A stretch of 64,000 nt of DNA from an uncultured Flavobacteriaceae bacterium (GTDB lineage Bacteria; Bacteroidota; Bacteroidia; Flavobacteriales; Flavobacteriaceae). How positions within the stretch are numbered: the stretch's first letter is position 1; each line of letters opens with the position of its first letter. The notes beneath the pieces are model-generated. The model had not been told where the DNA came from and did not search any database. It was given only the letters and a program-made list of their open reading frames with translations. A program made the translations under genes and the position numbers. The stretch covers positions 225,237-289,236 of the forward strand of contig CANLXN010000006.1 of assembly GCA_947495135.1 (NCBI GenBank). Reading direction: 5' to 3'. Of the stretch, positions 1-64,000 are shown piece after piece.

Positions 1-1
1 C

Positions 2-247
2 TTCCAGATGGACGTGGAAACGCTTCAATCAAAAACAAGAAAAAGGCATATTGTGCAAGCAAGACAATTGGCTATGTTCTTCGCCAAAAAATTTACGAAG
101 GCATCTCTTGCCTCTATTGGCTCGCAGATTGGACAGCGAGATCATGCTACGGTACTTCATGCATGCAAAACTGTGGATAACCTTTCTAGCACAGATAAAC
201 AGTTCCGCAAGTATGTCGAAGACCTCAATAAGAAATTAACACTATAA
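2..247 (+). CDS. dnaA: Chromosomal replication initiator DnaA, C-terminal end (5' truncated by window edge)
   Basis: Only the last ~81 codons are present; the frame is open to the window edge, so the gene starts upstream. The visible part is DnaA domain IV, the helix-turn-helix that binds DnaA boxes at oriC. It shows the family signature ARQLAM followed by SLASIG and GQRDHATVLHAC, the last being the DnaA signature that contacts the box. DnaA opens the origin and loads the replicative helicase. A terminator-like hairpin follows directly. No DnaA-box cluster is evident in the 100 bases downstream, so the origin need not be here. Confidence 0.95.
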   Translation, partial: FQMDVETLQSKTRKRHIVQARQLAMFFAKKFTKASLASIGSQIGQRDHATVLHACKTVDNLSSTDKQFRKYVEDLNKKLTL

Positions 248-252
248 TATTA

Positions 253-278
253 AATCCTGCTATAAGCGGGATTTTTTA
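253..278 (+). terminator. Rho-independent terminator after dnaA
   Basis: An 8-bp stem (AATCCTGC with GCGGGATT, one G-T pair) closes a 5-nt loop and runs into a T-tract, 6 bases after the dnaA stop codon. Confidence 0.8.
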
Positions 279-355
279 TGCCTATTAATTATTGTTCTGA
301 AATTTATACCTTCCTAAACTAAAAACGAAACTCCAACTTAATAGACCCAATAGGT

Positions 356-814
356 ATGAAAACAAAAATCTTAATGGTTTGCCTTGGAAACATATGTAGA
401 TCACCATTGGCAGAAGGTATTCTTAAAAGTAAAGTAAACCCGGAAACCACATTTGTAGAATCTGCTGGAACTGGCGGTTGGCACGTAGGTGCGCTTCCAG
501 ATCCAAGAAGCATTGCCGTCGCAAAAGATCACGGACTCGATATTACAGATCAACGCGGGCGGAAATTTTCACCCTACGACTTTGAAACCTACGACCATAT
601 TTTTGTGATGGACAACTCTAATTACCGAGATGTTATAAAACTTGCCAAAGACGACATCGAAATTAGTAAAGTACAACGTATTTTAGATGAACTTTTCCCA
701 GGAGAGAATGTAGATGTACCCGACCCGTACTACGGGGGTGATCATGGTTTTGAAAATGTATACAATATGCTAGACGAAGCCTGTGAGAAAATTATGAGAC
801 GACTTAAATTATAG
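356..814 (+). CDS. Low-molecular-weight protein-tyrosine phosphatase
   Basis: Protein of 152 aa, the normal length for the family. It removes phosphate from phosphotyrosine through a cysteine-phosphate intermediate in the cytoplasm. The P-loop C(X)5R is residues 9-15 (CLGNICRS), and the general-acid Asp is D123 in the VPDPYY motif near the C-terminus, so the active site is complete. No tyrosine kinase or capsule gene is adjacent, so this looks like the housekeeping flavobacterial copy next to dnaA rather than a wzb/wzc pair. The ATG at 356 gives the canonical short N-terminus before the P-loop. Substrates are unknown. Confidence 0.93.
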   Translation: MKTKILMVCLGNICRSPLAEGILKSKVNPETTFVESAGTGGWHVGALPDPRSIAVAKDHGLDITDQRGRKFSPYDFETYDHIFVMDNSNYRDVIKLAKDDIEISKVQRILDELFPGENVDVPDPYYGGDHGFENVYNMLDEACEKIMRRLKL

Positions 815-855
815 AAATACCTCCTTTTCACTACCTTAGTAAAAAACTTAAAACT

Positions 856-2226
856 ATGAAAAAATCTCTCTCCACGATTTTCGCACTGCTTGTGTGCGCA
901 ACATTATTTTCGCAAAATATTAGTCTAGATCCCTTCGCAAACGGCTTCAGTTCACCAATTGAACTTAAGAATGCTGGCGATGATCGTCTGTTTGTTGTAG
1001 AACAAGGAGGACGAATTAAAATTTTAAATTCTGATGGAACCACCAATACCACTCCATTTCTAGATATTTCCGGTCTTATTTCGAGCGGTAGTGAAAGAGG
1101 CCTTCTTGGATTGGCTTTTCATCCCAACTACGCCAGCAATGGTTATTTCTATGTAAACTACACCAAAGCAGGTGGCGATACTAAAGTATCTCGCTTCACT
1201 GTGAGCACAGGGGATCCAGATGTTGCCGATCCAAACTCGGAACTACCTATTATTGAGTACGAACAACCCTACTCCAATCACAATGGAGGCTGCGTTGCCT
1301 TTGGTCCAGACGGATACCTTTATATTTCGGCAGGTGACGGAGGAAGTGGAGGAGATCCCGAAAACAGGTCGCAAAACACTTCAACCCTCTTAGGAAAGCT
1401 GTTACGGATTGATGTTGACAACCCTGCTAATGGAAACGAATACGGAATTCCAACAGACAATCCTTTTGCAGGCAGCACCAGCAACCGACAGGAGATATGG
1501 GCCTACGGTCTAAGAAACGCGTGGAAATTCTCATTCGATAGTGCTAATGGCGATATTTGGATTGCTGATGTTGGTCAAAGCGCGAGAGAAGAAATCAACA
1601 AAGCTGGAGGTTCTGAGGCAGGTCTTAATTATGGATGGCGTTGTTACGAAGGAAATATACCTTATAATACCACCGGATGTCCAAACATGAGCGAACTTAC
1701 CTTTCCAGTTGGGGAGTACAATCATTCTGTTGGCTTTTCAATTACGGGAGGTTATGTATACAGAGGTACCACTTACTCCAACATAGAAGGATACTATTTC
1801 TTTGCTGATTTTGGCTCGGGCTTAATTGGAACCATCGCTCCAGATGGAACTCAAACTATCAATACAAGTTTAGGAGGAAGCTGGGCAGCATTTGGTCAAG
1901 ATGTTAACGGTGAAATGTACTTAGTAAATTACAGCGGGGCCATTTCGAAATTAGTTGGAGAAATTCTTTCCGTAGACGATTTCGACGCCAACAACATCTC
2001 TATATATCCTAATCCCGCCAAAAATGAAGTAAACATTGAATTAATAAATGGAACAATAAATGCCGTAAGCATAATGGATTTAAAGGGTAGCGTTTTATTT
2101 TCATCGGAAAACATCTCAGCATCCAGCAAACTCATATCGACCGAAAGTTTAGCTGTAGGAATTTATCTTGTAAGCATTGAAAATACAGACGGGACTATTT
2201 CTGTAAAAAAATTATTGAAAAATTAA
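856..2226 (+). CDS. Secreted PQQ-dependent sugar dehydrogenase-like (GSDH) beta-propeller with T9SS sorting domain
   Basis: Protein of 456 aa with an N-terminal signal peptide (cleavage likely after ALLVCATLFSQ). Residues ~25-365 match the glucose/sorbosone dehydrogenase (GSDH) six-bladed propeller, with LFVVEQGGRI, RGLLGLAFHP, NHNGGCVAFGPDG and EIWAYGLRNAW typical of soluble aldose sugar dehydrogenases that use PQQ. Residues ~380-456 form a T9SS type A sorting domain, starting at IYPNP and ending in KKLLKN, so the protein is probably exported through T9SS and kept at the surface or released. The substrate is not determinable, and binding of PQQ is inferred from the family. It lies 41 bases after the phosphatase gene and has its own terminator. 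Confidence 0.88.
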   Translation: MKKSLSTIFALLVCATLFSQNISLDPFANGFSSPIELKNAGDDRLFVVEQGGRIKILNSDGTTNTTPFLDISGLISSGSERGLLGLAFHPNYASNGYFYVNYTKAGGDTKVSRFTVSTGDPDVADPNSELPIIEYEQPYSNHNGGCVAFGPDGYLYISAGDGGSGGDPENRSQNTSTLLGKLLRIDVDNPANGNEYGIPTDNPFAGSTSNRQEIWAYGLRNAWKFSFDSANGDIWIADVGQSAREEINKAGGSEAGLNYGWRCYEGNIPYNTTGCPNMSELTFPVGEYNHSVGFSITGGYVYRGTTYSNIEGYYFFADFGSGLIGTIAPDGTQTINTSLGGSWAAFGQDVNGEMYLVNYSGAISKLVGEILSVDDFDANNISIYPNPAKNEVNIELINGTINAVSIMDLKGSVLFSSENISASSKLISTESLAVGIYLVSIENTDGTISVKKLLKN

Positions 2227-2264
2227 TTAAAATAGAGCTACGCCCATAGCCCTACAAATATAGC

Positions 2265-2321
2265 TGCTGCCATAAATTGATTGAAAAATTTCATTCAGTT
2301 TATGGTGGCAATTTTTGTTTT
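2265..2321 (+). terminator. Strong terminator after the GSDH gene
   Basis: Sixteen-base arms at 2265-2280 and 2295-2310 pair along their whole length with two G-T wobbles, loop of 14 nt, followed by a T-rich run (2311-2321). Confidence 0.75.
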
Positions 2322-2355
2322 ACTACATTAGAGGATTCATAGAAAAACCTACTTT

Positions 2356-3069
2356 ATGGAACCCCAAACCGGAAACCTATATCTAATCCCATGCACTTTG
2401 GGAGATACACCGCCTCTGGAAGTCCTCCCACTTTTAGTAAAAAAGGCAGTTGAGCATATTGATCATTACATAGTAGAACATGAAAAAAATGCTCGTCGTT
2501 TTATAAAAACAATTGTACCTAGAAAATCTCAACCCGATTTACATTTTTCCATTATCAATAAGTTTACAGATGACGCTGAAATACCAGATATGCTGGCTCC
2601 TTGCTTTCTAGGACATGATGTAGGCGTAATAAGCGACGCAGGATGCCCTGGAATAGCAGATCCGGGTGCAGCAGTAGTAGCCCAGGCTCACTTAAAAGGT
2701 GTAAAAGTAGTACCACTTGTTGGTCCATCCTCCATTTTATTAGCAATGATGGCAAGTGGATTTAATGGTCAAAATTTTGCCTTCAATGGCTATTTACCTA
2801 TTGACAAACGTGAACGAAAAACCGAAATAAAACGTCTCGAGCGATTATCGATGGATTACGATCAGTCACAATCTTTTATTGAAACGCCCTATCGAAACAA
2901 TCAAATGCTGGAAAGCTTAGTGGGCGCATTACAACCACAAACTAAACTTTGCGTAGCTTGTGATATTACCTTGCCGTCTGAATATATCAAAACATTTACC
3001 GCTGAAACTTGGCAAAAAATGAAAATAGACCTCAATAAGCGCCCTACCATTTTCATCATTCAAAAATAA
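2356..3069 (+). CDS. SAM-dependent methyltransferase, short RsmI/tetrapyrrole methylase family
   Basis: Protein of 237 aa in the tetrapyrrole methylase superfamily that includes RsmI (16S rRNA C1402 ribose 2'-O-methyltransferase). The N-terminal GNLYLIPCTLGD replaces the usual GTLYVVATPIGN, and the SAM-binding region shows GVISDAGCPGIADPGA followed by VVPLVGPSSILLAMMASG, both as in RsmI. It lacks the ~40-residue C-terminal extension of true RsmI and matches the shorter paralogue common in Bacteroidota, so 16S methylation is not assured. The cytoplasmic protein is monocistronic, bounded by a terminator upstream and a convergent gene downstream. Confidence 0.85.
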   Translation: MEPQTGNLYLIPCTLGDTPPLEVLPLLVKKAVEHIDHYIVEHEKNARRFIKTIVPRKSQPDLHFSIINKFTDDAEIPDMLAPCFLGHDVGVISDAGCPGIADPGAAVVAQAHLKGVKVVPLVGPSSILLAMMASGFNGQNFAFNGYLPIDKRERKTEIKRLERLSMDYDQSQSFIETPYRNNQMLESLVGALQPQTKLCVACDITLPSEYIKTFTAETWQKMKIDLNKRPTIFIIQK

Positions 3070-3147
3070 ACTTTCGTACACTCAAGCCCCAAAAAGAGGT
3101 TCAGATTGGATGCTAACATATTGAAGTCGTCTCTAAAATACGAGCGG

Positions 3148-3171
3148 AAGCACTTCTTTAAATAAGTGCTT
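3148..3171. terminator. Hairpin between convergent genes
   Basis: Perfect 8-bp inverted repeat AAGCACTT/AAGTGCTT with an 8-nt AT loop, lying between the convergent methylase and lysozyme-like genes. It lacks a strong T-tract on either side, so its terminator role is tentative. Confidence 0.35.
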
Positions 3172-3188
3172 AAAACCTCAATTTGTTT

Positions 3189-3830
3189 TTAGATTGCTTT
3201 TGCTTTCTTATTTGGAACGATAAAAGACGTATCGTAACCCGAGAATTTTTTAAGGTAGTATTTGATGGAAGTTCCGAAAGCATCCTCAAAATTAAGAGCG
3301 CCTCCGCTTCTTAAAAACTTCTTGACATTTCCCGCACCCGCTAAATGGGCTGCGGCAAGCATTCCAGATTCGGTTACTTTCACTCCATTTATATATCTAC
3401 CCTCGAAACGCTCTATATCTCTTCGAAGAATCCACTTATTTCTGGAAACATTCGCCGAAAAAGCACGTTCTTGTAATTTAGTATCTTGAAGAAACGATTG
3501 CGTATTATTAACTCCAATCATTTTAAGCGTTGATTTCCCGAATTGATATTTTCCCATGTAACCATATTCATTGATCACGGAGTATCTACCTTGAGACTCT
3601 TTGAAGCCAAGTGCTTCCTTAAAACCAACATAAGTTTTACCTAGAAATAATTGAAAATACACTGGCTTTTTCGCCTCTATCACCTCATTTTCATTAGGCA
3701 CGTAGTAGCAAAAAGAGTCATTCTCTACAATGTACTGGGATAAATCGACATTATTTTTGGAGGTAAATCCAGAAAATACGATTGCCCCAACAATCATTAA
3801 TCCTTTAATTAGTAAGCTGTTTACTTTCAT
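3189..3830 (-). CDS. Exported lysozyme-like / transglycosylase-fold protein
   Basis: With the ATG at 3830 the protein is 213 aa and begins MKVNSLLIKGLMIVG, a signal peptide or anchor; a TTG nine bases further upstream is less likely. The central segment ALGFKESQGRY...GYMGKYQFG contains a glutamate in the position of the catalytic Glu of lysozyme-like transglycosylases, followed by the conserved G-KYQFG-STL pattern. Similar flavobacterial proteins are often labelled peptidoglycan-binding or LysM, but I see no LysM repeat. Likely role: periplasmic peptidoglycan cleavage or remodelling. mltG, another peptidoglycan transglycosylase, is the next gene upstream on the same strand, but a 348-base gap separates them. 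Confidence 0.7.
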   Translation of the reverse strand: MKVNSLLIKGLMIVGAIVFSGFTSKNNVDLSQYIVENDSFCYYVPNENEVIEAKKPVYFQLFLGKTYVGFKEALGFKESQGRYSVINEYGYMGKYQFGKSTLKMIGVNNTQSFLQDTKLQERAFSANVSRNKWILRRDIERFEGRYINGVKVTESGMLAAAHLAGAGNVKKFLRSGGALNFEDAFGTSIKYYLKKFSGYDTSFIVPNKKAKAI

Positions 3831-4178
3831 TTTAGTCAAAAATTAGAACATTTTACAGGCCCTCTATTTTCAGCGTGCAAAAGTACGATTTATTTCAATA
3901 GTAATCACAAAAAAAAGTTAATCCTTGTTAAGGGAATAATAAACGCCGTTAAACGGATATATTCATTAACAAAATCATAACAAAACGAAGTAGGAATTCA
4001 GTAGGATTTGAGGGCATGTAATTGAGTAATCAATTCAAATTTTCATACTAATTACAGTACGAATTTATCAGAATTTTATTACAAACAATGATGTGAATGT
4101 CACTTTTTTCCTACTATTCGATAAAATGTAGGAAAATTCGACGAAGCTCTGATTTTGAGCGTTTTTTAGGATTTTTTT
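3831..4178. other. 348-base AT-rich intergenic region
   Basis: No convincing ORF on either strand. It holds the candidate promoter at 3878-3885 and a hairpin at about 4110-4134 (TCCTAC/GTAGGA arms) downstream of mltG. Nothing else is recognised. Confidence 0.5.
3878..3885 (-). promoter_or_regulatory. Candidate -7 box (TACTTTTG) for the lysozyme-like gene
   Basis: On the minus strand TACTTTTG matches the flavobacterial TAnnTTTG -7 consensus, ~48 bases upstream of the ATG at 3830. No clear TTG -33 element is present at the usual distance. Confidence 0.45.
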
Positions 4179-5219
4179 TTAGCGATTTACGCCTCTTGAA
4201 TTGATCCATCTCACATAATCCTGTCGGTTTCGATTATGCTGAGCTAGCGTTTTGGCAAATTTGTGATAGCCAAAATTCTCTACATTGGCCACAAAATAAT
4301 AGTAGTCATGTTTCTCACGGTTGAGCACCGCATCTATGGAAGTTATATCTGGCATTGTAATAGGACCCGGAGGAACTCCTGGATACTTGTAGGTATTGTA
4401 TTTAGAATCTATTTCCAGATCTCTGTATAGGACTCTTTTAATAACCTGATTAAAGTCCCCGTCTTTTAATTTCTTAGAATAGATCACCGTTGGATCCGCC
4501 TGCAACGGCATTCCCTTATCGATCCTATTGATATAGACCCCTGCAACTCTTGGTCGCTCATCGACTTTTGCCGTCTCTTTTTGTACAATCGCCGCCAAGG
4601 ACATCACTTGATCTCTAGACAAACCCAGCGCTTTCGCTTTGTCGTTTCTTGCAGTGGTCCAAAACGCGTTGTATTCTTTCAGCATCTTATCCCGAAAGTC
4701 CTGGGCAGTGGCATTCCAGTAAACTTCGTACGTATTTGGAACATACATACCAATCGCAGTATTTCTATTAAATCCAGATGCAGCTAAAAATTCTGGATCG
4801 GTCATTGCCTTTAAAAAGGACAAACTATCGGTTTCCATCTGGCTTGCCAGTTGACCTGCCAAGTTCTCAAGACGTTCCTGATTATTGAATTTAATTTTGA
4901 TAGGAATATTCCCAGTTCGAATACTGTTGATAATGTCGTTATTATTCATTCCCTTTTTAATAATGAAATGTCCCGACTTTATATTATTCACATATCCTTT
5001 TCGCTCTGCAACGGCTTTAAAGGTTTCTTTATCCACCAGAAGGGGTCCTAATTCTTCTAAAACATCACTAAAAGAAGCATCTCTTGGAATATACACGTGA
5101 GCCTCCTCATTATTAAAAGCCGTATTTACAGTAAATATATTATTGTATACGTAATAAGCGAAACCAGCCATAAAGACGATTCCTATTAACGCAATGATGA
5201 GTATTATCTTTTTGATCAT
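4179..5219 (-). CDS. mltG: Endolytic murein transglycosylase MltG (YceG family)
   Basis: Protein of 346 aa, the usual family length. It cleaves nascent glycan strands within the chain and so helps terminate peptidoglycan polymerisation at the inner membrane. One N-terminal membrane helix (residues ~4-26) anchors a periplasmic domain. The YceG signature is intact: AAIVQKETAKVDE with the catalytic glutamate at residue 215, then RPRVAGVYINRID and QADPTVIY, and PGPITMPDITSIDAVL near the end. In related genomes it lies downstream of dapF and a GNAT, as here, but a 239-base gap holding a structured repeat separates it from them, so it probably has its own promoter. Confidence 0.96.
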   Translation of the reverse strand: MIKKIILIIALIGIVFMAGFAYYVYNNIFTVNTAFNNEEAHVYIPRDASFSDVLEELGPLLVDKETFKAVAERKGYVNNIKSGHFIIKKGMNNNDIINSIRTGNIPIKIKFNNQERLENLAGQLASQMETDSLSFLKAMTDPEFLAASGFNRNTAIGMYVPNTYEVYWNATAQDFRDKMLKEYNAFWTTARNDKAKALGLSRDQVMSLAAIVQKETAKVDERPRVAGVYINRIDKGMPLQADPTVIYSKKLKDGDFNQVIKRVLYRDLEIDSKYNTYKYPGVPPGPITMPDITSIDAVLNREKHDYYYFVANVENFGYHKFAKTLAQHNRNRQDYVRWINSRGVNR

Positions 5220-5327
5220 AATTGTAGTTACAAGGTCTTAACCGTGATAAGCGAAAATACAAATTCCGCTTTAAACATTTTACCGCTCCTCGATAAATTA
5301 ACTTATTTGAAGTTTGAAGATAGTACC

Positions 5328-5458
5328 GCATTAGGGATTGCAGCGGCATCCTTTTTACCGATCTCTGAGCGGAGTCGAAGAGAGCTGGAAAAAGATACAG
5401 CGAAAAGCCCGGTCTTTTTGTATGCTGGTGCAACGAGCATACAAAAAGGAATGCCCCA
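5328..5458 (+). repeat. Structured intergenic element, copy A
   Basis: GCATT at 5328-5332 can pair with AATGC at 5450-5454. Immediately inside lie AGGGATTG (5333-5340) and GAAAAGCCCGG (5402-5412). Two hairpins fill the loop: an extended arm with CATCCTTTTT against AAAAAGATAC (5347-5397), and a perfect 13-bp stem CTTTTTGTATGCT/AGCATACAAAAAG (5414-5426/5436-5448). The first arm contains CTGAGCGGAGTCGAAG, which I have seen as a common flavobacterial intergenic motif. Copy B at 21030-21120 shares the framework with a compensatory base-pair change. It may be a structured RNA, a REP-like element or a terminator; its strand of action is not settled. Confidence 0.6.
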
Positions 5459-5983
5459 TTATCTTATAAGCTGAAACAATAGTTCATTCTTAAATGTTCC
5501 TTTTGAAAAGATCCAATCTTTCTTCTCACCTGCTTTTTCAAAACCTACTTTTTGAAACAAGCGAATACTCAACTCATTATCGGATGTAATATTGGCATAA
5601 AGTTGATGTACGTCTAAATGATTAAAAGCGTAGTCGATTAATACTACTAAAGATTGACGAGCGTAGCCTTTTCTGCGTTCCTGCTCAGCAAATACTACAA
5701 TGCCTACTCCTGCCCTTTTATGTTTAGGGTCGAAGTCGAATAGATCGATAAAACCAATAGCTTCTTTCGTTTCCCGCAAACAGATAACCAACCTTAACTG
5801 TTTTACTTCGTAAATATCACGATGCGCATTTTCCAAATATTGTTTGAGTACATATTTAGAATAGGGAGAAACTGTATTGCTAATTTCCCAAACGGCCTCT
5901 TCATTTTCCAATTTGTAGAGCACATCTAGATCTGTAGATTCCAATGCGCGCAAAAATAGGTCCTTACCTTCTAAATGCTTCAT
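5459..5983 (-). CDS. GNAT family N-acetyltransferase (RimJ/SpeG-like)
   Basis: Protein of 174 aa from the ATG at 5983, whose ATGA overlaps the dapF stop by 4 bases, implying translational coupling; the TTG six bases upstream is less likely. The GNAT fold is evident: LFLRALESTDLDVLYKL at the N-terminus, GFIDLFDFD for the central strand, the acetyl-CoA loop EQERRKGYARQ and the C-terminal ANITSDNELSIRLFQKVGF. The pattern resembles spermidine or ribosomal-protein acetyltransferases. The acceptor is unknown. Its pairing with dapF is conserved in related genomes to my knowledge, but no shared pathway is obvious. Confidence 0.85.
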   Translation of the reverse strand: MKHLEGKDLFLRALESTDLDVLYKLENEEAVWEISNTVSPYSKYVLKQYLENAHRDIYEVKQLRLVICLRETKEAIGFIDLFDFDPKHKRAGVGIVVFAEQERRKGYARQSLVVLIDYAFNHLDVHQLYANITSDNELSIRLFQKVGFEKAGEKKDWIFSKGTFKNELLFQLIR

Positions 5984-6753
5984 GTCCAAATACCTTTAAA
6001 TACTTGTACAGCGGATCCTGTAAGAAATACATCTTCATAACCCTTCACTGTCTTTCGGAATCGCACCTCTAATTCTCCACCCGGTGTGGACAGTCTAATT
6101 TTTTCGGAAGCCGTTTTCCCCTGAGCATGCATCGCTATCGCAACTGCGGTAACTCCAGTTCCACAGGACAAAGTTTCATCTTCTACGCCTCTTTCATAGG
6201 TTCTCACTGAAAATTTGTCATTTTCTAACGGCTGAACAAAATTTACATTCGATCCTTCGTTTCCGTATTGCTCGTTTCTTATGGATCTGCCGCGGGTAAA
6301 CACATCAAAAGAAGTTAAATTAGTTACCATCGCCACGTGATGTGGGGAGCCAGTATGTAAATAAGTAAAGTCTTTTTCTAATTCAATTTCTGTAACATCA
6401 TTCATTTTTAAGGCCACTGTATTTCCATTAATGGTGGCTTCGTGCATACCATCCGCTGCCTCAAAATGCGTCTCTTTATCTATAATACCCAAATGCTTGG
6501 CGAAATGAACGATACATCTTCCTCCATTTCCACACATACTGCTGATATTCCCGTCCGAATTATAGTAGACCATCGTAAAATCTACTTCGGAATGTTCCTC
6601 TAAAAGCAGTAGTCCGTCTGCGCCTATGCCAAATTTTCGGTCGCAAAGTTGCGCCACTAGTTTGGTATTATTTTTGTTAAAATTATTAAACCGATTGTCG
6701 ATAATTATAAAATCGTTTCCGGTTCCCTGGTATTTGTAAAATTCTATTTGCAT
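5980..6753 (-). CDS. dapF: Diaminopimelate epimerase
   Basis: Protein of 257 aa that interconverts LL- and meso-diaminopimelate in lysine and peptidoglycan synthesis. The start at 6753 gives MQIEFYKYQGTGNDF, the canonical N-terminus; the longer frame upstream has no homology. Both catalytic cysteines are present: C74 in MCGNGGRC and C197 in LSCGTGVTAVA. On the minus strand a TACCTTTG -7-like box sits only 6 bases before the ATG, which would make the transcript nearly leaderless if used. The downstream GNAT overlaps by 4 bases. Confidence 0.96.
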   Translation of the reverse strand: MQIEFYKYQGTGNDFIIIDNRFNNFNKNNTKLVAQLCDRKFGIGADGLLLLEEHSEVDFTMVYYNSDGNISSMCGNGGRCIVHFAKHLGIIDKETHFEAADGMHEATINGNTVALKMNDVTEIELEKDFTYLHTGSPHHVAMVTNLTSFDVFTRGRSIRNEQYGNEGSNVNFVQPLENDKFSVRTYERGVEDETLSCGTGVTAVAIAMHAQGKTASEKIRLSTPGGELEVRFRKTVKGYEDVFLTGSAVQVFKGIWT

Positions 6754-6885
6754 TACCAGCAAAGGTATAAAAACCAGTGGCTTTAGCACGATAGAAAAAC
6801 GTGTTAAATGAGCGTTAAAACTGAAACCTTTTAACAATACGACAGTCAATTACATGTTATATTTAAGAATCTAAATTAATTTTCT

Positions 6886-8280
6886 ATGAAACAAACAGTT
6901 CGTTTATTTGCAGTTGCACTGGTAGCCGGTGCCATGACTTTAGGAGGATACAAGCTTTTTGTTGAAAAAACCGCGCCATTAGCCGTAGTTCAAGAAGCAG
7001 AACCCTCATTTACAATTCCAACATCTTATACTGGCTTTGAAGCTGCCGAAAAAGACATCGACTTTACAGAAGCGGCAGAAAGGACAGTGCACGCCGTTGT
7101 TCACGTTAAAAACACTACAGAAGGCAAAGCACCCACGAGCATGCGAGATCTTTTTAGAGGCGGAGGGTCTAGAGCAATGATTGGCACGGGAAGTGGAGTT
7201 ATTATTACTCCAGATGGCTACATTATTACCAACAACCATGTAATTGATAATGCCACACAATTAGAGGTTACTTTAAATGACAATAAAACTTATAATGCGC
7301 AGCTTATTGGTACAGATCCTAAAACCGATATCGCCCTTATAAAAATTGAAGCCGATTACGAATTACCATTCGTGCCCTTTGCAGATTCAAATAATGTGAA
7401 AATTGGGGAATGGGTGTTAGCCGTAGGGAATCCTTTTAATCTTACCTCCACGGTAACTGCAGGGATTGTTAGCGCTAAGGCGAGAGATTTAAATGAATAC
7501 GACGGAAATCCACAATCATTTATTCAGACAGATGCAGCTGTGAACCGAGGAAATAGCGGTGGGGCACTGGTGAATACTGAAGGGCAATTAATAGGAATCA
7601 ATACCGCAATTTCGAGTGAAACGGGGTCCTATGTTGGCTACTCTTTTGCTGTACCCTCCAATACAGCCAGAAAGATCGTAGAAGACATTATGGAGTATGG
7701 CGGTGTTCAACGTGGAATTTTAGGAATACAAGGTTTCGGGTTAAACTCTAGACAAGCCGATAGGTTAGGAATAAGTGACACCCAGGGGGTTTACATTGCT
7801 GGAATCGAACAAGGAAGTGGAGCAGATAAAGGGGGAATGCGTGAAGGAGACATCATTAAAAATATTGATAGCTTTAAAATCACAAAATTCTCAGACCTTG
7901 CTGGCTACCTTGGCTCTAAAAGACCAAACGATATTGTAGACGTTACAGTGCTGAGAGATGGAAAACAAAAAGTGATTCCGGTCACATTGGTGAAGCTTGA
8001 AATATTTGAAATTGAAGAACTAGGTATAGAAATTAAAAATGCCAATAAAGCAGAACTTCAGAATTTTGGACTAAATGGAGGTGTAAAGATTAATAGAGCT
8101 CTCACCCAAGACATGGCCAGCTTTGGCATGGAAGGAAAGATTATCACTAAAATAAATGAAGACGATGTAAATACAGTGGAAGATGTGAGACGTCTTATGG
8201 AAGGACGCGACAGTAGTACTCCAATTAAATTAACGCTCGTCAACGAACAGGGAGAGCTACACTCTTTTATATTTAGATAA
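6886..8280 (+). CDS. HtrA/DegP-type periplasmic serine protease (Do family)
   Basis: Protein of 464 aa with an N-terminal signal/anchor (MKQTVRLFAVALVAGAM). The trypsin-like domain carries a complete triad: H118 in TNNHVI, D148 in PKTDIAL, S224 in RGNSGGAL. Two PDZ domains follow: residues ~275-365, with GILGIQGFGL, and ~375-464, ending in LVNEQGELHSF. It degrades or refolds misfolded envelope proteins. It is divergent from dapF across a 132-base gap and is followed by a strong terminator, so it is probably a single-gene transcript. I see no clear heat-shock promoter. Confidence 0.94.
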   Translation: MKQTVRLFAVALVAGAMTLGGYKLFVEKTAPLAVVQEAEPSFTIPTSYTGFEAAEKDIDFTEAAERTVHAVVHVKNTTEGKAPTSMRDLFRGGGSRAMIGTGSGVIITPDGYIITNNHVIDNATQLEVTLNDNKTYNAQLIGTDPKTDIALIKIEADYELPFVPFADSNNVKIGEWVLAVGNPFNLTSTVTAGIVSAKARDLNEYDGNPQSFIQTDAAVNRGNSGGALVNTEGQLIGINTAISSETGSYVGYSFAVPSNTARKIVEDIMEYGGVQRGILGIQGFGLNSRQADRLGISDTQGVYIAGIEQGSGADKGGMREGDIIKNIDSFKITKFSDLAGYLGSKRPNDIVDVTVLRDGKQKVIPVTLVKLEIFEIEELGIEIKNANKAELQNFGLNGGVKINRALTQDMASFGMEGKIITKINEDDVNTVEDVRRLMEGRDSSTPIKLTLVNEQGELHSFIFR

Positions 8281-8333
8281 ACGCATTTATTACCCTCATC
8301 CCTTCCTGAAAATTGTGGATGACCGGTAAATTA

Positions 8334-8372
8334 TAGCCCGCTAAAATTTAATTTTTAGCGGGCTATTTATTT
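8334..8372 (+). terminator. Strong terminator after the HtrA gene
   Basis: Perfect 13-bp stem TAGCCCGCTAAAA/TTTTAGCGGGCTA (8334-8346/8353-8365) with a 6-nt loop, followed by TTTATTTTTA. Confidence 0.9.
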
Positions 8373-8380
8373 TTATCAAA

Positions 8381-8414
8381 TTGTTACGAAAACGTTTTAG
8401 TTTTAGTACTTTTG
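8381..8414 (+). promoter_or_regulatory. Promoter of gap
   Basis: TTG at 8381-8383, 23-bp spacer, TACTTTTG at 8407-8414: this matches the Bacteroidota sigma-A-type -33 TTG / -7 TAnnTTTG pattern. The -7 box lies 55 bases before the gap ATG. Confidence 0.7.
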
Positions 8415-8469
8415 CAAAAATTTTAAACCTACATTCCATTTATTAAAGGATGTATAAAACAACCCTACT

Positions 8470-9918
8470 ATGAGTTTTGATGAAGTTTATGAAAAAGAAC
8501 TTTCTTTTCAAACCGATCGCCGCAAGGCTTCTGTTGAGTTTATTAAGATCGTAAGCGATCTTTGGTACGACAAATCAATTGAATTGGTACTATTTAGAAA
8601 CCAGTTGATTGACAGAAACGTGAGCGAGATCTTAAACCTACACGAATACGCTGGCGAGTTTGTTCAAAAACCAATTTCTATTTTCGATTCGGTTGAAATT
8701 GCACAAGCTATAATTACGCTCAACCTTCCACCTGCCAAATTGGATATTGGTAAACTTACGTATGAGTATCATTTAGAAGATAACAAGTATCAAGATGCCA
8801 TGGCATTTGTAAGCGATAAGTTGCGCGATGCAAAAGACCAGAAGAACATTACTCCTAAAGATGTAGTACTTTATGGTTTTGGTCGAATTGGCCGTTTAGT
8901 TGCACGTGAGTTAATGACCAGAACTGGGAAAGGAAATCAGATGCGCCTTAGAGCCATCGTTACCCGAGGAAAGGTAGATGCTACCGTACTCGAAAAAAGA
9001 GCTTCTTTACTACAATACGACTCTGTTCATGGAGATTTCCTTGGAACCGTAGGGGTAGATGTAGAAAACAAAGCTTTGATCATTAATGGAACAACTGTTC
9101 ATATTATCTCTGCCAATAACCCCGAAGACATTGATTATACCACTTATGGTATTGAAGATGCTTTAATTATTGATAATACTGGTGCTTTCCGCGACAAGGA
9201 AGCGTTGTCTCGTCATTTAGTTCCAAAAGGGGCTTCTAAAGTACTATTAACTGCTCCTGGAAAAGGAATCCCAAATATTGTTCACGGAGTAAACCACAGT
9301 GAGAATAATCCAAACGACTTGGATATTTTCTCTGCTGCTTCTTGTACTACAAATGCAATTACTCCAGTACTCAAAGCTATCGAAGACAGTCTAGGAGTTG
9401 TGCAAGGGCATTTGGAAACTATACACGCTTACACTAATGACCAGAATTTGGTCGACAATATGCACAGCAAATACCGAAGAGGTCGTGCTGCGGCTTTAAA
9501 TATGGTGATTACTGAAACGGGCGCTGGAAAAGCCGTATCCAAGGCGTTGCCATCTTTTGAAGGAAAGCTTACTTCTAATGCAATTCGTGTTCCTGTTCCT
9601 AATGGCTCTTTGGCTATTTTGAAGTTAGAATTAGAAACCAAAACTTCGGTAGACGGATTGAATGCTATTTTAAAGAAATACGCTTTGGAGGGTGACTTAG
9701 TAGAGCAAATAAAATACAGCTTAAACAATGAGTTAGTTTCTAGCGACATTGTTGGTTCTTCTGCTCCATCTATCTACGACAGTAATGCAACGATTGTAGC
9801 TGCTGACGGTAAGAATGTCGTAATTTACGTTTGGTACGATAACGAATATGGCTACAGCCATCAAGTAATTAGATTGGCCAAATACATTTCAAAAGTAAGA
9901 CGATATACGTACTACTAG
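8470..9918 (+). CDS. gap: Glyceraldehyde-3-phosphate dehydrogenase, long form
   Basis: Protein of 482 aa, about 145 longer than ordinary GAPDH. Residues 1-~130 are a helical extension (MSFDEVYEKELSF onward, including LNLPPAKLDIGKL) typical of one Bacteroidota GAPDH class. The Rossmann motif GFGRIG is at 136-141, and the catalytic cysteine is C292 in SAASCTTNAIT, with the histidine region after THAYTNDQN. It catalyses the NAD(P)-dependent oxidation of glyceraldehyde 3-phosphate or the reverse. The start is fixed by the promoter and by the extension typical of homologues. The function of the extension and the cofactor preference are not visible. It is monocistronic, with its own promoter and terminator. 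Confidence 0.95.
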   Translation: MSFDEVYEKELSFQTDRRKASVEFIKIVSDLWYDKSIELVLFRNQLIDRNVSEILNLHEYAGEFVQKPISIFDSVEIAQAIITLNLPPAKLDIGKLTYEYHLEDNKYQDAMAFVSDKLRDAKDQKNITPKDVVLYGFGRIGRLVARELMTRTGKGNQMRLRAIVTRGKVDATVLEKRASLLQYDSVHGDFLGTVGVDVENKALIINGTTVHIISANNPEDIDYTTYGIEDALIIDNTGAFRDKEALSRHLVPKGASKVLLTAPGKGIPNIVHGVNHSENNPNDLDIFSAASCTTNAITPVLKAIEDSLGVVQGHLETIHAYTNDQNLVDNMHSKYRRGRAAALNMVITETGAGKAVSKALPSFEGKLTSNAIRVPVPNGSLAILKLELETKTSVDGLNAILKKYALEGDLVEQIKYSLNNELVSSDIVGSSAPSIYDSNATIVAADGKNVVIYVWYDNEYGYSHQVIRLAKYISKVRRYTYY

Positions 9919-9943
9919 TAGTTTCTGAAATTTTTTATATCAC

Positions 9944-9974
9944 AAGCCTGTTGAGAAATCGATGGGCTTTTTTT
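9944..9974 (+). terminator. Terminator after gap
   Basis: AAGCC/GGCTT-based stem (9944-9948 with 9965-9969, extended by G-T pairs) followed by seven T residues. Confidence 0.75.
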
Positions 9975-10012
9975 ATGCTGAAAGCTTCTATGCCTGGAAA
10001 ATTTCGGAAAAA

Positions 10013-10951
10013 CTAAGGAAGCACATAATCTGTCAATCTGCCTAGCGCATTAATATCGTCTCCATTAATGGCTATCAACCTAAAACTAACGGTTTTATCC
10101 TCCTTCACATCAACGATTACAAAATTATCATGGGTCCCTTTACCCATTCCACTGGCGATTAGCGTAATGTTATTATAGTTGTGATACATATATGGGGTTG
10201 CATTGAGCGTCGCTCCAACATCCCCAGCAAACATATATACCTCATTGGACAAATCATTAAAAAGTGGCTCTACTTGGGTCCAAAAATTGATTTCCTCGGC
10301 TCTACCATCCCAGGAATTAGATTTAATATTTTGGTAAATATTGTCTGGTTCCCACCACAGTACTTGATGGAAAAACACAAATATGTTATCTACTTCCCCT
10401 GCGTAACTCTGCAAAGTATTCTGTAAAAAAACTAATTGGTCACCAGAAATATTCCATTGGTCTATATTCGGGTCAAGAGTAATATAAAGATCTCCATTTT
10501 GGATAAAACTGCGGTAGGTATCTCCATATCTGGACTCGAACAACGGCCTGTTCGTCATGTCATGATTACCTACAGCAAAATACACCTCTTCACCTAGTAA
10601 TTCTACATCTGCGTCCACCTCATCCCAATTAGCAACGGTTGAATAGATCACGATGTCACCCGTAAGGACGCCAAATTCCATGCGTTCGTCATTCTGGATT
10701 AGTTCAAACTTCTCCTTAAACGGGGGATGAAAACCCACATTATCTACTTCGGGCTTTCCATAGGTATGTCCTGCCACAAAGAATGAATATTGAAGCGGAC
10801 TTGGCAATTCCTCCTGCTCTTCTTGTTCTTGTTCTTGCTCTTCCTGCTCCATCATGCCGGGGTCGTCATTGCTACAAGCAAACTGAACAAAAATCATGGA
10901 GCATAACAGGTAGTTCGAAACTTTAAATAAAGTGGATAATTTGAATATCAT
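10013..10951 (-). CDS. Calcineurin-like metallophosphoesterase lipoprotein
   Basis: Protein of 312 aa. A signal peptide ends in a lipobox (FVQFACS), so it is probably an outer-membrane or periplasmic lipoprotein. Residues ~33-48 are a low-complexity Glu/Gln linker encoded by a short tandem-like repeat. The metallophosphoesterase core shows VLTGDIV (GD motif), VGNHDM (GNH(D/E) motif), FFHQVLWW and MFAGDVG (C-terminal motif). The first motif, normally DxH, reads AGHTYG here, so one metal ligand may be altered. Substrate unknown. It is the last of four minus-strand genes between 10.0 and 14.3 kb. Confidence 0.75.
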   Translation of the reverse strand: MIFKLSTLFKVSNYLLCSMIFVQFACSNDDPGMMEQEEQEQEQEEQEELPSPLQYSFFVAGHTYGKPEVDNVGFHPPFKEKFELIQNDERMEFGVLTGDIVIYSTVANWDEVDADVELLGEEVYFAVGNHDMTNRPLFESRYGDTYRSFIQNGDLYITLDPNIDQWNISGDQLVFLQNTLQSYAGEVDNIFVFFHQVLWWEPDNIYQNIKSNSWDGRAEEINFWTQVEPLFNDLSNEVYMFAGDVGATLNATPYMYHNYNNITLIASGMGKGTHDNFVIVDVKEDKTVSFRLIAINGDDINALGRLTDYVLP

Positions 10952-10989
10952 ATCATTGAGGGGGATTTGGTTTTCTTTCTAAAAATTCT

Positions 10990-11406
10990 TTATCTGTAGA
11001 ACGAGTCTTCATCCACAACAATAGTAGTAAGTTCTACGGTATGACCATCTGGATCTTGCGTATATATGGAATGAAAATAGTGGTGATCTTTAAACCTATA
11101 GACCAAGTTTAATTCTTCATATCTTCTTTTTGCCCTTTCAAAATTTTCATTGGAAACATTGAAGGCAAAGTGATCTATTTTCCGGTTGTTAGAATCGAAA
11201 TCTAACACTGGATCATCCAATTTTGCAGGAAATAAAGCGATACCCGTTTTCTTGGCAAGTAGGAATATGGGGTAATCCCCCCACTTATCAAACTTATATT
11301 TCTTTAACCCCAGCACCTTTTGATACCAAGCTATGGAAGCATCCATATCTGCCACATTAATCGCTACGTGGTCTAAAAAGTCTATTTCGAAGCTCGTCAT
11401 GGTCAT
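10990..11406 (-). CDS. VOC (glyoxalase/bleomycin-resistance fold) family protein
   Basis: Protein of 138 aa with two beta-alpha-beta-beta-beta units. DHVAINVADMDASIAWYQ starts the first and IDHFAFNV the second. Metal-ligand candidates are His in LDHVAI, His in IDHFAF and Glu in HTVELTT. The fold serves glyoxalases, dioxygenases and fosfomycin-modifying enzymes; the exact reaction cannot be read from sequence. Two ATGs (11406 and 11400) are possible starts. It lies 13 bases downstream of the putative metallopeptidase gene, possibly in one transcript. Confidence 0.8.
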   Translation of the reverse strand: MTMTSFEIDFLDHVAINVADMDASIAWYQKVLGLKKYKFDKWGDYPIFLLAKKTGIALFPAKLDDPVLDFDSNNRKIDHFAFNVSNENFERAKRRYEELNLVYRFKDHHYFHSIYTQDPDGHTVELTTIVVDEDSFYR

Positions 11407-11419
11407 TATTGAAAAAACA

Positions 11420-12829
11420 CTATTGATTAAAAATTTTCTTTACAGATCCATCGTCAAAAAGCAGAATTTGAACACCTTTGAAATCGGCATTAACTTCTCT
11501 ACCAAGTAAATCAAATCTTTTCACGACTACTTTATCACTATTCCCGTTTAAAAAATCTTCTAGCCCTAAAACACCCTTTGTTATGTTTATTTGATAGGGA
11601 AAAACTTGGGTCACATTGGTAAAGGTTTCCGGCATGGAGGCGAGTATAACATATATCTCTGTATCTGTTTCTGAAAGTTCCAAGGTGAGATTTCCGTTCT
11701 GAGCATCGGTCATCGTTAAATCATAGAACGTATCGGCCCCATTTGTGTTTTTCACCAACACTTTTCCCTGCCAAAACGAATCCGAGTTATTAGTTCCGGT
11801 TAAATCGGCCGCCAATTCAAAAGAATAGGTCTCATTTTCAGAATTATTAATTTTAAAGGTATTGTAGGCCCAAGCAGCAGGAGTTACTTCTATATCTGGT
11901 GTATACCATCCATTGGTTCCTTCGTTCGTGAACTCTTGGACATACTCAAAGCTATCTTCGGGATCTGCGTACGTGTCCCATTCTTGTTCAAATCGCTGGA
12001 TTTGATTCTCCGGAAGAAAATCAAACCTATTGGTCATACGTGCTGCCCAATCTATAAAATGTCCTCGAAAGGTAGTTGGTCCTATTTCATTAAATAAGTA
12101 TTCTTGCGGAAGTTGATCTGTTCCAATAAAAAAACCGTTGGTAATCAATTCATCATCGATATCGGTTTCTTCACTTAAATAATAGAGATACAACGCCAGT
12201 GCATACTGATGCACATATCGTTGCCAGTTTTCGGGGTAGATAGATGGAAAATTATCAAAACTGAGCCATAGAGCTACATGTGGTAAACGCACTAGTGACT
12301 CAGCTTCTAAAAATGCAGCGTCTATCCCTGGGTTTTGTAAAGCCGAGAACCAATTGGCCGATGCTTCTATATACCATTGACTATCTCCCGAGTACGCATA
12401 CCCTGGAGAATTCGCACTATACTGAAAAACATGAAAAGTCTCATGTGCTACATTCCCCCAATCGAGGTGCGCCCCTATTGGTAAAGTAAGGTACGGGTAA
12501 CCATTACTATCGGTTCCTTGACCATTTCCCCAACCACTTGGAAATAGATCATCTGGACGATGTAAATACACGTTGTAATAATACCCATCGTTTGGATTGG
12601 GTGGATCTTGCATTCCAAATTCAGTTAAACAGGCCGTTCGGTATTCGGTCATTCTGTCTAACAACAGCTGGGCATCTTCTGAATAGTCCCAATTATTATC
12701 CCACCAAACAATATAGATTCCTTGGGTGAGGGTATCACAATCGGTTAAATTTCCGTAGACACTATTGATTTCATATTGAGCAAAGCCAGAATAGAAAGAA
12801 AATAGAAAAACTATTAAAAAATTACGCAT
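11420..12829 (-). CDS. Secreted putative zinc metallopeptidase (HETFH) with atypical T9SS-like C-terminus
   Basis: Protein of 469 aa with a signal peptide (MRNFLIVFLFSFYSGFAQ). The motif HETFHVFQY at residues ~134-142 is an HExxH zinc site, and EASANWF about 30 residues later fits the third ligand Glu of gluzincins. It resembles the DUF6055-type secreted proteins of Bacteroidota, but I am not certain of the Pfam name. The last ~35 residues (KRFDLLGREVN ... KKIFNQ) resemble a sorting signal variant. Likely role: extracellular proteolysis, inferred only. Upstream is a Gfo/Idh/MocA gene and downstream a VOC gene. Confidence 0.6.
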   Translation of the reverse strand: MRNFLIVFLFSFYSGFAQYEINSVYGNLTDCDTLTQGIYIVWWDNNWDYSEDAQLLLDRMTEYRTACLTEFGMQDPPNPNDGYYYNVYLHRPDDLFPSGWGNGQGTDSNGYPYLTLPIGAHLDWGNVAHETFHVFQYSANSPGYAYSGDSQWYIEASANWFSALQNPGIDAAFLEAESLVRLPHVALWLSFDNFPSIYPENWQRYVHQYALALYLYYLSEETDIDDELITNGFFIGTDQLPQEYLFNEIGPTTFRGHFIDWAARMTNRFDFLPENQIQRFEQEWDTYADPEDSFEYVQEFTNEGTNGWYTPDIEVTPAAWAYNTFKINNSENETYSFELAADLTGTNNSDSFWQGKVLVKNTNGADTFYDLTMTDAQNGNLTLELSETDTEIYVILASMPETFTNVTQVFPYQINITKGVLGLEDFLNGNSDKVVVKRFDLLGREVNADFKGVQILLFDDGSVKKIFNQ

Positions 12830-12858
12830 ATCATATTTTGTGTTTTACTTCTAATAAT

Positions 12859-14271
12859 CTATATCTCCCAACCTTTACGATATTCTCTTCCTACCCATTG
12901 ATTGGCTAGTTCGTAATTGGTAACTTTCATGGCATCGCCGTCCCATTTAATGGTTCTTCTACCTGGATAATCGTATGGATCCCAGTCGCCTAATTTCTTA
13001 CCGTCTTTCAACACTTTGTATTGATAAGCCTTTATTGCCAAGTTACCCATAAGGACTGCTTCAGTTAAAGGTCCTCCATATGAAAACGGTGAAGAAGTAG
13101 CTCCACCATTGAGGCAAGCTTCCACCCATTCTCCAGCATGAGTTGTTTCTACTCGTTTTATAGTTTGAGCAGGTGGTGTAAAATCTTTCATTCGCTGAGC
13201 GGGGAGTAACCTTGGGTTTCGTGAATAGGTATCGGTAATCATAATTCCTTCGCTTCCGTGGAAAATACTTCCACCACCTCCATCACCTGGTTTTTCTCCA
13301 TCCGCTAATTCTGGTGGTAGATCGGGCATAATCCCTCCATCGTACCAGTTTAAAGATAAATCTCCATGCGCTTCGGTGTCAAACTTTAACCGCACAATAC
13401 TGGATGGCGGACAAGTTCCTTTATAATCGGCTTCCACAAAATCTCCAGACCAAACAGTGGTGCAACTCGCTTCAGCTTCGTATGGAAATTTGAGTCCCAA
13501 TGTCTTAAAAGGTGTTTCCATGATATGGCATCCCATATCTCCCATGCCTCCGGTTCCGAAGTCCCAGAAACCTCTCCACTTAAAAGGCAAATAATTCGAA
13601 TTGTAATCTCTGTGAGCGGCGGGTCCTAGCCAAAGATCCCAATCTAAGGTATCTGGAATTGGGTGTTTTTCGGTAATACTTCTAAAACCTTGAGGCCAAA
13701 CAGGTCTGTTGGTCCAACAATCTACTCTATGTACTTTCCCAATCACTCCAGCATTGATCCATTCTTGTGCTAAACGAATACCATCACCCGAAGCACCCTG
13801 ATTGCCCATTTGCGTTGTAATACCCATTTTGGCAGCAATCTCAGCCATCATTCTAGCCTCTTTTATATTATGAGTTAAAGGTTTTTCAACGTAAGCATGT
13901 TTCTTTTCCTTCATGAATGGCAAGGAAATAACAGCGTGGGTATGATCTGGTGTAGCCACCATAATAGCATCGATATCATTTAAATGATTCTCGTATACTT
14001 TTCTGAAATCTTTATACCTTTTAGCTTTGGGATGTGCATTATAACTGTTCTTAGCCATTTTATCGTCTACATCGCACATGGCTACAAACTTCACTTTCCC
14101 CGTTGCAGTAAGCTCATTCACTACTCCTCCACCCCTTCCTCCTACTCCAACGGCTCCAATATACAAGGTGTCACTGGGAGGAATGTGATTACCTCCTAAA
14201 ACAAAGCTGGGGACAATTGTAAAAGCAGCTCCAGCGGCTGCAGATTTTTTAATAAAAGAACGACGTTTCAT
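12859..14271 (-). CDS. Tat-exported Gfo/Idh/MocA family oxidoreductase
   Basis: Protein of 470 aa from the ATG at 14271 (an ATG 12 bases upstream is less suited). The N-terminus MKRRSFIKKSAAAGAAF is a twin-arginine signal, so the protein is folded with its cofactor before export to the periplasm. The NAD(P) Rossmann motif is GVGGRGGGVV, and the family lysine motif is EKPLTHN, followed by a C-terminal substrate domain with GDMGCHIM and GWRGFWDFG-like aromatic patterns. Members of this exported subgroup act on sugars or sugar derivatives, and some act as NAD-dependent glycosidases. The substrate is unknown here. Confidence 0.88.
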   Translation of the reverse strand: MKRRSFIKKSAAAGAAFTIVPSFVLGGNHIPPSDTLYIGAVGVGGRGGGVVNELTATGKVKFVAMCDVDDKMAKNSYNAHPKAKRYKDFRKVYENHLNDIDAIMVATPDHTHAVISLPFMKEKKHAYVEKPLTHNIKEARMMAEIAAKMGITTQMGNQGASGDGIRLAQEWINAGVIGKVHRVDCWTNRPVWPQGFRSITEKHPIPDTLDWDLWLGPAAHRDYNSNYLPFKWRGFWDFGTGGMGDMGCHIMETPFKTLGLKFPYEAEASCTTVWSGDFVEADYKGTCPPSSIVRLKFDTEAHGDLSLNWYDGGIMPDLPPELADGEKPGDGGGGSIFHGSEGIMITDTYSRNPRLLPAQRMKDFTPPAQTIKRVETTHAGEWVEACLNGGATSSPFSYGGPLTEAVLMGNLAIKAYQYKVLKDGKKLGDWDPYDYPGRRTIKWDGDAMKVTNYELANQWVGREYRKGWEI

Positions 14272-14386
14272 AAAGTAGTGCATTTGATTGTTCTCTAAAG
14301 ATATAAAAAAGTAGACTTAGCCGATGTAAGGATACCTTTTACTTCTGAAATTTTATACCTTTAAAGGAGCTAACAACCATCAACCA

Positions 14387-16174
14387 ATGTATTTTCATAA
14401 GAAACCACTATTTTTAATTGCATTTCTCTTCCTTTTTACATTGGGGTGTTCTGAAGATGAAGAGAGAGACGCACCTAATTTTGACATTGACAATTATTCA
14501 ATCAGTATTCCGGAAAATCCGTTTGAGGGCGAGGTAATTGGAACTATTCCGGTACCAGAAGACCTAAGGGATATAACCTTCTCAATTGCTACGCAACAAC
14601 CCGATGGCGCTGTTGAGATTAATGCCGTAGGTGGTCAACTAAAAGTATTGGATTCTACGCTCTTCGATTACGACGTGCGACAATCCATCATTGTACGAGC
14701 CAAAGTTCTCAGCGGCGTTCGCTCTTCCACTGTGTTTGTAACCATTAATTTAATCGATCTTGATGATCCTATTTATTATGTGGGAAATGTAGTGTTACTT
14801 ACACAAGAAGAAGTAAATGAATTTGGATCGCGAAATTACTCAGATATACAAGGGAGTTTAACCATAGGCAATGATTCTGGGATACACAATAACTCGATTA
14901 CCGACCTCACACCTCTTTCTAATATAAATTCTGTTAGCGGCTCTTTTACGGTACAATACAATGACCAATTAGAAACTTTGGCAGGAACTGAACAAATCAA
15001 AGAATTGAATGACGACCTGTTCATTAGGTCCAATAAAGGTTTAAAATCTTTTAACATTTCAGAAGAAAACACACGATTTAAAAAATTAGAAATTACAGGC
15101 AACGATGAACTAGTTAGTTTAAATGGTCTTTTCGGACTCACAGAAACAAGTCGCTGGCTCAAAATTGAGCACAATAATTCTCTCAATAGCATAGCGGGGT
15201 TACAAAATGTTGTAAATATTGATGGCGAGTTGATCATTTCAGACAACCCATCCCTCGAAAACTTAAACGGTCTTTCAAATCTAGCAAGCATAAATGGTGA
15301 ACTTGCTATACAAAACAATACCATTTTAAACAATGTGGATGGACTAAACAATCTGAACTCAGTTCGAAATGAGCTAAAAATTCTTAGCAACGATGCCCTT
15401 TTAAATATAGAAGGCTTGTCTAACTTGAACACTTTTAGTGGTAGCGGGTCTGGTGCAATAGTTATAGCAGCTAACCAATCTTTGACCTCTCTTAACGGAC
15501 TACAAGGCTTGGGATCGACATTTCAGGGATCTATTTCCATAGAAGGCAATGCTTCCCTACAAAACTTAATTGGTCTTGAAGAATTTACTTCAGTTTCGGG
15601 ACTTCGTATTTATGCTAATTCGTCCTTGAGTAGTTTAGAAGGTGCAGAAAACCTTTCCAGTATTTTGGAAGAATTAAATATTTCAAAATGCTACGAACTC
15701 AACAATATTGATGCACTAAGCAATCTTCAAACGGTGAGCAAAGTTCAATTGGAAAGTAACACGCTATTAAGCAGTCTCGCTCCTTTAAACGGCGTATTGA
15801 GCGAGATGAAATTGGTTGAAATCAGAAACAGTCCTTCTCTTTCCGCTATAAATGCATTTAATTCGTGTCCAAGTGTTGCTGGCGTTGTTATTACTCAAAA
15901 CGAAGGCATGATTGAGTTAGACGCTTTTCTGAATACAAATACCGCCAGTGATCAAATAACGATTGAAAACAATCCATTACTCACGGAGTTGAATGCTTTT
16001 GAAAACCTCACTTCAGTGGGCACCTTAAATATAAATAGCAACGCAACTTTAACCAATTTCTGTGACCTTGAATTACTGATCTTAGGCAATGGAATAGCTG
16101 AATCCTACACCATAAAGAATAACGCCTACAACCCAACTCAGCAAGATTTTATAGACGGAAATTGTAGTCTTTAA
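14387..16174 (+). CDS. Surface lipoprotein with cadherin-like N-terminus and receptor-L/LRR-like repeats
   Basis: Protein of 595 aa. A signal peptide ends at a lipobox (FLFTLGCSED), and the acidic residues after the Cys are compatible with surface export in Bacteroidota. Residues ~30-125 resemble a cadherin-like beta domain. From ~150 to the end run about 14 degenerate units of ~25-45 residues with the pattern L-GL-NL-x-I-G-L-I-x-N (for example NLNGLSNLASINGELAI), as in receptor L-domain/LRR solenoids. Such proteins usually mediate adhesion or binding; no enzyme motif is seen. It is transcribed away from the Gfo/Idh/MocA operon. Confidence 0.7.
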   Translation: MYFHKKPLFLIAFLFLFTLGCSEDEERDAPNFDIDNYSISIPENPFEGEVIGTIPVPEDLRDITFSIATQQPDGAVEINAVGGQLKVLDSTLFDYDVRQSIIVRAKVLSGVRSSTVFVTINLIDLDDPIYYVGNVVLLTQEEVNEFGSRNYSDIQGSLTIGNDSGIHNNSITDLTPLSNINSVSGSFTVQYNDQLETLAGTEQIKELNDDLFIRSNKGLKSFNISEENTRFKKLEITGNDELVSLNGLFGLTETSRWLKIEHNNSLNSIAGLQNVVNIDGELIISDNPSLENLNGLSNLASINGELAIQNNTILNNVDGLNNLNSVRNELKILSNDALLNIEGLSNLNTFSGSGSGAIVIAANQSLTSLNGLQGLGSTFQGSISIEGNASLQNLIGLEEFTSVSGLRIYANSSLSSLEGAENLSSILEELNISKCYELNNIDALSNLQTVSKVQLESNTLLSSLAPLNGVLSEMKLVEIRNSPSLSAINAFNSCPSVAGVVITQNEGMIELDAFLNTNTASDQITIENNPLLTELNAFENLTSVGTLNINSNATLTNFCDLELLILGNGIAESYTIKNNAYNPTQQDFIDGNCSL

Positions 16175-16183
16175 AAACAGCCT

Positions 16184-16624
16184 ATGAAAATAATAACCGC
16201 CTCTACAGACTATCTCGATAAACTCATTCCGCTATTCGACGGGTATAGAGTATTCTATAAGCAGCCTTCTAACCTTGAAGCCGCTGAGACTTTTTTATCT
16301 GAAAGATTCGAAAAACGAGATTCTGTTATTTTTCTCGCACTTTCTGAGGATAACAAGGGAATCGGATTTACTCAATTGTACCCAAGCTTTTCTTCCGTAT
16401 CCATGCAGCGCACTTATATATTGAACGACCTCTTTGTAACTAGTGAAGCAAGAGGAAAAGGAGTTGGGGAAGCCTTGATGGAACGAGCTAAAAAATTTGC
16501 CATAAAAGAAGGCGCCAAAGGACTCACATTAGAAACTGGAATTGACAATCCAGCTCAAAAACTCTACAAACGTTTGGGATGGGTAAAAGATACCGCTGTA
16601 AATCATTACACTTGGGAGATATAA
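16184..16624 (+). CDS. GNAT family N-acetyltransferase
   Basis: Protein of 146 aa with a complete GNAT core: an N-terminal strand (IITASTDYLDKLIPLFDGY), the central YILNDLFVTSEARGKGVGEALM (acetyl-CoA pyrophosphate loop RGKGVG) and the C-terminal LTLETGIDNPAQKLYKRLGW. The acceptor is unknown. It starts 9 bases after the LRR-like lipoprotein gene and may share its transcript. It heads a run of plus-strand genes that continues to rplS. Confidence 0.85.
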   Translation: MKIITASTDYLDKLIPLFDGYRVFYKQPSNLEAAETFLSERFEKRDSVIFLALSEDNKGIGFTQLYPSFSSVSMQRTYILNDLFVTSEARGKGVGEALMERAKKFAIKEGAKGLTLETGIDNPAQKLYKRLGWVKDTAVNHYTWEI

Positions 16625-16666
16625 TCTAACCTAATTCTTGTATTTTTACACTTTAAATATAGCATT

Positions 16667-17164
16667 ATGGACCACCTTACTAAACTAGAGGAAATGCTTG
16701 ACCAAGCAAACCTCGAAATCAAAAACAGTAAATACGAAGTTGCTTCGAACATCTTGGAAAAAATGATCGATATAGATCCTAATTTTGGAAAAGCTTATAA
16801 CCATTTAGGGTATTTATATGAAGTAAAATTCAAAGAATACGAAAAAGGAGAAACACTCTATAAACTTTGTATCGAAAAATCACCGATGTATCCCAGTGTA
16901 TATTACAATTATGCGGTGTTATTATCCACTCTTGGAAAATGGGATGAACTTAAAGACCTTCTGGACAAAGCAATGGGCGTTCCTGGTATAGTGAAAGCGA
17001 CTATCTATAACGAATACGCTATTATGTACGAACAGCAAGGGAAATTGGATGACGCCATAGCTCACTACCAAAAGAGCGGAATGAGCACTTTAGACAAAAA
17101 TGCCTTGGAGCGCGCCAAAACCTCTATCGAACGTTGTAAATCGAAAAAAGAACTATTCTCATGA
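16667..17164 (+). CDS. TPR-repeat protein upstream of trmD
   Basis: Protein of 165 aa with three to four tetratricopeptide units: [55 protein letters not shown] and [18 protein letters not shown]. It has no signal peptide, so it is probably a cytoplasmic protein-interaction scaffold. Its stop overlaps the trmD ATG by 4 bases (ATGA), indicating translational coupling, but no functional link to tRNA methylation is known to me. Confidence 0.8.
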
Positions 17165-17838
17165 GAATAGACATCATAACCGTCTTGCCCGAATTACTTA
17201 AAAGTCCATTTGAAGCTTCTATTCTGAAACGAGCTATCGAAAAAGGACTTGTAGAAATCCACTTTCACAATCTCAGGGATTTTTCTACCAACAGCTATAA
17301 CCAGATAGACGACTATCAATTTGGTGGAGGCGCAGGTATGGTAATGATGATAGAACCTATAGATAAGTGCATCTCTAAGCTCAAAAGCGAACGCAGTTAT
17401 GATGAAATTATCTATATGACTCCAGATGGAACTACCCTCAATCAAGGAATAGCAAACGAATTATCACTCAAAGAAAATATAATACTCCTATGCGGTCATT
17501 ATAAGGGAGTAGATCAACGAGTGAGAGATCAATTTATAACCAGAGAAATCTCTGTTGGAGATTTTGTCTTAAGCGGGGGTGAACTTGCTGCCGCTATTGT
17601 TTGCGATGCGGTTATTCGATTAATTCCGGGAGTATTGGGGAACGAAACAAGCGCCTTAACCGATTCTTTTCAAGATGACCTGTTGGCTCCTCCTATTTAT
17701 ACACGTCCGGCCAACTACAAAGGCTGGAAGGTTCCAGAAATACTTTTAAGCGGACATACCGCGAAGATCGAGGAATGGCGAGAAGACGAGGCATACAAGA
17801 GAACCGAAGAAAAACGACCAGACCTGTTGGAAGATTAA
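17161..17838 (+). CDS. trmD: tRNA (guanine-N1-)-methyltransferase TrmD
   Basis: Protein of 225 aa, typical of the family. It methylates G37 at N1 in tRNAs read by codons starting with C or G-rich boxes, preventing frameshifting, with SAM bound in a trefoil knot. Motifs: [39 protein letters not shown] (knot), [15 protein letters not shown] and SALTDSF. Its start overlaps the TPR gene. In many bacteria trmD is immediately followed by rplS; here three genes (GNAT, DUF885, RluA) lie between, and rplS has its own promoter. Confidence 0.97.
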
Positions 17839-17848
17839 ATTATGGGAT

Positions 17849-18298
17849 ATGGTAACAATAAAACGTACTAATTCCAAAGCCCCTTCTTTTGTAAAGCTCG
17901 TAGCCTTACTCGACGCCTATCTCAAAGAAATTGACGGGGATGATCATATCTTCTATAACGGTCATAACAGCATTGCTCAAATAGACCATGTTGTGGTTGC
18001 CTACCAAAATGAGCTACCAATTGGCTGTGGTGCTTTTAAAATGCACCATGCGACAACTGTTGAAATTAAAAGGATGTATGTTCTGCCAGAAGTTCGCGGA
18101 CTTAAAATTGCGTCCAAAATTTTATCTGAATTAGAGAATTGGGCTAAAGAAGAAGGATTTACCTCGACCATTCTAGAAACAGGTAAGCGAATGCCCGACG
18201 CTATTGCTTTCTATAAAAATAGAGGTTATGGACAAATTCCGAACTACGGTCAATACGTCCATATGGACAACAGTAAATGCTTTGAAAAGCAGCTTTAA
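17849..18298 (+). CDS. GNAT family N-acetyltransferase
   Basis: Protein of 149 aa. The GNAT core includes VEIKRMYVLPEVRGLKIASKIL, with the RGLKIA loop in place of the usual RGxGxG, and TILETGKRMPDAIAFYKNRGY at the C-terminus. It resembles the small MarR-associated or amino-acid acetyltransferases, but the acceptor is unknown. It lies 10 bases after trmD and is probably co-transcribed with it. Confidence 0.83.
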   Translation: MVTIKRTNSKAPSFVKLVALLDAYLKEIDGDDHIFYNGHNSIAQIDHVVVAYQNELPIGCGAFKMHHATTVEIKRMYVLPEVRGLKIASKILSELENWAKEEGFTSTILETGKRMPDAIAFYKNRGYGQIPNYGQYVHMDNSKCFEKQL

Positions 18299-18330
18299 TA
18301 GTATCTTTATCCATCTGTAAAAACAAAAAA

Positions 18331-20121
18331 ATGCAACAAAAAATAGCACTCCTCGTTGTCATGATCGCAACCGTTTTAGCTTGTAATGACACTGAAAAAG
18401 ATTCGAACGGTACCAGTGAAACCGAAATGAAATCGTTTGAAAGCCTTGTTAACAATTATTACGAAGATGGGTTAAAGCTTCAACCCTTAAACGCAACCTC
18501 GGCGGGAGATGACAGATACAACGATCTGTTTCCGAATCCGTTGGCCCCAGAACAGATTGAGCAGATGAAAAATTTCTATCAGTCTAACAAAGATGCACTT
18601 CAAAAATATGATTTAAAGAATCTCACCCAAAGCGAACAGATGACCCATGCAATTCTAAACTGGGAATGTGATATCAATTTGGAACATTTATCGTTTAAAA
18701 ATGATCAATACTTCCCCATAGACCAGATGTGGAGTCTCAACCTTATCATGGGGCAACTGGCTAGTGGAGATGGTTCACAACCTTTCAAAACAGTAGAAGA
18801 CTACGGCAATTGGATTTCTAGATTAGATGGATACATAGAATGGCTCGAAACGGCAGAGAGTAATCTTCGCGAGGGTATGACAGAAGGATATGTTTTACCC
18901 AAAAGTCTTATTAAAAAGGTAATTCCACAATTGGAAGCTATGACCGAGAAAGATTTAGAAAAGCATTTGTTTTATGGACCAATAAAAAAGTTTCCAGAGA
19001 ATTTTACTCAACAGCAGAAGGATGCTTTAGTAAAGACCTATTCAGATAAAATCAACAACGAAATTATTCCTGCTTATCAAAAACTAGTTGCTCTAATGAA
19101 AGGATCATACATGGACGCGGGGAGAACTACCTCTGGGATTACGGGAATTCCGAACGGGGCTAACTATTACAAACATCAAATCAAGAAATATACTACCACT
19201 AATATGACGGCAGAGGAGATCCATCAATTAGGACTAAGTGAGGTAGCTCGAATTCTTTCTGAAATGGAACAAATAAAAGACTCTGTTGGCTATAAAGGAG
19301 ATATGAAATCGTTCTTCAATTTTGTAAGAGAAAACAAAGAACTTATGCCTTTTACAGAACCTCAAATGGTGATCGATAATTTCAATGCTATCCATGAGCG
19401 TATGAAGCCACAGATTGAAAAGCTCTTCGATGTCAAACCAAAAACTCCTTTTGAAGTACGAAGAACGGAAGCCTTTAGAGAGAAGTCTTCTAGTGCCGAA
19501 TACAATCCGGGATCTGTAGATGGAACTCGCCCAGGGATCTTTTATGTGCCTATTCCAGACGCGGCGGCATATAATGTATACGGTGACGAATCACTGTTTT
19601 TACACGAGGCTATTCCGGGTCATCATTACCAAATTTCTCTATCTCAGGAGAGTACCAATTTGCCTAAGTTTAGAAAAACCCTTTGGTATAGCGGCTATGG
19701 AGAAGGTTGGGCTTTGTATAGCGAATCCCTCGGAAAAGAATTAGGATTGTACACAGACCCATACCAATACTTCGGAATGCTCGGGGCCGAAATGCATAGA
19801 GCCATTCGTTTGGTGGTGGATACTGGTTTACATGCTAAAGGATGGACCCGAGAACAGGCGATCCAATACAGCTTAGATAATGAAGCTGAAAGTGAAGCGA
19901 GTATTATTTCGGAGATTGAGAGATATATGGCCAATCCCGGACAGGCGTTATCTTATAAAATTGGTCAGTTAAAAATTCGTGAGCTACGTGCAAAAGCAGA
20001 AAAGGAGCTTGGAGACCAATTTGACATAGGAGTTTTTCACAACGAAGTACTAGAAACTGGTTGTGTTCCCTTAGCGCTCTTAGAAGATAAGATTGATCGT
20101 TGGATTGCTTCCAATAAATAA
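18331..20121 (+). CDS. DUF885 family lipoprotein, putative metallopeptidase
   Basis: Protein of 596 aa. The signal peptide ends at VLAC, a lipobox, followed by acidic residues, so it is an envelope lipoprotein. The DUF885 signature HEAIPGHHYQ begins at H425, an HExxxGHH metal-site pattern, and GEGWALYSESLG follows with a likely third ligand. The family is predicted to be zinc peptidases, which is inference rather than proof. It sits 32 bases after the GNAT gene and 23 bases before the pseudouridine synthase in the same orientation. Confidence 0.88.
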   Translation: MQQKIALLVVMIATVLACNDTEKDSNGTSETEMKSFESLVNNYYEDGLKLQPLNATSAGDDRYNDLFPNPLAPEQIEQMKNFYQSNKDALQKYDLKNLTQSEQMTHAILNWECDINLEHLSFKNDQYFPIDQMWSLNLIMGQLASGDGSQPFKTVEDYGNWISRLDGYIEWLETAESNLREGMTEGYVLPKSLIKKVIPQLEAMTEKDLEKHLFYGPIKKFPENFTQQQKDALVKTYSDKINNEIIPAYQKLVALMKGSYMDAGRTTSGITGIPNGANYYKHQIKKYTTTNMTAEEIHQLGLSEVARILSEMEQIKDSVGYKGDMKSFFNFVRENKELMPFTEPQMVIDNFNAIHERMKPQIEKLFDVKPKTPFEVRRTEAFREKSSSAEYNPGSVDGTRPGIFYVPIPDAAAYNVYGDESLFLHEAIPGHHYQISLSQESTNLPKFRKTLWYSGYGEGWALYSESLGKELGLYTDPYQYFGMLGAEMHRAIRLVVDTGLHAKGWTREQAIQYSLDNEAESEASIISEIERYMANPGQALSYKIGQLKIRELRAKAEKELGDQFDIGVFHNEVLETGCVPLALLEDKIDRWIASNK

Positions 20122-20144
20122 TTTAGACTAAAAGTTAAGTTAAA

Positions 20145-21026
20145 ATGTCGGTACCATCGCATTCGTTAAGAATTGAAACTCATTTGGTTCCTCCATTGGA
20201 CCAAAAGAAGCGGCTACAAGAATACGCGGTGGGAATTTTTAGAACTATCAATTCGCGCGCAGGGATTAAAAAAGTGATCAAAAAGGGGCTGATTTTGGTT
20301 AATTCTGAAAAAGGTTATACCGGAGATTGGATTACAGGAGGGGAAACGATCGAGCTTTATGAACCTGCAAACACGAAAAAGCCAATTTTAGATCTTTCGT
20401 TAGAAGTAGTTTACGAAGACGAATACTTGGCAATTATATCGAAACCTGCTGGTGTTTTAGTGAGTGGAAATAAGCGTTTTACCATTGAAAATGCTTTACC
20501 TTATAATCTAAAAAGAAGCAAGCAAGCCGATGCTTTAAAGCGACCAGAACCTATTCATCGTTTGGATTACCCCACTACCGGTGCACTACTCGTAGGAAAA
20601 ACAGTAAGTGTAGTAACCCAACTCAATAAGTTATTCGAGGAAAGAGCCATTAATAAAATATATCATGCTGTTGCCATTGGTACAATAAAAGACACAGGAG
20701 TTATAACGGAGGCCATTGATGAAAAGGAATGTAAGTCGGAGTTCAAAAAACTGTTTACCATTGCTTCGGAAAGGTTCGAATGTTTGAATTTGTTAGAATT
20801 GAAACCACACACAGGACGGAGGCACCAATTGCGCCGGCATTTATCTGGAATTGGGAATCCGATCTTAGGGGACGCTTTATATGGTACAGAAGAACTCCTA
20901 TTGAAAGGAAACGGACTGTATTTACATGCTTCCTCACTTCAGTTTACGCATCCTATCACCACTAAAGATGTGGCGGTGGTAGTTCCTCTTCCGAAGAAAT
21001 TTATGAGGTTATTTCCGAGCTACTAA
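20145..21026 (+). CDS. RluA-family RNA pseudouridine synthase
   Basis: Protein of 293 aa. Residues ~20-75 form an S4-like RNA-binding domain (RLQEYAVGIFRTINSRAG...GLILVN), and the catalytic domain begins with IISKPAGVLVSG. The catalytic aspartate is D141 in HRLDYPTTGALLV, where the usual TSG is TTG. The C-terminal LKPHTGRRHQLRRHL matches the family. It converts uridine to pseudouridine in rRNA or tRNA; the target site cannot be assigned because RluA, RluC and RluD types differ subtly. It is the last gene before the structured element B and the rplS promoter. Confidence 0.9.
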   Translation: MSVPSHSLRIETHLVPPLDQKKRLQEYAVGIFRTINSRAGIKKVIKKGLILVNSEKGYTGDWITGGETIELYEPANTKKPILDLSLEVVYEDEYLAIISKPAGVLVSGNKRFTIENALPYNLKRSKQADALKRPEPIHRLDYPTTGALLVGKTVSVVTQLNKLFEERAINKIYHAVAIGTIKDTGVITEAIDEKECKSEFKKLFTIASERFECLNLLELKPHTGRRHQLRRHLSGIGNPILGDALYGTEELLLKGNGLYLHASSLQFTHPITTKDVAVVVPLPKKFMRLFPSY

Positions 21027-21029
21027 TTC

Positions 21030-21120
21030 GCGTTAGGGATTGAATACGCTACCGTGTAGCGATGAAAGCCCGGCCATTCGTAGCTCAAGGTACGCAGAGC
21101 GAAGGAGGGAAACGCCCTAG
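21030..21120 (+). repeat. Structured intergenic element, copy B
   Basis: GCGTT (21030-21034) can pair with AACGC (21111-21115), equivalent to GCATT/AATGC of copy A at 5328 but with a compensatory A-T to G-C change. AGGGATTG follows the 5' strand as in A, and GAAAGCCCGG (21064-21073) is the shared internal block. Hairpins are a perfect CGCTAC/GTAGCG stem with a 3-nt loop (21047-21061) and a GCTC/GAGC stem (about 21081-21101). It lies between the RluA gene and the rplS promoter and could act as terminator, RNA or REP-like element. Confidence 0.6.
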
Positions 21121-21157
21121 TACTTAGAAGGATGTTCAACAAAAAAACGTTTATCAC

Positions 21158-21187
21158 TTGCGCTTTAAATAAAAACTCCTATTTTTG
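21158..21187 (+). promoter_or_regulatory. Promoter of rplS
   Basis: TTG at 21158-21160, 19-bp spacer, TATTTTTG at 21180-21187: an almost ideal flavobacterial promoter. Transcription should begin near 21194, giving a leader of about 65 nt. Confidence 0.85.
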
Positions 21188-21193
21188 CACTCG

Positions 21194-21259
21194 CTTTTAC
21201 ACCAACCTCTGGCGAGAGACGCGAATGTTGCTGTAAACTAAATTAGAAAATCAATAAAG
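21194..21259 (+). promoter_or_regulatory. Structured 5' leader of rplS, candidate L19 autoregulatory leader
   Basis: TTTACA (21196-21201) pairs with TGTAAA (21232-21237), then CAAC (21203-21206) with GTTG (21227-21230) across a C-C mismatch. A CTCT-GGCG-AGAG hairpin (21207-21218) sits inside, with ACGCGAAT unpaired on the 3' side. Ribosomal-protein leaders upstream of L19 have been described computationally in Flavobacteria, and this position and fold are compatible. Feedback by L19 is inferred. Confidence 0.65.
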
Positions 21260-21610
21260 ATGGAAGCGTTAGTAAAATTTGTTCAAGACGAATTTGTAAC
21301 AAAAAAAGATTTCCCTGAGTTTGGAGCTGGAGACACTATTACAGTGTACTACGAAATCCGTGAAGGTGAAAAAACAAGAACTCAGTTTTTTAGAGGAGTT
21401 GTTATTCAAGTAAAAGGAACTGGATTAACCAAAACTTTTACAATTAGAAAAATGTCTGGTACTGTAGGTGTAGAGCGTATCTTCCCAATAAACTTACCAG
21501 CATTACAGAAAGTTGAAGTGAATAAAAGAGGTGCGGTTCGTAGAAAGCGTATCTACTACTTTAGAGGTCTTACTGGTAAAAAAGCCAGAATCAAAGAAAA
21601 AAGACACTAG
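21260..21610 (+). CDS. rplS: 50S ribosomal protein L19
   Basis: Protein of 116 aa, the normal size, located at the 30S-50S interface of the ribosome. Signature blocks are PEFGAGDTITVYYEIREG, GVVIQVKGTGLTKTFTIRK and GVERIFPINLPALQKVEV, and the basic tail ends LTGKKARIKEKRH. It has its own promoter, a folded leader and a strong terminator, so it is an independent unit rather than part of a trmD operon. Confidence 0.98.
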   Translation: MEALVKFVQDEFVTKKDFPEFGAGDTITVYYEIREGEKTRTQFFRGVVIQVKGTGLTKTFTIRKMSGTVGVERIFPINLPALQKVEVNKRGAVRRKRIYYFRGLTGKKARIKEKRH

Positions 21611-21630
21611 TAGTTTCAAACTATACAATA

Positions 21631-21660
21631 AAAGGCGATCCAAATGGATCGCCTTTTTTA
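21631..21660 (+). terminator. Terminator after rplS
   Basis: Perfect stem AAAGGCGATCC/GGATCGCCTTT with an AAAT loop, running into Ts, starting 20 bases after the stop codon. Confidence 0.92.
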
Positions 21661-21691
21661 TTGACAATTGTTAATAACCTAGGTTCATAAG

Positions 21692-21720
21692 TTGTTAATA
21701 CTAAATGCATTATAAATTTG
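21692..21720 (+). promoter_or_regulatory. Promoter of the candidate non-coding RNA
   Basis: TTG at 21692-21694, 18-bp spacer and TAAATTTG at 21713-21720, matching the flavobacterial consensus. The next annotated ORF starts more than 420 bases downstream, beyond a terminator. Confidence 0.65.
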
Positions 21721-21726
21721 GCAAAC

Positions 21727-22054
21727 ACCTTCTTCTTCTTGTATATTTATACCATCAAAGTGAGACAATCATTGAGATAATAAAGTAACGTTCTTTATTT
21801 AGCTTTCTGGACTTGTTTGAAATAGCAGCGACTTTAGAGTTGTAACTACTAGAGAAAAGGAAGTTGGAAATGTGATTTACAGAATACAGATTGGTTAACG
21901 TCAATAAGTTCGAATAAAACACATTCCATTGAAACAAATCACGATCGCAGGTATATAATAAACTTGCAGTATTCTGCCCGAGGCAGTTGATCGGTAACGA
22001 TGTGTTTCACAAGAAGCCATAGTATTACGTTTACGTAGTGTTATGGCTTTTCTT
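21727..22054 (+). ncRNA. Candidate structured non-coding RNA (~330 nt)
   Basis: The segment is bounded by a consensus promoter and a strong hairpin terminator and has no credible ORF. The ends pair: CTTCTTGT (21735-21742) with ACAAGAAG (22009-22016). Stacked on this is a long imperfect helix: GAAACA/TGTTTC (21931-21936/22003-22008), ATC/GAT, then CGATC/GATCG (21942-21946/21989-21993), capped by CTGCC-CGA-GGCAG (21974-21986). A 5' hairpin ATAAAG/CTTTAT lies at 21780-21798. The conserved blocks of RNase P RNA and tmRNA are absent. A 6S-like RNA or a lineage-specific RNA is possible; the identity is unresolved. Confidence 0.6.
22014..22054 (+). terminator. Terminator of the candidate non-coding RNA
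   Basis: AAGCCATA (22014-22021) pairs with TATGGCTT (22042-22049); the stem continues inward through ACG/CGT with several G-T pairs and is followed by TTTTCTT. Its 5' arm overlaps the 3' strand of the closing helix of the RNA. Confidence 0.75.
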
Positions 22055-22142
22055 GCGTTTTGAAGACAACACGGGCTAAAATCATTATTAATTGACGTTC
22101 ATTTTGTTTATATTGTAACTAAATAAAATGAATTAATTTTTT

Positions 22143-22847
22143 ATGATACGAATTCTCTTCTCCGTAATTACCTGTCTTTCTACATTTGCTGTATTTGGAC
22201 AAGGCTATGAGGCTTATGTCAAACTTCAGGTTAGACAAATTGAAATTAATCAAATCACAGAATCGTTTGGATTAACCGATGAGCAATTTCAAAAATTACA
22301 GGGATCACCATACGCCAACGAAGAATTTGCTCCAGGATCTGTTTTTAAAGAAAACGAGCTAGCCACCAAAAATGTCCAACTGAGATATAATATCTATTCG
22401 GATGAAATGGAGGTTCAAAATAGAGCTACACCCAATTCTATTGGGGCATTAAAGAAAGAAGAAGATCTTTTTGTTAAAATTGGTTTTCAATTATACACAT
22501 ATGTTCCGTTTGAAGGGTCTGTTGAAAAAGGACACTACTTCAACATAGTTTCCAGCCAGAAAGAGTTTAGTCTATACAAAAAAACAGAGGCTCGATTTGT
22601 TCCTCCTAAAGCTGCAAAAACATCTTATCAGACCCAAAAACCGGCAAGATTTACTGAAAAAAACACTTACTACCTCGTTTCTCAAGACGAACGATTTTAC
22701 GAGTTACCTCCTAAAAAATCAAAAATTATTGATGTAATGAGCGTTAGAGAGAAAGAGATCAAAGCATACATAAAAAGGAGCAGATTAGATTTAAGCGATG
22801 AGAAAGATCTAGTAAAATTGGTGACTTACTACAATTCAATTTTATAA
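22143..22847 (+). CDS. Secreted protein of unknown function
   Basis: Protein of 234 aa with a signal peptide (MIRILFSVITCLSTFAVFGQ) and no lipobox. I recognise no family. The mature part starts GYEAYVKLQVRQIEINQIT and is mixed alpha/beta, rich in Lys and Glu, with a basic middle (residues ~150-200) and a helical C-terminus. No catalytic motif is apparent. It likely functions in the periplasm or outside the cell. It lies between the candidate ncRNA and icd and is separated from both by control signals, so it is probably transcribed alone. Confidence 0.7.
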   Translation: MIRILFSVITCLSTFAVFGQGYEAYVKLQVRQIEINQITESFGLTDEQFQKLQGSPYANEEFAPGSVFKENELATKNVQLRYNIYSDEMEVQNRATPNSIGALKKEEDLFVKIGFQLYTYVPFEGSVEKGHYFNIVSSQKEFSLYKKTEARFVPPKAAKTSYQTQKPARFTEKNTYYLVSQDERFYELPPKKSKIIDVMSVREKEIKAYIKRSRLDLSDEKDLVKLVTYYNSIL

Positions 22848-22980
22848 TCACTTCTAACTTTACGCGCATACTATGCTGCTAAAGGCTGTTCTTAAGAAGT
22901 TTTAGACCCAGCTATTTTCTGTGAAAACCAGAAACCTAAAATTGTACACCATCCAATTTTTAAACCCTTTTCCAATTCCT

Positions 22981-22988
22981 TATCTTTG
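22981..22988 (+). promoter_or_regulatory. Candidate -7 box for icd
   Basis: TATCTTTG matches TAnnTTTG, 68 bases before the icd ATG. The expected -33 position holds only a T-run (TTTT), so the promoter is incomplete by eye. Confidence 0.5.
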
Positions 22989-23032
22989 CCAACCGCATAC
23001 GCAATTCTGGATTTGCTTATGCTTTATAATAA

Positions 23033-25285
<2,253 letters not shown>

Positions 25286-25306
25286 GGAAAATACTTTTGG
25301 TTACTT

Positions 25307-25338
25307 AAAGCCCCTCTTTCTTCGAAGAGGGGCTTTTT
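25307..25338 (+). terminator. Terminator after icd
   Basis: Perfect stem AAAGCCCCTCTT/AAGAGGGGCTTT (25307-25318/25325-25336) with a 6-nt loop, followed by Ts. Confidence 0.93.
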
Positions 25339-25446
25339 ATATAGCTACCACAAAATATGTTGTAAGTTAATTCTTATAAAAAGTAATGATGCGGGAATCA
25401 TAAAATTAGTACCTTATCGTATTAATAATCAACCACACAAGCTATT

Positions 25447-26412
25447 ATGAAAAAACTATTACTCCTTTCCCTCATCACTCTTTTTACCTACAGTATCTCT
25501 TTCGCTCAAATTCCTCTAGATGGATTAGTAGGCTACTACAAACTGAATGAAGGGAGCTATGTAGATGAAACCGAATCGAACCTCGATCTTGAAAGTGCAA
25601 ATATTGGTGGAGTCCTATTACCCGTTGAAGATCGCTTTGGCGAAGAAAATGGCGCTCTTCTCTTTGCTAACGAATATTTAAACCTCGCTTCAAACCCAAA
25701 TGCTTTTAATTTTGATGACGACAGTACCTTCTCCATCTGCGGATGGTTTAAACTGGGCACCAGTGTACCAGATTGGACTGGTTTGTTTAATAACTGGGCC
25801 GGTTTTGATATTGGAGGATACTATCTCGGAATTAATCCAGCTGGACAATTATTGAGATGGAATGTTAACTTGGGAGGAACACCTATAGATTCAGATCCTA
25901 TTCCAATTGGATCATGGACACATGTGGTCGTTTTATATGATGGTGTCGACGCGAAAATGTATATCAACGGAGTTTTAGCTGGAACAGAAACCTACGGTGT
26001 AGGTATTTTGCCGAGTAATCTTCCGTTCTCTGTTGGAGCGCAAGCCGACTTACCAACATTGCAATTTGCCGGAGAATTAGACGATATCTTAGTTTACGAT
26101 CGAGCTTTAACTGAATCTGAAGTAACAGATATTTTTGTAGTATTGTCTATTGAAGATGTCGAAAAGTTTTCTGCAGAAATACAGCTTGCTCCTAACCCTA
26201 CCGTCAACACCTTTTCCATTAATTACAATCGGACACTTGGAACCATAACATCTTATTCAGTAGTAGACGTCCTCGGAAAAACTATTATTGCAGGTAAACT
26301 TAAGCCATTAACAAACGAGATAGATTTAACGCCTTACAATACGGGCACTTACTTTGTCAACTTCACAACAATCGATGGCCTAACTGTAACAAAGAGAATA
26401 GTGAAAAATTAA
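25447..26412 (+). CDS. Secreted LamG-domain protein with T9SS sorting domain
   Basis: Protein of 321 aa. Signal peptide MKKLLLLSLITLFTYSISFAQ; residues ~28-225 form a concanavalin A-like LamG/pentraxin jelly roll with GYYKLNEGS, FSICGWFKLG, GSWTHVVVLYDG and DDILVYDRALTESEV, the standard LamG landmarks. Residues ~240-321 are a T9SS type A domain, with LAPNPTVNTFSI at the start and KRIVKN at the end. No catalytic domain is attached, so it is probably a carbohydrate-binding or adhesive surface protein; the ligand is unknown. A strong terminator follows and separates it from the TonB-dependent receptor. Confidence 0.85.
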   Translation: MKKLLLLSLITLFTYSISFAQIPLDGLVGYYKLNEGSYVDETESNLDLESANIGGVLLPVEDRFGEENGALLFANEYLNLASNPNAFNFDDDSTFSICGWFKLGTSVPDWTGLFNNWAGFDIGGYYLGINPAGQLLRWNVNLGGTPIDSDPIPIGSWTHVVVLYDGVDAKMYINGVLAGTETYGVGILPSNLPFSVGAQADLPTLQFAGELDDILVYDRALTESEVTDIFVVLSIEDVEKFSAEIQLAPNPTVNTFSINYNRTLGTITSYSVVDVLGKTIIAGKLKPLTNEIDLTPYNTGTYFVNFTTIDGLTVTKRIVKN

Positions 26413-26455
26413 ATCAATTTAGACCATATTGATCCCGATCTATTTTCTAATAAAG

Positions 26456-26490
26456 AAAAAAAAAGCAACTTCACTGGTTGCTTTTTTTTT
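26456..26490 (+). terminator. Terminator between the LamG gene and the TonB-dependent receptor
   Basis: AAAAAGCAAC/GTTGC stem with an A-run on one side and ten Ts on the other; the A-run and T-run also pair, so it may work in both directions. An in-frame ATG at 26429 lies before it, which argues against that start for the receptor. Confidence 0.88.
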
Positions 26491-26533
26491 ATTACAATTA
26501 ATTCTCCTTAATTTTAAAAAAACTACAAACATC

Positions 26534-28900
26534 TTGAATAAAACTCTTCTCGCATTCCTTGTTTTTGCAACAAGTTTGCTCTCCGCCCAAGAAAAATTTA
26601 CCTTAAGTGGAACCGTATCTGAAGAAGCTACAGGTGAAACATTAATAGGCGTAAACGTAATTATTCCTTCTCTGCAAACCGGAGCCATCACCAACGAATA
26701 TGGATTCTACTCGATTACACTTCCTAGCGGAGATTACGAGGTAATCTATAGCAGCTTGGGGTTTGCTTCAAAAAAAATTAATATTTCTCTCACCCAAAGC
26801 ATAAATCAAAATGTATTTATGGCTGCAGACACAGAGCAACTTGACGAAGTAGTTATTTCGACAGATATAGAAAGAGCTAGCATAAAAGCCCCACAAATGA
26901 GTGTTAACTCACTAACAGCCGGAACCATCAAGAATATTCCTGTGGTACTAGGCGAGGCAGATGTAATTAAATCTATTTTATTACTGCCGGGAGTTACCAA
27001 TGCTGGAGAAGGAGCTTCTGGGTTTAACGTGCGTGGTGGTGCAGTGGATCAAAACCTCATCTTACTAGACGAGGCTACCATTTTTAATTCTTCACACCTC
27101 TTCGGATTCTTTTCAGTTTTCAATCCAGACGCTATTAAAGATGTTAAATTGTTTAAAGGAGGAATTCCTGCCAGATACGGAGGGCGCGTCTCATCTGTTT
27201 TAGAGATATTTCAGAAAGAAGGTAATAGCAAAGAATTAAAATTAAATGGAGGAATTGGACTTGTGGCTAGTAGACTTCTCGCTGAAGGTCCTATTGTTAA
27301 AGACAAAGGAGCTTTTCTTGTAGGTGGACGGGCTTCGTATGCGCACCTCTTTCTACCCTTATTCGACGTAGATAACCGGGCGTATTTCTATGACCTCAAT
27401 ACCAAACTAAATTATAGAATTAACGAAAAAAACAATGTGTTTTTATCTGGTTACTTCGGTAGAGATGTCTTCGATGTGAGTGATAGCTTTTCAAATACCT
27501 ACGGGAATGCTGTTGTTAATTTTAGATGGAATCATATTTTTTCCGATAAATTATTCTCCAACCTTTCGCTTATTTACTCGGACTATTTTTACGGACTTGA
27601 ACTCGATTTCGTGGGGTTTGAATGGAACTCCGGAATCCAAAATTTCAACCTCAAATACGATTTAAAACATTATTTATCTGATAAACTTCAGGTAAACTAT
27701 GGAATCAACAATATTTATTACAGTTTCAACCCAGGTAAGATAAAACCAAATGATAGTGAATCTGGTATTATAGAAGATCAACTTACCAAAAAATACGCCA
27801 ACGAATTTGCTGCCTACGTGGATATCGAACATGACATCACCTCTAAACTTAGTATGCAATACGGACTTAGACTTAGTCATTTTATTCGTTTTGGGCAGGA
27901 TGAATTTAATGTATACGCAGATAACAATCCGGTTGTTTTTGATCCCCTTTTACTTATTTATCAGGGAGCAGATCCTGTAAATGTAATTAACTCAAGTAGA
28001 AGCGATCAATTGGCATCCTACACTAACTTTGAACCAAGAGTATCGATGTCTTATGCTTTCAATGACGACACTTCAATTAAGGCCAGTTACACGAGACTTT
28101 CACAATATTTACATTTACTCTCCAATACCAGTTCTCCCACCCCACTTGATGTATGGACGCCCAGCGGGCCTTTTGTTAAACCACAATTATTAGATCAATA
28201 CGCTTTTGGCTTCTTTAAGAACATTTTAGACGGAGATTATACCATCGAATCTGAAGTATACTACAAAGACATTCAAAACAGAATTGATTATATCGACGGA
28301 GCTAACTTGATCGCCAACGATAACATTGAACAAGTAATCCTAAATGGAGAGGCAAGATCTTACGGATTGGAATTTCTACTTCGGAAAAACACCGGTAAAC
28401 TTCAAGGTTGGCTGGCCTATACCTTATCGAAGTCTGAGCAACGTACTCCGCCTCGAAACGAAAATGAGATAGGAATCAATAGTGGCGAATGGTACAATAC
28501 TCCATATGATAGGCCACATGATATTTCTGTTTATGGAAACTACGAACTAAATAAAAAATGGAGCTTTAATACTAATTTCATCTTTCAAACTGGTCGTCCT
28601 ACTAACTATCCAATTGGTCAATTTGAAATCCAAGGGGTTGTTGTTCCATATTTCGGTCTAAGAAATGTAGAACGCCTACCGGCTTATCATAGAATAGACG
28701 TATCTGCAGTACTAACTCCTAGAAAAAATAAAGACCGAAAGTGGCAAAGTGAATGGGTGTTTAGTATTTACAATCTCTATAACAGAAGAAATGCCGCCTC
28801 TATTAACTTTAGAGAAAATGAAGAAACCGGAAATAATGAAGCGATAAGAACCTCTATCTTTGGAATTGTTCCCGCCGTTACTTATAACTTTAAATTTTAA
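26534..28900 (+). CDS. TonB-dependent outer-membrane receptor with carboxypeptidase-like regulatory N-domain
   Basis: Protein of 788 aa if started at the TTG at 26534, which gives a clean signal peptide (NKTLLAFLVFATSLLSAQ). The longer frame from 26429 reads through a terminator and is rejected. After the signal, residues ~22-105 form a CarboxypepD_reg-like domain (LSGTVSEEATGETLIGVNV), then a plug domain with LLPGVTNAGEGASGFNVRGG and ARYGGRVSSVLEI, then a 22-strand barrel ending in aromatic F (VTYNFKF). It imports an unidentified substrate using TonB energy. The three DUF4249 lipoprotein genes directly downstream are probably its surface partners; SusD is absent. Confidence 0.92.
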   Translation: MNKTLLAFLVFATSLLSAQEKFTLSGTVSEEATGETLIGVNVIIPSLQTGAITNEYGFYSITLPSGDYEVIYSSLGFASKKINISLTQSINQNVFMAADTEQLDEVVISTDIERASIKAPQMSVNSLTAGTIKNIPVVLGEADVIKSILLLPGVTNAGEGASGFNVRGGAVDQNLILLDEATIFNSSHLFGFFSVFNPDAIKDVKLFKGGIPARYGGRVSSVLEIFQKEGNSKELKLNGGIGLVASRLLAEGPIVKDKGAFLVGGRASYAHLFLPLFDVDNRAYFYDLNTKLNYRINEKNNVFLSGYFGRDVFDVSDSFSNTYGNAVVNFRWNHIFSDKLFSNLSLIYSDYFYGLELDFVGFEWNSGIQNFNLKYDLKHYLSDKLQVNYGINNIYYSFNPGKIKPNDSESGIIEDQLTKKYANEFAAYVDIEHDITSKLSMQYGLRLSHFIRFGQDEFNVYADNNPVVFDPLLLIYQGADPVNVINSSRSDQLASYTNFEPRVSMSYAFNDDTSIKASYTRLSQYLHLLSNTSSPTPLDVWTPSGPFVKPQLLDQYAFGFFKNILDGDYTIESEVYYKDIQNRIDYIDGANLIANDNIEQVILNGEARSYGLEFLLRKNTGKLQGWLAYTLSKSEQRTPPRNENEIGINSGEWYNTPYDRPHDISVYGNYELNKKWSFNTNFIFQTGRPTNYPIGQFEIQGVVVPYFGLRNVERLPAYHRIDVSAVLTPRKNKDRKWQSEWVFSIYNLYNRRNAASINFRENEETGNNEAIRTSIFGIVPAVTYNFKF

Positions 28901-28901
28901 A

Positions 28902-29732
28902 ATGAAGTCAGTTGGAAATATTATAATACTCCTTTTATTCTTTATAGGAATTTCCTCCTGTGAAGATGTGATCGAGGTTCAAGTTCCAACAGAAGAGCCA
29001 CGTCTTATTATTGATGCAGTAATAAGGGTAGATACCACTCAGCCTATTACCAATGTGAGTGTAAAAGTTAGTGAAACCGCATCATTTTTTGATTCACCGC
29101 AACCTGTAACTTTAGAGCAAATCACTTTAGCGAATCAGATACTATTGGAAAACCCTCTAGGTTCTGGTATCTATAGCCGAGATGTATCGACCTTGTCGCT
29201 GATGCAGGAAGATCTCTTTCTCGCAATTGATTATAATGATCAGATCTTTGCCGCATTTACGGATTTCGCAACTAGTGTACCAATTGATACTTTGCAACAA
29301 GGAGCAGGTGGTCTGGTCGATAATGAAACTGAACTCATTATTGGTTTTACAGATTCACCCGATATGGATAATTACTATCTATTCGATTTTGATTTAGCCC
29401 AATTTTCGACCTCGCAAGATCAGTTTTATCAAGGACAACCGTTCGAATTTTCCTATTTCTACGAAGATGCAATTGAGTCTGGAACCGAATTGGAAATAAG
29501 TCTCATGGGAGTAACCGAAGAATTTTATCGGTATATGGAAAAAATAAATGAGCAAACAGACACTGGTTTTGGTGTATTCGAAACACCTGCTATTACGGTG
29601 AAAGGAAATATTCTCAATGCTAGTGACATCCAAACTATTAGTGATCTTAGTGAAGCTAACTTAGAAACTAATTTCCCACTTGGTTATTTTGCGGTCGTTC
29701 AAGAATACAAAAGAACAATTATTATTCAGTAA
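28902..29732 (+). CDS. DUF4249 lipoprotein, copy 1
   Basis: Protein of 276 aa. The ATG at 28902 is 1 base after the receptor stop and gives a signal peptide with lipobox (FIGISSCED). Landmarks of the family are PRLIIDAVIRVDTT near the N-terminus and the aromatic motif FYQGQPFEFSYFYEDA around residue 190. DUF4249 proteins are Bacteroidota lipoproteins typically encoded beside TonB-dependent receptors and thought to act at the surface in substrate capture; the ligand is unknown. It is the most divergent of three tandem copies. Confidence 0.88.
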   Translation: MKSVGNIIILLLFFIGISSCEDVIEVQVPTEEPRLIIDAVIRVDTTQPITNVSVKVSETASFFDSPQPVTLEQITLANQILLENPLGSGIYSRDVSTLSLMQEDLFLAIDYNDQIFAAFTDFATSVPIDTLQQGAGGLVDNETELIIGFTDSPDMDNYYLFDFDLAQFSTSQDQFYQGQPFEFSYFYEDAIESGTELEISLMGVTEEFYRYMEKINEQTDTGFGVFETPAITVKGNILNASDIQTISDLSEANLETNFPLGYFAVVQEYKRTIIIQ

Positions 29733-29737
29733 AATTT

Positions 29738-30601
29738 ATGATGATGAGAAAACGACTTTTAGGAATAGTAATTTCAACCGTGTTATGCTCTTTCGCGAGC
29801 TGTGAGGATGTGGTTGAAGTCGACTTATCCTCTGTAAGTCCAAGACTCATAATTGACGCTATTATCCGAGTTGACACAACACAACCCTCCACTCCTGTGA
29901 CCATAAAAGTACGAGAAACCAATTCGTTTTTTGAAGCGATTCCTCCTGCAGGATTACAACAAATTACGATTGCAAATCTTGATACGGATGGACAATTCGT
30001 TGTTCTTATCGAAGAAGAACCAAATTCTGGAATTTATTCAGCTGAAGTGGGCACTTCTTTTTTAACTGAAGGACTTTTATTTCTACAAATTGATTTTGAA
30101 GACGAATTTTACGTAGCGTACACCAATTTTGTGCCTACCGTTCCTATAAACAATCTAGGGCAAGGAGAAACAATCACCACGTTTGGAGAAGAACAAACGG
30201 AGGTCATTATTTCCTTTACAGATTCGAACGAAAGAGATGACTTTTATCTTTTCGATTTTGATTTCGGAAATTTTCTAGTAACAGAAGATGAGTTTTATCA
30301 AGGACAAGATTTTGAATTTTCCTATTTCTACGATCAAGAACTAGATGCGGGCGAAGAGATTGAAGTAAGCATTTTAGGTGTAAATGAAGAATTTTACGAT
30401 TATATGGACCTGCTTCTGGAACAGAGTGAAGGCGGCTTCGGAATATTCGAAACTCCCGCCGTAACCGTTCGTGGGAACTTCATAAATGCAACAACTATAG
30501 ATAATATTGAAAACTTTAACAACGTTAATACTCCAGACAACTACGGACTAGGATATTTTGCGGTTGTTCAGGAATACAAGCAAACACTGACTATTCAGTA
30601 A
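29738..30601 (+). CDS. DUF4249 lipoprotein, copy 2
   Basis: Protein of 287 aa, 5 bases downstream of copy 1. Three consecutive near-start ATGs (29738, 29741, and MRKR at 29744) are possible. The lipobox is SFASCED. It shares PRLIIDAIIRVDTTQPS, FYQGQDFEFSYFYDQ, LLLEQSEGGFGIFETPAVTVRGNFINAT-type blocks with copy 3, with higher identity to copy 3 than to copy 1. Probably an outer-leaflet lipoprotein working with the receptor. The tandem arrangement points to local duplication. Confidence 0.88.
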   Translation: MMMRKRLLGIVISTVLCSFASCEDVVEVDLSSVSPRLIIDAIIRVDTTQPSTPVTIKVRETNSFFEAIPPAGLQQITIANLDTDGQFVVLIEEEPNSGIYSAEVGTSFLTEGLLFLQIDFEDEFYVAYTNFVPTVPINNLGQGETITTFGEEQTEVIISFTDSNERDDFYLFDFDFGNFLVTEDEFYQGQDFEFSYFYDQELDAGEEIEVSILGVNEEFYDYMDLLLEQSEGGFGIFETPAVTVRGNFINATTIDNIENFNNVNTPDNYGLGYFAVVQEYKQTLTIQ

Positions 30602-30617
30602 AAAAATTAAGAAAAAA

Positions 30618-31481
30618 ATGAAAACTATACCCTTTTATATAATCGCACTACTGCTGTTCTTCTCGTTAACGTCCTGTGAAGATGTAATTGAAGTAGATCT
30701 TCCTACTGAAGAACCTCGTCTTATTATAGATGCACTTATACGGGTTCCAGATACTACTGCCCCTTCAACACTAATAACGGTGAAGGTTAGTGAGACCAAT
30801 TCCTTTTTAGGGTCGGTACCACCCGCCAATCTGCAGCAGATTACTATGAGCAATCTAGATAATCCTGGAGGTGATGGCCAAGTATTATTGGAAGAAGAGC
30901 CTGGCTCTGGGATCTACAGCAAATTTTTCCCGACAGATCAATTAATAAGAGATCGATGGTTTTTGCAAATTGATTTCGAAGATAATTTCTATGTGGCCGA
31001 AACAAGCTTCGTTCCAACATCCAATTTCGACACGATCGAATTTGGTGACGGCACATTATTTAATGAAAACGATACCGAGATAATCCTCAGCTTTACGGAT
31101 AATGCAGAACGAGACGACTATTATTTGATCGACTTCGATTTTAACGACTTCCTGGTTACCGAAGATGAATTTTATCAAGGTCAACAATTCGGGTTCTCTT
31201 ATTTTTATGAAGAAGACGTGGTTTCTCCTGGAGACGTAGTAGAACTCAGTATTATGGGAATTACTGAAGATTTTGCCGCCTATATGGATTTACTCCTTGA
31301 GCAAAGTGAAGGAGGGTTTGGACCTTTTCAAACTCCCGCAGTAACGGTAAGAGGTAATTTTATAAATGCCACTAACATAGATAACGACGGTAACTTTGAC
31401 AACGTCGGCGATCCTAATAATTTTGCGCTTGGTTATTTCGCAATAGTGCAGGAATATAAGCAATCGCTTACCATAGAATAA
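30618..31481 (+). CDS. DUF4249 lipoprotein, copy 3
   Basis: Protein of 287 aa, 16 bases after copy 2. Signal peptide and lipobox SLTSCED, then PRLIIDALIRVPDTT, FYQGQQFGFSYFYEED and LLLEQSEGGFGPFQTPAV. The gene ends one base from the convergent glycerate kinase gene, leaving no room for a separate terminator between them. Same inferred role as copies 1 and 2. Differences cluster in the middle third of the protein, which might tune ligand specificity. Confidence 0.88.
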   Translation: MKTIPFYIIALLLFFSLTSCEDVIEVDLPTEEPRLIIDALIRVPDTTAPSTLITVKVSETNSFLGSVPPANLQQITMSNLDNPGGDGQVLLEEEPGSGIYSKFFPTDQLIRDRWFLQIDFEDNFYVAETSFVPTSNFDTIEFGDGTLFNENDTEIILSFTDNAERDDYYLIDFDFNDFLVTEDEFYQGQQFGFSYFYEEDVVSPGDVVELSIMGITEDFAAYMDLLLEQSEGGFGPFQTPAVTVRGNFINATNIDNDGNFDNVGDPNNFALGYFAIVQEYKQSLTIE

Positions 31482-31482
31482 A

Positions 31483-32613
31483 TTAACGGTAAAACTCTTT
31501 CAGTAAATCGAACGTTTTTTGTGTTGCCAAAGACTCGGCATTCTCATAACTGTAGGAAACTGGTTTACTAGGATCATAGATTTGAGCTGCTCCATCCAAT
31601 CCAATGCCCTTTAATTGAGAAGGAGTTAACTCAAGCTTTCCACAAAGACCCAATACAGGAACATTCAATATTTTGGCTTCTTGAGCTAGACCAAAAATAA
31701 ATTTTCCATGAGCCGTTTGAGCATCAATTCTTCCTTCACCTGTGATAATAACGTCTATTTTTTCTTCCGTTATTATTTTTTTGAACCGAGCTAAATTTAG
31801 CATAAACGATGTTCCACCAATGAAAGAGGCATTCAAAAAACACTTTAATCCGTAAGCAGTTCCTCCGGCTGCCCCAGCACCTGCGATATGGGCTTCATAT
31901 TTATTGAGATCGTTTTTAACAACCCTATCTAGGTTTTGAAGAGCAAGATCCAATGTTAGGATCTCTTTTGGAGTTGCGCCTTTCTGCCCAGCATAAATAT
32001 ACGCAGCCCCCTCTTCTCCATATAACGGATTCTCAACATCATTAACCGCAAAAAATGAAACGGTCTTTAAGTTGTTTTCTGGTCTTACAATTCTGCTAAT
32101 TTGTGACAGGTACTTTCCCGACGGTCTTAGCACAATTTGTCCCTCTGAAAACAAAGAAAATCCTAAGGCCGCAGCGATTCCTGTGCCACCATCGTTTGTA
32201 GCGCTTCCACCAATACCCAAATATATTTTTTTGGCCCCTTTCGCTATTGCATGTTTCATTTGAAGTCCCGTCCCATAAGTAGACGTATGCATCGGCGTCC
32301 TTTCTTCTAGAGTTAGCAATTGTAAGCCAGAAGCTTTAGCCAATTCAATATACGCGGTCTTCTTCCCATTGTCCCATAAATAATCTGTTTTAATATCCCG
32401 TCCCAAAGGATCCTCCACTATAGTTTCAATAATTTCTAATTCCGGCAGATAAGACTGTACAGCTTTTAAAAAACCTTCCCCCCCATCGGACGCTGGAAGT
32501 CTTGTGCATTTACTGGTAGGAGCAAACATTAGAATTCCTTTTTCAATTGCATCTGCAACTTGTTCAGCAGACAAACTATCCTTAAACGAATCTGGAGCAA
32601 TTAATACATTCAT
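31483..32613 (-). CDS. Glycerate kinase (GlxK/GarK class)
   Basis: Protein of 376 aa from the ATG at 32613, which gives MNVLIAPDSFKDSLSAEQVA, the canonical N-terminus. It phosphorylates D-glycerate with ATP; family members of this class mostly give 2-phosphoglycerate. Motifs: LPASDGGEGFL, GLGIGGSATNDGGTGIA-type loop (GIGGSATNDGGTGIAAALG), GAGAAGGTAYGL and ITGEGRIDAQTAHGK. Its start lies 1 base after the symporter stop, so it is the third gene of a tight operon with the MGH1-like hydrolase and the symporter. That context suggests it consumes glycerate released from an imported glycoside. Confidence 0.93.
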   Translation of the reverse strand: MNVLIAPDSFKDSLSAEQVADAIEKGILMFAPTSKCTRLPASDGGEGFLKAVQSYLPELEIIETIVEDPLGRDIKTDYLWDNGKKTAYIELAKASGLQLLTLEERTPMHTSTYGTGLQMKHAIAKGAKKIYLGIGGSATNDGGTGIAAALGFSLFSEGQIVLRPSGKYLSQISRIVRPENNLKTVSFFAVNDVENPLYGEEGAAYIYAGQKGATPKEILTLDLALQNLDRVVKNDLNKYEAHIAGAGAAGGTAYGLKCFLNASFIGGTSFMLNLARFKKIITEEKIDVIITGEGRIDAQTAHGKFIFGLAQEAKILNVPVLGLCGKLELTPSQLKGIGLDGAAQIYDPSKPVSYSYENAESLATQKTFDLLKEFYR

Positions 32614-32614
32614 A

Positions 32615-34258
32615 CTAACCAAATATTTGAGGAACGAAGAAACTAAAAACCAAGATCAGAATAAAGAAGGCGAGTAGAATATAAACTTCCTTACTAAAAA
32701 CATCGCTTTTCCTCAGTTTAAAATTTATTCCATGATCAAGCTTCGTATGTACTGGTATTAAAATGGAAACTAAATAAGCTACAGCTATTGAGATAGCTAC
32801 CCCCGTAAAGTTAAGCCATATCCAAAATACCTCAAAGCCTAGGTCTACATTAAAAATGTTCTGAATTGTTTTAGACAATAATAGATTAATTAGAACGGCC
32901 ACAATAATTCCCGCATTCATACCTATATAATTCACTTTTTTAGAGAAAATCGCTAATATGAATGTTACTAACACCGGACCGTAAAAAACAGAGCCTATTG
33001 CATTAATAATCTCGATAACAGTATTCTTACTCCCGCCAAAGAGAAACGAACATCCCAAAACGATTACTCCCCATACGATCACAGCGACTTTTGAGGTAAA
33101 CATATATTTTTTATGCGCCATTTTTTTCTTTCTTCGGTTAAAGAAGTCTTCCACACTTACTGCTGAAAGGGAATTTACCGTAGAGCTAAGAGACGACATA
33201 GCTGCCGATAATATTGCAACCATTAGAAGGCCAATAAACCCGTGCGGGAGGTATTTAATAATAAAAACCGGAATCATAAGATCTGCTTTAATTCCACCGT
33301 TAGTAGCTTCTTCCGGAAAATATTTTTGAGTAATTAATGCAATATCATTCAAGAAATCTGGCGTGGTTACCACTAGTGTTCCAATCACCAAACCCATGGT
33401 ACAATAGATTAGAACAACTGGAAAACGTAGTAGTCCATTCGCTAACAGTAACTGTCTTATGGTCTTTTCGTTTTTAGCAGATAACATTCGTTGAGCCTGT
33501 GTTTGATCACAACCGTAATAGGAAACATATAAAAAGAAGCCCCCAATTAACATAGGCCAAAAGCCATATTCTTCTCCAACTCCTATTCCTAAGTTAAAAT
33601 CCAACACCTCTAATCTTTCAGCGGGGAATCCATTTTGCAGACCACCATTAGCATCTACTAAATTCCATCCATAGAAAAGGCAAACCAGTAATCCGCCGAA
33701 AAGTAAAATCATTTGAATAGCATCTCCCCAAACCACTGCTTTCATACCTCCAAAGAAGCTATAAATAAGAGTGATTACACCAATAATTAAAACCGTATAG
33801 ACATAATCAATATCTAATACTGCTTGCAAGATAATAGCAATTGCATACACCATCACTCCGGTACCTAAGGCCCTACTAATTTGAAAAACTATACTCAAAA
33901 TGAGCCGAGTAGAAACGGAAAAACGCCTTTCGACAAATTCATAAATACTTATTACACCAGATCGAAACAGCGGAGGAATTATAAGAAGCATAATTCCTAT
34001 CATTGCCAAAGGTACCGCGAACTCGAACGTGAGCCATTTCATACCTCCGTTGAGTTTTAAACCCACAAAAGCTGGTGCCGAAATAAAGCTAATAGCAGAA
34101 AGCTGTGTTGCCATTGTAGATAGGCTTAGTGGAAACCACCCCATACTTCTGCCTCCCAAAAAGTAATCCTTTGAATCTTTATTTTCTTTAAAGAAAAAAC
34201 CCATTCCCAAGAAGAACAAAATATATACAATCACAATTACATAGTCGAGCCAATTCAT
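32615..34258 (-). CDS. Sodium/solute symporter (SSS, SLC5-like)
   Basis: Protein of 547 aa with about 13-14 membrane helices, the normal SSS topology. It begins MNWLDYVIVIVYILFFL, followed by the family block KDYFLGGRSMGWFPLSLS and TQLSAISFISAPAF (the Na-site region) and the characteristic AAMSSLSSTVNSLSAVSVEDF helix. It imports a solute with sodium at the inner membrane. Its ATG overlaps the stop of the upstream hydrolase gene by 4 bases (ATGA), and glycerate kinase follows 1 base after its stop. The substrate is inferred from neighbours to be a glycosylglycerate or a related small sugar acid; sequence alone does not prove this. Confidence 0.92.
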   Translation of the reverse strand: MNWLDYVIVIVYILFFLGMGFFFKENKDSKDYFLGGRSMGWFPLSLSTMATQLSAISFISAPAFVGLKLNGGMKWLTFEFAVPLAMIGIMLLIIPPLFRSGVISIYEFVERRFSVSTRLILSIVFQISRALGTGVMVYAIAIILQAVLDIDYVYTVLIIGVITLIYSFFGGMKAVVWGDAIQMILLFGGLLVCLFYGWNLVDANGGLQNGFPAERLEVLDFNLGIGVGEEYGFWPMLIGGFFLYVSYYGCDQTQAQRMLSAKNEKTIRQLLLANGLLRFPVVLIYCTMGLVIGTLVVTTPDFLNDIALITQKYFPEEATNGGIKADLMIPVFIIKYLPHGFIGLLMVAILSAAMSSLSSTVNSLSAVSVEDFFNRRKKKMAHKKYMFTSKVAVIVWGVIVLGCSFLFGGSKNTVIEIINAIGSVFYGPVLVTFILAIFSKKVNYIGMNAGIIVAVLINLLLSKTIQNIFNVDLGFEVFWIWLNFTGVAISIAVAYLVSILIPVHTKLDHGINFKLRKSDVFSKEVYILLAFFILILVFSFFVPQIFG

Positions 34259-35577
34259 TTATACTTATTATTAATTAGTAAATCTATAGTGAGCGCGGCG
34301 CTCCAAGAGAAATTGTTTCCTCCATAGCCCTTATCTGCGGTTTCGTTTATCTTCTTAGAAGGTTCAAAATATTCATAGAAGCCGTATTTCTCGATTAAAT
34401 ATAGCGTATCGTTTTTGATCAAACTCGCTTCTTTTGTAAAACCATATTGAGACAATCCTCTGTATATAATCCAATTCAAATTTATCCAAATTGGACCTCG
34501 CCAATACTTTTTAGAATTAAATAGTGAACTAGTAGGGTCGAAGGACGCGCATAGAAAATTTTCATTTTTCACTCCGCTAAATCTTCCCTCTTGAAAATGA
34601 CCTACCAAAGATTTCGCTCGCTCACTTGAAGGTACTCCAGCAAATAGGGGGGCAAAACTTGATGAGGAGATATGATGATAGGACCGTTCATTTCTAAGGT
34701 CATAATATACATATGCATTCAAATTCGAATCGAACAGCTTCTCATTCATATTCTTTTTGGCCATTTCATTCCAACCCTTTAACTTTTCGACTTGAGGATG
34801 AAAGCCCAACAGTTCTCCCATTCGAATGAGGGCATTATTAGAGGCAATCAACATACTATTAAATAAAGGGTCTTGAATCAAGAATGGCGAATTTTGAGCA
34901 ATCATACGGTCGTCATACTTCCATTCTTTAAACAACTCTATTAGATGTATATAGTATTGGTACTCTCTATTTGTAGGTCGATGTGAAGCATCAATGTGAG
35001 TTGTATCCTTACGCTGCAATTTATAATTTGGCACATCGAAGGTGTCCCATACAAAATCCCAGACAGGGGTATTATCGGTTCCGGCCTCCCAATTATGGCA
35101 AATATAGACCAGTCCTTCTCCCTTTGGATCTCGAGAGGTATAAAAATAGTGATGGTTTAAAAACACTTGTTTATAAACCGATTTGATAAAGGCTAACGCA
35201 TCTTCTTTATCATTTGCGATATGCAATAATTCCTCCAAAACAAAGCCTAGTACAGGTGGTTGGGTAATCCCAGAAGTTTTAATTGATGGACTATTTGAAC
35301 TAATATGGGTTGCATGAACCTCTGGACCCGGATAATAAGATGTTGCCTCATTATGAAATGCTATGTGTGGCAAAAATCCATTCTTCCACTGCCCTTTAAG
35401 CAACGATCTAATCTCCGCTTTCGCATTTTCTATGTTCAAATGAGCCCATCCAATAGCAATGAAACCAGAATCCCAGTTCCATTGAAAAGGATAGAGTCCC
35501 TCACAGGGAATGGTAAAACCATTTTTCCAATTTTTTTCAAGCACAGAAGCGGCACTTTTTAGTAAGGTGGTCATCAT
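34255..35577 (-). CDS. MGH1-like (GH63-related) glycoside hydrolase, putative mannosyl-/glucosylglycerate hydrolase
   Basis: Protein of 440 aa from the ATG at 35577; an upstream TTG at 35598 is less likely. An (alpha/alpha)6-barrel is indicated. QWNWDSGFIAIGWAH, LLKGQWKNGFLPHIAF, HNWEAGTDNTPVWD (the DN aspartate as likely general acid) and a C-terminal GYGGNNFSWSAAL block match the pattern of bacterial mannosylglycerate and glucosylglycerate hydrolases in GH63. There is no signal peptide, so it acts in the cytoplasm on an imported substrate. Co-transcription with a symporter and glycerate kinase supports glycerate as one product. Trehalase-like activity remains an alternative. Confidence 0.8.
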   Translation of the reverse strand: MMTTLLKSAASVLEKNWKNGFTIPCEGLYPFQWNWDSGFIAIGWAHLNIENAKAEIRSLLKGQWKNGFLPHIAFHNEATSYYPGPEVHATHISSNSPSIKTSGITQPPVLGFVLEELLHIANDKEDALAFIKSVYKQVFLNHHYFYTSRDPKGEGLVYICHNWEAGTDNTPVWDFVWDTFDVPNYKLQRKDTTHIDASHRPTNREYQYYIHLIELFKEWKYDDRMIAQNSPFLIQDPLFNSMLIASNNALIRMGELLGFHPQVEKLKGWNEMAKKNMNEKLFDSNLNAYVYYDLRNERSYHHISSSSFAPLFAGVPSSERAKSLVGHFQEGRFSGVKNENFLCASFDPTSSLFNSKKYWRGPIWINLNWIIYRGLSQYGFTKEASLIKNDTLYLIEKYGFYEYFEPSKKINETADKGYGGNNFSWSAALTIDLLINNKYK

Positions 35578-35614
35578 AGTGAAATTAGAGTTACTCAATA
35601 TAGTGTATTATCCG

Positions 35615-35622
35615 TATTTTTG
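35615..35622 (+). promoter_or_regulatory. Candidate -7 box for murQ
   Basis: TATTTTTG matches TAnnTTTG and lies 21 bases before the murQ start codon, in the divergent gap with the hydrolase operon. A TTG at -33 is not obvious. Confidence 0.5.
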
Positions 35623-35642
35623 AAAAACTAAAACTACTTCCA

Positions 35643-36461
35643 TTGTCATTTTCAAAAACAACCGAACAAAGCTCGAATTACGATCATCTGGAACAAATGT
35701 CTGTTCCTGAGTTACTTCACAATATCAATGCTGAAGACAAAACCGTACCTCTAGCAATCGAAAAATCCCTACCAGAAATCGTTGCATTAACCGAAGTGGT
35801 CTCTAACCGCCTCAAAAACGGTGGACGCCTCTTTTATATGGGAGCAGGAACGAGCGGCCGACTCGGTATTGTAGATGCCAGTGAATGCCCTCCTACCTTT
35901 GGAGTAGATCACGGTCTAGTAGTTGGTCTTATCGCTGGTGGAGATAGTGCCATTCGGAAAGCGGTAGAATTTGCAGAAGATTCCACCACTCAGGGCTGGA
36001 ACGATTTATTGAAAGAGCACATTTCAGCAAAAGACATCGTTATCGGTATTGCCGCCTCCGGGACCACACCATATGTAATAAGCGCTTTGGAGAAATGCAA
36101 CGAAAACAACATTGCCACTGGCTGTATTACCTGCAATGCTGGGAGTCCGTTAAGCAAAGTAGCAGCCTACCCTGTTGCTGTAGTGGTTGGGCCCGAATTT
36201 GTAACTGGCAGCACTCGTATGAAAGCTGGTACCGCTCAAAAACTCGTGCTTAACATGATCTCTACCGCTGCTATGATTCAGTTAGGAAAAGTAAAAGGAA
36301 ACAAAATGGTAGATATGCAACTCAGCAATAATAAATTGGTGGATCGAGGAACAAGAATGATCATGGACGTGCTTAAAATCAAGGAAGATGAAGCCTCCTT
36401 TCTACTTAAAAAATACGGAAGCGTTCGAGCAGCCGTAGACGCATACCATCATGGAAGATAA
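35643..36461 (+). CDS. murQ: N-acetylmuramic acid 6-phosphate etherase
   Basis: Protein of 272 aa. It cleaves the lactyl ether of MurNAc-6-phosphate to give GlcNAc-6-phosphate and D-lactate during peptidoglycan recycling. The start is a TTG at 35643, supported by the conserved N-terminus (FSKTTEQSSNYDHLEQMS); the next ATG would delete it. The SIS domain shows FYMGAGTSGRLGIVDASECP, with the catalytic Glu in ASECPP, and later GTTPYVISAL and VTGSTRMKAGTAQKLVLN. It overlaps the DUF6095 gene by 11 bases. It is divergent from the glycerate kinase operon. Confidence 0.94.
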   Translation: MSFSKTTEQSSNYDHLEQMSVPELLHNINAEDKTVPLAIEKSLPEIVALTEVVSNRLKNGGRLFYMGAGTSGRLGIVDASECPPTFGVDHGLVVGLIAGGDSAIRKAVEFAEDSTTQGWNDLLKEHISAKDIVIGIAASGTTPYVISALEKCNENNIATGCITCNAGSPLSKVAAYPVAVVVGPEFVTGSTRMKAGTAQKLVLNMISTAAMIQLGKVKGNKMVDMQLSNNKLVDRGTRMIMDVLKIKEDEASFLLKKYGSVRAAVDAYHHGR

Positions 36462-36690
36462 AACCAAACAGACTTATACAAACAAACAACTTTTGGTAAA
36501 AGGGCTGAAAAGACTTGCCTTGGCCCTGCCTTTACTAGTTTTAACCACCTACATTCTCACCTTCGCTTTTTTAAATAAAGACACGATCCCGCTTTATATT
36601 TTTCTCACGCTTGGAATTATTGCAATGGCTGGGACTATTTATCTATTATTTGTTGGACTTCGGCTTATCATGAAATCCATATTTAAATAG
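36451..36690 (+). CDS. DUF6095 small membrane protein
   Basis: Protein of 79 aa with two membrane helices (about residues 24-43 and 47-70) and basic ends. It overlaps the murQ 3' end by 11 bases and is translated in another frame, so coupling is likely. Flavobacterial genomes commonly carry this small family next to murQ. Its function is unknown; a topological or assembly role at the inner membrane is conjecture. Confidence 0.78.
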   Translation: MEDKTKQTYTNKQLLVKGLKRLALALPLLVLTTYILTFAFLNKDTIPLYIFLTLGIIAMAGTIYLLFVGLRLIMKSIFK

Positions 36691-36714
36691 ACTTCCAATT
36701 TCAGATTAAAACAA

Positions 36715-38085
36715 TTACTCCGTTTTTATAATTTGAACCATTTTCTGTTGACCTTCTGAAGTAAGGGTAAGCACATAAACACCTGGGCTCATCCCTGACA
36801 TATCAATAACGGTAGACTGAGAAATAGCCGTTCTAGAAAATAGTTCTTGGCCCAGTAAATTATAAACAGAAATTACATCCAAGGAAGTATCGGTTTCTAT
36901 ATAAAGTTGATCACTGGTTGGATTAGGGTAAATCTTAACGCTCGCGAAATTGAAATCATTTAAACCTAGAATAATGTTTACAGTTACTGCAAGTGGTTCG
37001 CTTAGGCAGTCATCAACAATACTCACTGCATAATATGTGGCACCATCGGTTAGTACGGTACCAGCAGGTAACGGATTTGTACCATTCATCGCATCCGTTT
37101 CGTTCGCAAACCAAGTAACATCGGTTGGATCGACCACGATATCTTCAATAGTAGCTCCTTCCGCTAAAGCTTGAACGGCATCTCCAGTAGGAGTTGGAGG
37201 AGTAGTACATTGCGTAAAATCTAACCTTCCAAAAAACTGCCCAGATTCTGAAGAAATACTCGTAGTAGCACCTGTGGTAGTGTCTAAAATATAGACACCG
37301 CTACCGTTAGAGATAAGAATATTTCCATCTTCTAAAGTGGCCACTCCGCGTAAACTTCCCTGATTTCCCCAATAATTTAAAATGGAACCATCGGTTTCAG
37401 AAAACTCATAAAGACCAGATCCGTTAGATCCAGATGAACTAAATACAGCAGCATAAAGCGAACTGTTGGCAACGTTTTGTTCCATTTGCTGAATAAATTG
37501 AACAACTCCTTCCTCCACAATATTACCAAGAACAGTACCGTCATAAGCTCTTCTTTCAATCTTTGACTCGGTACTTATATAGGAGATATACACCTCCCCG
37601 CCCACGTCGATAATGTCGAACGTAGAATCGTTACCAGTGGTAAGAAAAAATCCAAGGTTATTGCCATCTAAATCAAATCGGATAATCGAATTACCCGGAG
37701 CGTCATTATTGCTACCCGCATTGGTCACCCATACTTCCGTTCCATTGACCAATTCCATTCCACGCACATTATCTAGCCCTCCACCACTAATTTGACCGCC
37801 TACAGTGCTTAAATAAGCTCCCGTTAAATCGAAACGATCAATTCGATCTTCCAACTGATCTGCAATCCATATTTCATCATTTACTTGGAGCAACGATTTA
37901 GGTGTTCCAGGAGAGAACGTAGTAAGATCTATAAAAGTAGGATCCAAAATGGTTCCATCTGCAGGATCTAGCAGCACCACAAATGGTTCTTGGAGACTTG
38001 CAATACGCTCTTGAGCGATGGCATTAAAGAAAGATCCGCTAATAATTGAAAAAATAACAAATAGGAAAGAGTAACGATGTTTCAT
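36715..38085 (-). CDS. Secreted beta-propeller-like protein with Ig-like and T9SS domains
   Basis: Protein of 456 aa with a signal peptide (to about AIAQ). Residues ~30-290 consist of repeated beta-blade segments (LLQVNDEIWIADQLEDRIDRF, GNSIIRFDLDGNNLG, GVATLEDGNILISNGSG) resembling an NHL/SMP-30-type propeller. Residues ~300-375 look like a bacterial Ig-like domain (VDPTDVTWFANETDAM, GATYYAVSIVDDCLS). The last ~80 residues are a T9SS type A domain (VKIYPNPTSDQLYIE ... MVQIIKTE). Probably secreted or surface bound; no catalytic residues recognised. Single gene between murQ/DUF6095 (convergent) and a repeat-containing gap. Confidence 0.78.
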   Translation of the reverse strand: MKHRYSFLFVIFSIISGSFFNAIAQERIASLQEPFVVLLDPADGTILDPTFIDLTTFSPGTPKSLLQVNDEIWIADQLEDRIDRFDLTGAYLSTVGGQISGGGLDNVRGMELVNGTEVWVTNAGSNNDAPGNSIIRFDLDGNNLGFFLTTGNDSTFDIIDVGGEVYISYISTESKIERRAYDGTVLGNIVEEGVVQFIQQMEQNVANSSLYAAVFSSSGSNGSGLYEFSETDGSILNYWGNQGSLRGVATLEDGNILISNGSGVYILDTTTGATTSISSESGQFFGRLDFTQCTTPPTPTGDAVQALAEGATIEDIVVDPTDVTWFANETDAMNGTNPLPAGTVLTDGATYYAVSIVDDCLSEPLAVTVNIILGLNDFNFASVKIYPNPTSDQLYIETDTSLDVISVYNLLGQELFSRTAISQSTVIDMSGMSPGVYVLTLTSEGQQKMVQIIKTE

Positions 38086-38202
38086 AGTGATATGGTTAAA
38101 TTTTAATGGCTAAACTTCTGTTTTACAAACAATTCTTAAGATACAAAAAAAAGCTGTATTAGTATAACATCCATTCCATTCAAGAGCAGATAATCGTATT
38201 CT

Positions 38203-38275
38203 AGGGCAACGGCCGCGCTATTCGTTTTTATCTTTTCGCGCAATCCTGCTGGCGCAAAAAGGATAACTACTAATA
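38203..38275 (-). repeat. Structured intergenic element, degenerate copy C
   Basis: On the minus strand this reads TAGTAGTTATCCTTTTT, a GCGC-bounded hairpin, GCGCGAAAAGATAA, then AGCGCGGCCGTTGCCC. The ATCCTTTTT/AAAAGAT arm and the downstream GGCC...GCCC block correspond to parts of copy A (5328-5458). The 5' closing strand (GCRTTAGGG) is not recognisable, so this copy looks decayed or of a different subtype. It lies upstream of the T9SS propeller gene, between it and the GH13 gene. Confidence 0.4.
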
Positions 38276-38321
38276 CCATCAACAACCTGTTTAAAACCAA
38301 TCACAAACCCATTTAGGGCTG

Positions 38322-40052
38322 CTAGCTACATACCTTCCAAACGCTTTCTTCTCCGTTTTGAGCTTGCGTAATGGAGAAGTTGTGTGTTTTAAGATTTGCA
38401 TCAAGTATTACAAAATCACCATCATTGGTCCAAGTAATCTTCACTTGCTCATCGGTAGTTTCAGAAAAAGAAACAGCGCCTTGAAACGTCTTGGAGGTAT
38501 TTCTTAATTGGATCATTTTAAGTTGTTGAAGAACTACTTCTTTTTCTAGACCTGCTTCAATATCGCTCACACTTAAATTGGTCCTGTTTATTTCTTTATG
38601 CCCCCCTTCTCCCGCTCTATCTGCAGCTTCATAATCATTAGCTCCGGCAAAAATGTCTAAATACCAAACTTGTGGAATTCCTGGCATAAACAGCTGAATG
38701 GCTCTCGCTAATAGAAGTTTCTGTTCACTCTCTCCCAATGCACTAAAATAAGTGGCATTTACTTGATAGTAACCAATTTTACGACCATCCGCTCCATACA
38801 GGTTTTTTACTCGTCCTCCACGGTCCAAAATAAGGTTCATCATCTCCTCAATAGCTGCATCCTCTAACAATCCTTTATGATACACCCCATTCACTTCTTT
38901 ACCTTTCAAATCTAAAACGGGAATACCATCATGACAGCCCAACATGTTGACCGTTTGATATCCTTTCTCAACAATTTCCTTTGCCCAAGATAACAGGGCC
39001 CTATTCGTTCCTTTTTCAATAGCATGAATCAATAATCCAGGTAAGAAAAAATCGTATATCGCATATCCTTCTTTGGCTACCTCATCATGAAGATGCAGAC
39101 CGTATTCTGCATGGATTTCTGGCAACAAAACAAGCTTATTTTTTTGGGCTATTTTATTTATTCTAGCTAGATATTCCCATGTCCCAGGCTTGTTAAAAAA
39201 ATTAGACTCCCCTACTTCTTTGTGTAAATATGCAAATGCGTCTAATCTCAAAATCTGACATCCATAACTACCTACTTTCGCCAATACTTCCTCGTAAAAC
39301 TCCCAAACCAAAGGCGATTTGGCATTCACGTCCATCTGACCTAGATAACTGCGATTTCTGTTCACTATGCCTAACATCTCATTTCTGTAGCTCCCATAGT
39401 CGCGTAAATCGATCGTTTGCAAGTCCTTATTTTCAAGAATAGCGGTATTTACAATCTCGCAAATATTAAAAGCTTCATCTGTTCCTAAATGCTGAATCGA
39501 TTGTAGGTCATCAACAGTTATATTTTGGTAAGATATTTTTTGGTAAAACGTATTCCAATAAGGTCTTTCTTTCCCGTCTGGAAATAAAATATTCAAAATA
39601 GGAAGGCCAGATTTTCGCATAAACAGTTTATCCAAGTACTCCTTTTTAGGGATAACGATGCCTTCCTTGTTCATCACCCCATTTCCTGCCCAAAACTCAT
39701 TCCAGTTAACAAAAAAATCTTTATACTTTGACGCGTCTCCATACTTAATTAGGTGTTTAAATTGTGGCGACGCAACCGACAAATGATTGAGTACAATGTC
39801 GAACTTGAGCATAATATTTAGAGCATCCAAGGCCGCAATATCATCTTTAGAGACTAATTCTTCGTTGATATTGTAATCGATAATAGAAAAACCTCTATCT
39901 AAGTCGCTATTAAAAAACGTAGGCAACACATAAAACAGTGAAAATGCATTTTCGAATTCAGGCATTTTTAGCATCGTTATGATGTCGTTCATATCCTTCC
40001 CAATGCTATCTGGATATGCGTTTAGCATTACACCATTATTAATTTTCACCAT
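38322..40052 (-). CDS. GH13 subfamily 18-like sugar phosphorylase (sucrose / glucosylglycerate phosphorylase group)
   Basis: Protein of 576 aa without signal peptide. The (beta/alpha)8 GH13 catalytic residues are visible: nucleophile Asp in ILRLDAFAYLH, acid/base Glu in LPEIHAEYG, and the stabilising Asp in LGCHDGIPVLD. NAYPDSIGK, FYVLPTFFNSDLDRGFSI and VLNHLSVASPQFK are typical of sucrose-phosphorylase-type enzymes, which make alpha-glucose 1-phosphate from a glucoside and phosphate. The subfamily also includes glucosylglycerate phosphorylase. A glycerate kinase/MGH1 operon 3 kb away makes that attractive, but the specificity is not readable here. Confidence 0.85.
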   Translation of the reverse strand: MVKINNGVMLNAYPDSIGKDMNDIITMLKMPEFENAFSLFYVLPTFFNSDLDRGFSIIDYNINEELVSKDDIAALDALNIMLKFDIVLNHLSVASPQFKHLIKYGDASKYKDFFVNWNEFWAGNGVMNKEGIVIPKKEYLDKLFMRKSGLPILNILFPDGKERPYWNTFYQKISYQNITVDDLQSIQHLGTDEAFNICEIVNTAILENKDLQTIDLRDYGSYRNEMLGIVNRNRSYLGQMDVNAKSPLVWEFYEEVLAKVGSYGCQILRLDAFAYLHKEVGESNFFNKPGTWEYLARINKIAQKNKLVLLPEIHAEYGLHLHDEVAKEGYAIYDFFLPGLLIHAIEKGTNRALLSWAKEIVEKGYQTVNMLGCHDGIPVLDLKGKEVNGVYHKGLLEDAAIEEMMNLILDRGGRVKNLYGADGRKIGYYQVNATYFSALGESEQKLLLARAIQLFMPGIPQVWYLDIFAGANDYEAADRAGEGGHKEINRTNLSVSDIEAGLEKEVVLQQLKMIQLRNTSKTFQGAVSFSETTDEQVKITWTNDGDFVILDANLKTHNFSITQAQNGEESVWKVCS

Positions 40053-40279
40053 GCTGTTATTGTATTATCTGGATGTTTTATTCGATTTTCTATTATATCT
40101 AGCTGTATGGCCTTCTTGGTGATCGAACATCATTGTAAAGGGGTATTGAAATTCAAACGTTCACAAATGATATCAACAACAGATTTCAGATTAGAGACGT
40201 TTGTCCATACTGCACCAGCCAATTGTAAATATAAAAAAGAGGCTCCGATTTAGTTCTAAAACCGCTGGTAATTTTTATA

Positions 40280-40411
40280 TTATCGCTCCGAAATCGTTAT
40301 TGTTTGACTTGCCTCAGATTCCTTTTTTGAAACTTTCATAGCCATTTCAGCACGTCCATTTACAAAATCAAATGAACTGCCATTTGAAACCGGAGAAACC
40401 TCTATTAAGAA
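40280..40411 (-). pseudogene. Possible 3' remnant of a coding gene
   Basis: On the minus strand a 43-codon open stretch ends at TAA (40280-40282) and reads like a real protein C-terminus (SNGSSFDFVNGRAEMAMKV, then SEASQTITISER). A stop codon lies directly upstream in frame and no start or extension is visible. Family not recognised. It may be a relic or chance. Confidence 0.3.
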
Positions 40412-40493
40412 TTATATGAAAGCTTGGGCACTTCTGAAGGTTGATATTGTAACTAGACAGCAATTAAAAGCTGAGACTTGACCTTTGCCAACG

Positions 40494-40560
40494 GCAGCGC
40501 TACATCTTTCTATAACAGCGTATGGATAAGCGTTACTCGCTATTTATCCATAATACGTGA
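40494..40560. repeat. Palindromic intergenic element
   Basis: TATGGATAA (40521-40529) pairs perfectly with TTATCCATA (40544-40552), extended by CG/CG with a 3-base bulge. Left of it are GCCAACGGC and AGCGCTACATC...AACAGCG, which also can form small stems. It lies just downstream of the hydrolase/TPR gene (ends 40571). The layout resembles flavobacterial dispersed elements I have seen elsewhere, but copy number cannot be judged here. It could terminate transcription. Confidence 0.5.
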
Positions 40561-40570
40561 TGTAAGTTAA

Positions 40571-42097
40571 CTATTCTTTGAATTGTTCAAGACGATTAAT
40601 GGCATTCTGATTTTGGGGGTTTAGTTCTAATGATTTTTTAAAGTATTCTATTGCCTTTTCTTTTTGTTGAATGAATACATACCCTTCGGCTAAACTATCC
40701 AAAAGATTTGCAGAATATGGATAGAGCGCAATTGCCAGTTGAAAAACATCTATTCCTTGCTCGGAAGTAGTTGGATTGAAGACAAGTTGTAGCCCGAGGG
40801 TGTTCAAATTTCCTTCAGGAATTTCAAATGAGCCATGTTCCTGTATCACCAATTCGTATAATTTTGGAAGCTCTTCATAATTCTGTTTTACGGCCAAATC
40901 GTTAAAATCCTGAAATGTAAATAAAGCTGGTTCTGCTTGCTTGATCTTCTGGGTTATTAAACCGTTTTTCACCTTATTATTAGCTGGTTTGTTTTTAATA
41001 AAGCTTGAGGCCTCCTGATCTTTTTTCAAGAAAGCATTTAAAAAGTTCAAACCATAGATAGAAACCCATTTATACGATTCCATTATTTGAGAATCATTTT
41101 TGTCTTGCCTTTTGTCTCTTTTAGCAAATAGAACTCCCAGCGTACTAAAATACGAATGTGTTAAGTGATGAAATTTTAATTGATAGGCTTCACTTTTAGA
41201 TATGCTGTCAAACAATTCGAATTTCACATTGAGCTCAGGGTTGATGTCATCTTCGGCGAGCACCTTTTCAGGAATGTCCTTTTGCGCCATATGGATATAC
41301 GGGACATCTATTTTCTCAGGATTAAAGAAAGCCGATCGATTTAATAAGCCGTATTGATATCTTTCGGTCCCGTCGAGGCTGACCATAGCCTTTACATGCT
41401 CGTTTCTATTTTGGGCAATCACGTTCGCCAATCCGCCAAAACTGAATCCCATTAGAGCTATATTATTGAAGTCGGCTATCGGTAATTTTCCAACCTCTTT
41501 CATTAAAAACTCAACATCTCTTGCTTGGTTCTCTATTTCTTTTACTGGGTTATTACTAAACCAACGAGTTTCTGTTCCTCTGCTTGGACTCGATATAACT
41601 ATGTATCCGTGACTTGTTAAATATTCACAGAGTGCAAAATTTTCTATGGAAGATGCTTGATGGCTCGGAGCATACACAATAACTGGAAACTTATTGTTGG
41701 CAAATTTCAATTCAGAAAAGGCATTCGTTGTTTCTAAAAGATGTATCCGATTCTGCTTTGTGTTCGCATATTCAAACCAATTTAATAATTGTTCGTTTGG
41801 CAAATGCTCCCATTCCTCTTCTTCTTTTAAGATGGTAAAATAATCTAAAATCTGCAATGGCTGAATGCCCTCTGTATTTTGGTTTGAAGGATACCAAATA
41901 CTTACTGGAATTGGTCGCAGAACTTTTTGATTGCTATAGTCGTAAACTCTGCTGTAGGTTCTGGTACTATCGACAATAGTATAATGTTTAAAACCCACGG
42001 TATATTCCCCAAGTTTAAGATCTATTTCATTTAATGAAGTTTGCGCACAGGATATAGTTTTTACCAAAGCAAGAACTACGAATAGGATTAATCGCAT
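40571..42097 (-). CDS. Secreted alpha/beta hydrolase (dienelactone-hydrolase-like) with C-terminal TPR
   Basis: Protein of 508 aa with a signal peptide (MRLILFVVLALVKTISCAQ; the Cys may form a lipobox). The alpha/beta-hydrolase core (~120-330) has FPVIVYAPSHQ, GYIVISSPSRG and the nucleophile elbow MGFSFGG, with Asp in VSLDGTER and a His around HHLTHSYFS as candidate triad members. Residues ~430-508 contain TPR-like helices (LLDSLAEGYVFIQQKEKAIEYFKKS). The combination resembles Bacteroidota esterases with TPR tails. Substrate unknown. Single gene on the minus strand. Confidence 0.75.
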   Translation of the reverse strand: MRLILFVVLALVKTISCAQTSLNEIDLKLGEYTVGFKHYTIVDSTRTYSRVYDYSNQKVLRPIPVSIWYPSNQNTEGIQPLQILDYFTILKEEEEWEHLPNEQLLNWFEYANTKQNRIHLLETTNAFSELKFANNKFPVIVYAPSHQASSIENFALCEYLTSHGYIVISSPSRGTETRWFSNNPVKEIENQARDVEFLMKEVGKLPIADFNNIALMGFSFGGLANVIAQNRNEHVKAMVSLDGTERYQYGLLNRSAFFNPEKIDVPYIHMAQKDIPEKVLAEDDINPELNVKFELFDSISKSEAYQLKFHHLTHSYFSTLGVLFAKRDKRQDKNDSQIMESYKWVSIYGLNFLNAFLKKDQEASSFIKNKPANNKVKNGLITQKIKQAEPALFTFQDFNDLAVKQNYEELPKLYELVIQEHGSFEIPEGNLNTLGLQLVFNPTTSEQGIDVFQLAIALYPYSANLLDSLAEGYVFIQQKEKAIEYFKKSLELNPQNQNAINRLEQFKE

Positions 42098-42203
42098 AGT
42101 GATGGTATTAGTATGTACCTTTAAAGATGCGATTTTTTGATGTTTGTTACGGTTGGCAATCCAAAACAGACTGTTATTGGCTATTTACTAATGACTATAT
42201 ATC

Positions 42204-42944
42204 TCAGCTTCGCTCTTTGATCAACTTAACATCCTCTATTATTTTGGTGAAGGGTTTAAAATTGGAGTCTTCTTCTACAATTTTTCTATCAATAATAAGT
42301 ATGCTATCTGTTAGTTCTTTTATTTTCCAGGATTCTTTTGCTTCATTAGAATTGGATAGAATCTTCATGGTACCAAATTGATTGGCCATATCGAGATCTA
42401 TTTTCAATGTTGAAACATAATAATCGCTCATAACTGTAATGGAATCCGCGTTTATCTTATATCGCGGTGGATACTGAAAGTCGTCTTCAGAAAATCCCGG
42501 TGGAGCAGGTGGGACAGGAGGTTTTGTAAATTCATTGTTTTTATAGTCGAGTATATAATGCTTCTGATAAATCCAAGTCCCTTCTAAGAGCTCTTTATTC
42601 CATTCAATATTTCTTTTTTCAAAGAGTATTTCAAAGTCGTCTTGACCAATACTTATTCCTTCGAAGCGATGTTCATCCCTTTGTTGTATCGAGAGTACCA
42701 TAGTGTTAAGTACTAAAAAATCAATATTATCGAGTGATTGAATTCTCCAGGGCAAGTCTCCATCGATATATTGGTATATATTGAATGTCGAATCTTTGAA
42801 TTCGATGGTGAGTGTATCCTCTTCTCCCATTGTAGTCATGGAAAAAATATTCCCACTCAATTGGCCATAAACATCATTGCTTTCGACCTTTCTTTGACAA
42901 CCAAAAATTGTTAAAAGAATCAAACCTATTATAACTCTGTACAT
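42204..42944 (-). CDS. Lipoprotein of unknown function
   Basis: Protein of 246 aa. Signal peptide with lipobox LLTIFGC, so an envelope lipoprotein. Mature part is beta-rich (DTLTIEFKDSTFNIYQYI) with a short proline-rich stretch (KPPVPPAPPGF) near residue 155 and a C-terminal lipocalin-like pattern ending KIIEDVKLIKE. No family recognised with confidence. Confidence 0.65.
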   Translation of the reverse strand: MYRVIIGLILLTIFGCQRKVESNDVYGQLSGNIFSMTTMGEEDTLTIEFKDSTFNIYQYIDGDLPWRIQSLDNIDFLVLNTMVLSIQQRDEHRFEGISIGQDDFEILFEKRNIEWNKELLEGTWIYQKHYILDYKNNEFTKPPVPPAPPGFSEDDFQYPPRYKINADSITVMSDYYVSTLKIDLDMANQFGTMKILSNSNEAKESWKIKELTDSILIIDRKIVEEDSNFKPFTKIIEDVKLIKERS

Positions 42945-43037
42945 TTCCTAAAGTTAAGTAATGGTAATACTAAAATAGATGTTTAAACAAGTGTTTTTCT
43001 GAAATGTACAAAACTGATAGAAAACTAGATAAAATAT

Positions 43038-43616
43038 TCATCCTATTATTTGGGTAAGATATACAATTCCAAAAATCCAACCTAAATACAGCACACTATA
43101 TGCCAGCGAATAAATCACTGAAATACCTACTCTGTTTTTCGTTTCCTTGGACTTAGAAAAAACAAATTTTAATGCTCTGAAAAACACCCAATAGAGCATC
43201 GCTAGAATAATAAATACTGAAACCCAAAATACTGCTTCTAACAGAATAAGAAGCACAAAAACTAATATGGTCATTCCAATCCATAATAAGACAGACATGA
43301 TTATTCCGCCTATTCCGTCTCCCACTTCAAGGCTTGGAAAGTCTAGTATAGTTCCTTTATCTGCAACCAAATCTCCAGTTGTAAAATTTTTAAATTTTGG
43401 AAAATCATCGGTTAAACCGACTCCTTTATAAAGTCCGTAAGTCATAAATAAGAACAGTGCTCCCCCTATGATAGACAACGATAAATAAAAATTCGATGTA
43501 AGGGTTCGGTTGTAATTTTCACCTGTTAGGTAAACCGTGACAATTGTAATACCAATTACGAGTAGCGATACTTGGAAAACGGACTTCCCTTTTAGATATG
43601 TCTGTTTGGCTTTCAA
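43038..43616 (-). CDS. Multi-spanning membrane protein of unknown function
   Basis: Protein of 192 aa with about five predicted membrane helices: residues ~13-30, 42-62, 100-125, 128-150 and 168-190. The only sensible start is a TTG at 43616, preceding a basic N-terminus (KAKQTYLKGK); the first ATG lies inside the second helix. A short cytoplasmic stretch (PKFKNFTTGDLVADKG) lies between helices 2 and 3. No family recognised. Confidence 0.6.
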   Translation of the reverse strand: MKAKQTYLKGKSVFQVSLLVIGITIVTVYLTGENYNRTLTSNFYLSLSIIGGALFLFMTYGLYKGVGLTDDFPKFKNFTTGDLVADKGTILDFPSLEVGDGIGGIIMSVLLWIGMTILVFVLLILLEAVFWVSVFIILAMLYWVFFRALKFVFSKSKETKNRVGISVIYSLAYSVLYLGWIFGIVYLTQIIG

Positions 43617-43886
43617 ATAGTCTATTCAGTTAGTGATTAATTGTTCATGTGCTAAACACTTTGTCAAAATAGCGTTTTCCCTTCAGACTAACTAACATGA
43701 ATTTATTATTGATGAACTTCCTACAACATTGAGTCTCCCTTTTCAGAAAAGATAATTTAATGTACCAAGGAAATCGCATACTAACTATTTTAGGAAGGTT
43801 ATTAGTAACAGTTCAACTAGCGACTAATTATATGTAGCATTCAAAATATGTTATCTCACAACCTCATAAGCAAAACTAAAAGTTGT

Positions 43887-44342
43887 TTACCTGGTAAAAT
43901 ATCGTTTGCTCACCACATTCCCTTCGCGGTCGTAGAAATTCCACCAACCTATTTTTCGTTTCAAATGAATGTATTCACCTGCTGCTTTTACACTACCGTC
44001 TTCATAGAAGAGTTTTGCAGGTCCTTCGGTTCTATTATTTACATAAGTTCCTTGAGATTCTTTGCTACCATCGGGATTATAATTAATCCAAATACCATTC
44101 CCTATGCCGTCTACAAATTGTTGGGCAGCTTCTAATTCGCCATTATCGTATCGCGCATACAGCCAACCCGTATAGGGTTCCTTACTTCCTTTGGCAAAAT
44201 ATTGTTGCCCATATGGAGTTCCATATTCTACGGTTGCGTCGTTCATAGAAACCATGTCTGATTGAGCTGGCACTACAACGGTATTATTTTGTGCACATCC
44301 CATAAGGGGTATGAGGCAGAGTAATAGGATGATTCTTTTCAT
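43887..44342 (-). CDS. MORN-repeat (YwqK-type) lipoprotein
   Basis: Protein of 151 aa from the ATG at 44342, giving a signal peptide with lipobox (IPLMGC). It contains about four MORN_2 repeats: EPYTGWLYARYDNGELEAAQ, GNGIWINYNPDGSKES, EGPAKLFYEDGSVKAAGEY and KIGWWNFYDREGNVV. It begins 4 bases after the stop of the MORN/PD40 gene, so the two form an operon. Databases often label the family a YwqK antitoxin by similarity, but no toxin is visible and the lipoprotein form argues for an envelope role. Confidence 0.75.
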   Translation of the reverse strand: MKRIILLLCLIPLMGCAQNNTVVVPAQSDMVSMNDATVEYGTPYGQQYFAKGSKEPYTGWLYARYDNGELEAAQQFVDGIGNGIWINYNPDGSKESQGTYVNNRTEGPAKLFYEDGSVKAAGEYIHLKRKIGWWNFYDREGNVVSKRYFTR

Positions 44343-44346
44343 AATT

Positions 44347-45696
44347 TTAGTGTTCAATCATTAGAAAACGAGTTTCCATGTAATATAAATTCCATATTCG
44401 TTCACCATTAGTGTCTTTGGTATCTCCCCGATTACTGCTAAAGTAAAAATATTTACCATCTGGTGAAAAGCTTGGTGAACCTTCAGATTGTGACGAATTA
44501 ACCACAGGCCCTAAATTTTTAGGTATTGACCAACCATCTCCTTTTTTCACAGAATAATAAATATCACCTCCTCCATACCCATCGTATCTGTCGTCTGATC
44601 CAAAAAATAAAATAGTTCCGTCTGGTGATAACTGCGGGGACGTGTCAAAATTCTTCTTGCTTGATGGTGGGAACAATTCTATTGGCTTGCCATAAGTTCC
44701 ATCATTTTTTAAGTTAGATACGTAGAGATTCGATGCATTATTCTTTATCCCTTTTGTCCAAAAGTACAAATTCCCCTTTGCATCTGTCATTGGTCCAGCT
44801 TCATAATTTGCAGGCCATACATTTCCTTCAGTCATGGATTTATTAATTACACTTGACAATGGTTTGGGTGCAGACCAGCCATTGGTAATCTTATCCATTA
44901 CCCAAATATTCATATCCATTTTTTCTGAAGTACTTCCATCTGGTAGAGGTCTGTACGACGCAAAGAAGAGTTTACTAGCATCACTATTAATAAAAGGCGC
45001 CTCGTCCTCATGGGTTGAAAAACTTGCGATCGACGGTTTACTCCATCCGTTTGAGGTCTTGTTTGTAGTGTATATTCTTTTTTTGCCCGTTTTCGTATCT
45101 CTTCTTGTAAAATAAGCTCGCTCTCCATCTGGCATGAAATTGATTCCCCATTCATTTTCATTTTTCATAGAAATAATTCCCTCTTGGAAAATAACGGGTT
45201 CATCAATACGCTGAATTCCATTTTCATAACGTTTTCGCGAAAGCAAAACCCCATTTGCTTTATAGGTGGATTCTACACCTACTTTTTTTCCATTGATGAA
45301 AGTGGCGTTGTATTTTAATTGACCATTTTCATGATAAGATTTAAAAATTCCCTGCGTAATATCATCGATATAAAAGCTTTCAGATCTTAACTGCCCATTG
45401 GGATAAAAATATTCCCATAGTCCATTTCCCAAACCATTTTTCCAATAAGCCCTGTATCTCAGAACACCATTAGGATACCATTCTAACCAGCGCCCTTCTG
45501 CTTTACCATTCACTAGGTTTTTCCAAATGGATGGACTACCATTTGCATACTGTTCAGATATAATGCCTGTATAAGTTTTTAAGTCAATTTCAGATGCTTT
45601 AGCCACCTGCACCGGAACTTGAATCTGACCTATACTTAGGTGATTAAAAAATACCCCAACTAAAAGAATGAGCGTAATCTTAGACCTATTTTTCAT
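44347..45696 (-). CDS. Secreted MORN-repeat plus PD40/TolB-like propeller fusion
   Basis: Protein of 449 aa with a signal peptide (ending LSIGQ). Residues ~40-165 hold five to six MORN_2 repeats (GRWLEWYPNGVLRYRAYW, GNGLWEYFYPNGQLRSE). Residues ~185-440 hold PD40 beta-blades with INFMPDGERAYFTRRD, SPQLSPDGTILFFGS and SPSFSPDGKYFYFSSNRGD, as in OmpA/TolB-associated propellers. The fusion of both repeat types in one secreted protein is uncommon in my experience. It is co-oriented with the MORN lipoprotein 4 bases downstream; a LytTR response-regulator gene ends ~100 bases upstream of its start. Confidence 0.8.
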   Translation of the reverse strand: MKNRSKITLILLVGVFFNHLSIGQIQVPVQVAKASEIDLKTYTGIISEQYANGSPSIWKNLVNGKAEGRWLEWYPNGVLRYRAYWKNGLGNGLWEYFYPNGQLRSESFYIDDITQGIFKSYHENGQLKYNATFINGKKVGVESTYKANGVLLSRKRYENGIQRIDEPVIFQEGIISMKNENEWGINFMPDGERAYFTRRDTKTGKKRIYTTNKTSNGWSKPSIASFSTHEDEAPFINSDASKLFFASYRPLPDGSTSEKMDMNIWVMDKITNGWSAPKPLSSVINKSMTEGNVWPANYEAGPMTDAKGNLYFWTKGIKNNASNLYVSNLKNDGTYGKPIELFPPSSKKNFDTSPQLSPDGTILFFGSDDRYDGYGGGDIYYSVKKGDGWSIPKNLGPVVNSSQSEGSPSFSPDGKYFYFSSNRGDTKDTNGERIWNLYYMETRFLMIEH

Positions 45697-45793
45697 GTTT
45701 TCCTTCTCTTTTTTTTGATATTCTAAAAGTAATCATGAAAGAAGGTGCTACCATAAGATAATCGACAGAGCTGAAAATAGAGCGATGAAAACG

Positions 45794-46516
45794 TTAAAGA
45801 ACCATCTTTTTTATTTCGGGCAAGTAAGTTTCGCTTACTCTCAGGCTCCTACCATCGGTTAAGTAAACATAATGATATCGATCCATCTTCTTTAATTCTA
45901 TTACCGCACTCATATTTGCGAAATGAGAGCGATGTAATCTTAAAAATGACGCTGGATTAAAAGTGTCTTTCAGCTGGGAAATTCCTTTGGTGGATAGAAA
46001 TTCTTCCTTCTTAGTGAACACCTTCGTATAATCGCCAAAAGCTTCAGCATACATGATATCGTCCACATGAACCATTATTTTTCTCGTCCCTTTGTGAAGA
46101 ATTACCTTGGGTGGAAAACTAGCATCTTTCTGAAGCAGCTCTTCTGCAAACGGAATAATCCGCTCTTGATTTTTAAGTATTCTCTCAAGTGCACTTTCGA
46201 AACGTTTTCTGCCGTAGGGTTTCAACAAGTAGTCCATTGCGTGTACTTCAAATGCTTTAATTGCGTACTGATCGTATGCCGTAGAAAATATAACTTCTGG
46301 TATTTCTTCCAATTGCGTAAGCACCTCAAAACCATTAAGACCTGGCATTTGTATATCTAAAAAGATCGTATCTGGCTTTAGCTCGTTTATGAGTTGAACC
46401 GCATCGTATCCATTTGCTGCTTCCCCTATAATTAAAAGTTTTTGATGTACTGAGATATATTGCTTTAACAAATCTCTTGCATCTTCCTCATCGTCTATAA
46501 TTATTATCGTTTTCAA
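45794..46516 (-). CDS. LytTR-family response regulator
   Basis: Protein of 240 aa. The receiver domain spans residues 1-~120 with acidic pocket DDEED and phosphoacceptor D54 in IFLDIQMPG. The LytTR DNA-binding domain is ~135-240 (GTRKIMVHVDDIMYAEAFGDY, LRLHRSHFANMSAV). The start is a TTG at 46516 that overlaps the TGA of the histidine-kinase gene as TTGA; no ATG is available near the N-terminus. It works with the upstream LytS-like kinase to bind promoter DNA. Target genes are not known; the adjacent MORN operon is a candidate. Confidence 0.93.
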   Translation of the reverse strand: MKTIIIIDDEEDARDLLKQYISVHQKLLIIGEAANGYDAVQLINELKPDTIFLDIQMPGLNGFEVLTQLEEIPEVIFSTAYDQYAIKAFEVHAMDYLLKPYGRKRFESALERILKNQERIIPFAEELLQKDASFPPKVILHKGTRKIMVHVDDIMYAEAFGDYTKVFTKKEEFLSTKGISQLKDTFNPASFLRLHRSHFANMSAVIELKKMDRYHYVYLTDGRSLRVSETYLPEIKKMVL

Positions 46517-47580
46517 ATGGCAAAAGAAATTTTAGTTCCTGATGGCTTATTGTCCTCTATTGTTAGTTGAGAATTATAAATTTTCTCAAGCCTCATTTTA
46601 GTATTTGACAATCCCAATCCGTTAGAGAAAACTTTATTTTTATCAATAATACCAACTCCGGTGTCTTCAATAGAAAAGGCCAAATGGCTATCCAACTCCA
46701 CAATTTTAATCGTCAATAGTGAGGGCTCAACTTTAGCAGCAATTCCATGGTTAACTGCATTCTCAACCAAAGGTTGTAACAGCATAGGAGCAATTCTATT
46801 GCTGTGGACCGCTTCTGGCACTTCAAAAGAAAATTCTAAGCGCTCTTTTAATCTTATTTGCATCAACTCCAAGTAACTTTTAATAAAATCAATCTCTTCT
46901 TTGATGGTAACGAACTCGTTTTGAGAAGCATAATTCTGATATCTAAAAAGATCTGACAATTGTATGATTAACTCTCGAGTCCTTTCATTCTCTGGTGGTA
47001 TGGTCGCATTAATAGAGTTAAATAAATTATGCAGGAAATGTGGATTTAATTGAGACTTTAATGCGGTAATTTCACTTCTCAAAGTCGTTTCTCGAAGAAG
47101 CGCCTTTTCCTTTTCCTCCTTTTTGAACCTATTGAAATAGCCATAAGCGTGCACAAAACCAAATTGCACAAAATAAAACAGCATAAAAGTATATAGTGTC
47201 CAGATTACTTTATAACCTCCCCAATACATGGCCCAACCAAATATTTTTGTTACCCCTAGCAGGGCAAAGTAACATATAGCAATGTACAGTGGTAGAAAAA
47301 TTAAATGTGAAAGGAGCTGAACTCGAAGGGTATATTTTCTTAACACGATTGAAGTGATATACCAAATAGGAATTGTCACCAAAAAACTAATCAGAAATTG
47401 AACTCCTCCAGAGGCAAAAAACTCTTCCACGTGAAAATAGGATGGATGCCCTGGTTTAAATCCGCCCCACGAAATCCAACTAGCGGTGTAGTAAATAATG
47501 GTTGAAAAATAATAGAACCCTAGAAATAAGGCAATATCCTTCTTACTCACATATCGATTAATTTCTTTCCACACGTTCAT
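46513..47580 (-). CDS. LytS/YehU-type sensor histidine kinase
   Basis: Protein of 355 aa from the ATG at 47580 (a TTG upstream at 47613 is less likely). Four N-terminal membrane helices (residues ~13-145), then a short coiled coil (FKKEEKEKALLRE) and the His_kinase domain with LKSQLNPHFLHNLFNSINA (phosphoacceptor His in NPHFLHN). The ATPase part has LVENAVNHGI, FSIEDTGVGI and GLGLSNTKMRLE. It phosphorylates the downstream LytTR regulator, whose TTG start overlaps its stop. No extracellular sensor domain of size is present, so it probably senses within the membrane. Confidence 0.92.
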   Translation of the reverse strand: MNVWKEINRYVSKKDIALFLGFYYFSTIIYYTASWISWGGFKPGHPSYFHVEEFFASGGVQFLISFLVTIPIWYITSIVLRKYTLRVQLLSHLIFLPLYIAICYFALLGVTKIFGWAMYWGGYKVIWTLYTFMLFYFVQFGFVHAYGYFNRFKKEEKEKALLRETTLRSEITALKSQLNPHFLHNLFNSINATIPPENERTRELIIQLSDLFRYQNYASQNEFVTIKEEIDFIKSYLELMQIRLKERLEFSFEVPEAVHSNRIAPMLLQPLVENAVNHGIAAKVEPSLLTIKIVELDSHLAFSIEDTGVGIIDKNKVFSNGLGLSNTKMRLEKIYNSQLTIEDNKPSGTKISFAI

Positions 47581-47847
47581 AGCCCTACAAGATAAAGAAA
47601 CATATGATTTCAACTCTATAATAGTAGTTCAGCTTGTATATATCTAGATGAAATGGATTTTCAATAAATTGTCGTACTCAACTCATGCCAAACCTAATTT
47701 CCAAGTGAGTCAAGTTCTCTCTTTTTTAAAGTTGAGACCACCTTTCTTGGTTTGATGGTGCATGAATGTATTTTAGCTTGGGTAATTCGGGTTGATCTAA
47801 TTTGAAATTTCCTCCTTCTTTTAAGAAATCGAGCCTGATCAAAATAA

Positions 47848-49608
47848 TCACCCTTGTATAAACTTCAACTTAACTAAAAAAGCTTCTGTCATTTCTTTTA
47901 CTGTTTTACGGGCTTCAGAATCGTTGAAGAAATGCCCAACGCCCTCAAATATTTTATATTCAAAATCATTCCCCAAGGCATCCATTTTGTCTTTAAACTC
48001 TGTAAATTCACTAATAGGGGCTAAATGATCCTCTGTTCCGTGAAAGAAAATGGAAGGAACAAGGTTTTTATCTAGCTGATGAAAAGTAGAAATAGATTCG
48101 GGCTTTTGTTCCGAATTTCTCCCAAACCATTTGTTTTTTAGTGTATTATAGGAAGCAGAGTGCACCACAATAGCGTTGGGCTTAGAACTTAGACCTGAAT
48201 TATTTGGCTCCTCATACTCATTTAAAATCGCAGTACAAGCGGCTAAATGCCCTCCAGCCGAAAACCCTGCCGAAACTATTTGATCTGGATTTATACCCAA
48301 CGATTTAGCCTCTGTTCGGGTCCATAAAACGGCAGATTTAGCATCTCTCACGCAATCGAGAAGGTTGGAATTATGGACACCAATTAATCTATATTCAAAC
48401 GAAATAGCGACCATTCCTTTGGCACTATACCTTTGGCAATTTGCATATCCCCATTCAGGTGTTCCAATTTCCCAACCGCCTCCATGGAAAAATAGATAAG
48501 CAGGTCTTTGATCACCTTCTTTAAAATCTTCTGGATAAAAAATATGCGCTTCAAGTTCTATATCCCCAATCCTCTTGTAGATTTTAATAGTAGTGGGTTC
48601 TTTTCTTTTTTCAACCCCCTTTTGAAAACGCTCTTCAATCTGTGCTACAAATGCCGGGTTTTTACAATCGCTTTTAAACTCTGGAATAAGCTCTTTGATA
48701 TACGAAACACCATAATTATCCATACTCTTATTTAGGTGTTCCTGAAATAAATAATCTTTTATTTCCTGATGTGCCTCCAACTCTTGTATTTGTCTATATC
48801 GAGGATGAATTTTATCTAATGAGGCATCAAAGTAGTTGTCAAATTTATATTCGCCTGCAGATTGCGCGGTTATATATGCATCCAGAAACAGCACATAATC
48901 GAGTGATTTTAATAGTTTCGGGTCGTTAAAACTGCCTTGAGCTATATCACGATAGTAGGTGTTAGGTACTGAAAGATTTTCTTGAGTGCGCTGTTTGTAT
49001 AATGGTGGATGGACTATTTTATAAAGTTTATTTCTAAATGTTATATCGGATAAGATCTTTTCATCAAAAATCTCATTTACGTCATTCTTCGCCTTAAATG
49101 CTTCATGCTTTTTGAGGTAGACTAATTCCAAAGAATCTAGTATAGAATTAATAGTAGCGGAAGACTGACCATAAAAATCGATACCATTAATATATTTTCG
49201 GTTGGAATTAATCTCATCACGCATGGATTTTAGATGATTGTTATGCTCTGCGCCCTTACCAGAAACCATCTTTTCGTCATTGAAATCTATATAGAGCGAA
49301 TCCTTTGGAGAAATAAATAAATCGATTTCATTTGATTCATGTGAAATTGTATAAAAATCAGATTCTTTTAAAGGCAGCTCTATTCTAAAAGTGCCGTCTG
49401 GGTTTAAATCAATGATGGAATCCCCTATACTTAGCCTATCTATCCAAGAATCGATAAGAGTCACTGCCCCGTTTCTCAACTTAATGGTCTTTGACCAGTT
49501 AACGTCGACCTTCCCTGTTATTATCGCCGAATCTGTTTTCTGCTTAGATGTACATGAACAAAATGCGAAGTTGATAGATAAAAGTATAAATAATGCTTTA
49601 GTAGTCAT
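47848..49608 (-). CDS. Lipoprotein fusion of a TlpA-type N-domain and an alpha/beta-hydrolase (esterase)
   Basis: Protein of 586 aa from the ATG at 49608, which gives a signal peptide and lipobox (FAFCSC). Residues ~25-300 resemble the N-terminal beta/helical domain found before thioredoxin folds in Bacteroidota TlpA proteins (IIDLNPDGTFRIELPL, FISPKDSLYIDFND), but no thioredoxin motif follows. Residues ~320-580 are a carboxylesterase-like hydrolase with oxyanion loop FFHGGGW, nucleophile elbow AGFSAGGHLA, Asp in GTEDHLAPI and His in GVGHFFND. Acts in the envelope; substrate unknown. The domain pairing is the notable point. Confidence 0.78.
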   Translation of the reverse strand: MTTKALFILLSINFAFCSCTSKQKTDSAIITGKVDVNWSKTIKLRNGAVTLIDSWIDRLSIGDSIIDLNPDGTFRIELPLKESDFYTISHESNEIDLFISPKDSLYIDFNDEKMVSGKGAEHNNHLKSMRDEINSNRKYINGIDFYGQSSATINSILDSLELVYLKKHEAFKAKNDVNEIFDEKILSDITFRNKLYKIVHPPLYKQRTQENLSVPNTYYRDIAQGSFNDPKLLKSLDYVLFLDAYITAQSAGEYKFDNYFDASLDKIHPRYRQIQELEAHQEIKDYLFQEHLNKSMDNYGVSYIKELIPEFKSDCKNPAFVAQIEERFQKGVEKRKEPTTIKIYKRIGDIELEAHIFYPEDFKEGDQRPAYLFFHGGGWEIGTPEWGYANCQRYSAKGMVAISFEYRLIGVHNSNLLDCVRDAKSAVLWTRTEAKSLGINPDQIVSAGFSAGGHLAACTAILNEYEEPNNSGLSSKPNAIVVHSASYNTLKNKWFGRNSEQKPESISTFHQLDKNLVPSIFFHGTEDHLAPISEFTEFKDKMDALGNDFEYKIFEGVGHFFNDSEARKTVKEMTEAFLVKLKFIQG

Positions 49609-49760
49609 TTGGCTTAGTTTTTCTAAGGAGAATACTTTTGAAGAATTGTTACACTTTCTAAAAGGTAGATGAAGAACTTTGCTCTGAGAATTCAAGATAA
49701 ACCATCACTTTTACGCGTGTAGATTTTCAGTTTACCTCAATCTTAATACTTCAAATTAAT

Positions 49761-50270
49761 TTATATCTCGTTAGTATTACTTTTTCGATCTAACAATAAT
49801 TCTTTTGCCGCATCCTTGGCGGCTTGAATACGCTTGGGGTCCGTTGCAATCATTTCCAATTCAGTATTTGACTTGTAAAAAAATCGATTCTTTAAATATT
49901 CTGTTCTAGTATAATTTTCTGGTAGTTCAGGTCTATCTGTGAGTTGAAACGTATCCTCAAGATCGGTTCTGTTTTGATCCTTACTTACCGTAAGTTTTAT
50001 TAAAAAATAGTATCCCATTCCAAGAAAAACTAATACCACAACTACAGATCCCAATATCCACAGAGAATTTGTTAACCCAAACCAATTTTCAAAGTTCTGC
50101 ATGAATAGCAACAAAAAACTAGCCATCACCGCTCCGTAAACCGCAAGAGTAGATTTGTTCGCTTCAAGCACAGTTTGACAGGAAGAACATAAAATTCTAT
50201 TCGATAATTTGGATAAAGTGAGTATATCCAGAAAATTTAGTCTCCCACTACATTTAGGGCATTTAGCCAT
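49761..50270 (-). CDS. Zinc-ribbon membrane protein
   Basis: Protein of 169 aa from the ATG at 50270; the upstream TTG at 50282 is less likely. The N-terminus has two CxxC knuckles (MAKCPKCSG and ILCSSCQ) forming a zinc ribbon, then two membrane helices (~residues 43-62 and 69-92) and a soluble C-terminal tail with YTRTEYLKNRFFY and a helical AAKDAAKELL. No family function is known to me. Confidence 0.65.
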   Translation of the reverse strand: MAKCPKCSGRLNFLDILTLSKLSNRILCSSCQTVLEANKSTLAVYGAVMASFLLLFMQNFENWFGLTNSLWILGSVVVVLVFLGMGYYFLIKLTVSKDQNRTDLEDTFQLTDRPELPENYTRTEYLKNRFFYKSNTELEMIATDPKRIQAAKDAAKELLLDRKSNTNEI

Positions 50271-50342
50271 ACACTGATTCAAGTTTTACCGAAAAATCTC
50301 CATTATTCCTTTTTTGACAATAACTTTTCTACTCACTTTATT

Positions 50343-50645
50343 CTAAATAGTTGCGAATGTCTCCATTTCAGATCCAAGTGATGACATAAAAGTAGAAACA
50401 ATAATGAATAAAAATCCTCCTATAAATAAGGTTACTAATTGAAGTAATCCTAGATACCATTTCCCTTTAAATACTTGCCAAACCCCTGCTATTAGTAAGA
50501 GGGTCGTAGTAAATAGCAAAGAGTAATCTAACAGCTCCAGAATGGTATTATTAGTTGATGATACCAGAAATACATAGAACAAAATAGATATGACGAACAA
50601 TAACCAAGGTATCCACCATTTTTGTAAAACATACTTTTTTAGCAT
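50343..50645 (-). CDS. Small membrane protein of unknown function
   Basis: Protein of 100 aa from the ATG at 50645 (the TTG at 50666 is less likely). Three membrane helices (~12-30, 37-58, 66-90) after a basic start (MLKKYVLQKWW). No recognised family; single gene flanked by non-coding gaps of 60-70 bases. Confidence 0.55.
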   Translation of the reverse strand: MLKKYVLQKWWIPWLLFVISILFYVFLVSSTNNTILELLDYSLLFTTTLLLIAGVWQVFKGKWYLGLLQLVTLFIGGFLFIIVSTFMSSLGSEMETFATI

Positions 50646-50709
50646 TCTGTCATTTTCTATAAACAATAACGGCTTCTATTTTCTATTTCCAAGAACCAAT
50701 GAGTGGCCT

Positions 50710-51258
50710 TTATTTTAAATTTAGTTGCCAAGAAACACCAAATCTATCCTCAACAAAAGCAAATTTTGAACTCCAGCCATAGTTGTCTAATGGCATTAAA
50801 ATTGTACCGCCATCCGAAAGTTTTGCAAAGAGATTTTCAATTTCAATAGTGGAACTACATTCAACAAAAACAGAAACACCGGGTGTGAAAGTCCATTCGT
50901 GCTTTATGTAACTATCGCTGCAGGCAAATTTACTCCCATTCAACTCGAATGTTGCCATCAAAATTGTTCCCTCCTTAGCGGGGCCATCTTTCCCATACCT
51001 TTGAACATCCACAACTCTCGAATTTTCAAACAAGCTTATATAGAAGTTCATGGCCTCTTCCGCATTGTTTTCCTGAAATGTGAAAAATGTTGCAATCTGT
51101 TTGTTTGCATCACCTTCCGACACTGCCACTAACTTTTTTAAGTTTGTAAGTTCACTCCGCAATGCTATTAACTCTTCATTGGCGTCATTTTTACTGTTGG
51201 AATTAGAACAGCTGTTTATAAAGAACATGAGAATGAGCAGAGAAATAATTTTGTTCAT
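50710..51258 (-). CDS. VOC-fold (PhnB/3-demethylubiquinone-MT-like) lipoprotein
   Basis: Protein of 182 aa. Residues 1-~20 are a signal peptide with lipobox (MFFINSCSNS), then a short coiled segment (NEELIALRSELTNLKKL) and a VOC domain from ~50: FFTFQENNAEEAMNFYISLF, NGSKFACSDSY and WSSKFAFVEDRFGVSWQL. Cytoplasmic VOC proteins of this type are common, but an exported lipid-anchored one is unusual. It lies 15 bases before another VOC gene on the same strand (gene order from upstream: AraC, VOC, this). Ligand unknown. Confidence 0.75.
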   Translation of the reverse strand: MNKIISLLILMFFINSCSNSNSKNDANEELIALRSELTNLKKLVAVSEGDANKQIATFFTFQENNAEEAMNFYISLFENSRVVDVQRYGKDGPAKEGTILMATFELNGSKFACSDSYIKHEWTFTPGVSVFVECSSTIEIENLFAKLSDGGTILMPLDNYGWSSKFAFVEDRFGVSWQLNLK

Positions 51259-51273
51259 TTTCTAAGTTTTATA

Positions 51274-51669
51274 TTAAAGTGTTTCTACAATTTGAATGTT
51301 ATTTCCGCAAGTGTCATTAAAAACCGCAAATTTCACCGTTCCCATTTCGGTTGGTTTTACGCTAAAATCGACATCAAGTTTTAAGAGTCTTTGGTATTCT
51401 GCTTCTACATCGTCAACGTCAAATTGGGTATAAGGATATCCTGCTTCCATTAATGCATCTTGAAATACTTTAGAGGGTTCAAAATGGTTTGGTGCAGGTT
51501 CCAATAATAATTCTGGCCCATCTTGCCATTCTGGTGAAACTAAGGTGAGCCAGCGATTGCCTCCTTCTAATGGAAGATCCCGCTTTTTAATGAAACCTAA
51601 TTTCTCGGTATAAAAATTTAAAGCTTTTTCTTGATCTCTAACAGGAATACTAATGAGTGTTACTTTCAT
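51274..51669 (-). CDS. VOC family protein
   Basis: Protein of 131 aa with two VOC half-domains: VTLISIPVRDQEKALNFYTEKLGF and, in the second half, PYTQFDVDDVEAEYQRLLK, ending in GNNIQIVETL. It resembles glyoxalase/bleomycin-resistance proteins that bind small ligands or metals. The gene starts 11 bases after the AraC-type HTH gene, which may regulate it. The specific reaction is unknown. Confidence 0.82.
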   Translation of the reverse strand: MKVTLISIPVRDQEKALNFYTEKLGFIKKRDLPLEGGNRWLTLVSPEWQDGPELLLEPAPNHFEPSKVFQDALMEAGYPYTQFDVDDVEAEYQRLLKLDVDFSVKPTEMGTVKFAVFNDTCGNNIQIVETL

Positions 51670-51680
51670 CTTTATTTTAT

Positions 51681-52106
51681 TTATGAATCCTCCAAAGTTG
51701 AGAATTCTAAATTTATTTTACTTCTCGAAAGTTGCTCTTTTTGATATTCGGAGGGTGATTTCCCTGTTTTCGTTTTGAATAATGTACTGAACGAACCTAA
51801 ACTTTCAAAACCGACAGCGAAACAGGTTTCAGTTACCGACATTCCGTTTATTAGATGCTCTTTAGATTTCTCAATTCGTGTATCAATTAAGTATTGTTTA
51901 GGAGTTATTCCGTAGTACTTTTTGAACAGGCGTAACAAGTGATACTTTGAAACAAGCTGAATATTGGATAGTAAGTCCAGATTTAAATTGGCTTCGCAAT
52001 TATTTTTAATATAGTTCCGAATACCAATTACGGTTTTAACTTGTTCTTCACTCGAATAAACAATGCTACGAATTCTATTAAGTTCTTTTTCGTAAAATGT
52101 CATCAT
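51681..52106 (-). CDS. AraC-family HTH regulator (HTH-only)
   Basis: Protein of 141 aa from the ATG at 52106 (ATG at 52103 equally possible; a TTG at 52178 gives a longer form). It is essentially the AraC DNA-binding domain: first HTH in NLDLLSNIQLVSKYHLLRLFKK, second in SVTETCFAVGFESLGSFSTLFKTKTG, with the typical spacing. No ligand-binding domain is attached. It is followed by two VOC-domain genes, so it may control them. Confidence 0.85.
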   Translation of the reverse strand: MMTFYEKELNRIRSIVYSSEEQVKTVIGIRNYIKNNCEANLNLDLLSNIQLVSKYHLLRLFKKYYGITPKQYLIDTRIEKSKEHLINGMSVTETCFAVGFESLGSFSTLFKTKTGKSPSEYQKEQLSRSKINLEFSTLEDS

Positions 52107-52216
52107 TGAGTTTTTCTTAAAATACCGACGGTGGCTTTGAAAAACATTCGTATCAGTTTTATGATTTTTACCTATCAAATATAGTCGAAATTAGGTAGAC
52201 GACTTCTTTTATAACC

Positions 52217-52348
52217 TTACCTGCTGTTTTCAATCATTTTTAATGTGAATTCCATTTCAGTATCAACTTCGTTCATAAAATCATTAATAGTTCGTCGTAG
52301 TTCGACTAAAGATAGCAAAAGAGAGCGAATTTCCCTATTGACAACTAA
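52217..52348 (-). pseudogene. Short coding-like fragment upstream of the AraC gene
   Basis: On the minus strand about 43 codons are open and end at TAA (52217-52219). They encode a helical, charged sequence (VNREIRSLLLSLVELRRT, then DFMNEVDTEMEFTLKMIE). There is no ATG near the beginning of the stretch and a stop lies upstream in frame. It could be a gene remnant or a short peptide started at an internal codon; low certainty. Confidence 0.22.
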
Positions 52349-52393
52349 TTACTGGATCCTTGAATGGCCTCTAGTGTTGGTAATTACTATAAT

Positions 52394-52867
52394 CTAGGTC
52401 ATTAAAAAGATTAAATCTGCTATCAATAGTATCTGAAATATAAAAAGTAACGTACCTATTTTCTTTTTATAACGAAAAGCTGCAAAAATTAAAATAATAA
52501 TGAGTAATGGAAGAACGAGTCCAGATGCAATTCTTAAGGAGTAGAAAGATTTTTCTTTAGATGAAATTAATCTATACCAGTTTACCTTTTTAAATATTGG
52601 AGAAACGGAATATTCAATTTTTTTATTCACTAGATCTAATTCTGCAAAATCTTCCGCTACTAAAAATTTATGTTTACTCGTAATTACTTTATACGAATAA
52701 TGATAGTTTCTTGCCGCATTGTAATATTGCTGTCGCTCACTTTGCACCTCAATAATTTCATCATTGACTATTCTTCCGGGTAAAACAAAATCGGCTAAGA
52801 TGAACAACGCAATCAAAGTAAATGATGCATATATTGATAGACGTAATTTCTGCTGATGTTTATACAT
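52394..52867 (-). CDS. Membrane protein of unknown function
   Basis: Protein of 157 aa with an N-terminal helix (residues ~9-28), a ~80-residue extracytoplasmic segment (including RQQYYNAARNYHYSYKVIT), and two C-terminal helices (~113-130 and 136-155). No known family is recognised. Single-gene unit between non-coding gaps. Confidence 0.6.
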   Translation of the reverse strand: MYKHQQKLRLSIYASFTLIALFILADFVLPGRIVNDEIIEVQSERQQYYNAARNYHYSYKVITSKHKFLVAEDFAELDLVNKKIEYSVSPIFKKVNWYRLISSKEKSFYSLRIASGLVLPLLIIILIFAAFRYKKKIGTLLFIFQILLIADLIFLMT

Positions 52868-53229
52868 CCTTTAATTTTAATTGCTCGTCCATGTGTTTTA
52901 TAAGTTGTTCAGTTTAGACATTATCTATAATTGTGTCGCGACTTTCATTATTAGTAATTTCTGTTTTCTTCAAGATGCTTTCAATTTAAGAATTATCTAT
53001 CGTTTGTCTATCATTTGTTTTTTAAAAACCCATATTCTATGGTCTTTATATTTTGAATATTGCCCAACGAATTCTTAGATAAAGTTACCAAATCTATATA
53101 ATAGCCAGGCTGTAGCATGTTATAAGATATAGTCTTTTTACAGTGACGTCGATCTTATTTCATACTTATACATTCGTTTTATCATTTTCGCCCAATTACT
53201 GATATTACAAATATTATGATTGCTATTTT
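52868..53229. other. 362-base intergenic region
   Basis: No plausible gene: the plus-strand open frame of 65 codons here has no homology and odd composition. At 53062-53068 the minus strand reads GTTGGGC, the integron-core-like heptamer; no matching inverse core is seen near the preceding gene end. Otherwise AT-rich and featureless. Confidence 0.45.
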
Positions 53230-54303
53230 TTACTTCCAAGGTCCATTTGCTGTTATATTTTTTATTTCCCCATTTTTGTCAATTCTATACAAACCACCTG
53301 CACAGCCTAACCAAACATTTCCCTTTTTGTCTTTTAAAAACGCCATTGTAGGAACTGGAACTTTATAATTCACAAACGCATTATTTTTGTAATTATAGAC
53401 TCCACTGCCAGTTGTACTCATCCATAAATCGTTTGAGTGGTCTTTGTAAATCCCGTAAACATCATTGTCGCTCAGCCCCTTTATTCCAGGGAAGTGAGCA
53501 AATTTTTGGCCATCATATTTGTTCAATCCACCGTTGCCAGATCGTTTTTCGACATCAGGGTTATCTTTCTCTGCCACTCGAGTTCCAATCCAAACGTTTC
53601 CGGCATTGTCTTCCAGAATTGATTGGACATTGTTCGAGTTTAAACCCTCTTTCGTTGTGAAATGAACAAATGAATTTCCATCAAACTTACTAGCTCCGTA
53701 ACCGTCTCTTCCAAACCAAATATTACCATCGCTATCTTCTGAAATAGCCGTGATCCAATTTTTTGTATCGGGATTGATTATAGTTTCTACTTTCGCATAA
53801 GGAATTGAAAAACGTTCAAATATAGTTCCATCGAATTTACAAACTCCGCCCCAAGTTCCAATCCAAAAATTTTCTTTGCTGTCGATAAATATATTGCTGA
53901 CCATATTGCTACAAAGCCCATCTTTTTCTGAATAATTTGTAAATATTTTTCCGTCAAATTTAGATACTCCCTCGCCTGTTCCAAACCATAAGTTGCCAAT
54001 ACTATCCTCGATAACGCTTGTTATTCGATTACTTGGCAAACCTTCTTTTGTAGTAAGATATTTCAGCGTATTTCCATCAAATTTTGCAACTCCCTTTTCT
54101 AAGGTGCCAAACCAAATATTGTCTTTTGAATCTTGAAATATTTCTACCACGTATGCTCCAATTTGTGAATCTACGTTGTCAGATTGCGTATCAATAACAG
54201 TATCATTTTCTCTATTTGAGTGAGATTGTCCTCTACAAGAAGTTATAAAAGAGATTACGAAAACTAATAAACATATTCTTGAAAATAAATAAGCGGCTTT
54301 CAT
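53230..54303 (-). CDS. Stand-alone two-component-regulator propeller lipoprotein
   Basis: Protein of 357 aa with a signal peptide and lipobox (SFITSCRG). From residue ~45 to the end it has about seven Reg_prop beta-blade repeats: DSKDNIWFGTLEKGVAKFDG, DSIGNLWFGTGEGVSKFDG, DSKENFWIGTWGGVCKFDG. In hybrid two-component systems such propellers form the periplasmic sensor; here no transmembrane or kinase domain follows, so it is a free lipoprotein. A candidate -7 box (TAAGTTTG on the minus strand, 54317-54324) lies close to the ATG. Confidence 0.8.
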   Translation of the reverse strand: MKAAYLFSRICLLVFVISFITSCRGQSHSNRENDTVIDTQSDNVDSQIGAYVVEIFQDSKDNIWFGTLEKGVAKFDGNTLKYLTTKEGLPSNRITSVIEDSIGNLWFGTGEGVSKFDGKIFTNYSEKDGLCSNMVSNIFIDSKENFWIGTWGGVCKFDGTIFERFSIPYAKVETIINPDTKNWITAISEDSDGNIWFGRDGYGASKFDGNSFVHFTTKEGLNSNNVQSILEDNAGNVWIGTRVAEKDNPDVEKRSGNGGLNKYDGQKFAHFPGIKGLSDNDVYGIYKDHSNDLWMSTTGSGVYNYKNNAFVNYKVPVPTMAFLKDKKGNVWLGCAGGLYRIDKNGEIKNITANGPWK

Positions 54304-54426
54304 GGGTGTTTTTTTTCAAACTTAAAACGAAAGTTATTCTTTTGACGTTTTCAAATGTGAAATTATGCCAAAGAAATGTAAATTTTCAATAGAACACTTG
54401 TGCTGTTCTCGTAAAAGACGGATAAG

Positions 54427-54457
54427 AAAAATGCAAACCATTTGATTTGCATTTTTT
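54427..54457. terminator. Bidirectional terminator
   Basis: Perfect 11-bp stem AAAAATGCAAA/TTTGCATTTTT with an 8-nt loop, A-rich on one side and T-rich on the other. It lies downstream of the DUF4287/DUF5655 gene. A second small hairpin, AGAACA/TGTTCT, lies 30 bases to the left. Confidence 0.8.
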
Positions 54458-54494
54458 CTACTATTCGCATGACGCACAGTACTATGTTAAATAC

Positions 54495-55037
54495 TTATTC
54501 AGCCATTTGGTAGGCCTCTTTCAGCCATTCCTTCAATTGTTCATCGACTTGACTTATGTTGGTCAATCGTACTCTATGCGTACACATTGTCCCAAATGGC
54601 CCTGAATTCTCAAGACGGTCGGTGGTTGGTTTTTCTTTTAATTTTAAACCTAAATCGACTCTAGATTTAGTGGCAGGTTTTATAACTGCAAATTTCTTTG
54701 ATCTATCGAAACTCACTTCTGTTTTTTTTGGTGAGATTCGCACATCCTCACCAAATTCTTTGACCATAGCAATTAGATTTTCGTAAATTGGAAATAAGTG
54801 TTCTTTGCCTTGGTATTGAATGGTTATTAAATCTTCTGCTGTTGATTTATCTTCTTTAGATAAAGAAACAATTGTATTGGCGAAACCGTGTGTTACATTA
54901 TGTTCTTTCTTAAGGTAATTTACTGCTTCAGAGTGTTTGGCGAATGTTTTAGTCTTTAATAATGATTTCCATTCGGTTAAAGATTTACCTGTTTTTTCAG
55001 GCATATTATCGATCATTGTTTGAAGAGCTTTCTCCAT
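54495..55037 (-). CDS. DUF4287 / DUF5655 protein
   Basis: Protein of 180 aa, cytoplasmic. Residues ~1-65 match DUF4287 (MIDNMPEKTGKSLTEWKSLL, KKEHNVTHGFANTIV) and ~75-180 match DUF5655 (EDVRISPKKTEVSFDRSKKFAVIKP, ending with FGTMCTHRVRLTNISQVDEQL). The fusion is a known small family of unknown function; a nucleic-acid or protein-binding role has been proposed for parts of it, not shown. It starts 3 bases after the SRPBCC gene stop, so the two are probably co-transcribed. Confidence 0.85.
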   Translation of the reverse strand: MEKALQTMIDNMPEKTGKSLTEWKSLLKTKTFAKHSEAVNYLKKEHNVTHGFANTIVSLSKEDKSTAEDLITIQYQGKEHLFPIYENLIAMVKEFGEDVRISPKKTEVSFDRSKKFAVIKPATKSRVDLGLKLKEKPTTDRLENSGPFGTMCTHRVRLTNISQVDEQLKEWLKEAYQMAE

Positions 55038-55040
55038 AAT

Positions 55041-55628
55041 TTAATATTTTAAGCGTGGTTTTCCTGTTTCTAAAAATGAAATAAGATTAAGATATGACTG
55101 TTCATTCCCTTGAATGAAAAATTTCATCATAGACCTATACTTTTCATTGTTTTTATAGCCAATTCCATAAGAGGTAACTTTCGTTTTCGTAGGACTTATT
55201 TCATCAAAAAGAATCATGTTATATAAATCCCTTTCATCATCTTTCATAAATTCTGGGAAGTTTTTTGTGATTTCAGCTTGAAGGGTTAACATTCGTCTTG
55301 GCACATAATTGCGAATATGAAGCGTAATTGTGGATTCATCACCAATTTTTCCGTCTTTATTATAGTTGGTTTTAATCATCCCATTGACTTTAAAATCCAT
55401 TTCTGCAATTGCTGTAGCCCAACTTTCCCAGCCCTTTTTAGTTGTATAGGCATTCCAGACAGAGTCCAATGATACGTTCACTATAAAAGATTGTTTCAAA
55501 ATCACATTATTTACGTCTGAAGAATCTATTTCTGATATAATTCTATTCTCCGAAAAACTATTGGACGTTTGAGCGATGAGTACAACTGGAAATGACAAGA
55601 ATATAATTTGAAGTAATAATCGTTTCAT
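55041..55628 (-). CDS. Secreted SRPBCC (START/AHA1-like) domain protein
   Basis: Protein of 195 aa with a signal peptide (ending VVLIAQ). The remainder is an SRPBCC helix-grip fold: VNVSLDSVWNAYTTKKGWESWATAIAEMDFKV, a central strand pair IGDESTITLHIRNYVPRRMLTL and C-terminal helix YRSMMKFFIQGNEQSYLNL. It likely binds a hydrophobic ligand. Exported SRPBCC proteins are less common than cytoplasmic ones. It lies immediately upstream of the DUF4287/DUF5655 gene. Confidence 0.78.
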   Translation of the reverse strand: MKRLLLQIIFLSFPVVLIAQTSNSFSENRIISEIDSSDVNNVILKQSFIVNVSLDSVWNAYTTKKGWESWATAIAEMDFKVNGMIKTNYNKDGKIGDESTITLHIRNYVPRRMLTLQAEITKNFPEFMKDDERDLYNMILFDEISPTKTKVTSYGIGYKNNEKYRSMMKFFIQGNEQSYLNLISFLETGKPRLKY

Positions 55629-55688
55629 AGTATTGTAATTGAATAATCACAAATTAAGAAATATTTGAACTAAAGAGATAGTAGAAAA

Positions 55689-56519
55689 TTAACCTTCCCG
55701 GTCTAGTGGGAAAAAATTAGGTTGACCTTTGTGGAAATCGGAGTTAATAAATTCCTGCGGATTAAAGCCTGAAAATTCTTTAAATTCCTTGATAAAATGC
55801 GATTGGTCCGCATACCCAAATTCATAGGCTATATCTGTCCATTTCAATTGTTCTTTATTCTGAATTTTTGCAAGAATTTCATTAAATCTGAACACTCTGT
55901 GAAAGACTTTAGGGGTTAATCCAAAGTATTTTTTAAACTGATCTATGAGGTGTTTTTGAGAATGAGGGTATGTTGAAACAATTTGTTTACTCTCGGAAAT
56001 TGGTTTTGTTATTACTTGTTGAAGAATAGTAGTAATCTCTTTGGGCGCCGATTTACTTAGATCCAATAATTTGGACAGCCACTCTTCTACAATTTTAAAT
56101 TTATCTGAACTATTCTCAGAATCTATTATCCGATGTCTCAACTCCAAAATCTCATTACCAAACATTTCTTGTGCAGAAATTACCTTATTATTTAATTCGT
56201 TAATAGGAAATTTAAAAAAAGGATAAGCTCCGGTAGTCTTGAATTGAACCACCAACATTTCAGAGCCTTGATGTGCCGAAATAGATAGGTAATTCTTGTG
56301 CATTCCTGAAACCCAAACTTGGGTATAAGTACCATTTGGTTTTAAGCTTTTATTGTCAAAAGTATTTCTTTCAAAACCATCTAACTCAAATAGTATAAAA
56401 AGATGTCCAGTTGGTACAACCCGCTCAATAGAATGGTCTGGATTAAATCCCTTAAAATGAAATATGGATTCGATATAATCTGTTAGCGGTTTCTTTAAAT
56501 TATGTGTTTGAAATATCAA
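55689..56519 (-). CDS. AraC-family transcriptional regulator with N-terminal sensor domain
   Basis: Protein of 276 aa, started at TTG (56519) because no ATG precedes the conserved N-domain. Residues ~1-160 form the DUF6597-type domain (VVPTGHLFILFELDGFERNTF, WVSGMHKNYLSISAHQG) that resembles AraC sensor cupins, and ~180-270 the HTH region (SQKHLIDQFKKYFGLTPKVFHRV, IAYEFGYADQSHFIKEFKEFSG). Regulatory targets are unknown. The SRPBCC/DUF4287 pair downstream is a candidate. Confidence 0.85.
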   Translation of the reverse strand: MIFQTHNLKKPLTDYIESIFHFKGFNPDHSIERVVPTGHLFILFELDGFERNTFDNKSLKPNGTYTQVWVSGMHKNYLSISAHQGSEMLVVQFKTTGAYPFFKFPINELNNKVISAQEMFGNEILELRHRIIDSENSSDKFKIVEEWLSKLLDLSKSAPKEITTILQQVITKPISESKQIVSTYPHSQKHLIDQFKKYFGLTPKVFHRVFRFNEILAKIQNKEQLKWTDIAYEFGYADQSHFIKEFKEFSGFNPQEFINSDFHKGQPNFFPLDREG

Positions 56520-56583
56520 TTTTACTTTTATTAGTGGCTGTTTTGGTTACGAATATTTGCTCGAGTTAGTACTTAATTTTACA

Positions 56584-56599
56584 AGATCACCACAAGCTG
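56584..56599. repeat. Short intergenic repeat, CAGCTTGTGKTGATCT, copy 1
   Basis: On the minus strand it reads CAGCTTGTGGTGATCT and differs by one base from the copy at 58385-58400, which lies in the spacer after another minus-strand gene. A related inverted copy is at 63201-63216. Function unknown. Confidence 0.5.
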
Positions 56600-56666
56600 C
56601 AAATATTATCAAATCTTCAAAATAGAGAAACTAGTAATTATTTATAGTGATTGTGGTGCGTCGTTT

Positions 56667-57176
56667 TTATTTTTTCTTCAGTTTGTAAAATCTATGTTCA
56701 TCATAGACTTTATTATTTTTAAAAATCGCACTTCTGAATATTCCTTCCTTTTCATAACTGTTATTAATAAGAACTTTCATGGATGCAGTATTATATTCGA
56801 ATACGCCACTATAGATTCTATTTAAGTCCAGTAGATCGAATCCGTATTGGGTAATCAATTCCACAGCTTTAGTTGCAATTCCTTTTCCCCAAAATGGCTC
56901 GCCAATCCAATATCCGATTTCAGCCGATTTCTGGTAAACATCCTCTTGAATGACCAATCCTATTACCCCAGAGAGTTCTCCTTTATAATTTATCCCAAAA
57001 GTTTGTCTAGGATCTTCTTCTTTAGTTAAGTTTATAAAAAATTCAGCATCACTTTCCGTATATGGAAATGGAATATAATCTCTTAAATTATCCCAGATTT
57101 TTTTATTATTCGCGAGTTTTGCCAGTCTAACTTTATCAGACGATTTGAGAGGTCTTATAACAATGGTTTCTTTCAA
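56667..57176 (-). CDS. GNAT family N-acetyltransferase (RimJ-like)
   Basis: Protein of 169 aa; the only reasonable start is a TTG at 57176 before ETIVIRPLKSSDKVRL. GNAT landmarks are AEIGYWIGEPFWGKGIATKAVE (RimJ-type, acetyl-CoA loop GKGIATKA) and the C-terminal NRIYSGVFEYNTASMKVL with VYDEHRFYKLKK. Similar to ribosomal-protein alanine acetyltransferases; acceptor unproved. Single-gene unit between repeat-containing spacers. Confidence 0.83.
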   Translation of the reverse strand: MKETIVIRPLKSSDKVRLAKLANNKKIWDNLRDYIPFPYTESDAEFFINLTKEEDPRQTFGINYKGELSGVIGLVIQEDVYQKSAEIGYWIGEPFWGKGIATKAVELITQYGFDLLDLNRIYSGVFEYNTASMKVLINNSYEKEGIFRSAIFKNNKVYDEHRFYKLKKK

Positions 57177-57256
57177 TTTTTGTTCCGTTCAAATGGTATG
57201 TAATGATCATAGATGTGCAGTGTAGCTTTTATAAGCGATCATTTTCTGCATATCTT

Positions 57257-57309
57257 AATTTTATTTAAAGATAGAAATTTAATTGAGAGCTGGGGTTTAA
57301 GCTGTTTTG
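57257..57309. repeat. 53-base intergenic repeat, copy 1
   Basis: Matches 63235-63287 over about 53 bases with one or two indels and a few substitutions, sharing ATTTAAAGATARAAATTT, AATTGAGAGC and the AAGCYGTTTTG end. Both copies lie outside coding sequence, 6 kb apart and in the same orientation. Followed at 57318-57324 by GTTAGCT on the plus strand. Cause unknown; relic of an insertion or a recombination site are options. Confidence 0.55.
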
Positions 57310-57333
57310 CGATGCATTGTTAGCTACCGTTTA

Positions 57334-58335
57334 TTATTTCAGTTGTTTCTGAATCCAATCCATCAGTTCGTCTTTATTTATGGCGGTCCAAGTAGACGGT
57401 GCATTCTTTTTTTCTGATGGATTATCTTCGGCTTGTAAAACGATTAGTTCTGTGTTTTCATTTCCTGCTAGTTCTAATTCAGCTAAAAATCCAACGATAT
57501 CTGTCGCGTTGTTTTCGTACAGCGTTCTGAAATAATTTGTTAGCCTATATTTTATTGCAGGTTCTATGTAAGCTCTTACGGCATAGCTTTTGAAAATTTC
57601 AATATTTCTATTCTTTTCATCAAAATAACTATACGATGAGAAGTCGTGATAACTCTCAGGCGCATTCTTGGGCGTACCGTTTAAATTTGTTTCCAACATA
57701 TAATTTATGAATGTTGGTTCCCATAGGTTAATTCGGTTAATTCTAATATCTCGTTGATGTTGATACCATTTTCTTGTCCAATCCAAGGTGAAATTACAAA
57801 CGACAATGCCTTCTATATTCAGCTGAAATTCATAATTATCCTCCTTCATACATTTAATATATCTCATTGCCCTATGTCCTACCAAGCTTGCTCCCAAAAA
57901 GAAAATATTTTCATTGGGTAAGTTATGCTTCATAAAGGCCTCCTGAATTAAATTATGAGCTGTACGGATGGATGTCTTGGAGAAGTAGAAGTCAAAAGGT
58001 ATTTCGGTTGAAATCGATAAAACTGCAAAGCCTTTTTTAGCTGCTTGATGGTAAATGAGTTTCGAATTTTTATTCTTTTCGTCATAACCAGAATCCTCAT
58101 GAAAAATAAGGACACCATTAATTGTGCTATTTTCAGGAAGCATAAGTGTATACCCTTTTTGAATAAAAGGCAAGTAGTCACGCTCTCCTACTCCAACTCT
58201 TAAACTATCGTTTTTTACAGGTTGGTAATGCTCAATAATTGTCTGCGAAAAGGATTTTTGACCGAAAACAGTCAATAAGATAAGTACTAGAAAAAGCTTA
58301 AAAGTTTTGTTCGATATGCTTTTCGCATCACCCAC
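57334..58335 (-). CDS. Secreted alpha/beta-hydrolase-like protein of unknown function
   Basis: Protein of 333 aa if started at the GTG at 58335, giving a signal peptide (SNKTFKLFLVLILLTVFGQ to SFSQ). The longer frame to 58623 runs back over the preceding gene and a repeat and is not credible. The hydrolase-like pattern includes MLPENSTINGVLIFHEDSGY and ENIFFLGASLVGHRAMRY, where the usual GxSxGG elbow is GASLVG, so the serine site may be atypical. Asp/His partners are not certain. Probably periplasmic; substrate unknown. The start codon remains uncertain. Confidence 0.6.
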   Translation of the reverse strand: MGDAKSISNKTFKLFLVLILLTVFGQKSFSQTIIEHYQPVKNDSLRVGVGERDYLPFIQKGYTLMLPENSTINGVLIFHEDSGYDEKNKNSKLIYHQAAKKGFAVLSISTEIPFDFYFSKTSIRTAHNLIQEAFMKHNLPNENIFFLGASLVGHRAMRYIKCMKEDNYEFQLNIEGIVVCNFTLDWTRKWYQHQRDIRINRINLWEPTFINYMLETNLNGTPKNAPESYHDFSSYSYFDEKNRNIEIFKSYAVRAYIEPAIKYRLTNYFRTLYENNATDIVGFLAELELAGNENTELIVLQAEDNPSEKKNAPSTWTAINKDELMDWIQKQLK

Positions 58336-58384
58336 AACAGTTTCGATGATGAAAAGTAGCTCTGAAAATAAACGAAAACTTTTC

Positions 58385-58400
58385 AGATCAACACAAGCTG
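58385..58400. repeat. Short intergenic repeat, CAGCTTGTGKTGATCT, copy 2
   Basis: On the minus strand CAGCTTGTGTTGATCT, one base different from copy 1 at 56584-56599. It lies in the spacer between two minus-strand genes, 50 bases after the stop of the upstream one. On the plus strand GTTAGCT (58441-58447) lies nearby, as next to the 53-base repeat at 57257. Confidence 0.5.
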
Positions 58401-58450
58401 ATTTTTTGTTTAAATGGTTATACTTTTTATATGCGCAGTTGTTAGCTGGC

Positions 58451-59128
58451 TTACCCACCCAATTGTTCAAATTCCGCTTTAGATAAAATTTGTTCAAGTT
58501 CCAATTCGATAGTTGTTCCGTCCGGATGATACCTTTGATATTTAACCATTCCGATATCTTTTGAATAATATGTGAATTGATAAAACTCATAATTTTGTTC
58601 ATTTTCGAGCGATTTAATTTCATACGCGTCCATAAATTTTACGGTGTGGAATTCAGTTCCTTTTATCGTAATATTTTCGAAACTATTTTTAGTTCTCACT
58701 TTTATAAATTGTTCGTAGCCATATTTAGGACTTCTATATTTTACGGAATATTTGTATTTACCATTGTCTTTCCATTGATAAACATCTTTATCTACAACAG
58801 TTCCTTCCATACGAATATTTTGTCCTTCATCATTTTGCTCATAATCCGTGTACCGAATTATTTCCGCTCCATTCGTGTTGAGCTGTTCCTTAAATACATT
58901 GTAAAGTCTAAAATCTCTTGTAAAGGATTCGGTTAGAATTGTGTTCGTTTTTGGATTGGTGGTCACTTTCCAATATTCTATATTCTCTGGTTTGATTTTG
59001 TCAACATATTTATAAACTTTGACTTCTTTTTCTTGTCCGATTGGATAGTAATATTCTTTCAAATCTTCTTGTGCAGAACAACAGGAGATAATGAACGTTA
59101 AAATTAAAAATTGAATGTTTTTTATCAT
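58451..59128 (-). CDS. Exported protein of unknown function
   Basis: Protein of 225 aa from the ATG at 59128. Signal peptide MIKNIQFLILTFIISCCSAQ, in which CCS could be a lipobox. The mature part is beta-rich and repeats the pattern of strand-turn-strand (GQEKEVKVYKYVDKIKPEN, WKVTTNPKTNTILTESF), with a C-terminal block MVKYQRYHPDGTTIELELEQ. I recognise no family. Single-gene unit. Confidence 0.6.
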   Translation of the reverse strand: MIKNIQFLILTFIISCCSAQEDLKEYYYPIGQEKEVKVYKYVDKIKPENIEYWKVTTNPKTNTILTESFTRDFRLYNVFKEQLNTNGAEIIRYTDYEQNDEGQNIRMEGTVVDKDVYQWKDNGKYKYSVKYRSPKYGYEQFIKVRTKNSFENITIKGTEFHTVKFMDAYEIKSLENEQNYEFYQFTYYSKDIGMVKYQRYHPDGTTIELELEQILSKAEFEQLGG

Positions 59129-59254
59129 TCGCAATGTTTTTGCAAGCCTTATGGCAAATTGTTTGGTATATGAGTAGCATAGTATTAAATCGCAACTACT
59201 TTTTGTTTGACAATATACCCAATTAAACATGAAAGCGATTTAGATAAAAACCAA

Positions 59255-59282
59255 ACCGCTATTGTTTTTATACTTTGTTGTC
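59255..59282. repeat. Short intergenic repeat resembling 63336-63361, copy 1
   Basis: The plus-strand sequence aligns to 63336-63361 (ACCGNTATTGTTT...CTTT.TTG.C) with about 22 of 28 positions matching and one short indel. On the minus strand it forms an AGCGGTTT/AAATCGCT stem of 8 bp with one G-T pair. The stem lies between the LLM gene end and the next gene start. Confidence 0.35.
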
Positions 59283-59313
59283 AACTGGCTTTATTAAGCT
59301 TATTTTCTTGGCA

Positions 59314-60237
59314 TTAAGAAAAATTAGGAATGACATTTTCGCCAATTTCTTCAATCAATTCATTTGCGGGTCTTGAACCATATTTTAGATTCAGGATTAC
59401 GTGATTTACACCATACGACTCTAATAATTTCAAATGAGTATTTAAATAATCCGTTCCCGATTTGAATCCAAGATGAATTGGTGTAGGCTTAGCCTTTGAA
59501 TCGTTAGTGATGTCCACATACAATGATTGCATAAAAGGTTTCCAATCCTTTTTCGCTTTAGTCAATGCTTCTCTCCATTGATGCATTACCATTTGCAATG
59601 GTTTAAAATCTCTTGGATAATACAACCAACCATCTGAATATTCTGCAATCCAGTCTAATGATTGTCCAGAATGTCCAGTTACAAGCATTGGTGTTTTTTT
59701 ATAATATTTAGGTAATAAGTCTATTCCACCATTTGTGCTTCCATAAAATTTTGACGTATAGTTTGGAAAGTCTTTTTGTAATGCCTTTATGTAGAAAAAG
59801 CTATCTCTAAATAATTCCGATTTATTGTCTAAGTTTTGATTAAAAGCTGGATATTCTATTGGTCTGTCACCCGATGCCACGCCTAAAAAAATTCTTTCTT
59901 TTGAAAGTATCTGAAGACTATTAATCGATTTTGCTGTATGAACAGGGTGCCGTAATGGTAAAATGATACTTCCCGTGGCTAAAGCAATATGCTTTGTGTG
60001 ATTCATTATATGCGTCATATAAATCCAAGGGTCATACAATTGCCCAGCATCTCCAAAATTTGGGTCATTAAAAGGAACGTCTCTAAACCATAGCACTTTA
60101 AAACCCAATTCTTCGCATCGCTTGGCAAGCTGTTCTTGATTTTCCATTTTCGCAATAGCGCCACTATAGGCTTCTAATGGAAACACCAATCCCAATGTTA
60201 ATTTACCTTTGGATGTTATTTTAGAATAAACATTCAT
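59314..60237 (-). CDS. LLM-class (luciferase-like) flavin-dependent oxidoreductase
   Basis: Protein of 307 aa, a TIM-barrel with family blocks LAKRCEELGFKVLWFRDVPF, KHIALATGSIILPLRHPVH, RIFLGVASGDRPIEYPAF and ADEYSDGWLYYP-type AEYSDGWLYYPRDF. It would use FMN (with NAD(P)H supply) or F420-like cofactors; Flavobacteria normally use FMN. Its ATG abuts the SDR stop (TAGATG), so it is the third gene of an operon under the divergent HxlR regulator. Substrate unknown; the group resembles monooxygenases and nitro- or electrophile-reducing enzymes. Confidence 0.88.
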   Translation of the reverse strand: MNVYSKITSKGKLTLGLVFPLEAYSGAIAKMENQEQLAKRCEELGFKVLWFRDVPFNDPNFGDAGQLYDPWIYMTHIMNHTKHIALATGSIILPLRHPVHTAKSINSLQILSKERIFLGVASGDRPIEYPAFNQNLDNKSELFRDSFFYIKALQKDFPNYTSKFYGSTNGGIDLLPKYYKKTPMLVTGHSGQSLDWIAEYSDGWLYYPRDFKPLQMVMHQWREALTKAKKDWKPFMQSLYVDITNDSKAKPTPIHLGFKSGTDYLNTHLKLLESYGVNHVILNLKYGSRPANELIEEIGENVIPNFS

Positions 60238-61035
60238 CTATGAATTTAAAATTTTGCTCGTTTCAGAAATTAATTCATTTATTTTTTCCTGATTGTAGGC
60301 GTCATTATGAGCATTAGAAAATATTCCTTTGTCATTATCAAAGTATTTTCCATTGCTTTCCTCATACTTTTCTAAAACAGCTAATTCGTATAAAATATCT
60401 GCTCCTTTGTCTGCTGAAGACCAATGATGGCCATAGGCCTCTTTGACCATATTTGTATTTAATAACGAACCTGGATTTACAGCAATGGTCGTTATACTTG
60501 GATTCGATTTTGCGAAAGCGAAACTCCACATTGTTAAAGCTAATTTGCTTTCAGCGTAGGCTTCATTACTTGAAATGAATTTGGTTCCCTTTAATGCTTC
60601 TATAGTAACAGTTGATTGTGCTGCCGAACTTAAATTAATAATTCTTGGAGAATTGCTGCTCTTTAGAATTGTCAACAATCCGTTTGTGAGTAGGTAAGGC
60701 GCGAAATAGTTTACTGCAAATCTCATATCTAAATTATCTTTATTTTGCTTATCAGCACTCTTAAAGACTCCTGCGTTATTTATCAAAACATCTATGGATG
60801 AAAATTCATTTGATATTTCAGTTATCATCTTTTCAATGCTATCGAAATCAGATAAATCTGACACAAAACCATGAACGTTTTCATTTCTTGGGATTTCCTT
60901 AATTTCTGAAATAGTATTTTTCAGTTTTTCGGAATTTCTTCCATGTAAAAGCATTTGATGCCCGCTTTTAGCCAGTTTCATTGCTGTTAACTTCCCAACT
61001 CCGTCTGTACTTCCTGTAATTAGTATTGTTTTCAT
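60238..61035 (-). CDS. SDR-family oxidoreductase
   Basis: Protein of 265 aa from the ATG at 61035. The NAD(P)-binding motif is TGSTDGVGK (TGxxxGxG) at the N-terminus, with DVLINNAGVF (NNAG) and catalytic Ser-Tyr-Lys in INLSSAAQS and EAYAESKLAL (YxxxK) as in classical short-chain dehydrogenases. Cofactor and substrate are unresolved. The gene overlaps the nitroreductase end and abuts the LLM start, showing a tight operon. Confidence 0.9.
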   Translation of the reverse strand: MKTILITGSTDGVGKLTAMKLAKSGHQMLLHGRNSEKLKNTISEIKEIPRNENVHGFVSDLSDFDSIEKMITEISNEFSSIDVLINNAGVFKSADKQNKDNLDMRFAVNYFAPYLLTNGLLTILKSSNSPRIINLSSAAQSTVTIEALKGTKFISSNEAYAESKLALTMWSFAFAKSNPSITTIAVNPGSLLNTNMVKEAYGHHWSSADKGADILYELAVLEKYEESNGKYFDNDKGIFSNAHNDAYNQEKINELISETSKILNS

Positions 61036-61037
61036 TT

Positions 61038-61715
61038 TCACTTTTTCCAAGTTATTATATCTTCAATATTGCGTCTTGATTTCGGATGTGCTGGTTCCTC
61101 TTTTCTATATCCAAATGCAACCATATAAGATAAGCCGTAATTATCTGTGTCGATATCAAATTCTTCTTTTAGAAGTCGTTCGACTTTTTCTTCGTGAAAA
61201 CCTTCAATTGGACAACTGTCTATTCCAATTAAAGCCGCAGATGTCATCATATTTGCTAATGCGATGTATGTTTGTTTAGAAGCCCAATCAAATAGCTTTT
61301 TATCTGTGTCTAAATCAAAATCACTTTCTTGAAATTCCCTATAAAATTTCGAGTACATCTCAATAACATCTTCAGGGAATTGCTTTACATCTTTCATCAT
61401 ATGCATTATATAATCTGAATCCCATTTTGTCATAGGAGCTTTCATACTTAAACCTAAAATAAAATGACTTGCAGTGTCTAATTTTAATGGCGCTCCCCAA
61501 GCTATTGGTTTTAGTAGCTCACGGAGTTCTTTATTTTGAACAACCACAAAATGCCAAGGTTCAAAACCAAATGAACTTGGTGATAAATTGGCTGTTTGCA
61601 AAATGAAATTAATATCCTCATCAGACAATGATTTTTTGCTATCAAACTCTTTACAAGCGTGTCTAAATTGAAATGCATTAATGATGTCTTTTTTTGAAAT
61701 ATTCGATGTATTCAT
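61038..61715 (-). CDS. Nitroreductase family protein (NfsB-like)
   Basis: Protein of 225 aa. FMN-dependent nitroreductase fold with FQFRHACKEFDSKKSL (conserved R-x-x-x-F at the N-terminus), TANLSPSSFGFEPWHFVVV, and the C-terminal IDSCPIEGFHEEKVERLL and SYMVAFGYRKEEPAHPKSR motifs of the NfsB group. Reduces nitro compounds or quinones with NAD(P)H. First gene of the operon, divergent from hxlR-like gene across 93 bases. With an SDR and an LLM enzyme it forms a redox set probably induced by electrophiles. Confidence 0.9.
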   Translation of the reverse strand: MNTSNISKKDIINAFQFRHACKEFDSKKSLSDEDINFILQTANLSPSSFGFEPWHFVVVQNKELRELLKPIAWGAPLKLDTASHFILGLSMKAPMTKWDSDYIMHMMKDVKQFPEDVIEMYSKFYREFQESDFDLDTDKKLFDWASKQTYIALANMMTSAALIGIDSCPIEGFHEEKVERLLKEEFDIDTDNYGLSYMVAFGYRKEEPAHPKSRRNIEDIITWKK

Positions 61716-61732
61716 AACGTATTAGATTTTTT

Positions 61733-61770
61733 ACTATAGTTTTTATAGTTGCTAAAATAATTATAGTTAT
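61733..61770. promoter_or_regulatory. Candidate HxlR operator, three TATAGTT repeats
   Basis: TATAGTT occurs at 61735, 61744 and 61762, spaced by 9 and 18 bases, in the 93-bp divergent gap. The first two are part of a palindrome ACTATA-N5-TATAGT (61733-61749). The repeats overlap the predicted promoter of the HxlR gene, suggesting autoregulation and control of the nitroreductase operon. Confidence 0.6.
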
Positions 61771-61779
61771 TTACCTTTG
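61749..61779 (+). promoter_or_regulatory. Promoter of the HxlR regulator
   Basis: TTG at 61749-61751, 20-bp spacer, TACCTTTG at 61772-61779, ending 29 bases before the ATG. Confidence 0.7.
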
Positions 61780-61808
61780 CAATAACGGTCAAAAAGGATA
61801 GTATCATT

Positions 61809-62144
61809 ATGTATAAGTTTAATGGAAAAGAATACCCCTGTTGTACGAGTTTAACAATGGGGATTATAGGAGGGAAATGGAAAACAGTTATATTATATCA
61901 TTTAATTCAAGGAACTTTAAGGTATAATGAATTGCGGAAAGAAATGCCAAATGTAACTGAACGAACTTTAAGCTTGCAGCTAAAAACTTTAGAAGAGGAT
62001 GGTATAGTTAAAAGAAAGGTCTATACATCTAAACCTCCATTGAAAGTTGAATACTCTTTAACAGATTTCGGTAAAACTTTAATTCCGTTAGTTCAATCTA
62101 TTGCAGATTGGGGCGACTTTGTGGTTGAAAAATTCTCGAAGTAG
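61809..62144 (+). CDS. HxlR-family winged-helix transcriptional regulator
   Basis: Protein of 111 aa, all HxlR domain: CCTSLTMGIIGGKWKTVILYHL (with the typical KW block), LRYNELRKEMPNVTERTLSLQL (recognition helix) and DGIVKRKVYTSKPPLKVEYSLT (wing). CC near the N-terminus (residues 9-10) may act as a thiol redox sensor as known for HypR/YodB-type members. Divergent from the nitroreductase-SDR-LLM operon with repeated TATAGTT sites between, so it is very probably their regulator. Confidence 0.92.
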   Translation: MYKFNGKEYPCCTSLTMGIIGGKWKTVILYHLIQGTLRYNELRKEMPNVTERTLSLQLKTLEEDGIVKRKVYTSKPPLKVEYSLTDFGKTLIPLVQSIADWGDFVVEKFSK

Positions 62145-62302
62145 GTTTTCTGTTTGGCCCGTTGCCTAAAGCTCTAGCGTATGATTTCGTTGCGTATTTA
62201 AGCATGATATTTAGCAAATAAATCGCAGTTAGAAAGTGAGCCAGGACTTACGTAAGTAAACTCTACCTAGCAATGAATTAAACACAATATTCTAAGCAGT
62301 TT

Positions 62303-63166
62303 TTAAGTTATCCTTTCTCCATTTGAATATTCTTGGGTACTTTCTAAATTTCTGTTTTCGTCGTAAATAAACCGATCTCCTTCAAGTTCTCCGTTTTTGT
62401 AATATTCTTTAATAGAGATCGTGCCATTTCTGGTATACCATCTTCGTTCTCCATTTTCTTTTCCATTTTCAATGATTCCTTCTCTCATTTTTGTTCCATC
62501 GGGAAAAAAAACCGTTTCTCTTCCATTTGGAATATCTTCTACATATTCCGTTTCACTATAAATTCCGCCATCAACCACCTTTCCCTTAAAATCCCATAAT
62601 TCATAAACAATCCCTTCAACTTTACCATTTTTGAAGAACTTCTTTCTTTTTATTTTACCATTTTCTAAATACTTTATTCGTTCTCCAATTTGAGCTCCAT
62701 TTGCGAATTTTTCTTCGATTTTGAGCTGTCCGTTCTCATACCATTCATATTGTTCGCCATTTAAATTTCCGTTGAAATAATTCTTTTCTTTTTCTTTCTG
62801 TCCATTGGCAAACCATTCTTCCCACTTACCATTAAGTAGGTCATTTTTCCATTCTTGTCGAACTTTTGCGCCGTCTTCATAGAAATTTTCCGAGACGCCT
62901 TCCTTTCCATCTTCCTTATAGTTTTCTATTAAGTAAATTTTACTTTTATAACCTGGATAGTGAAAGAATGGTTGGTTCATTCTACCGATAAGTTTTCCAT
63001 TTAGTTTTTCATCCTTGTAATTTTCTTCCAGAGTGTAGTTGTCAAAAATCTGCAACCGCTTTTCAATTCCCTCTCTTTGATAAATTCTTAATGTTGAAGT
63101 TTCTTCTTGGAGATTCCAACCTTCAAGATTAATATCTTCTATTTCTGATAAATAATCGGGTTTCAT
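62303..63166 (-). CDS. MORN-repeat (YwqK-type) protein
   Basis: Protein of 287 aa, no signal peptide, cytoplasmic. About nine to ten MORN_2 repeats of ~22-25 residues: KLNGKLIGRMNQPFFHYPG, LLNGKWEEWFANGQKEKEKNY, LNGEQYEWYENGQLKIEEKF, KENGERRWYTRNGTISIKEY. Databases often call such proteins YwqK-family antitoxins, by analogy with B. subtilis; no toxin gene adjoins. It is a third MORN protein in the window but is not close in sequence order to those at 43.9-45.7 kb. Confidence 0.8.
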   Translation of the reverse strand: MKPDYLSEIEDINLEGWNLQEETSTLRIYQREGIEKRLQIFDNYTLEENYKDEKLNGKLIGRMNQPFFHYPGYKSKIYLIENYKEDGKEGVSENFYEDGAKVRQEWKNDLLNGKWEEWFANGQKEKEKNYFNGNLNGEQYEWYENGQLKIEEKFANGAQIGERIKYLENGKIKRKKFFKNGKVEGIVYELWDFKGKVVDGGIYSETEYVEDIPNGRETVFFPDGTKMREGIIENGKENGERRWYTRNGTISIKEYYKNGELEGDRFIYDENRNLESTQEYSNGERIT

Positions 63167-63200
63167 TTAAATTGCTTAGAACGGTATCGTATAGGCGAAG

Positions 63201-63216
63201 CAGCTTGTGTGGAGCT
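63201..63216. repeat. Inverted relative of the CAGCTTGTG repeat
   Basis: Plus-strand CAGCTTGTGTGGAGCT matches CAGCTTGTGTTGATCT of copy 2 (minus strand, 58385) in 13 of 16 positions, in the opposite orientation to the two other copies. Confidence 0.4.
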
Positions 63217-63234
63217 CTAACCTTCCGCGAGACC

Positions 63235-63287
63235 AATTTTTATTTAAAGATAAAAATTTAATTGAGAGCATGGATTAAGCCGTTTTG
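63235..63287. repeat. 53-base intergenic repeat, copy 2
   Basis: Second copy of the repeat at 57257-57309. It sits upstream of the MORN gene (ATG at 63166), just right of the CAGCTTGTG motif at 63201. Confidence 0.55.
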
Positions 63288-63335
63288 TTTAGGCTTAGTT
63301 GGCAGCAGTTTCGGAATCGCCAACAATTAAATAAA

Positions 63336-63361
63336 ACCGATATTGTTTATTCTTTATTGAC
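63336..63361. repeat. Short intergenic repeat resembling 59255-59282, copy 2
   Basis: Shares ACCG-TATTGTTT and CTTT-TTG-C blocks with the sequence at 59255. Weak on its own; supported by its position next to the 53-base repeat. Confidence 0.3.
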
Positions 63362-63600
63362 TTCTTTTTTTTTAACTAAGAATTCTAAAAATCAGCATAG
63401 TTAAAATCAGAAACACAATGAACATCAGAAAGCGAAATTTAAGTGTCTCAAAATGATTGAGTTGAGTAAATCGTTAAATAAAGGTTTGGAGATTTTAAAA
63501 GTGTTATTGATTCCGCGTTTTAGCGAGTAAATCAGTTTGATAATCTGTTCCAATTCCTCTATTCCGGATTTCTACAAGAGATAATAAGCAAAACCTTGTG

Positions 63601-63629
63601 CCGATTTTATTCGGATGAATACAAATCGG
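63601..63629. repeat. Strong hairpin in non-coding DNA
   Basis: CCGATTT-TATTC (63601-63612) pairs with GAATA-c-AAATCGG (63617-63629), 12 bp with a single bulged C and a GGAT tetraloop. No T-tract follows on either strand, so it is more like a folded repeat unit than a terminator. Confidence 0.5.
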
Positions 63630-63829
63630 AGCAATTGGGCCTCACTAGTTATCTATTTAATTTAATGGCTCATATACCTACCTAAAAGCACTGAGGATAA
63701 GAACGGTTTTGAGTTGTCAATATACCGCACCCATTTTTGTGCATAGGTTCAGCTTACTCCTAATCTACTAGCCTCCTTTCTAGGGCTATTTGTGTGTTTT
63801 TATCATGGTATTGCTGGTATTCGCTAACG

Positions 63830-63952
63830 ATGCCTGAATATACCTTAAATCCCTTTAGAATACAAAACAAGGTCATTTTGGATGCTCACCACCACTCTAT
63901 TGGTGGGATTTGGATTTTGTGTAAAAAAAAAGATCCAATCAAATATGCTTAG
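63830..63952 (+). CDS. Possible small ORF (40 aa)
   Basis: An ATG (63830) opens 40 codons ending at TAG, reading MPEYTLNPFRIQNK, then ILDAHHHSIGGIW and a Lys-rich tail. Composition is protein-like and it carries a His triplet, but there is no recognisable ribosome binding site, promoter or family. Chance is quite possible. Confidence 0.2.
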   Translation: MPEYTLNPFRIQNKVILDAHHHSIGGIWILCKKKDPIKYA

Positions 63953-64000
63953 TAAGCATAAAAAGGCATTGTTATTTTAAATAACCAAAAACAGCCCAAA

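What the first reader, a model, noticed from the sequence alone, without database searches (positions are those of the whole stretch)
21727..22054. Candidate novel structured non-coding RNA between rplS and the next gene
A 330-nt stretch without an ORF has its own consensus promoter (21692-21720) and a long terminator. Its ends pair (CTTCTTGT/ACAAGAAG). A compound helix runs GAAACA/TGTTTC, ATC/GAT, CGATC/GATCG and is capped by CTGCC/GGCAG. RNase P and tmRNA core motifs are absent. It is the best candidate in the window for an undescribed RNA.
Basis: partly seen in the sequence, partly recalled or inferred. Interest (0 to 1): 0.75.

Follow-up and report, generated by a model that had tools for sequence, protein, structure and literature searches.

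The report
New structured RNA family in Flavobacteriaceae
Just after a ribosomal-protein gene in flavobacteria lies a stretch of about 300 bases whose folded shape is kept across related genera by matched base changes and which matches no family in the Rfam catalogue; it likely makes a working RNA, predicted to act as the core of an RNA-protein particle.

Summary
After rplS lies a conserved structured RNA gene without an Rfam match. A model of its 3' part matches 157 of 397 sampled family genomes. All 40 further hits that I fetched lie beside rplS or the isocitrate dehydrogenase gene, as do 118 of 118 contigs found by a terminator pattern. In 31 aligned relatives, 68 pairs in 10 helices form standard pairs in 92.5% of cells, with 222 two-sided compensatory cells against at most 71 in 200 tree-based simulations. 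G-U cells outnumber A-C cells 173 to 35, which points to the + strand. RNase P, 6S and tmRNA genes lie elsewhere. Two details were wrong: relatives share a promoter-like TTG-N19-TAnnTT(T/A) about 30 bases downstream, so the RNA likely starts near 21754; and the end pairing CTTCTTGT/ACAAGAAG is not conserved. A palindromic, operator-like array lies upstream in 64 of 72 loci. Two genomes of Flavobacterium type lack the RNA. Expression and function are untested. My best guess is a trans-acting RNA-protein particle.

The parts
21631..21660 (+). hairpin and T-run after rplS, likely the rplS terminator, which would separate rplS from the RNA
   Evidence: Read by eye; the scan did not list it.
21658..21677 (.). 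palindromic operator-like element TTATTGACAATTGTTAATAA (consensus TTATNAACAATTGTTNATAA)
   Evidence: Within 3 mismatches in 64 of 72 loci; its 16-base core has one exact match in the whole genome.
21682..21700 (+). two further boxes of the same kind: GGTTCATAA (21682-21690) and TGTTAATA (21693-21700)
   Evidence: at most 1 mismatch to the box in 66 of 72 (third box) and 59 of 72 (fourth box).
21718..21749 (+). promoter-like site shared with relatives: TTG (21718-21720) and TATATTTA (21742-21749); spacer 21 here, 19 in relatives
   Evidence: That this is the Bacteroidetes type of promoter is recalled, not tested.
21754..22060 (+). structured RNA, predicted transcript (start inferred from the shared promoter box, end from the terminator)
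   Evidence: transcription itself untested
21754..21778 (+). helix H1, 5' hairpin; doubled in L003 and tripled in L006 by eye
   Evidence: 89.4% of cells paired, all 4 pairs covary; in the window only 3 of the 4 pairs have letters; copies seen
21780..21798 (+). helix H2, ATAAAG-TAACGTT-CTTTAT, the most sequence-conserved hairpin
   Evidence: 96.2% paired; 3 of 6 pairs never vary
21804..21862 (+). helix H3, long stem with internal loop TTGTTTGA; an added stem of this kind lies in L010, L039 and L040
   Evidence: 91.3% and 84.7%; in the window two of its ten pairs are G-A and A-A
21890..21905 (+). helix H4
   Evidence: 79.0%, the weakest helix; all 6 pairs covary
   Evidence: 87.7% and 98.7% in A3
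21947..21967 (+). hairpin P6 inside P5, GCAGG/CTTGC, with loop motif TAATAA
   Evidence: 97.4%, 4 of 5 pairs covary
   Evidence: 92.7% for the consensus register; two of its four consensus pairs are T-T in the window
22010..22055 (+). terminator hairpin CAAGAAGCCAT...ATGGCTTTTCTTG
   Evidence: 98.0%

Best explanation
This is a structured RNA whose helices are kept by compensatory base changes across genera of Flavobacteriaceae, and it is predicted to be transcribed from its own promoter and to act in trans, likely as the core of a stable RNA-protein particle. Shown by the calls: covarying helices that fit the + strand, a fixed place after rplS, a shared promoter-like box, an upstream palindromic array, a conserved terminator hairpin, and no Rfam match. 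Inferred: transcription from about 21754 to 22060; control by an unidentified DNA-binding protein at the palindromic array; binding of proteins to the conserved internal loops and to hairpin H2, so that the folded RNA rather than a short antisense seed does the work.
For: Ten covarying helices beyond a tree-based null, with G-U well above A-C on the + strand. 157 of 397 family genomes; 40 of 40 fetched further hits and 118 of 118 pattern-found contigs lie by rplS or the dehydrogenase gene. Promoter-like box at fixed spacing 19 in 32 of 37 relatives. Promoter-like TAnnTT(T/A)G in the last 190 bases before the dehydrogenase gene in 52 of 72 loci, which fits separate transcription of that gene. 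RNase P, 6S-Flavo and tmRNA are elsewhere. Growth by whole added stems in relatives (by eye) fits a scaffold of binding modules.
Against: No expression data. No protein partner is known. The RNA is missing at this locus in 10 of 20 family genomes without a model hit and in two Flavobacterium-type genomes, so it is not essential to the family. Hairpin H2 shows no excess of near-copies elsewhere in the genome (21 against 34 for the reversed control). Conserved loops could equally be antisense seeds. The window's own promoter spacer is 21, not 19.
Confidence: 0.6

Rival explanations
1. It is a base-pairing regulatory sRNA: a conserved loop pairs with mRNAs, and the rest of the fold protects it.
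For: Loops such as TAATAA in P6 and ACGTT in H2 are among the most conserved letters. The flavobacterial sRNA Rfp18 of F. psychrophilum is reported to affect protease mRNAs and to have a strong predicted fold (PMC9723704, passages).
Against: Most conservation is of paired, covarying parts. Target prediction was not run. Rfp18's locus is not given in the passages that I saw, and two Flavobacterium-type genomes have no such RNA after rplS, so nothing links the two.
Confidence: 0.22
2. It acts in cis: a leader of the dehydrogenase gene or a 3' element of rplS.
For: The dehydrogenase gene lies downstream in the fetched stretch of 63 of the 72 loci (counted). A structured element after an r-protein gene, L17DE, is known in Firmicutes (PMC7247131, passage).
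Against: Hairpins with T-runs both before and after the RNA, a promoter-like box for the RNA and one before the dehydrogenase gene in 52 of 72 loci. In L049 and L050 the next gene is another one (by eye), and in the window and L021 an ORF lies between.
Confidence: 0.1
3. The locus is mainly DNA: a replication origin or a DnaA-binding site, with the RNA secondary to it.
For: dnaA lies about 10-23 kb upstream on the same strand in 16 of 21 genomes looked at. The boxes TTATNAACA differ by one letter from the E. coli DnaA box TTATNCACA (recalled), and some relatives have TTATTCACA.
Against: No skew switch at the locus in three genomes; in two chromosomes sampled more widely the changes of sign seem to lie elsewhere, though the skew is noisy. 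No TGTTNATAA in 700 bases upstream of dnaA in five genomes. In five of 21 genomes dnaA is far or on the other strand. It would not explain covarying helices.
Confidence: 0.05
4. It is not an RNA gene: a spacer, or a small protein gene.
For: No expression evidence. A 60-codon TTG frame lies on the minus strand at 21755-21937, and minus-strand stop-free stretches reach 107 codons in relatives.
Against: Compensatory changes beyond all of 200 tree-based simulations, an excess of G-U over A-C that fits the + strand, and added stems and length changes between relatives.
Confidence: 0.03

Closest known systems
raiA motif RNA / ModT
   Same: A structured RNA reported to act in trans, with possible protein association (PMC11706538, abstract and outline)
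   Different: Bacillota and Actinomycetota by that abstract; no Rfam match here. Works like, not a member.
OLE RNA
   Same: A structured RNA in an RNA-protein complex (PMC10898510 and PMC11332333, search listings)
   Different: Gram-positive extremophiles by those abstracts; no Rfam match here. Works like, not a member.
GOLLD and ROOL RNAs
   Same: Large structured RNAs of unknown function (PMC12286853, passages)
   Different: Found in phages and prophages by that passage; this one has a fixed chromosomal place. No Rfam match.
6S-Flavo, RNase P and tmRNA
   Same: Single-gene structured RNAs of the same genome
   Different: Found at other places in this genome
L19-Flavobacteria leader (RF03130)
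   Same: Same neighbourhood: rplS
   Different: A 28-base leader before rplS (21203-21230); the new RNA lies after rplS
L17DE motif
   Same: An RNA element after an r-protein gene (PMC7247131, passage)
   Different: Firmicutes, after the L17 gene; no Rfam match here
Rfp18 sRNA of Flavobacterium psychrophilum
   Same: A flavobacterial RNA with a strong predicted fold (PMC9723704, passages)
   Different: Its locus was not seen; two Flavobacterium-type genomes have no RNA of this kind after rplS

Membership tests
Any Rfam 15 family | Score at or above the family's gathering cut-off | tested here: not met
   Searches (window; 20 relatives' loci): only the L19 leader near by, and Flavo-1 elsewhere in the window; 22 matches at E up to 10, each below its cut-off.
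RNase P RNA (type A) | Match to RF00010 | tested here: not met
   The genome's only match is at C1:525452-525762.
6S-Flavo RNA | Match to RF01685 | tested here: not met
   The genome's only match is at C13:96185-96292.
tmRNA | Match to RF00023 with a tRNA-like part | tested here: not met
   The only match over the cut-off is at C10:145955-146354; no tRNA or tmRNA gene in the window.
SRP RNA | Match to an SRP RNA family | tested here: not met
   No SRP family matches in the window; the whole genome was not searched for it.
Structured RNA kept by selection on its fold | Compensatory changes beyond a phylogenetic null | tested here: met
   R-scape itself was not available.
Independently transcribed RNA gene | Own promoter and terminator, and a transcript | tested here: inconclusive
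   Promoter-like box and terminator hairpin conserved; no transcript data.
Large RNA-protein particles of the OLE or ModT kind (works like) | A stable complex with protein, action in trans | not testable with these tools
   Inference only
Base-pairing sRNA (works like) | A conserved seed complementary to mRNAs | not tested
   No target prediction was run.
Rfp18 sRNA | Sequence and locus of Rfp18 | not testable with these tools

The most novel reading that the evidence does not exclude
A further housekeeping-like large RNA of Flavobacteriaceae, beside RNase P, tmRNA, 6S and SRP RNA: the core of an undescribed RNA-protein machine, built of stems that can be doubled, with its own palindromic operator, and missing from the Flavobacterium lineage in which a main flavobacterial transcriptome map was made.
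Probability: 0.35. Interest if true: 0.87.

Novelty: new variant of a known kind. Interest (0 to 1): 0.7.

Why it matters
A structured RNA present in many genera of one large bacterial family, among them Zobellia, Maribacter, Arenibacter, Eudoraea and Muriicola (record names), has no entry in Rfam 15. If it is expressed, a whole family carries an RNA machine that nobody is looking for. Its fixed locus, its operator-like array and its natural absence in Flavobacterium-type genomes make the question testable by deletion and by transfer into a natural null.

Tried and rejected
Origin of replication: not kept as the main reading. The locus is often near dnaA and has DnaA-box-like repeats, but the skew does not switch there, seems to switch elsewhere in two chromosomes sampled at 40 and 20 places, and the array is not in front of dnaA in five genomes. 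The skew is noisy, so this evidence is weak.

Shared hairpin as a decoy site: 21 near-matches of the H2 15-mer in the genome, one of them exact, against 34 for the reversed control; no support. The operator core has 4 matches with up to 2 mismatches, one exact (here), against 8 for its control.

Rfam near-misses (rpsL_ricks, frnS, RefA9, MicX and others): each below its cut-off; most cover the hairpin after rplS.

Promoter and terminator scans: no excess over shuffles (5 promoter-like sites against 6.5; 1 terminator-like against 1.0), so I rely on conservation.

Flavobacterium: I first took the listing (80 loci shown of 118) to hold no Flavobacterium; one search shows two of the 118 titled Flavobacterium sp. 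(L183, L199). The L19 of L199 is only 72% identical to chain 7jil_P and L183 has no rplS in its stretch, so these names do not show that true Flavobacterium has the RNA. Chain 7jil_P is recalled as Flavobacterium johnsoniae. L357 and L358, 96% and 95% identical to it, lack the RNA after rplS.

Literature: eight searches showed no paper on an RNA after rplS in these bacteria. Those with rplS as a required term returned no paper. Supplements were not readable and PMC5737381 is not held, so novelty in print is only as good as these searches.

Full report
WHAT IS THERE. The window comes from a genome of 4.29 Mb in 45 contigs. It is of Flavobacteriaceae: contigs of two genomes of its own genus (G003, G004) have the same lengths as named records of Flavobacteriaceae bacteria (L148, L126). 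The stretch 21727-22054 lies after rplS (21260-21610). In the window a 234-aa ORF without a Pfam match (22143-22847) follows, then the monomeric isocitrate dehydrogenase gene (23057-25285). In relatives the dehydrogenase gene usually comes next.

IT IS CONSERVED. blastn with the region matches 12 of 99 genomes, the window's own included; one of the 12 (L012) is not at this locus. A covariance model of the 3' module, made from ten sequences, matches 157 of 397 family genomes at E up to 0.01, the window's own and others used for the model included. Of the hits without a locus I fetched 40: 38 have rplS and the other two the dehydrogenase gene in the stretch. At least three of the weakest hits (G206, G385, G400) lie away from rplS when compared, so not each weak hit is real.

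IT REACHES FURTHER THAN THE MODEL. In 20 family genomes without a model hit (the first 20 listed), rplS was found in 20. Eight have both a GTTCTT motif and a GCCAT...TGGC hairpin after it by script, L266 and perhaps L280 a variant by eye, ten nothing. Of 12 genomes taken for likeness of L19 to another protein, eight have operator, GTTCTT and hairpin and four do not. Of 25 genomes of other families of the order, one (L298) has both motifs, but in the wrong order. Such simple motifs can miss diverged forms. On these samples the RNA is confined to this family.

IT IS STRUCTURED. From 38 non-redundant loci (eight repeats of the same genomes dropped, and L026 without rplS) I aligned, without structure, 37 for the 3' module (A2; L043 dropped because my locator failed) and 31 for the full length (A3; L003, L006, L008, L037, L043, L047 and L048 left out for added stems, a diverged 5' half or, L008, as a near-duplicate). 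The consensus of the 3' module pairs in 94.7%, with 26 of 42 pairs showing two-sided changes. The full length has 68 pairs in 10 helices, 92.5% paired, 45 pairs with two-sided changes. In some searches the structure came from the same alignments, which favours it. G-U cells outnumber A-C cells (100 to 14, 61 to 14, 173 to 35), as expected if the + strand is the RNA.

WHERE IT STARTS. Thirty-two of 37 relatives have TTG, 19 bases and TAnnTT(T/A), followed by a few bases and the start of the conserved part; L009 has it by eye; L041, L043, L047 and L048 lack the TTG. In the window this is TTG 21718-21720 and TATATTTA 21742-21749, 21 bases apart.

WHAT MAY CONTROL IT (inference). Upstream lies TTATNAACAATTGTTNATAA, within 3 mismatches in 64 of 72 loci, followed by two like boxes. 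Such a match occurs at 10 of 1,089,176 positions in stretches of three genomes, their own RNA loci included. The exact 16-base core occurs once in the genome. The binding protein is unknown; DnaA is only a lead.

WHAT IT IS NOT. RNase P, 6S-Flavo and tmRNA lie elsewhere. No Rfam family reaches its cut-off on it. SRP RNA was not sought in the whole genome. No + strand frame is evident (longest ATG frame 12 aa in the window, at most 72 stop-free codons in 38 loci); minus-strand stop-free stretches reach 107 codons, which I take for chance in AT-rich sequence.

NATURAL ABSENCE. Two genomes whose L19 is 96% and 95% identical to PDB chain 7jil_P (recalled as Flavobacterium johnsoniae) have rplS and the dehydrogenase gene 278 and 277 bases apart, with no motif of this RNA, and are not among the model hits. 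That may be why the transcriptome map of F. psychrophilum, which names SRP RNA, RNase P, tmRNA, 6S and 85 new RNAs (PMC9723704, passages), need not contain it; its supplements were not readable.

ADDED STEMS (by eye). H1 is doubled in L003 and tripled in L006. A stem like H3 is added in L010, L039 and L040. L055 holds what looks like two copies of most of the RNA in tandem. Growth by whole stems fits a scaffold of binding modules; this is inference.

VERDICT. Conserved, structured and without a catalogue entry: that much is shown. That it is transcribed is very likely but untested; I put the RNA gene itself at about 0.95.

Noticed in passing
window 5326-5418: Flavo-1 RNA (RF01705), just over its cut-off (44.2 against 42 bits).
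   Followed up: no
window 21203-21230: L19-Flavobacteria leader before rplS (RF03130); also in 19 of 20 relatives' loci given.
   Followed up: partly
window 22143-22847: A 234-aa ORF without a Pfam match between the RNA and the dehydrogenase gene; similar genes by eye in the same place in L021 and L051.
   Followed up: partly
window start; dnaA ends at the window's start; dnaA lies about 10-23 kb upstream of the RNA on the same strand in 16 of 21 genomes, yet the skew does not mark this place as an origin.
   Followed up: partly
L275, L279, L283: Where the RNA is missing, rplS is followed here by an unrelated kind of isocitrate dehydrogenase gene (PF00180) instead of the monomeric kind (PF03971): the neighbourhood is kept although the enzyme differs.
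   Followed up: partly
L055: What looks like a tandem copy of most of the RNA (by eye).
   Followed up: no
L056, L060: Longer versions with many added GNRA-looped hairpins (by eye).
   Followed up: no
window 21729-21740: TTC repeats in the promoter spacer of this species, which may explain its longer spacer.
   Followed up: no
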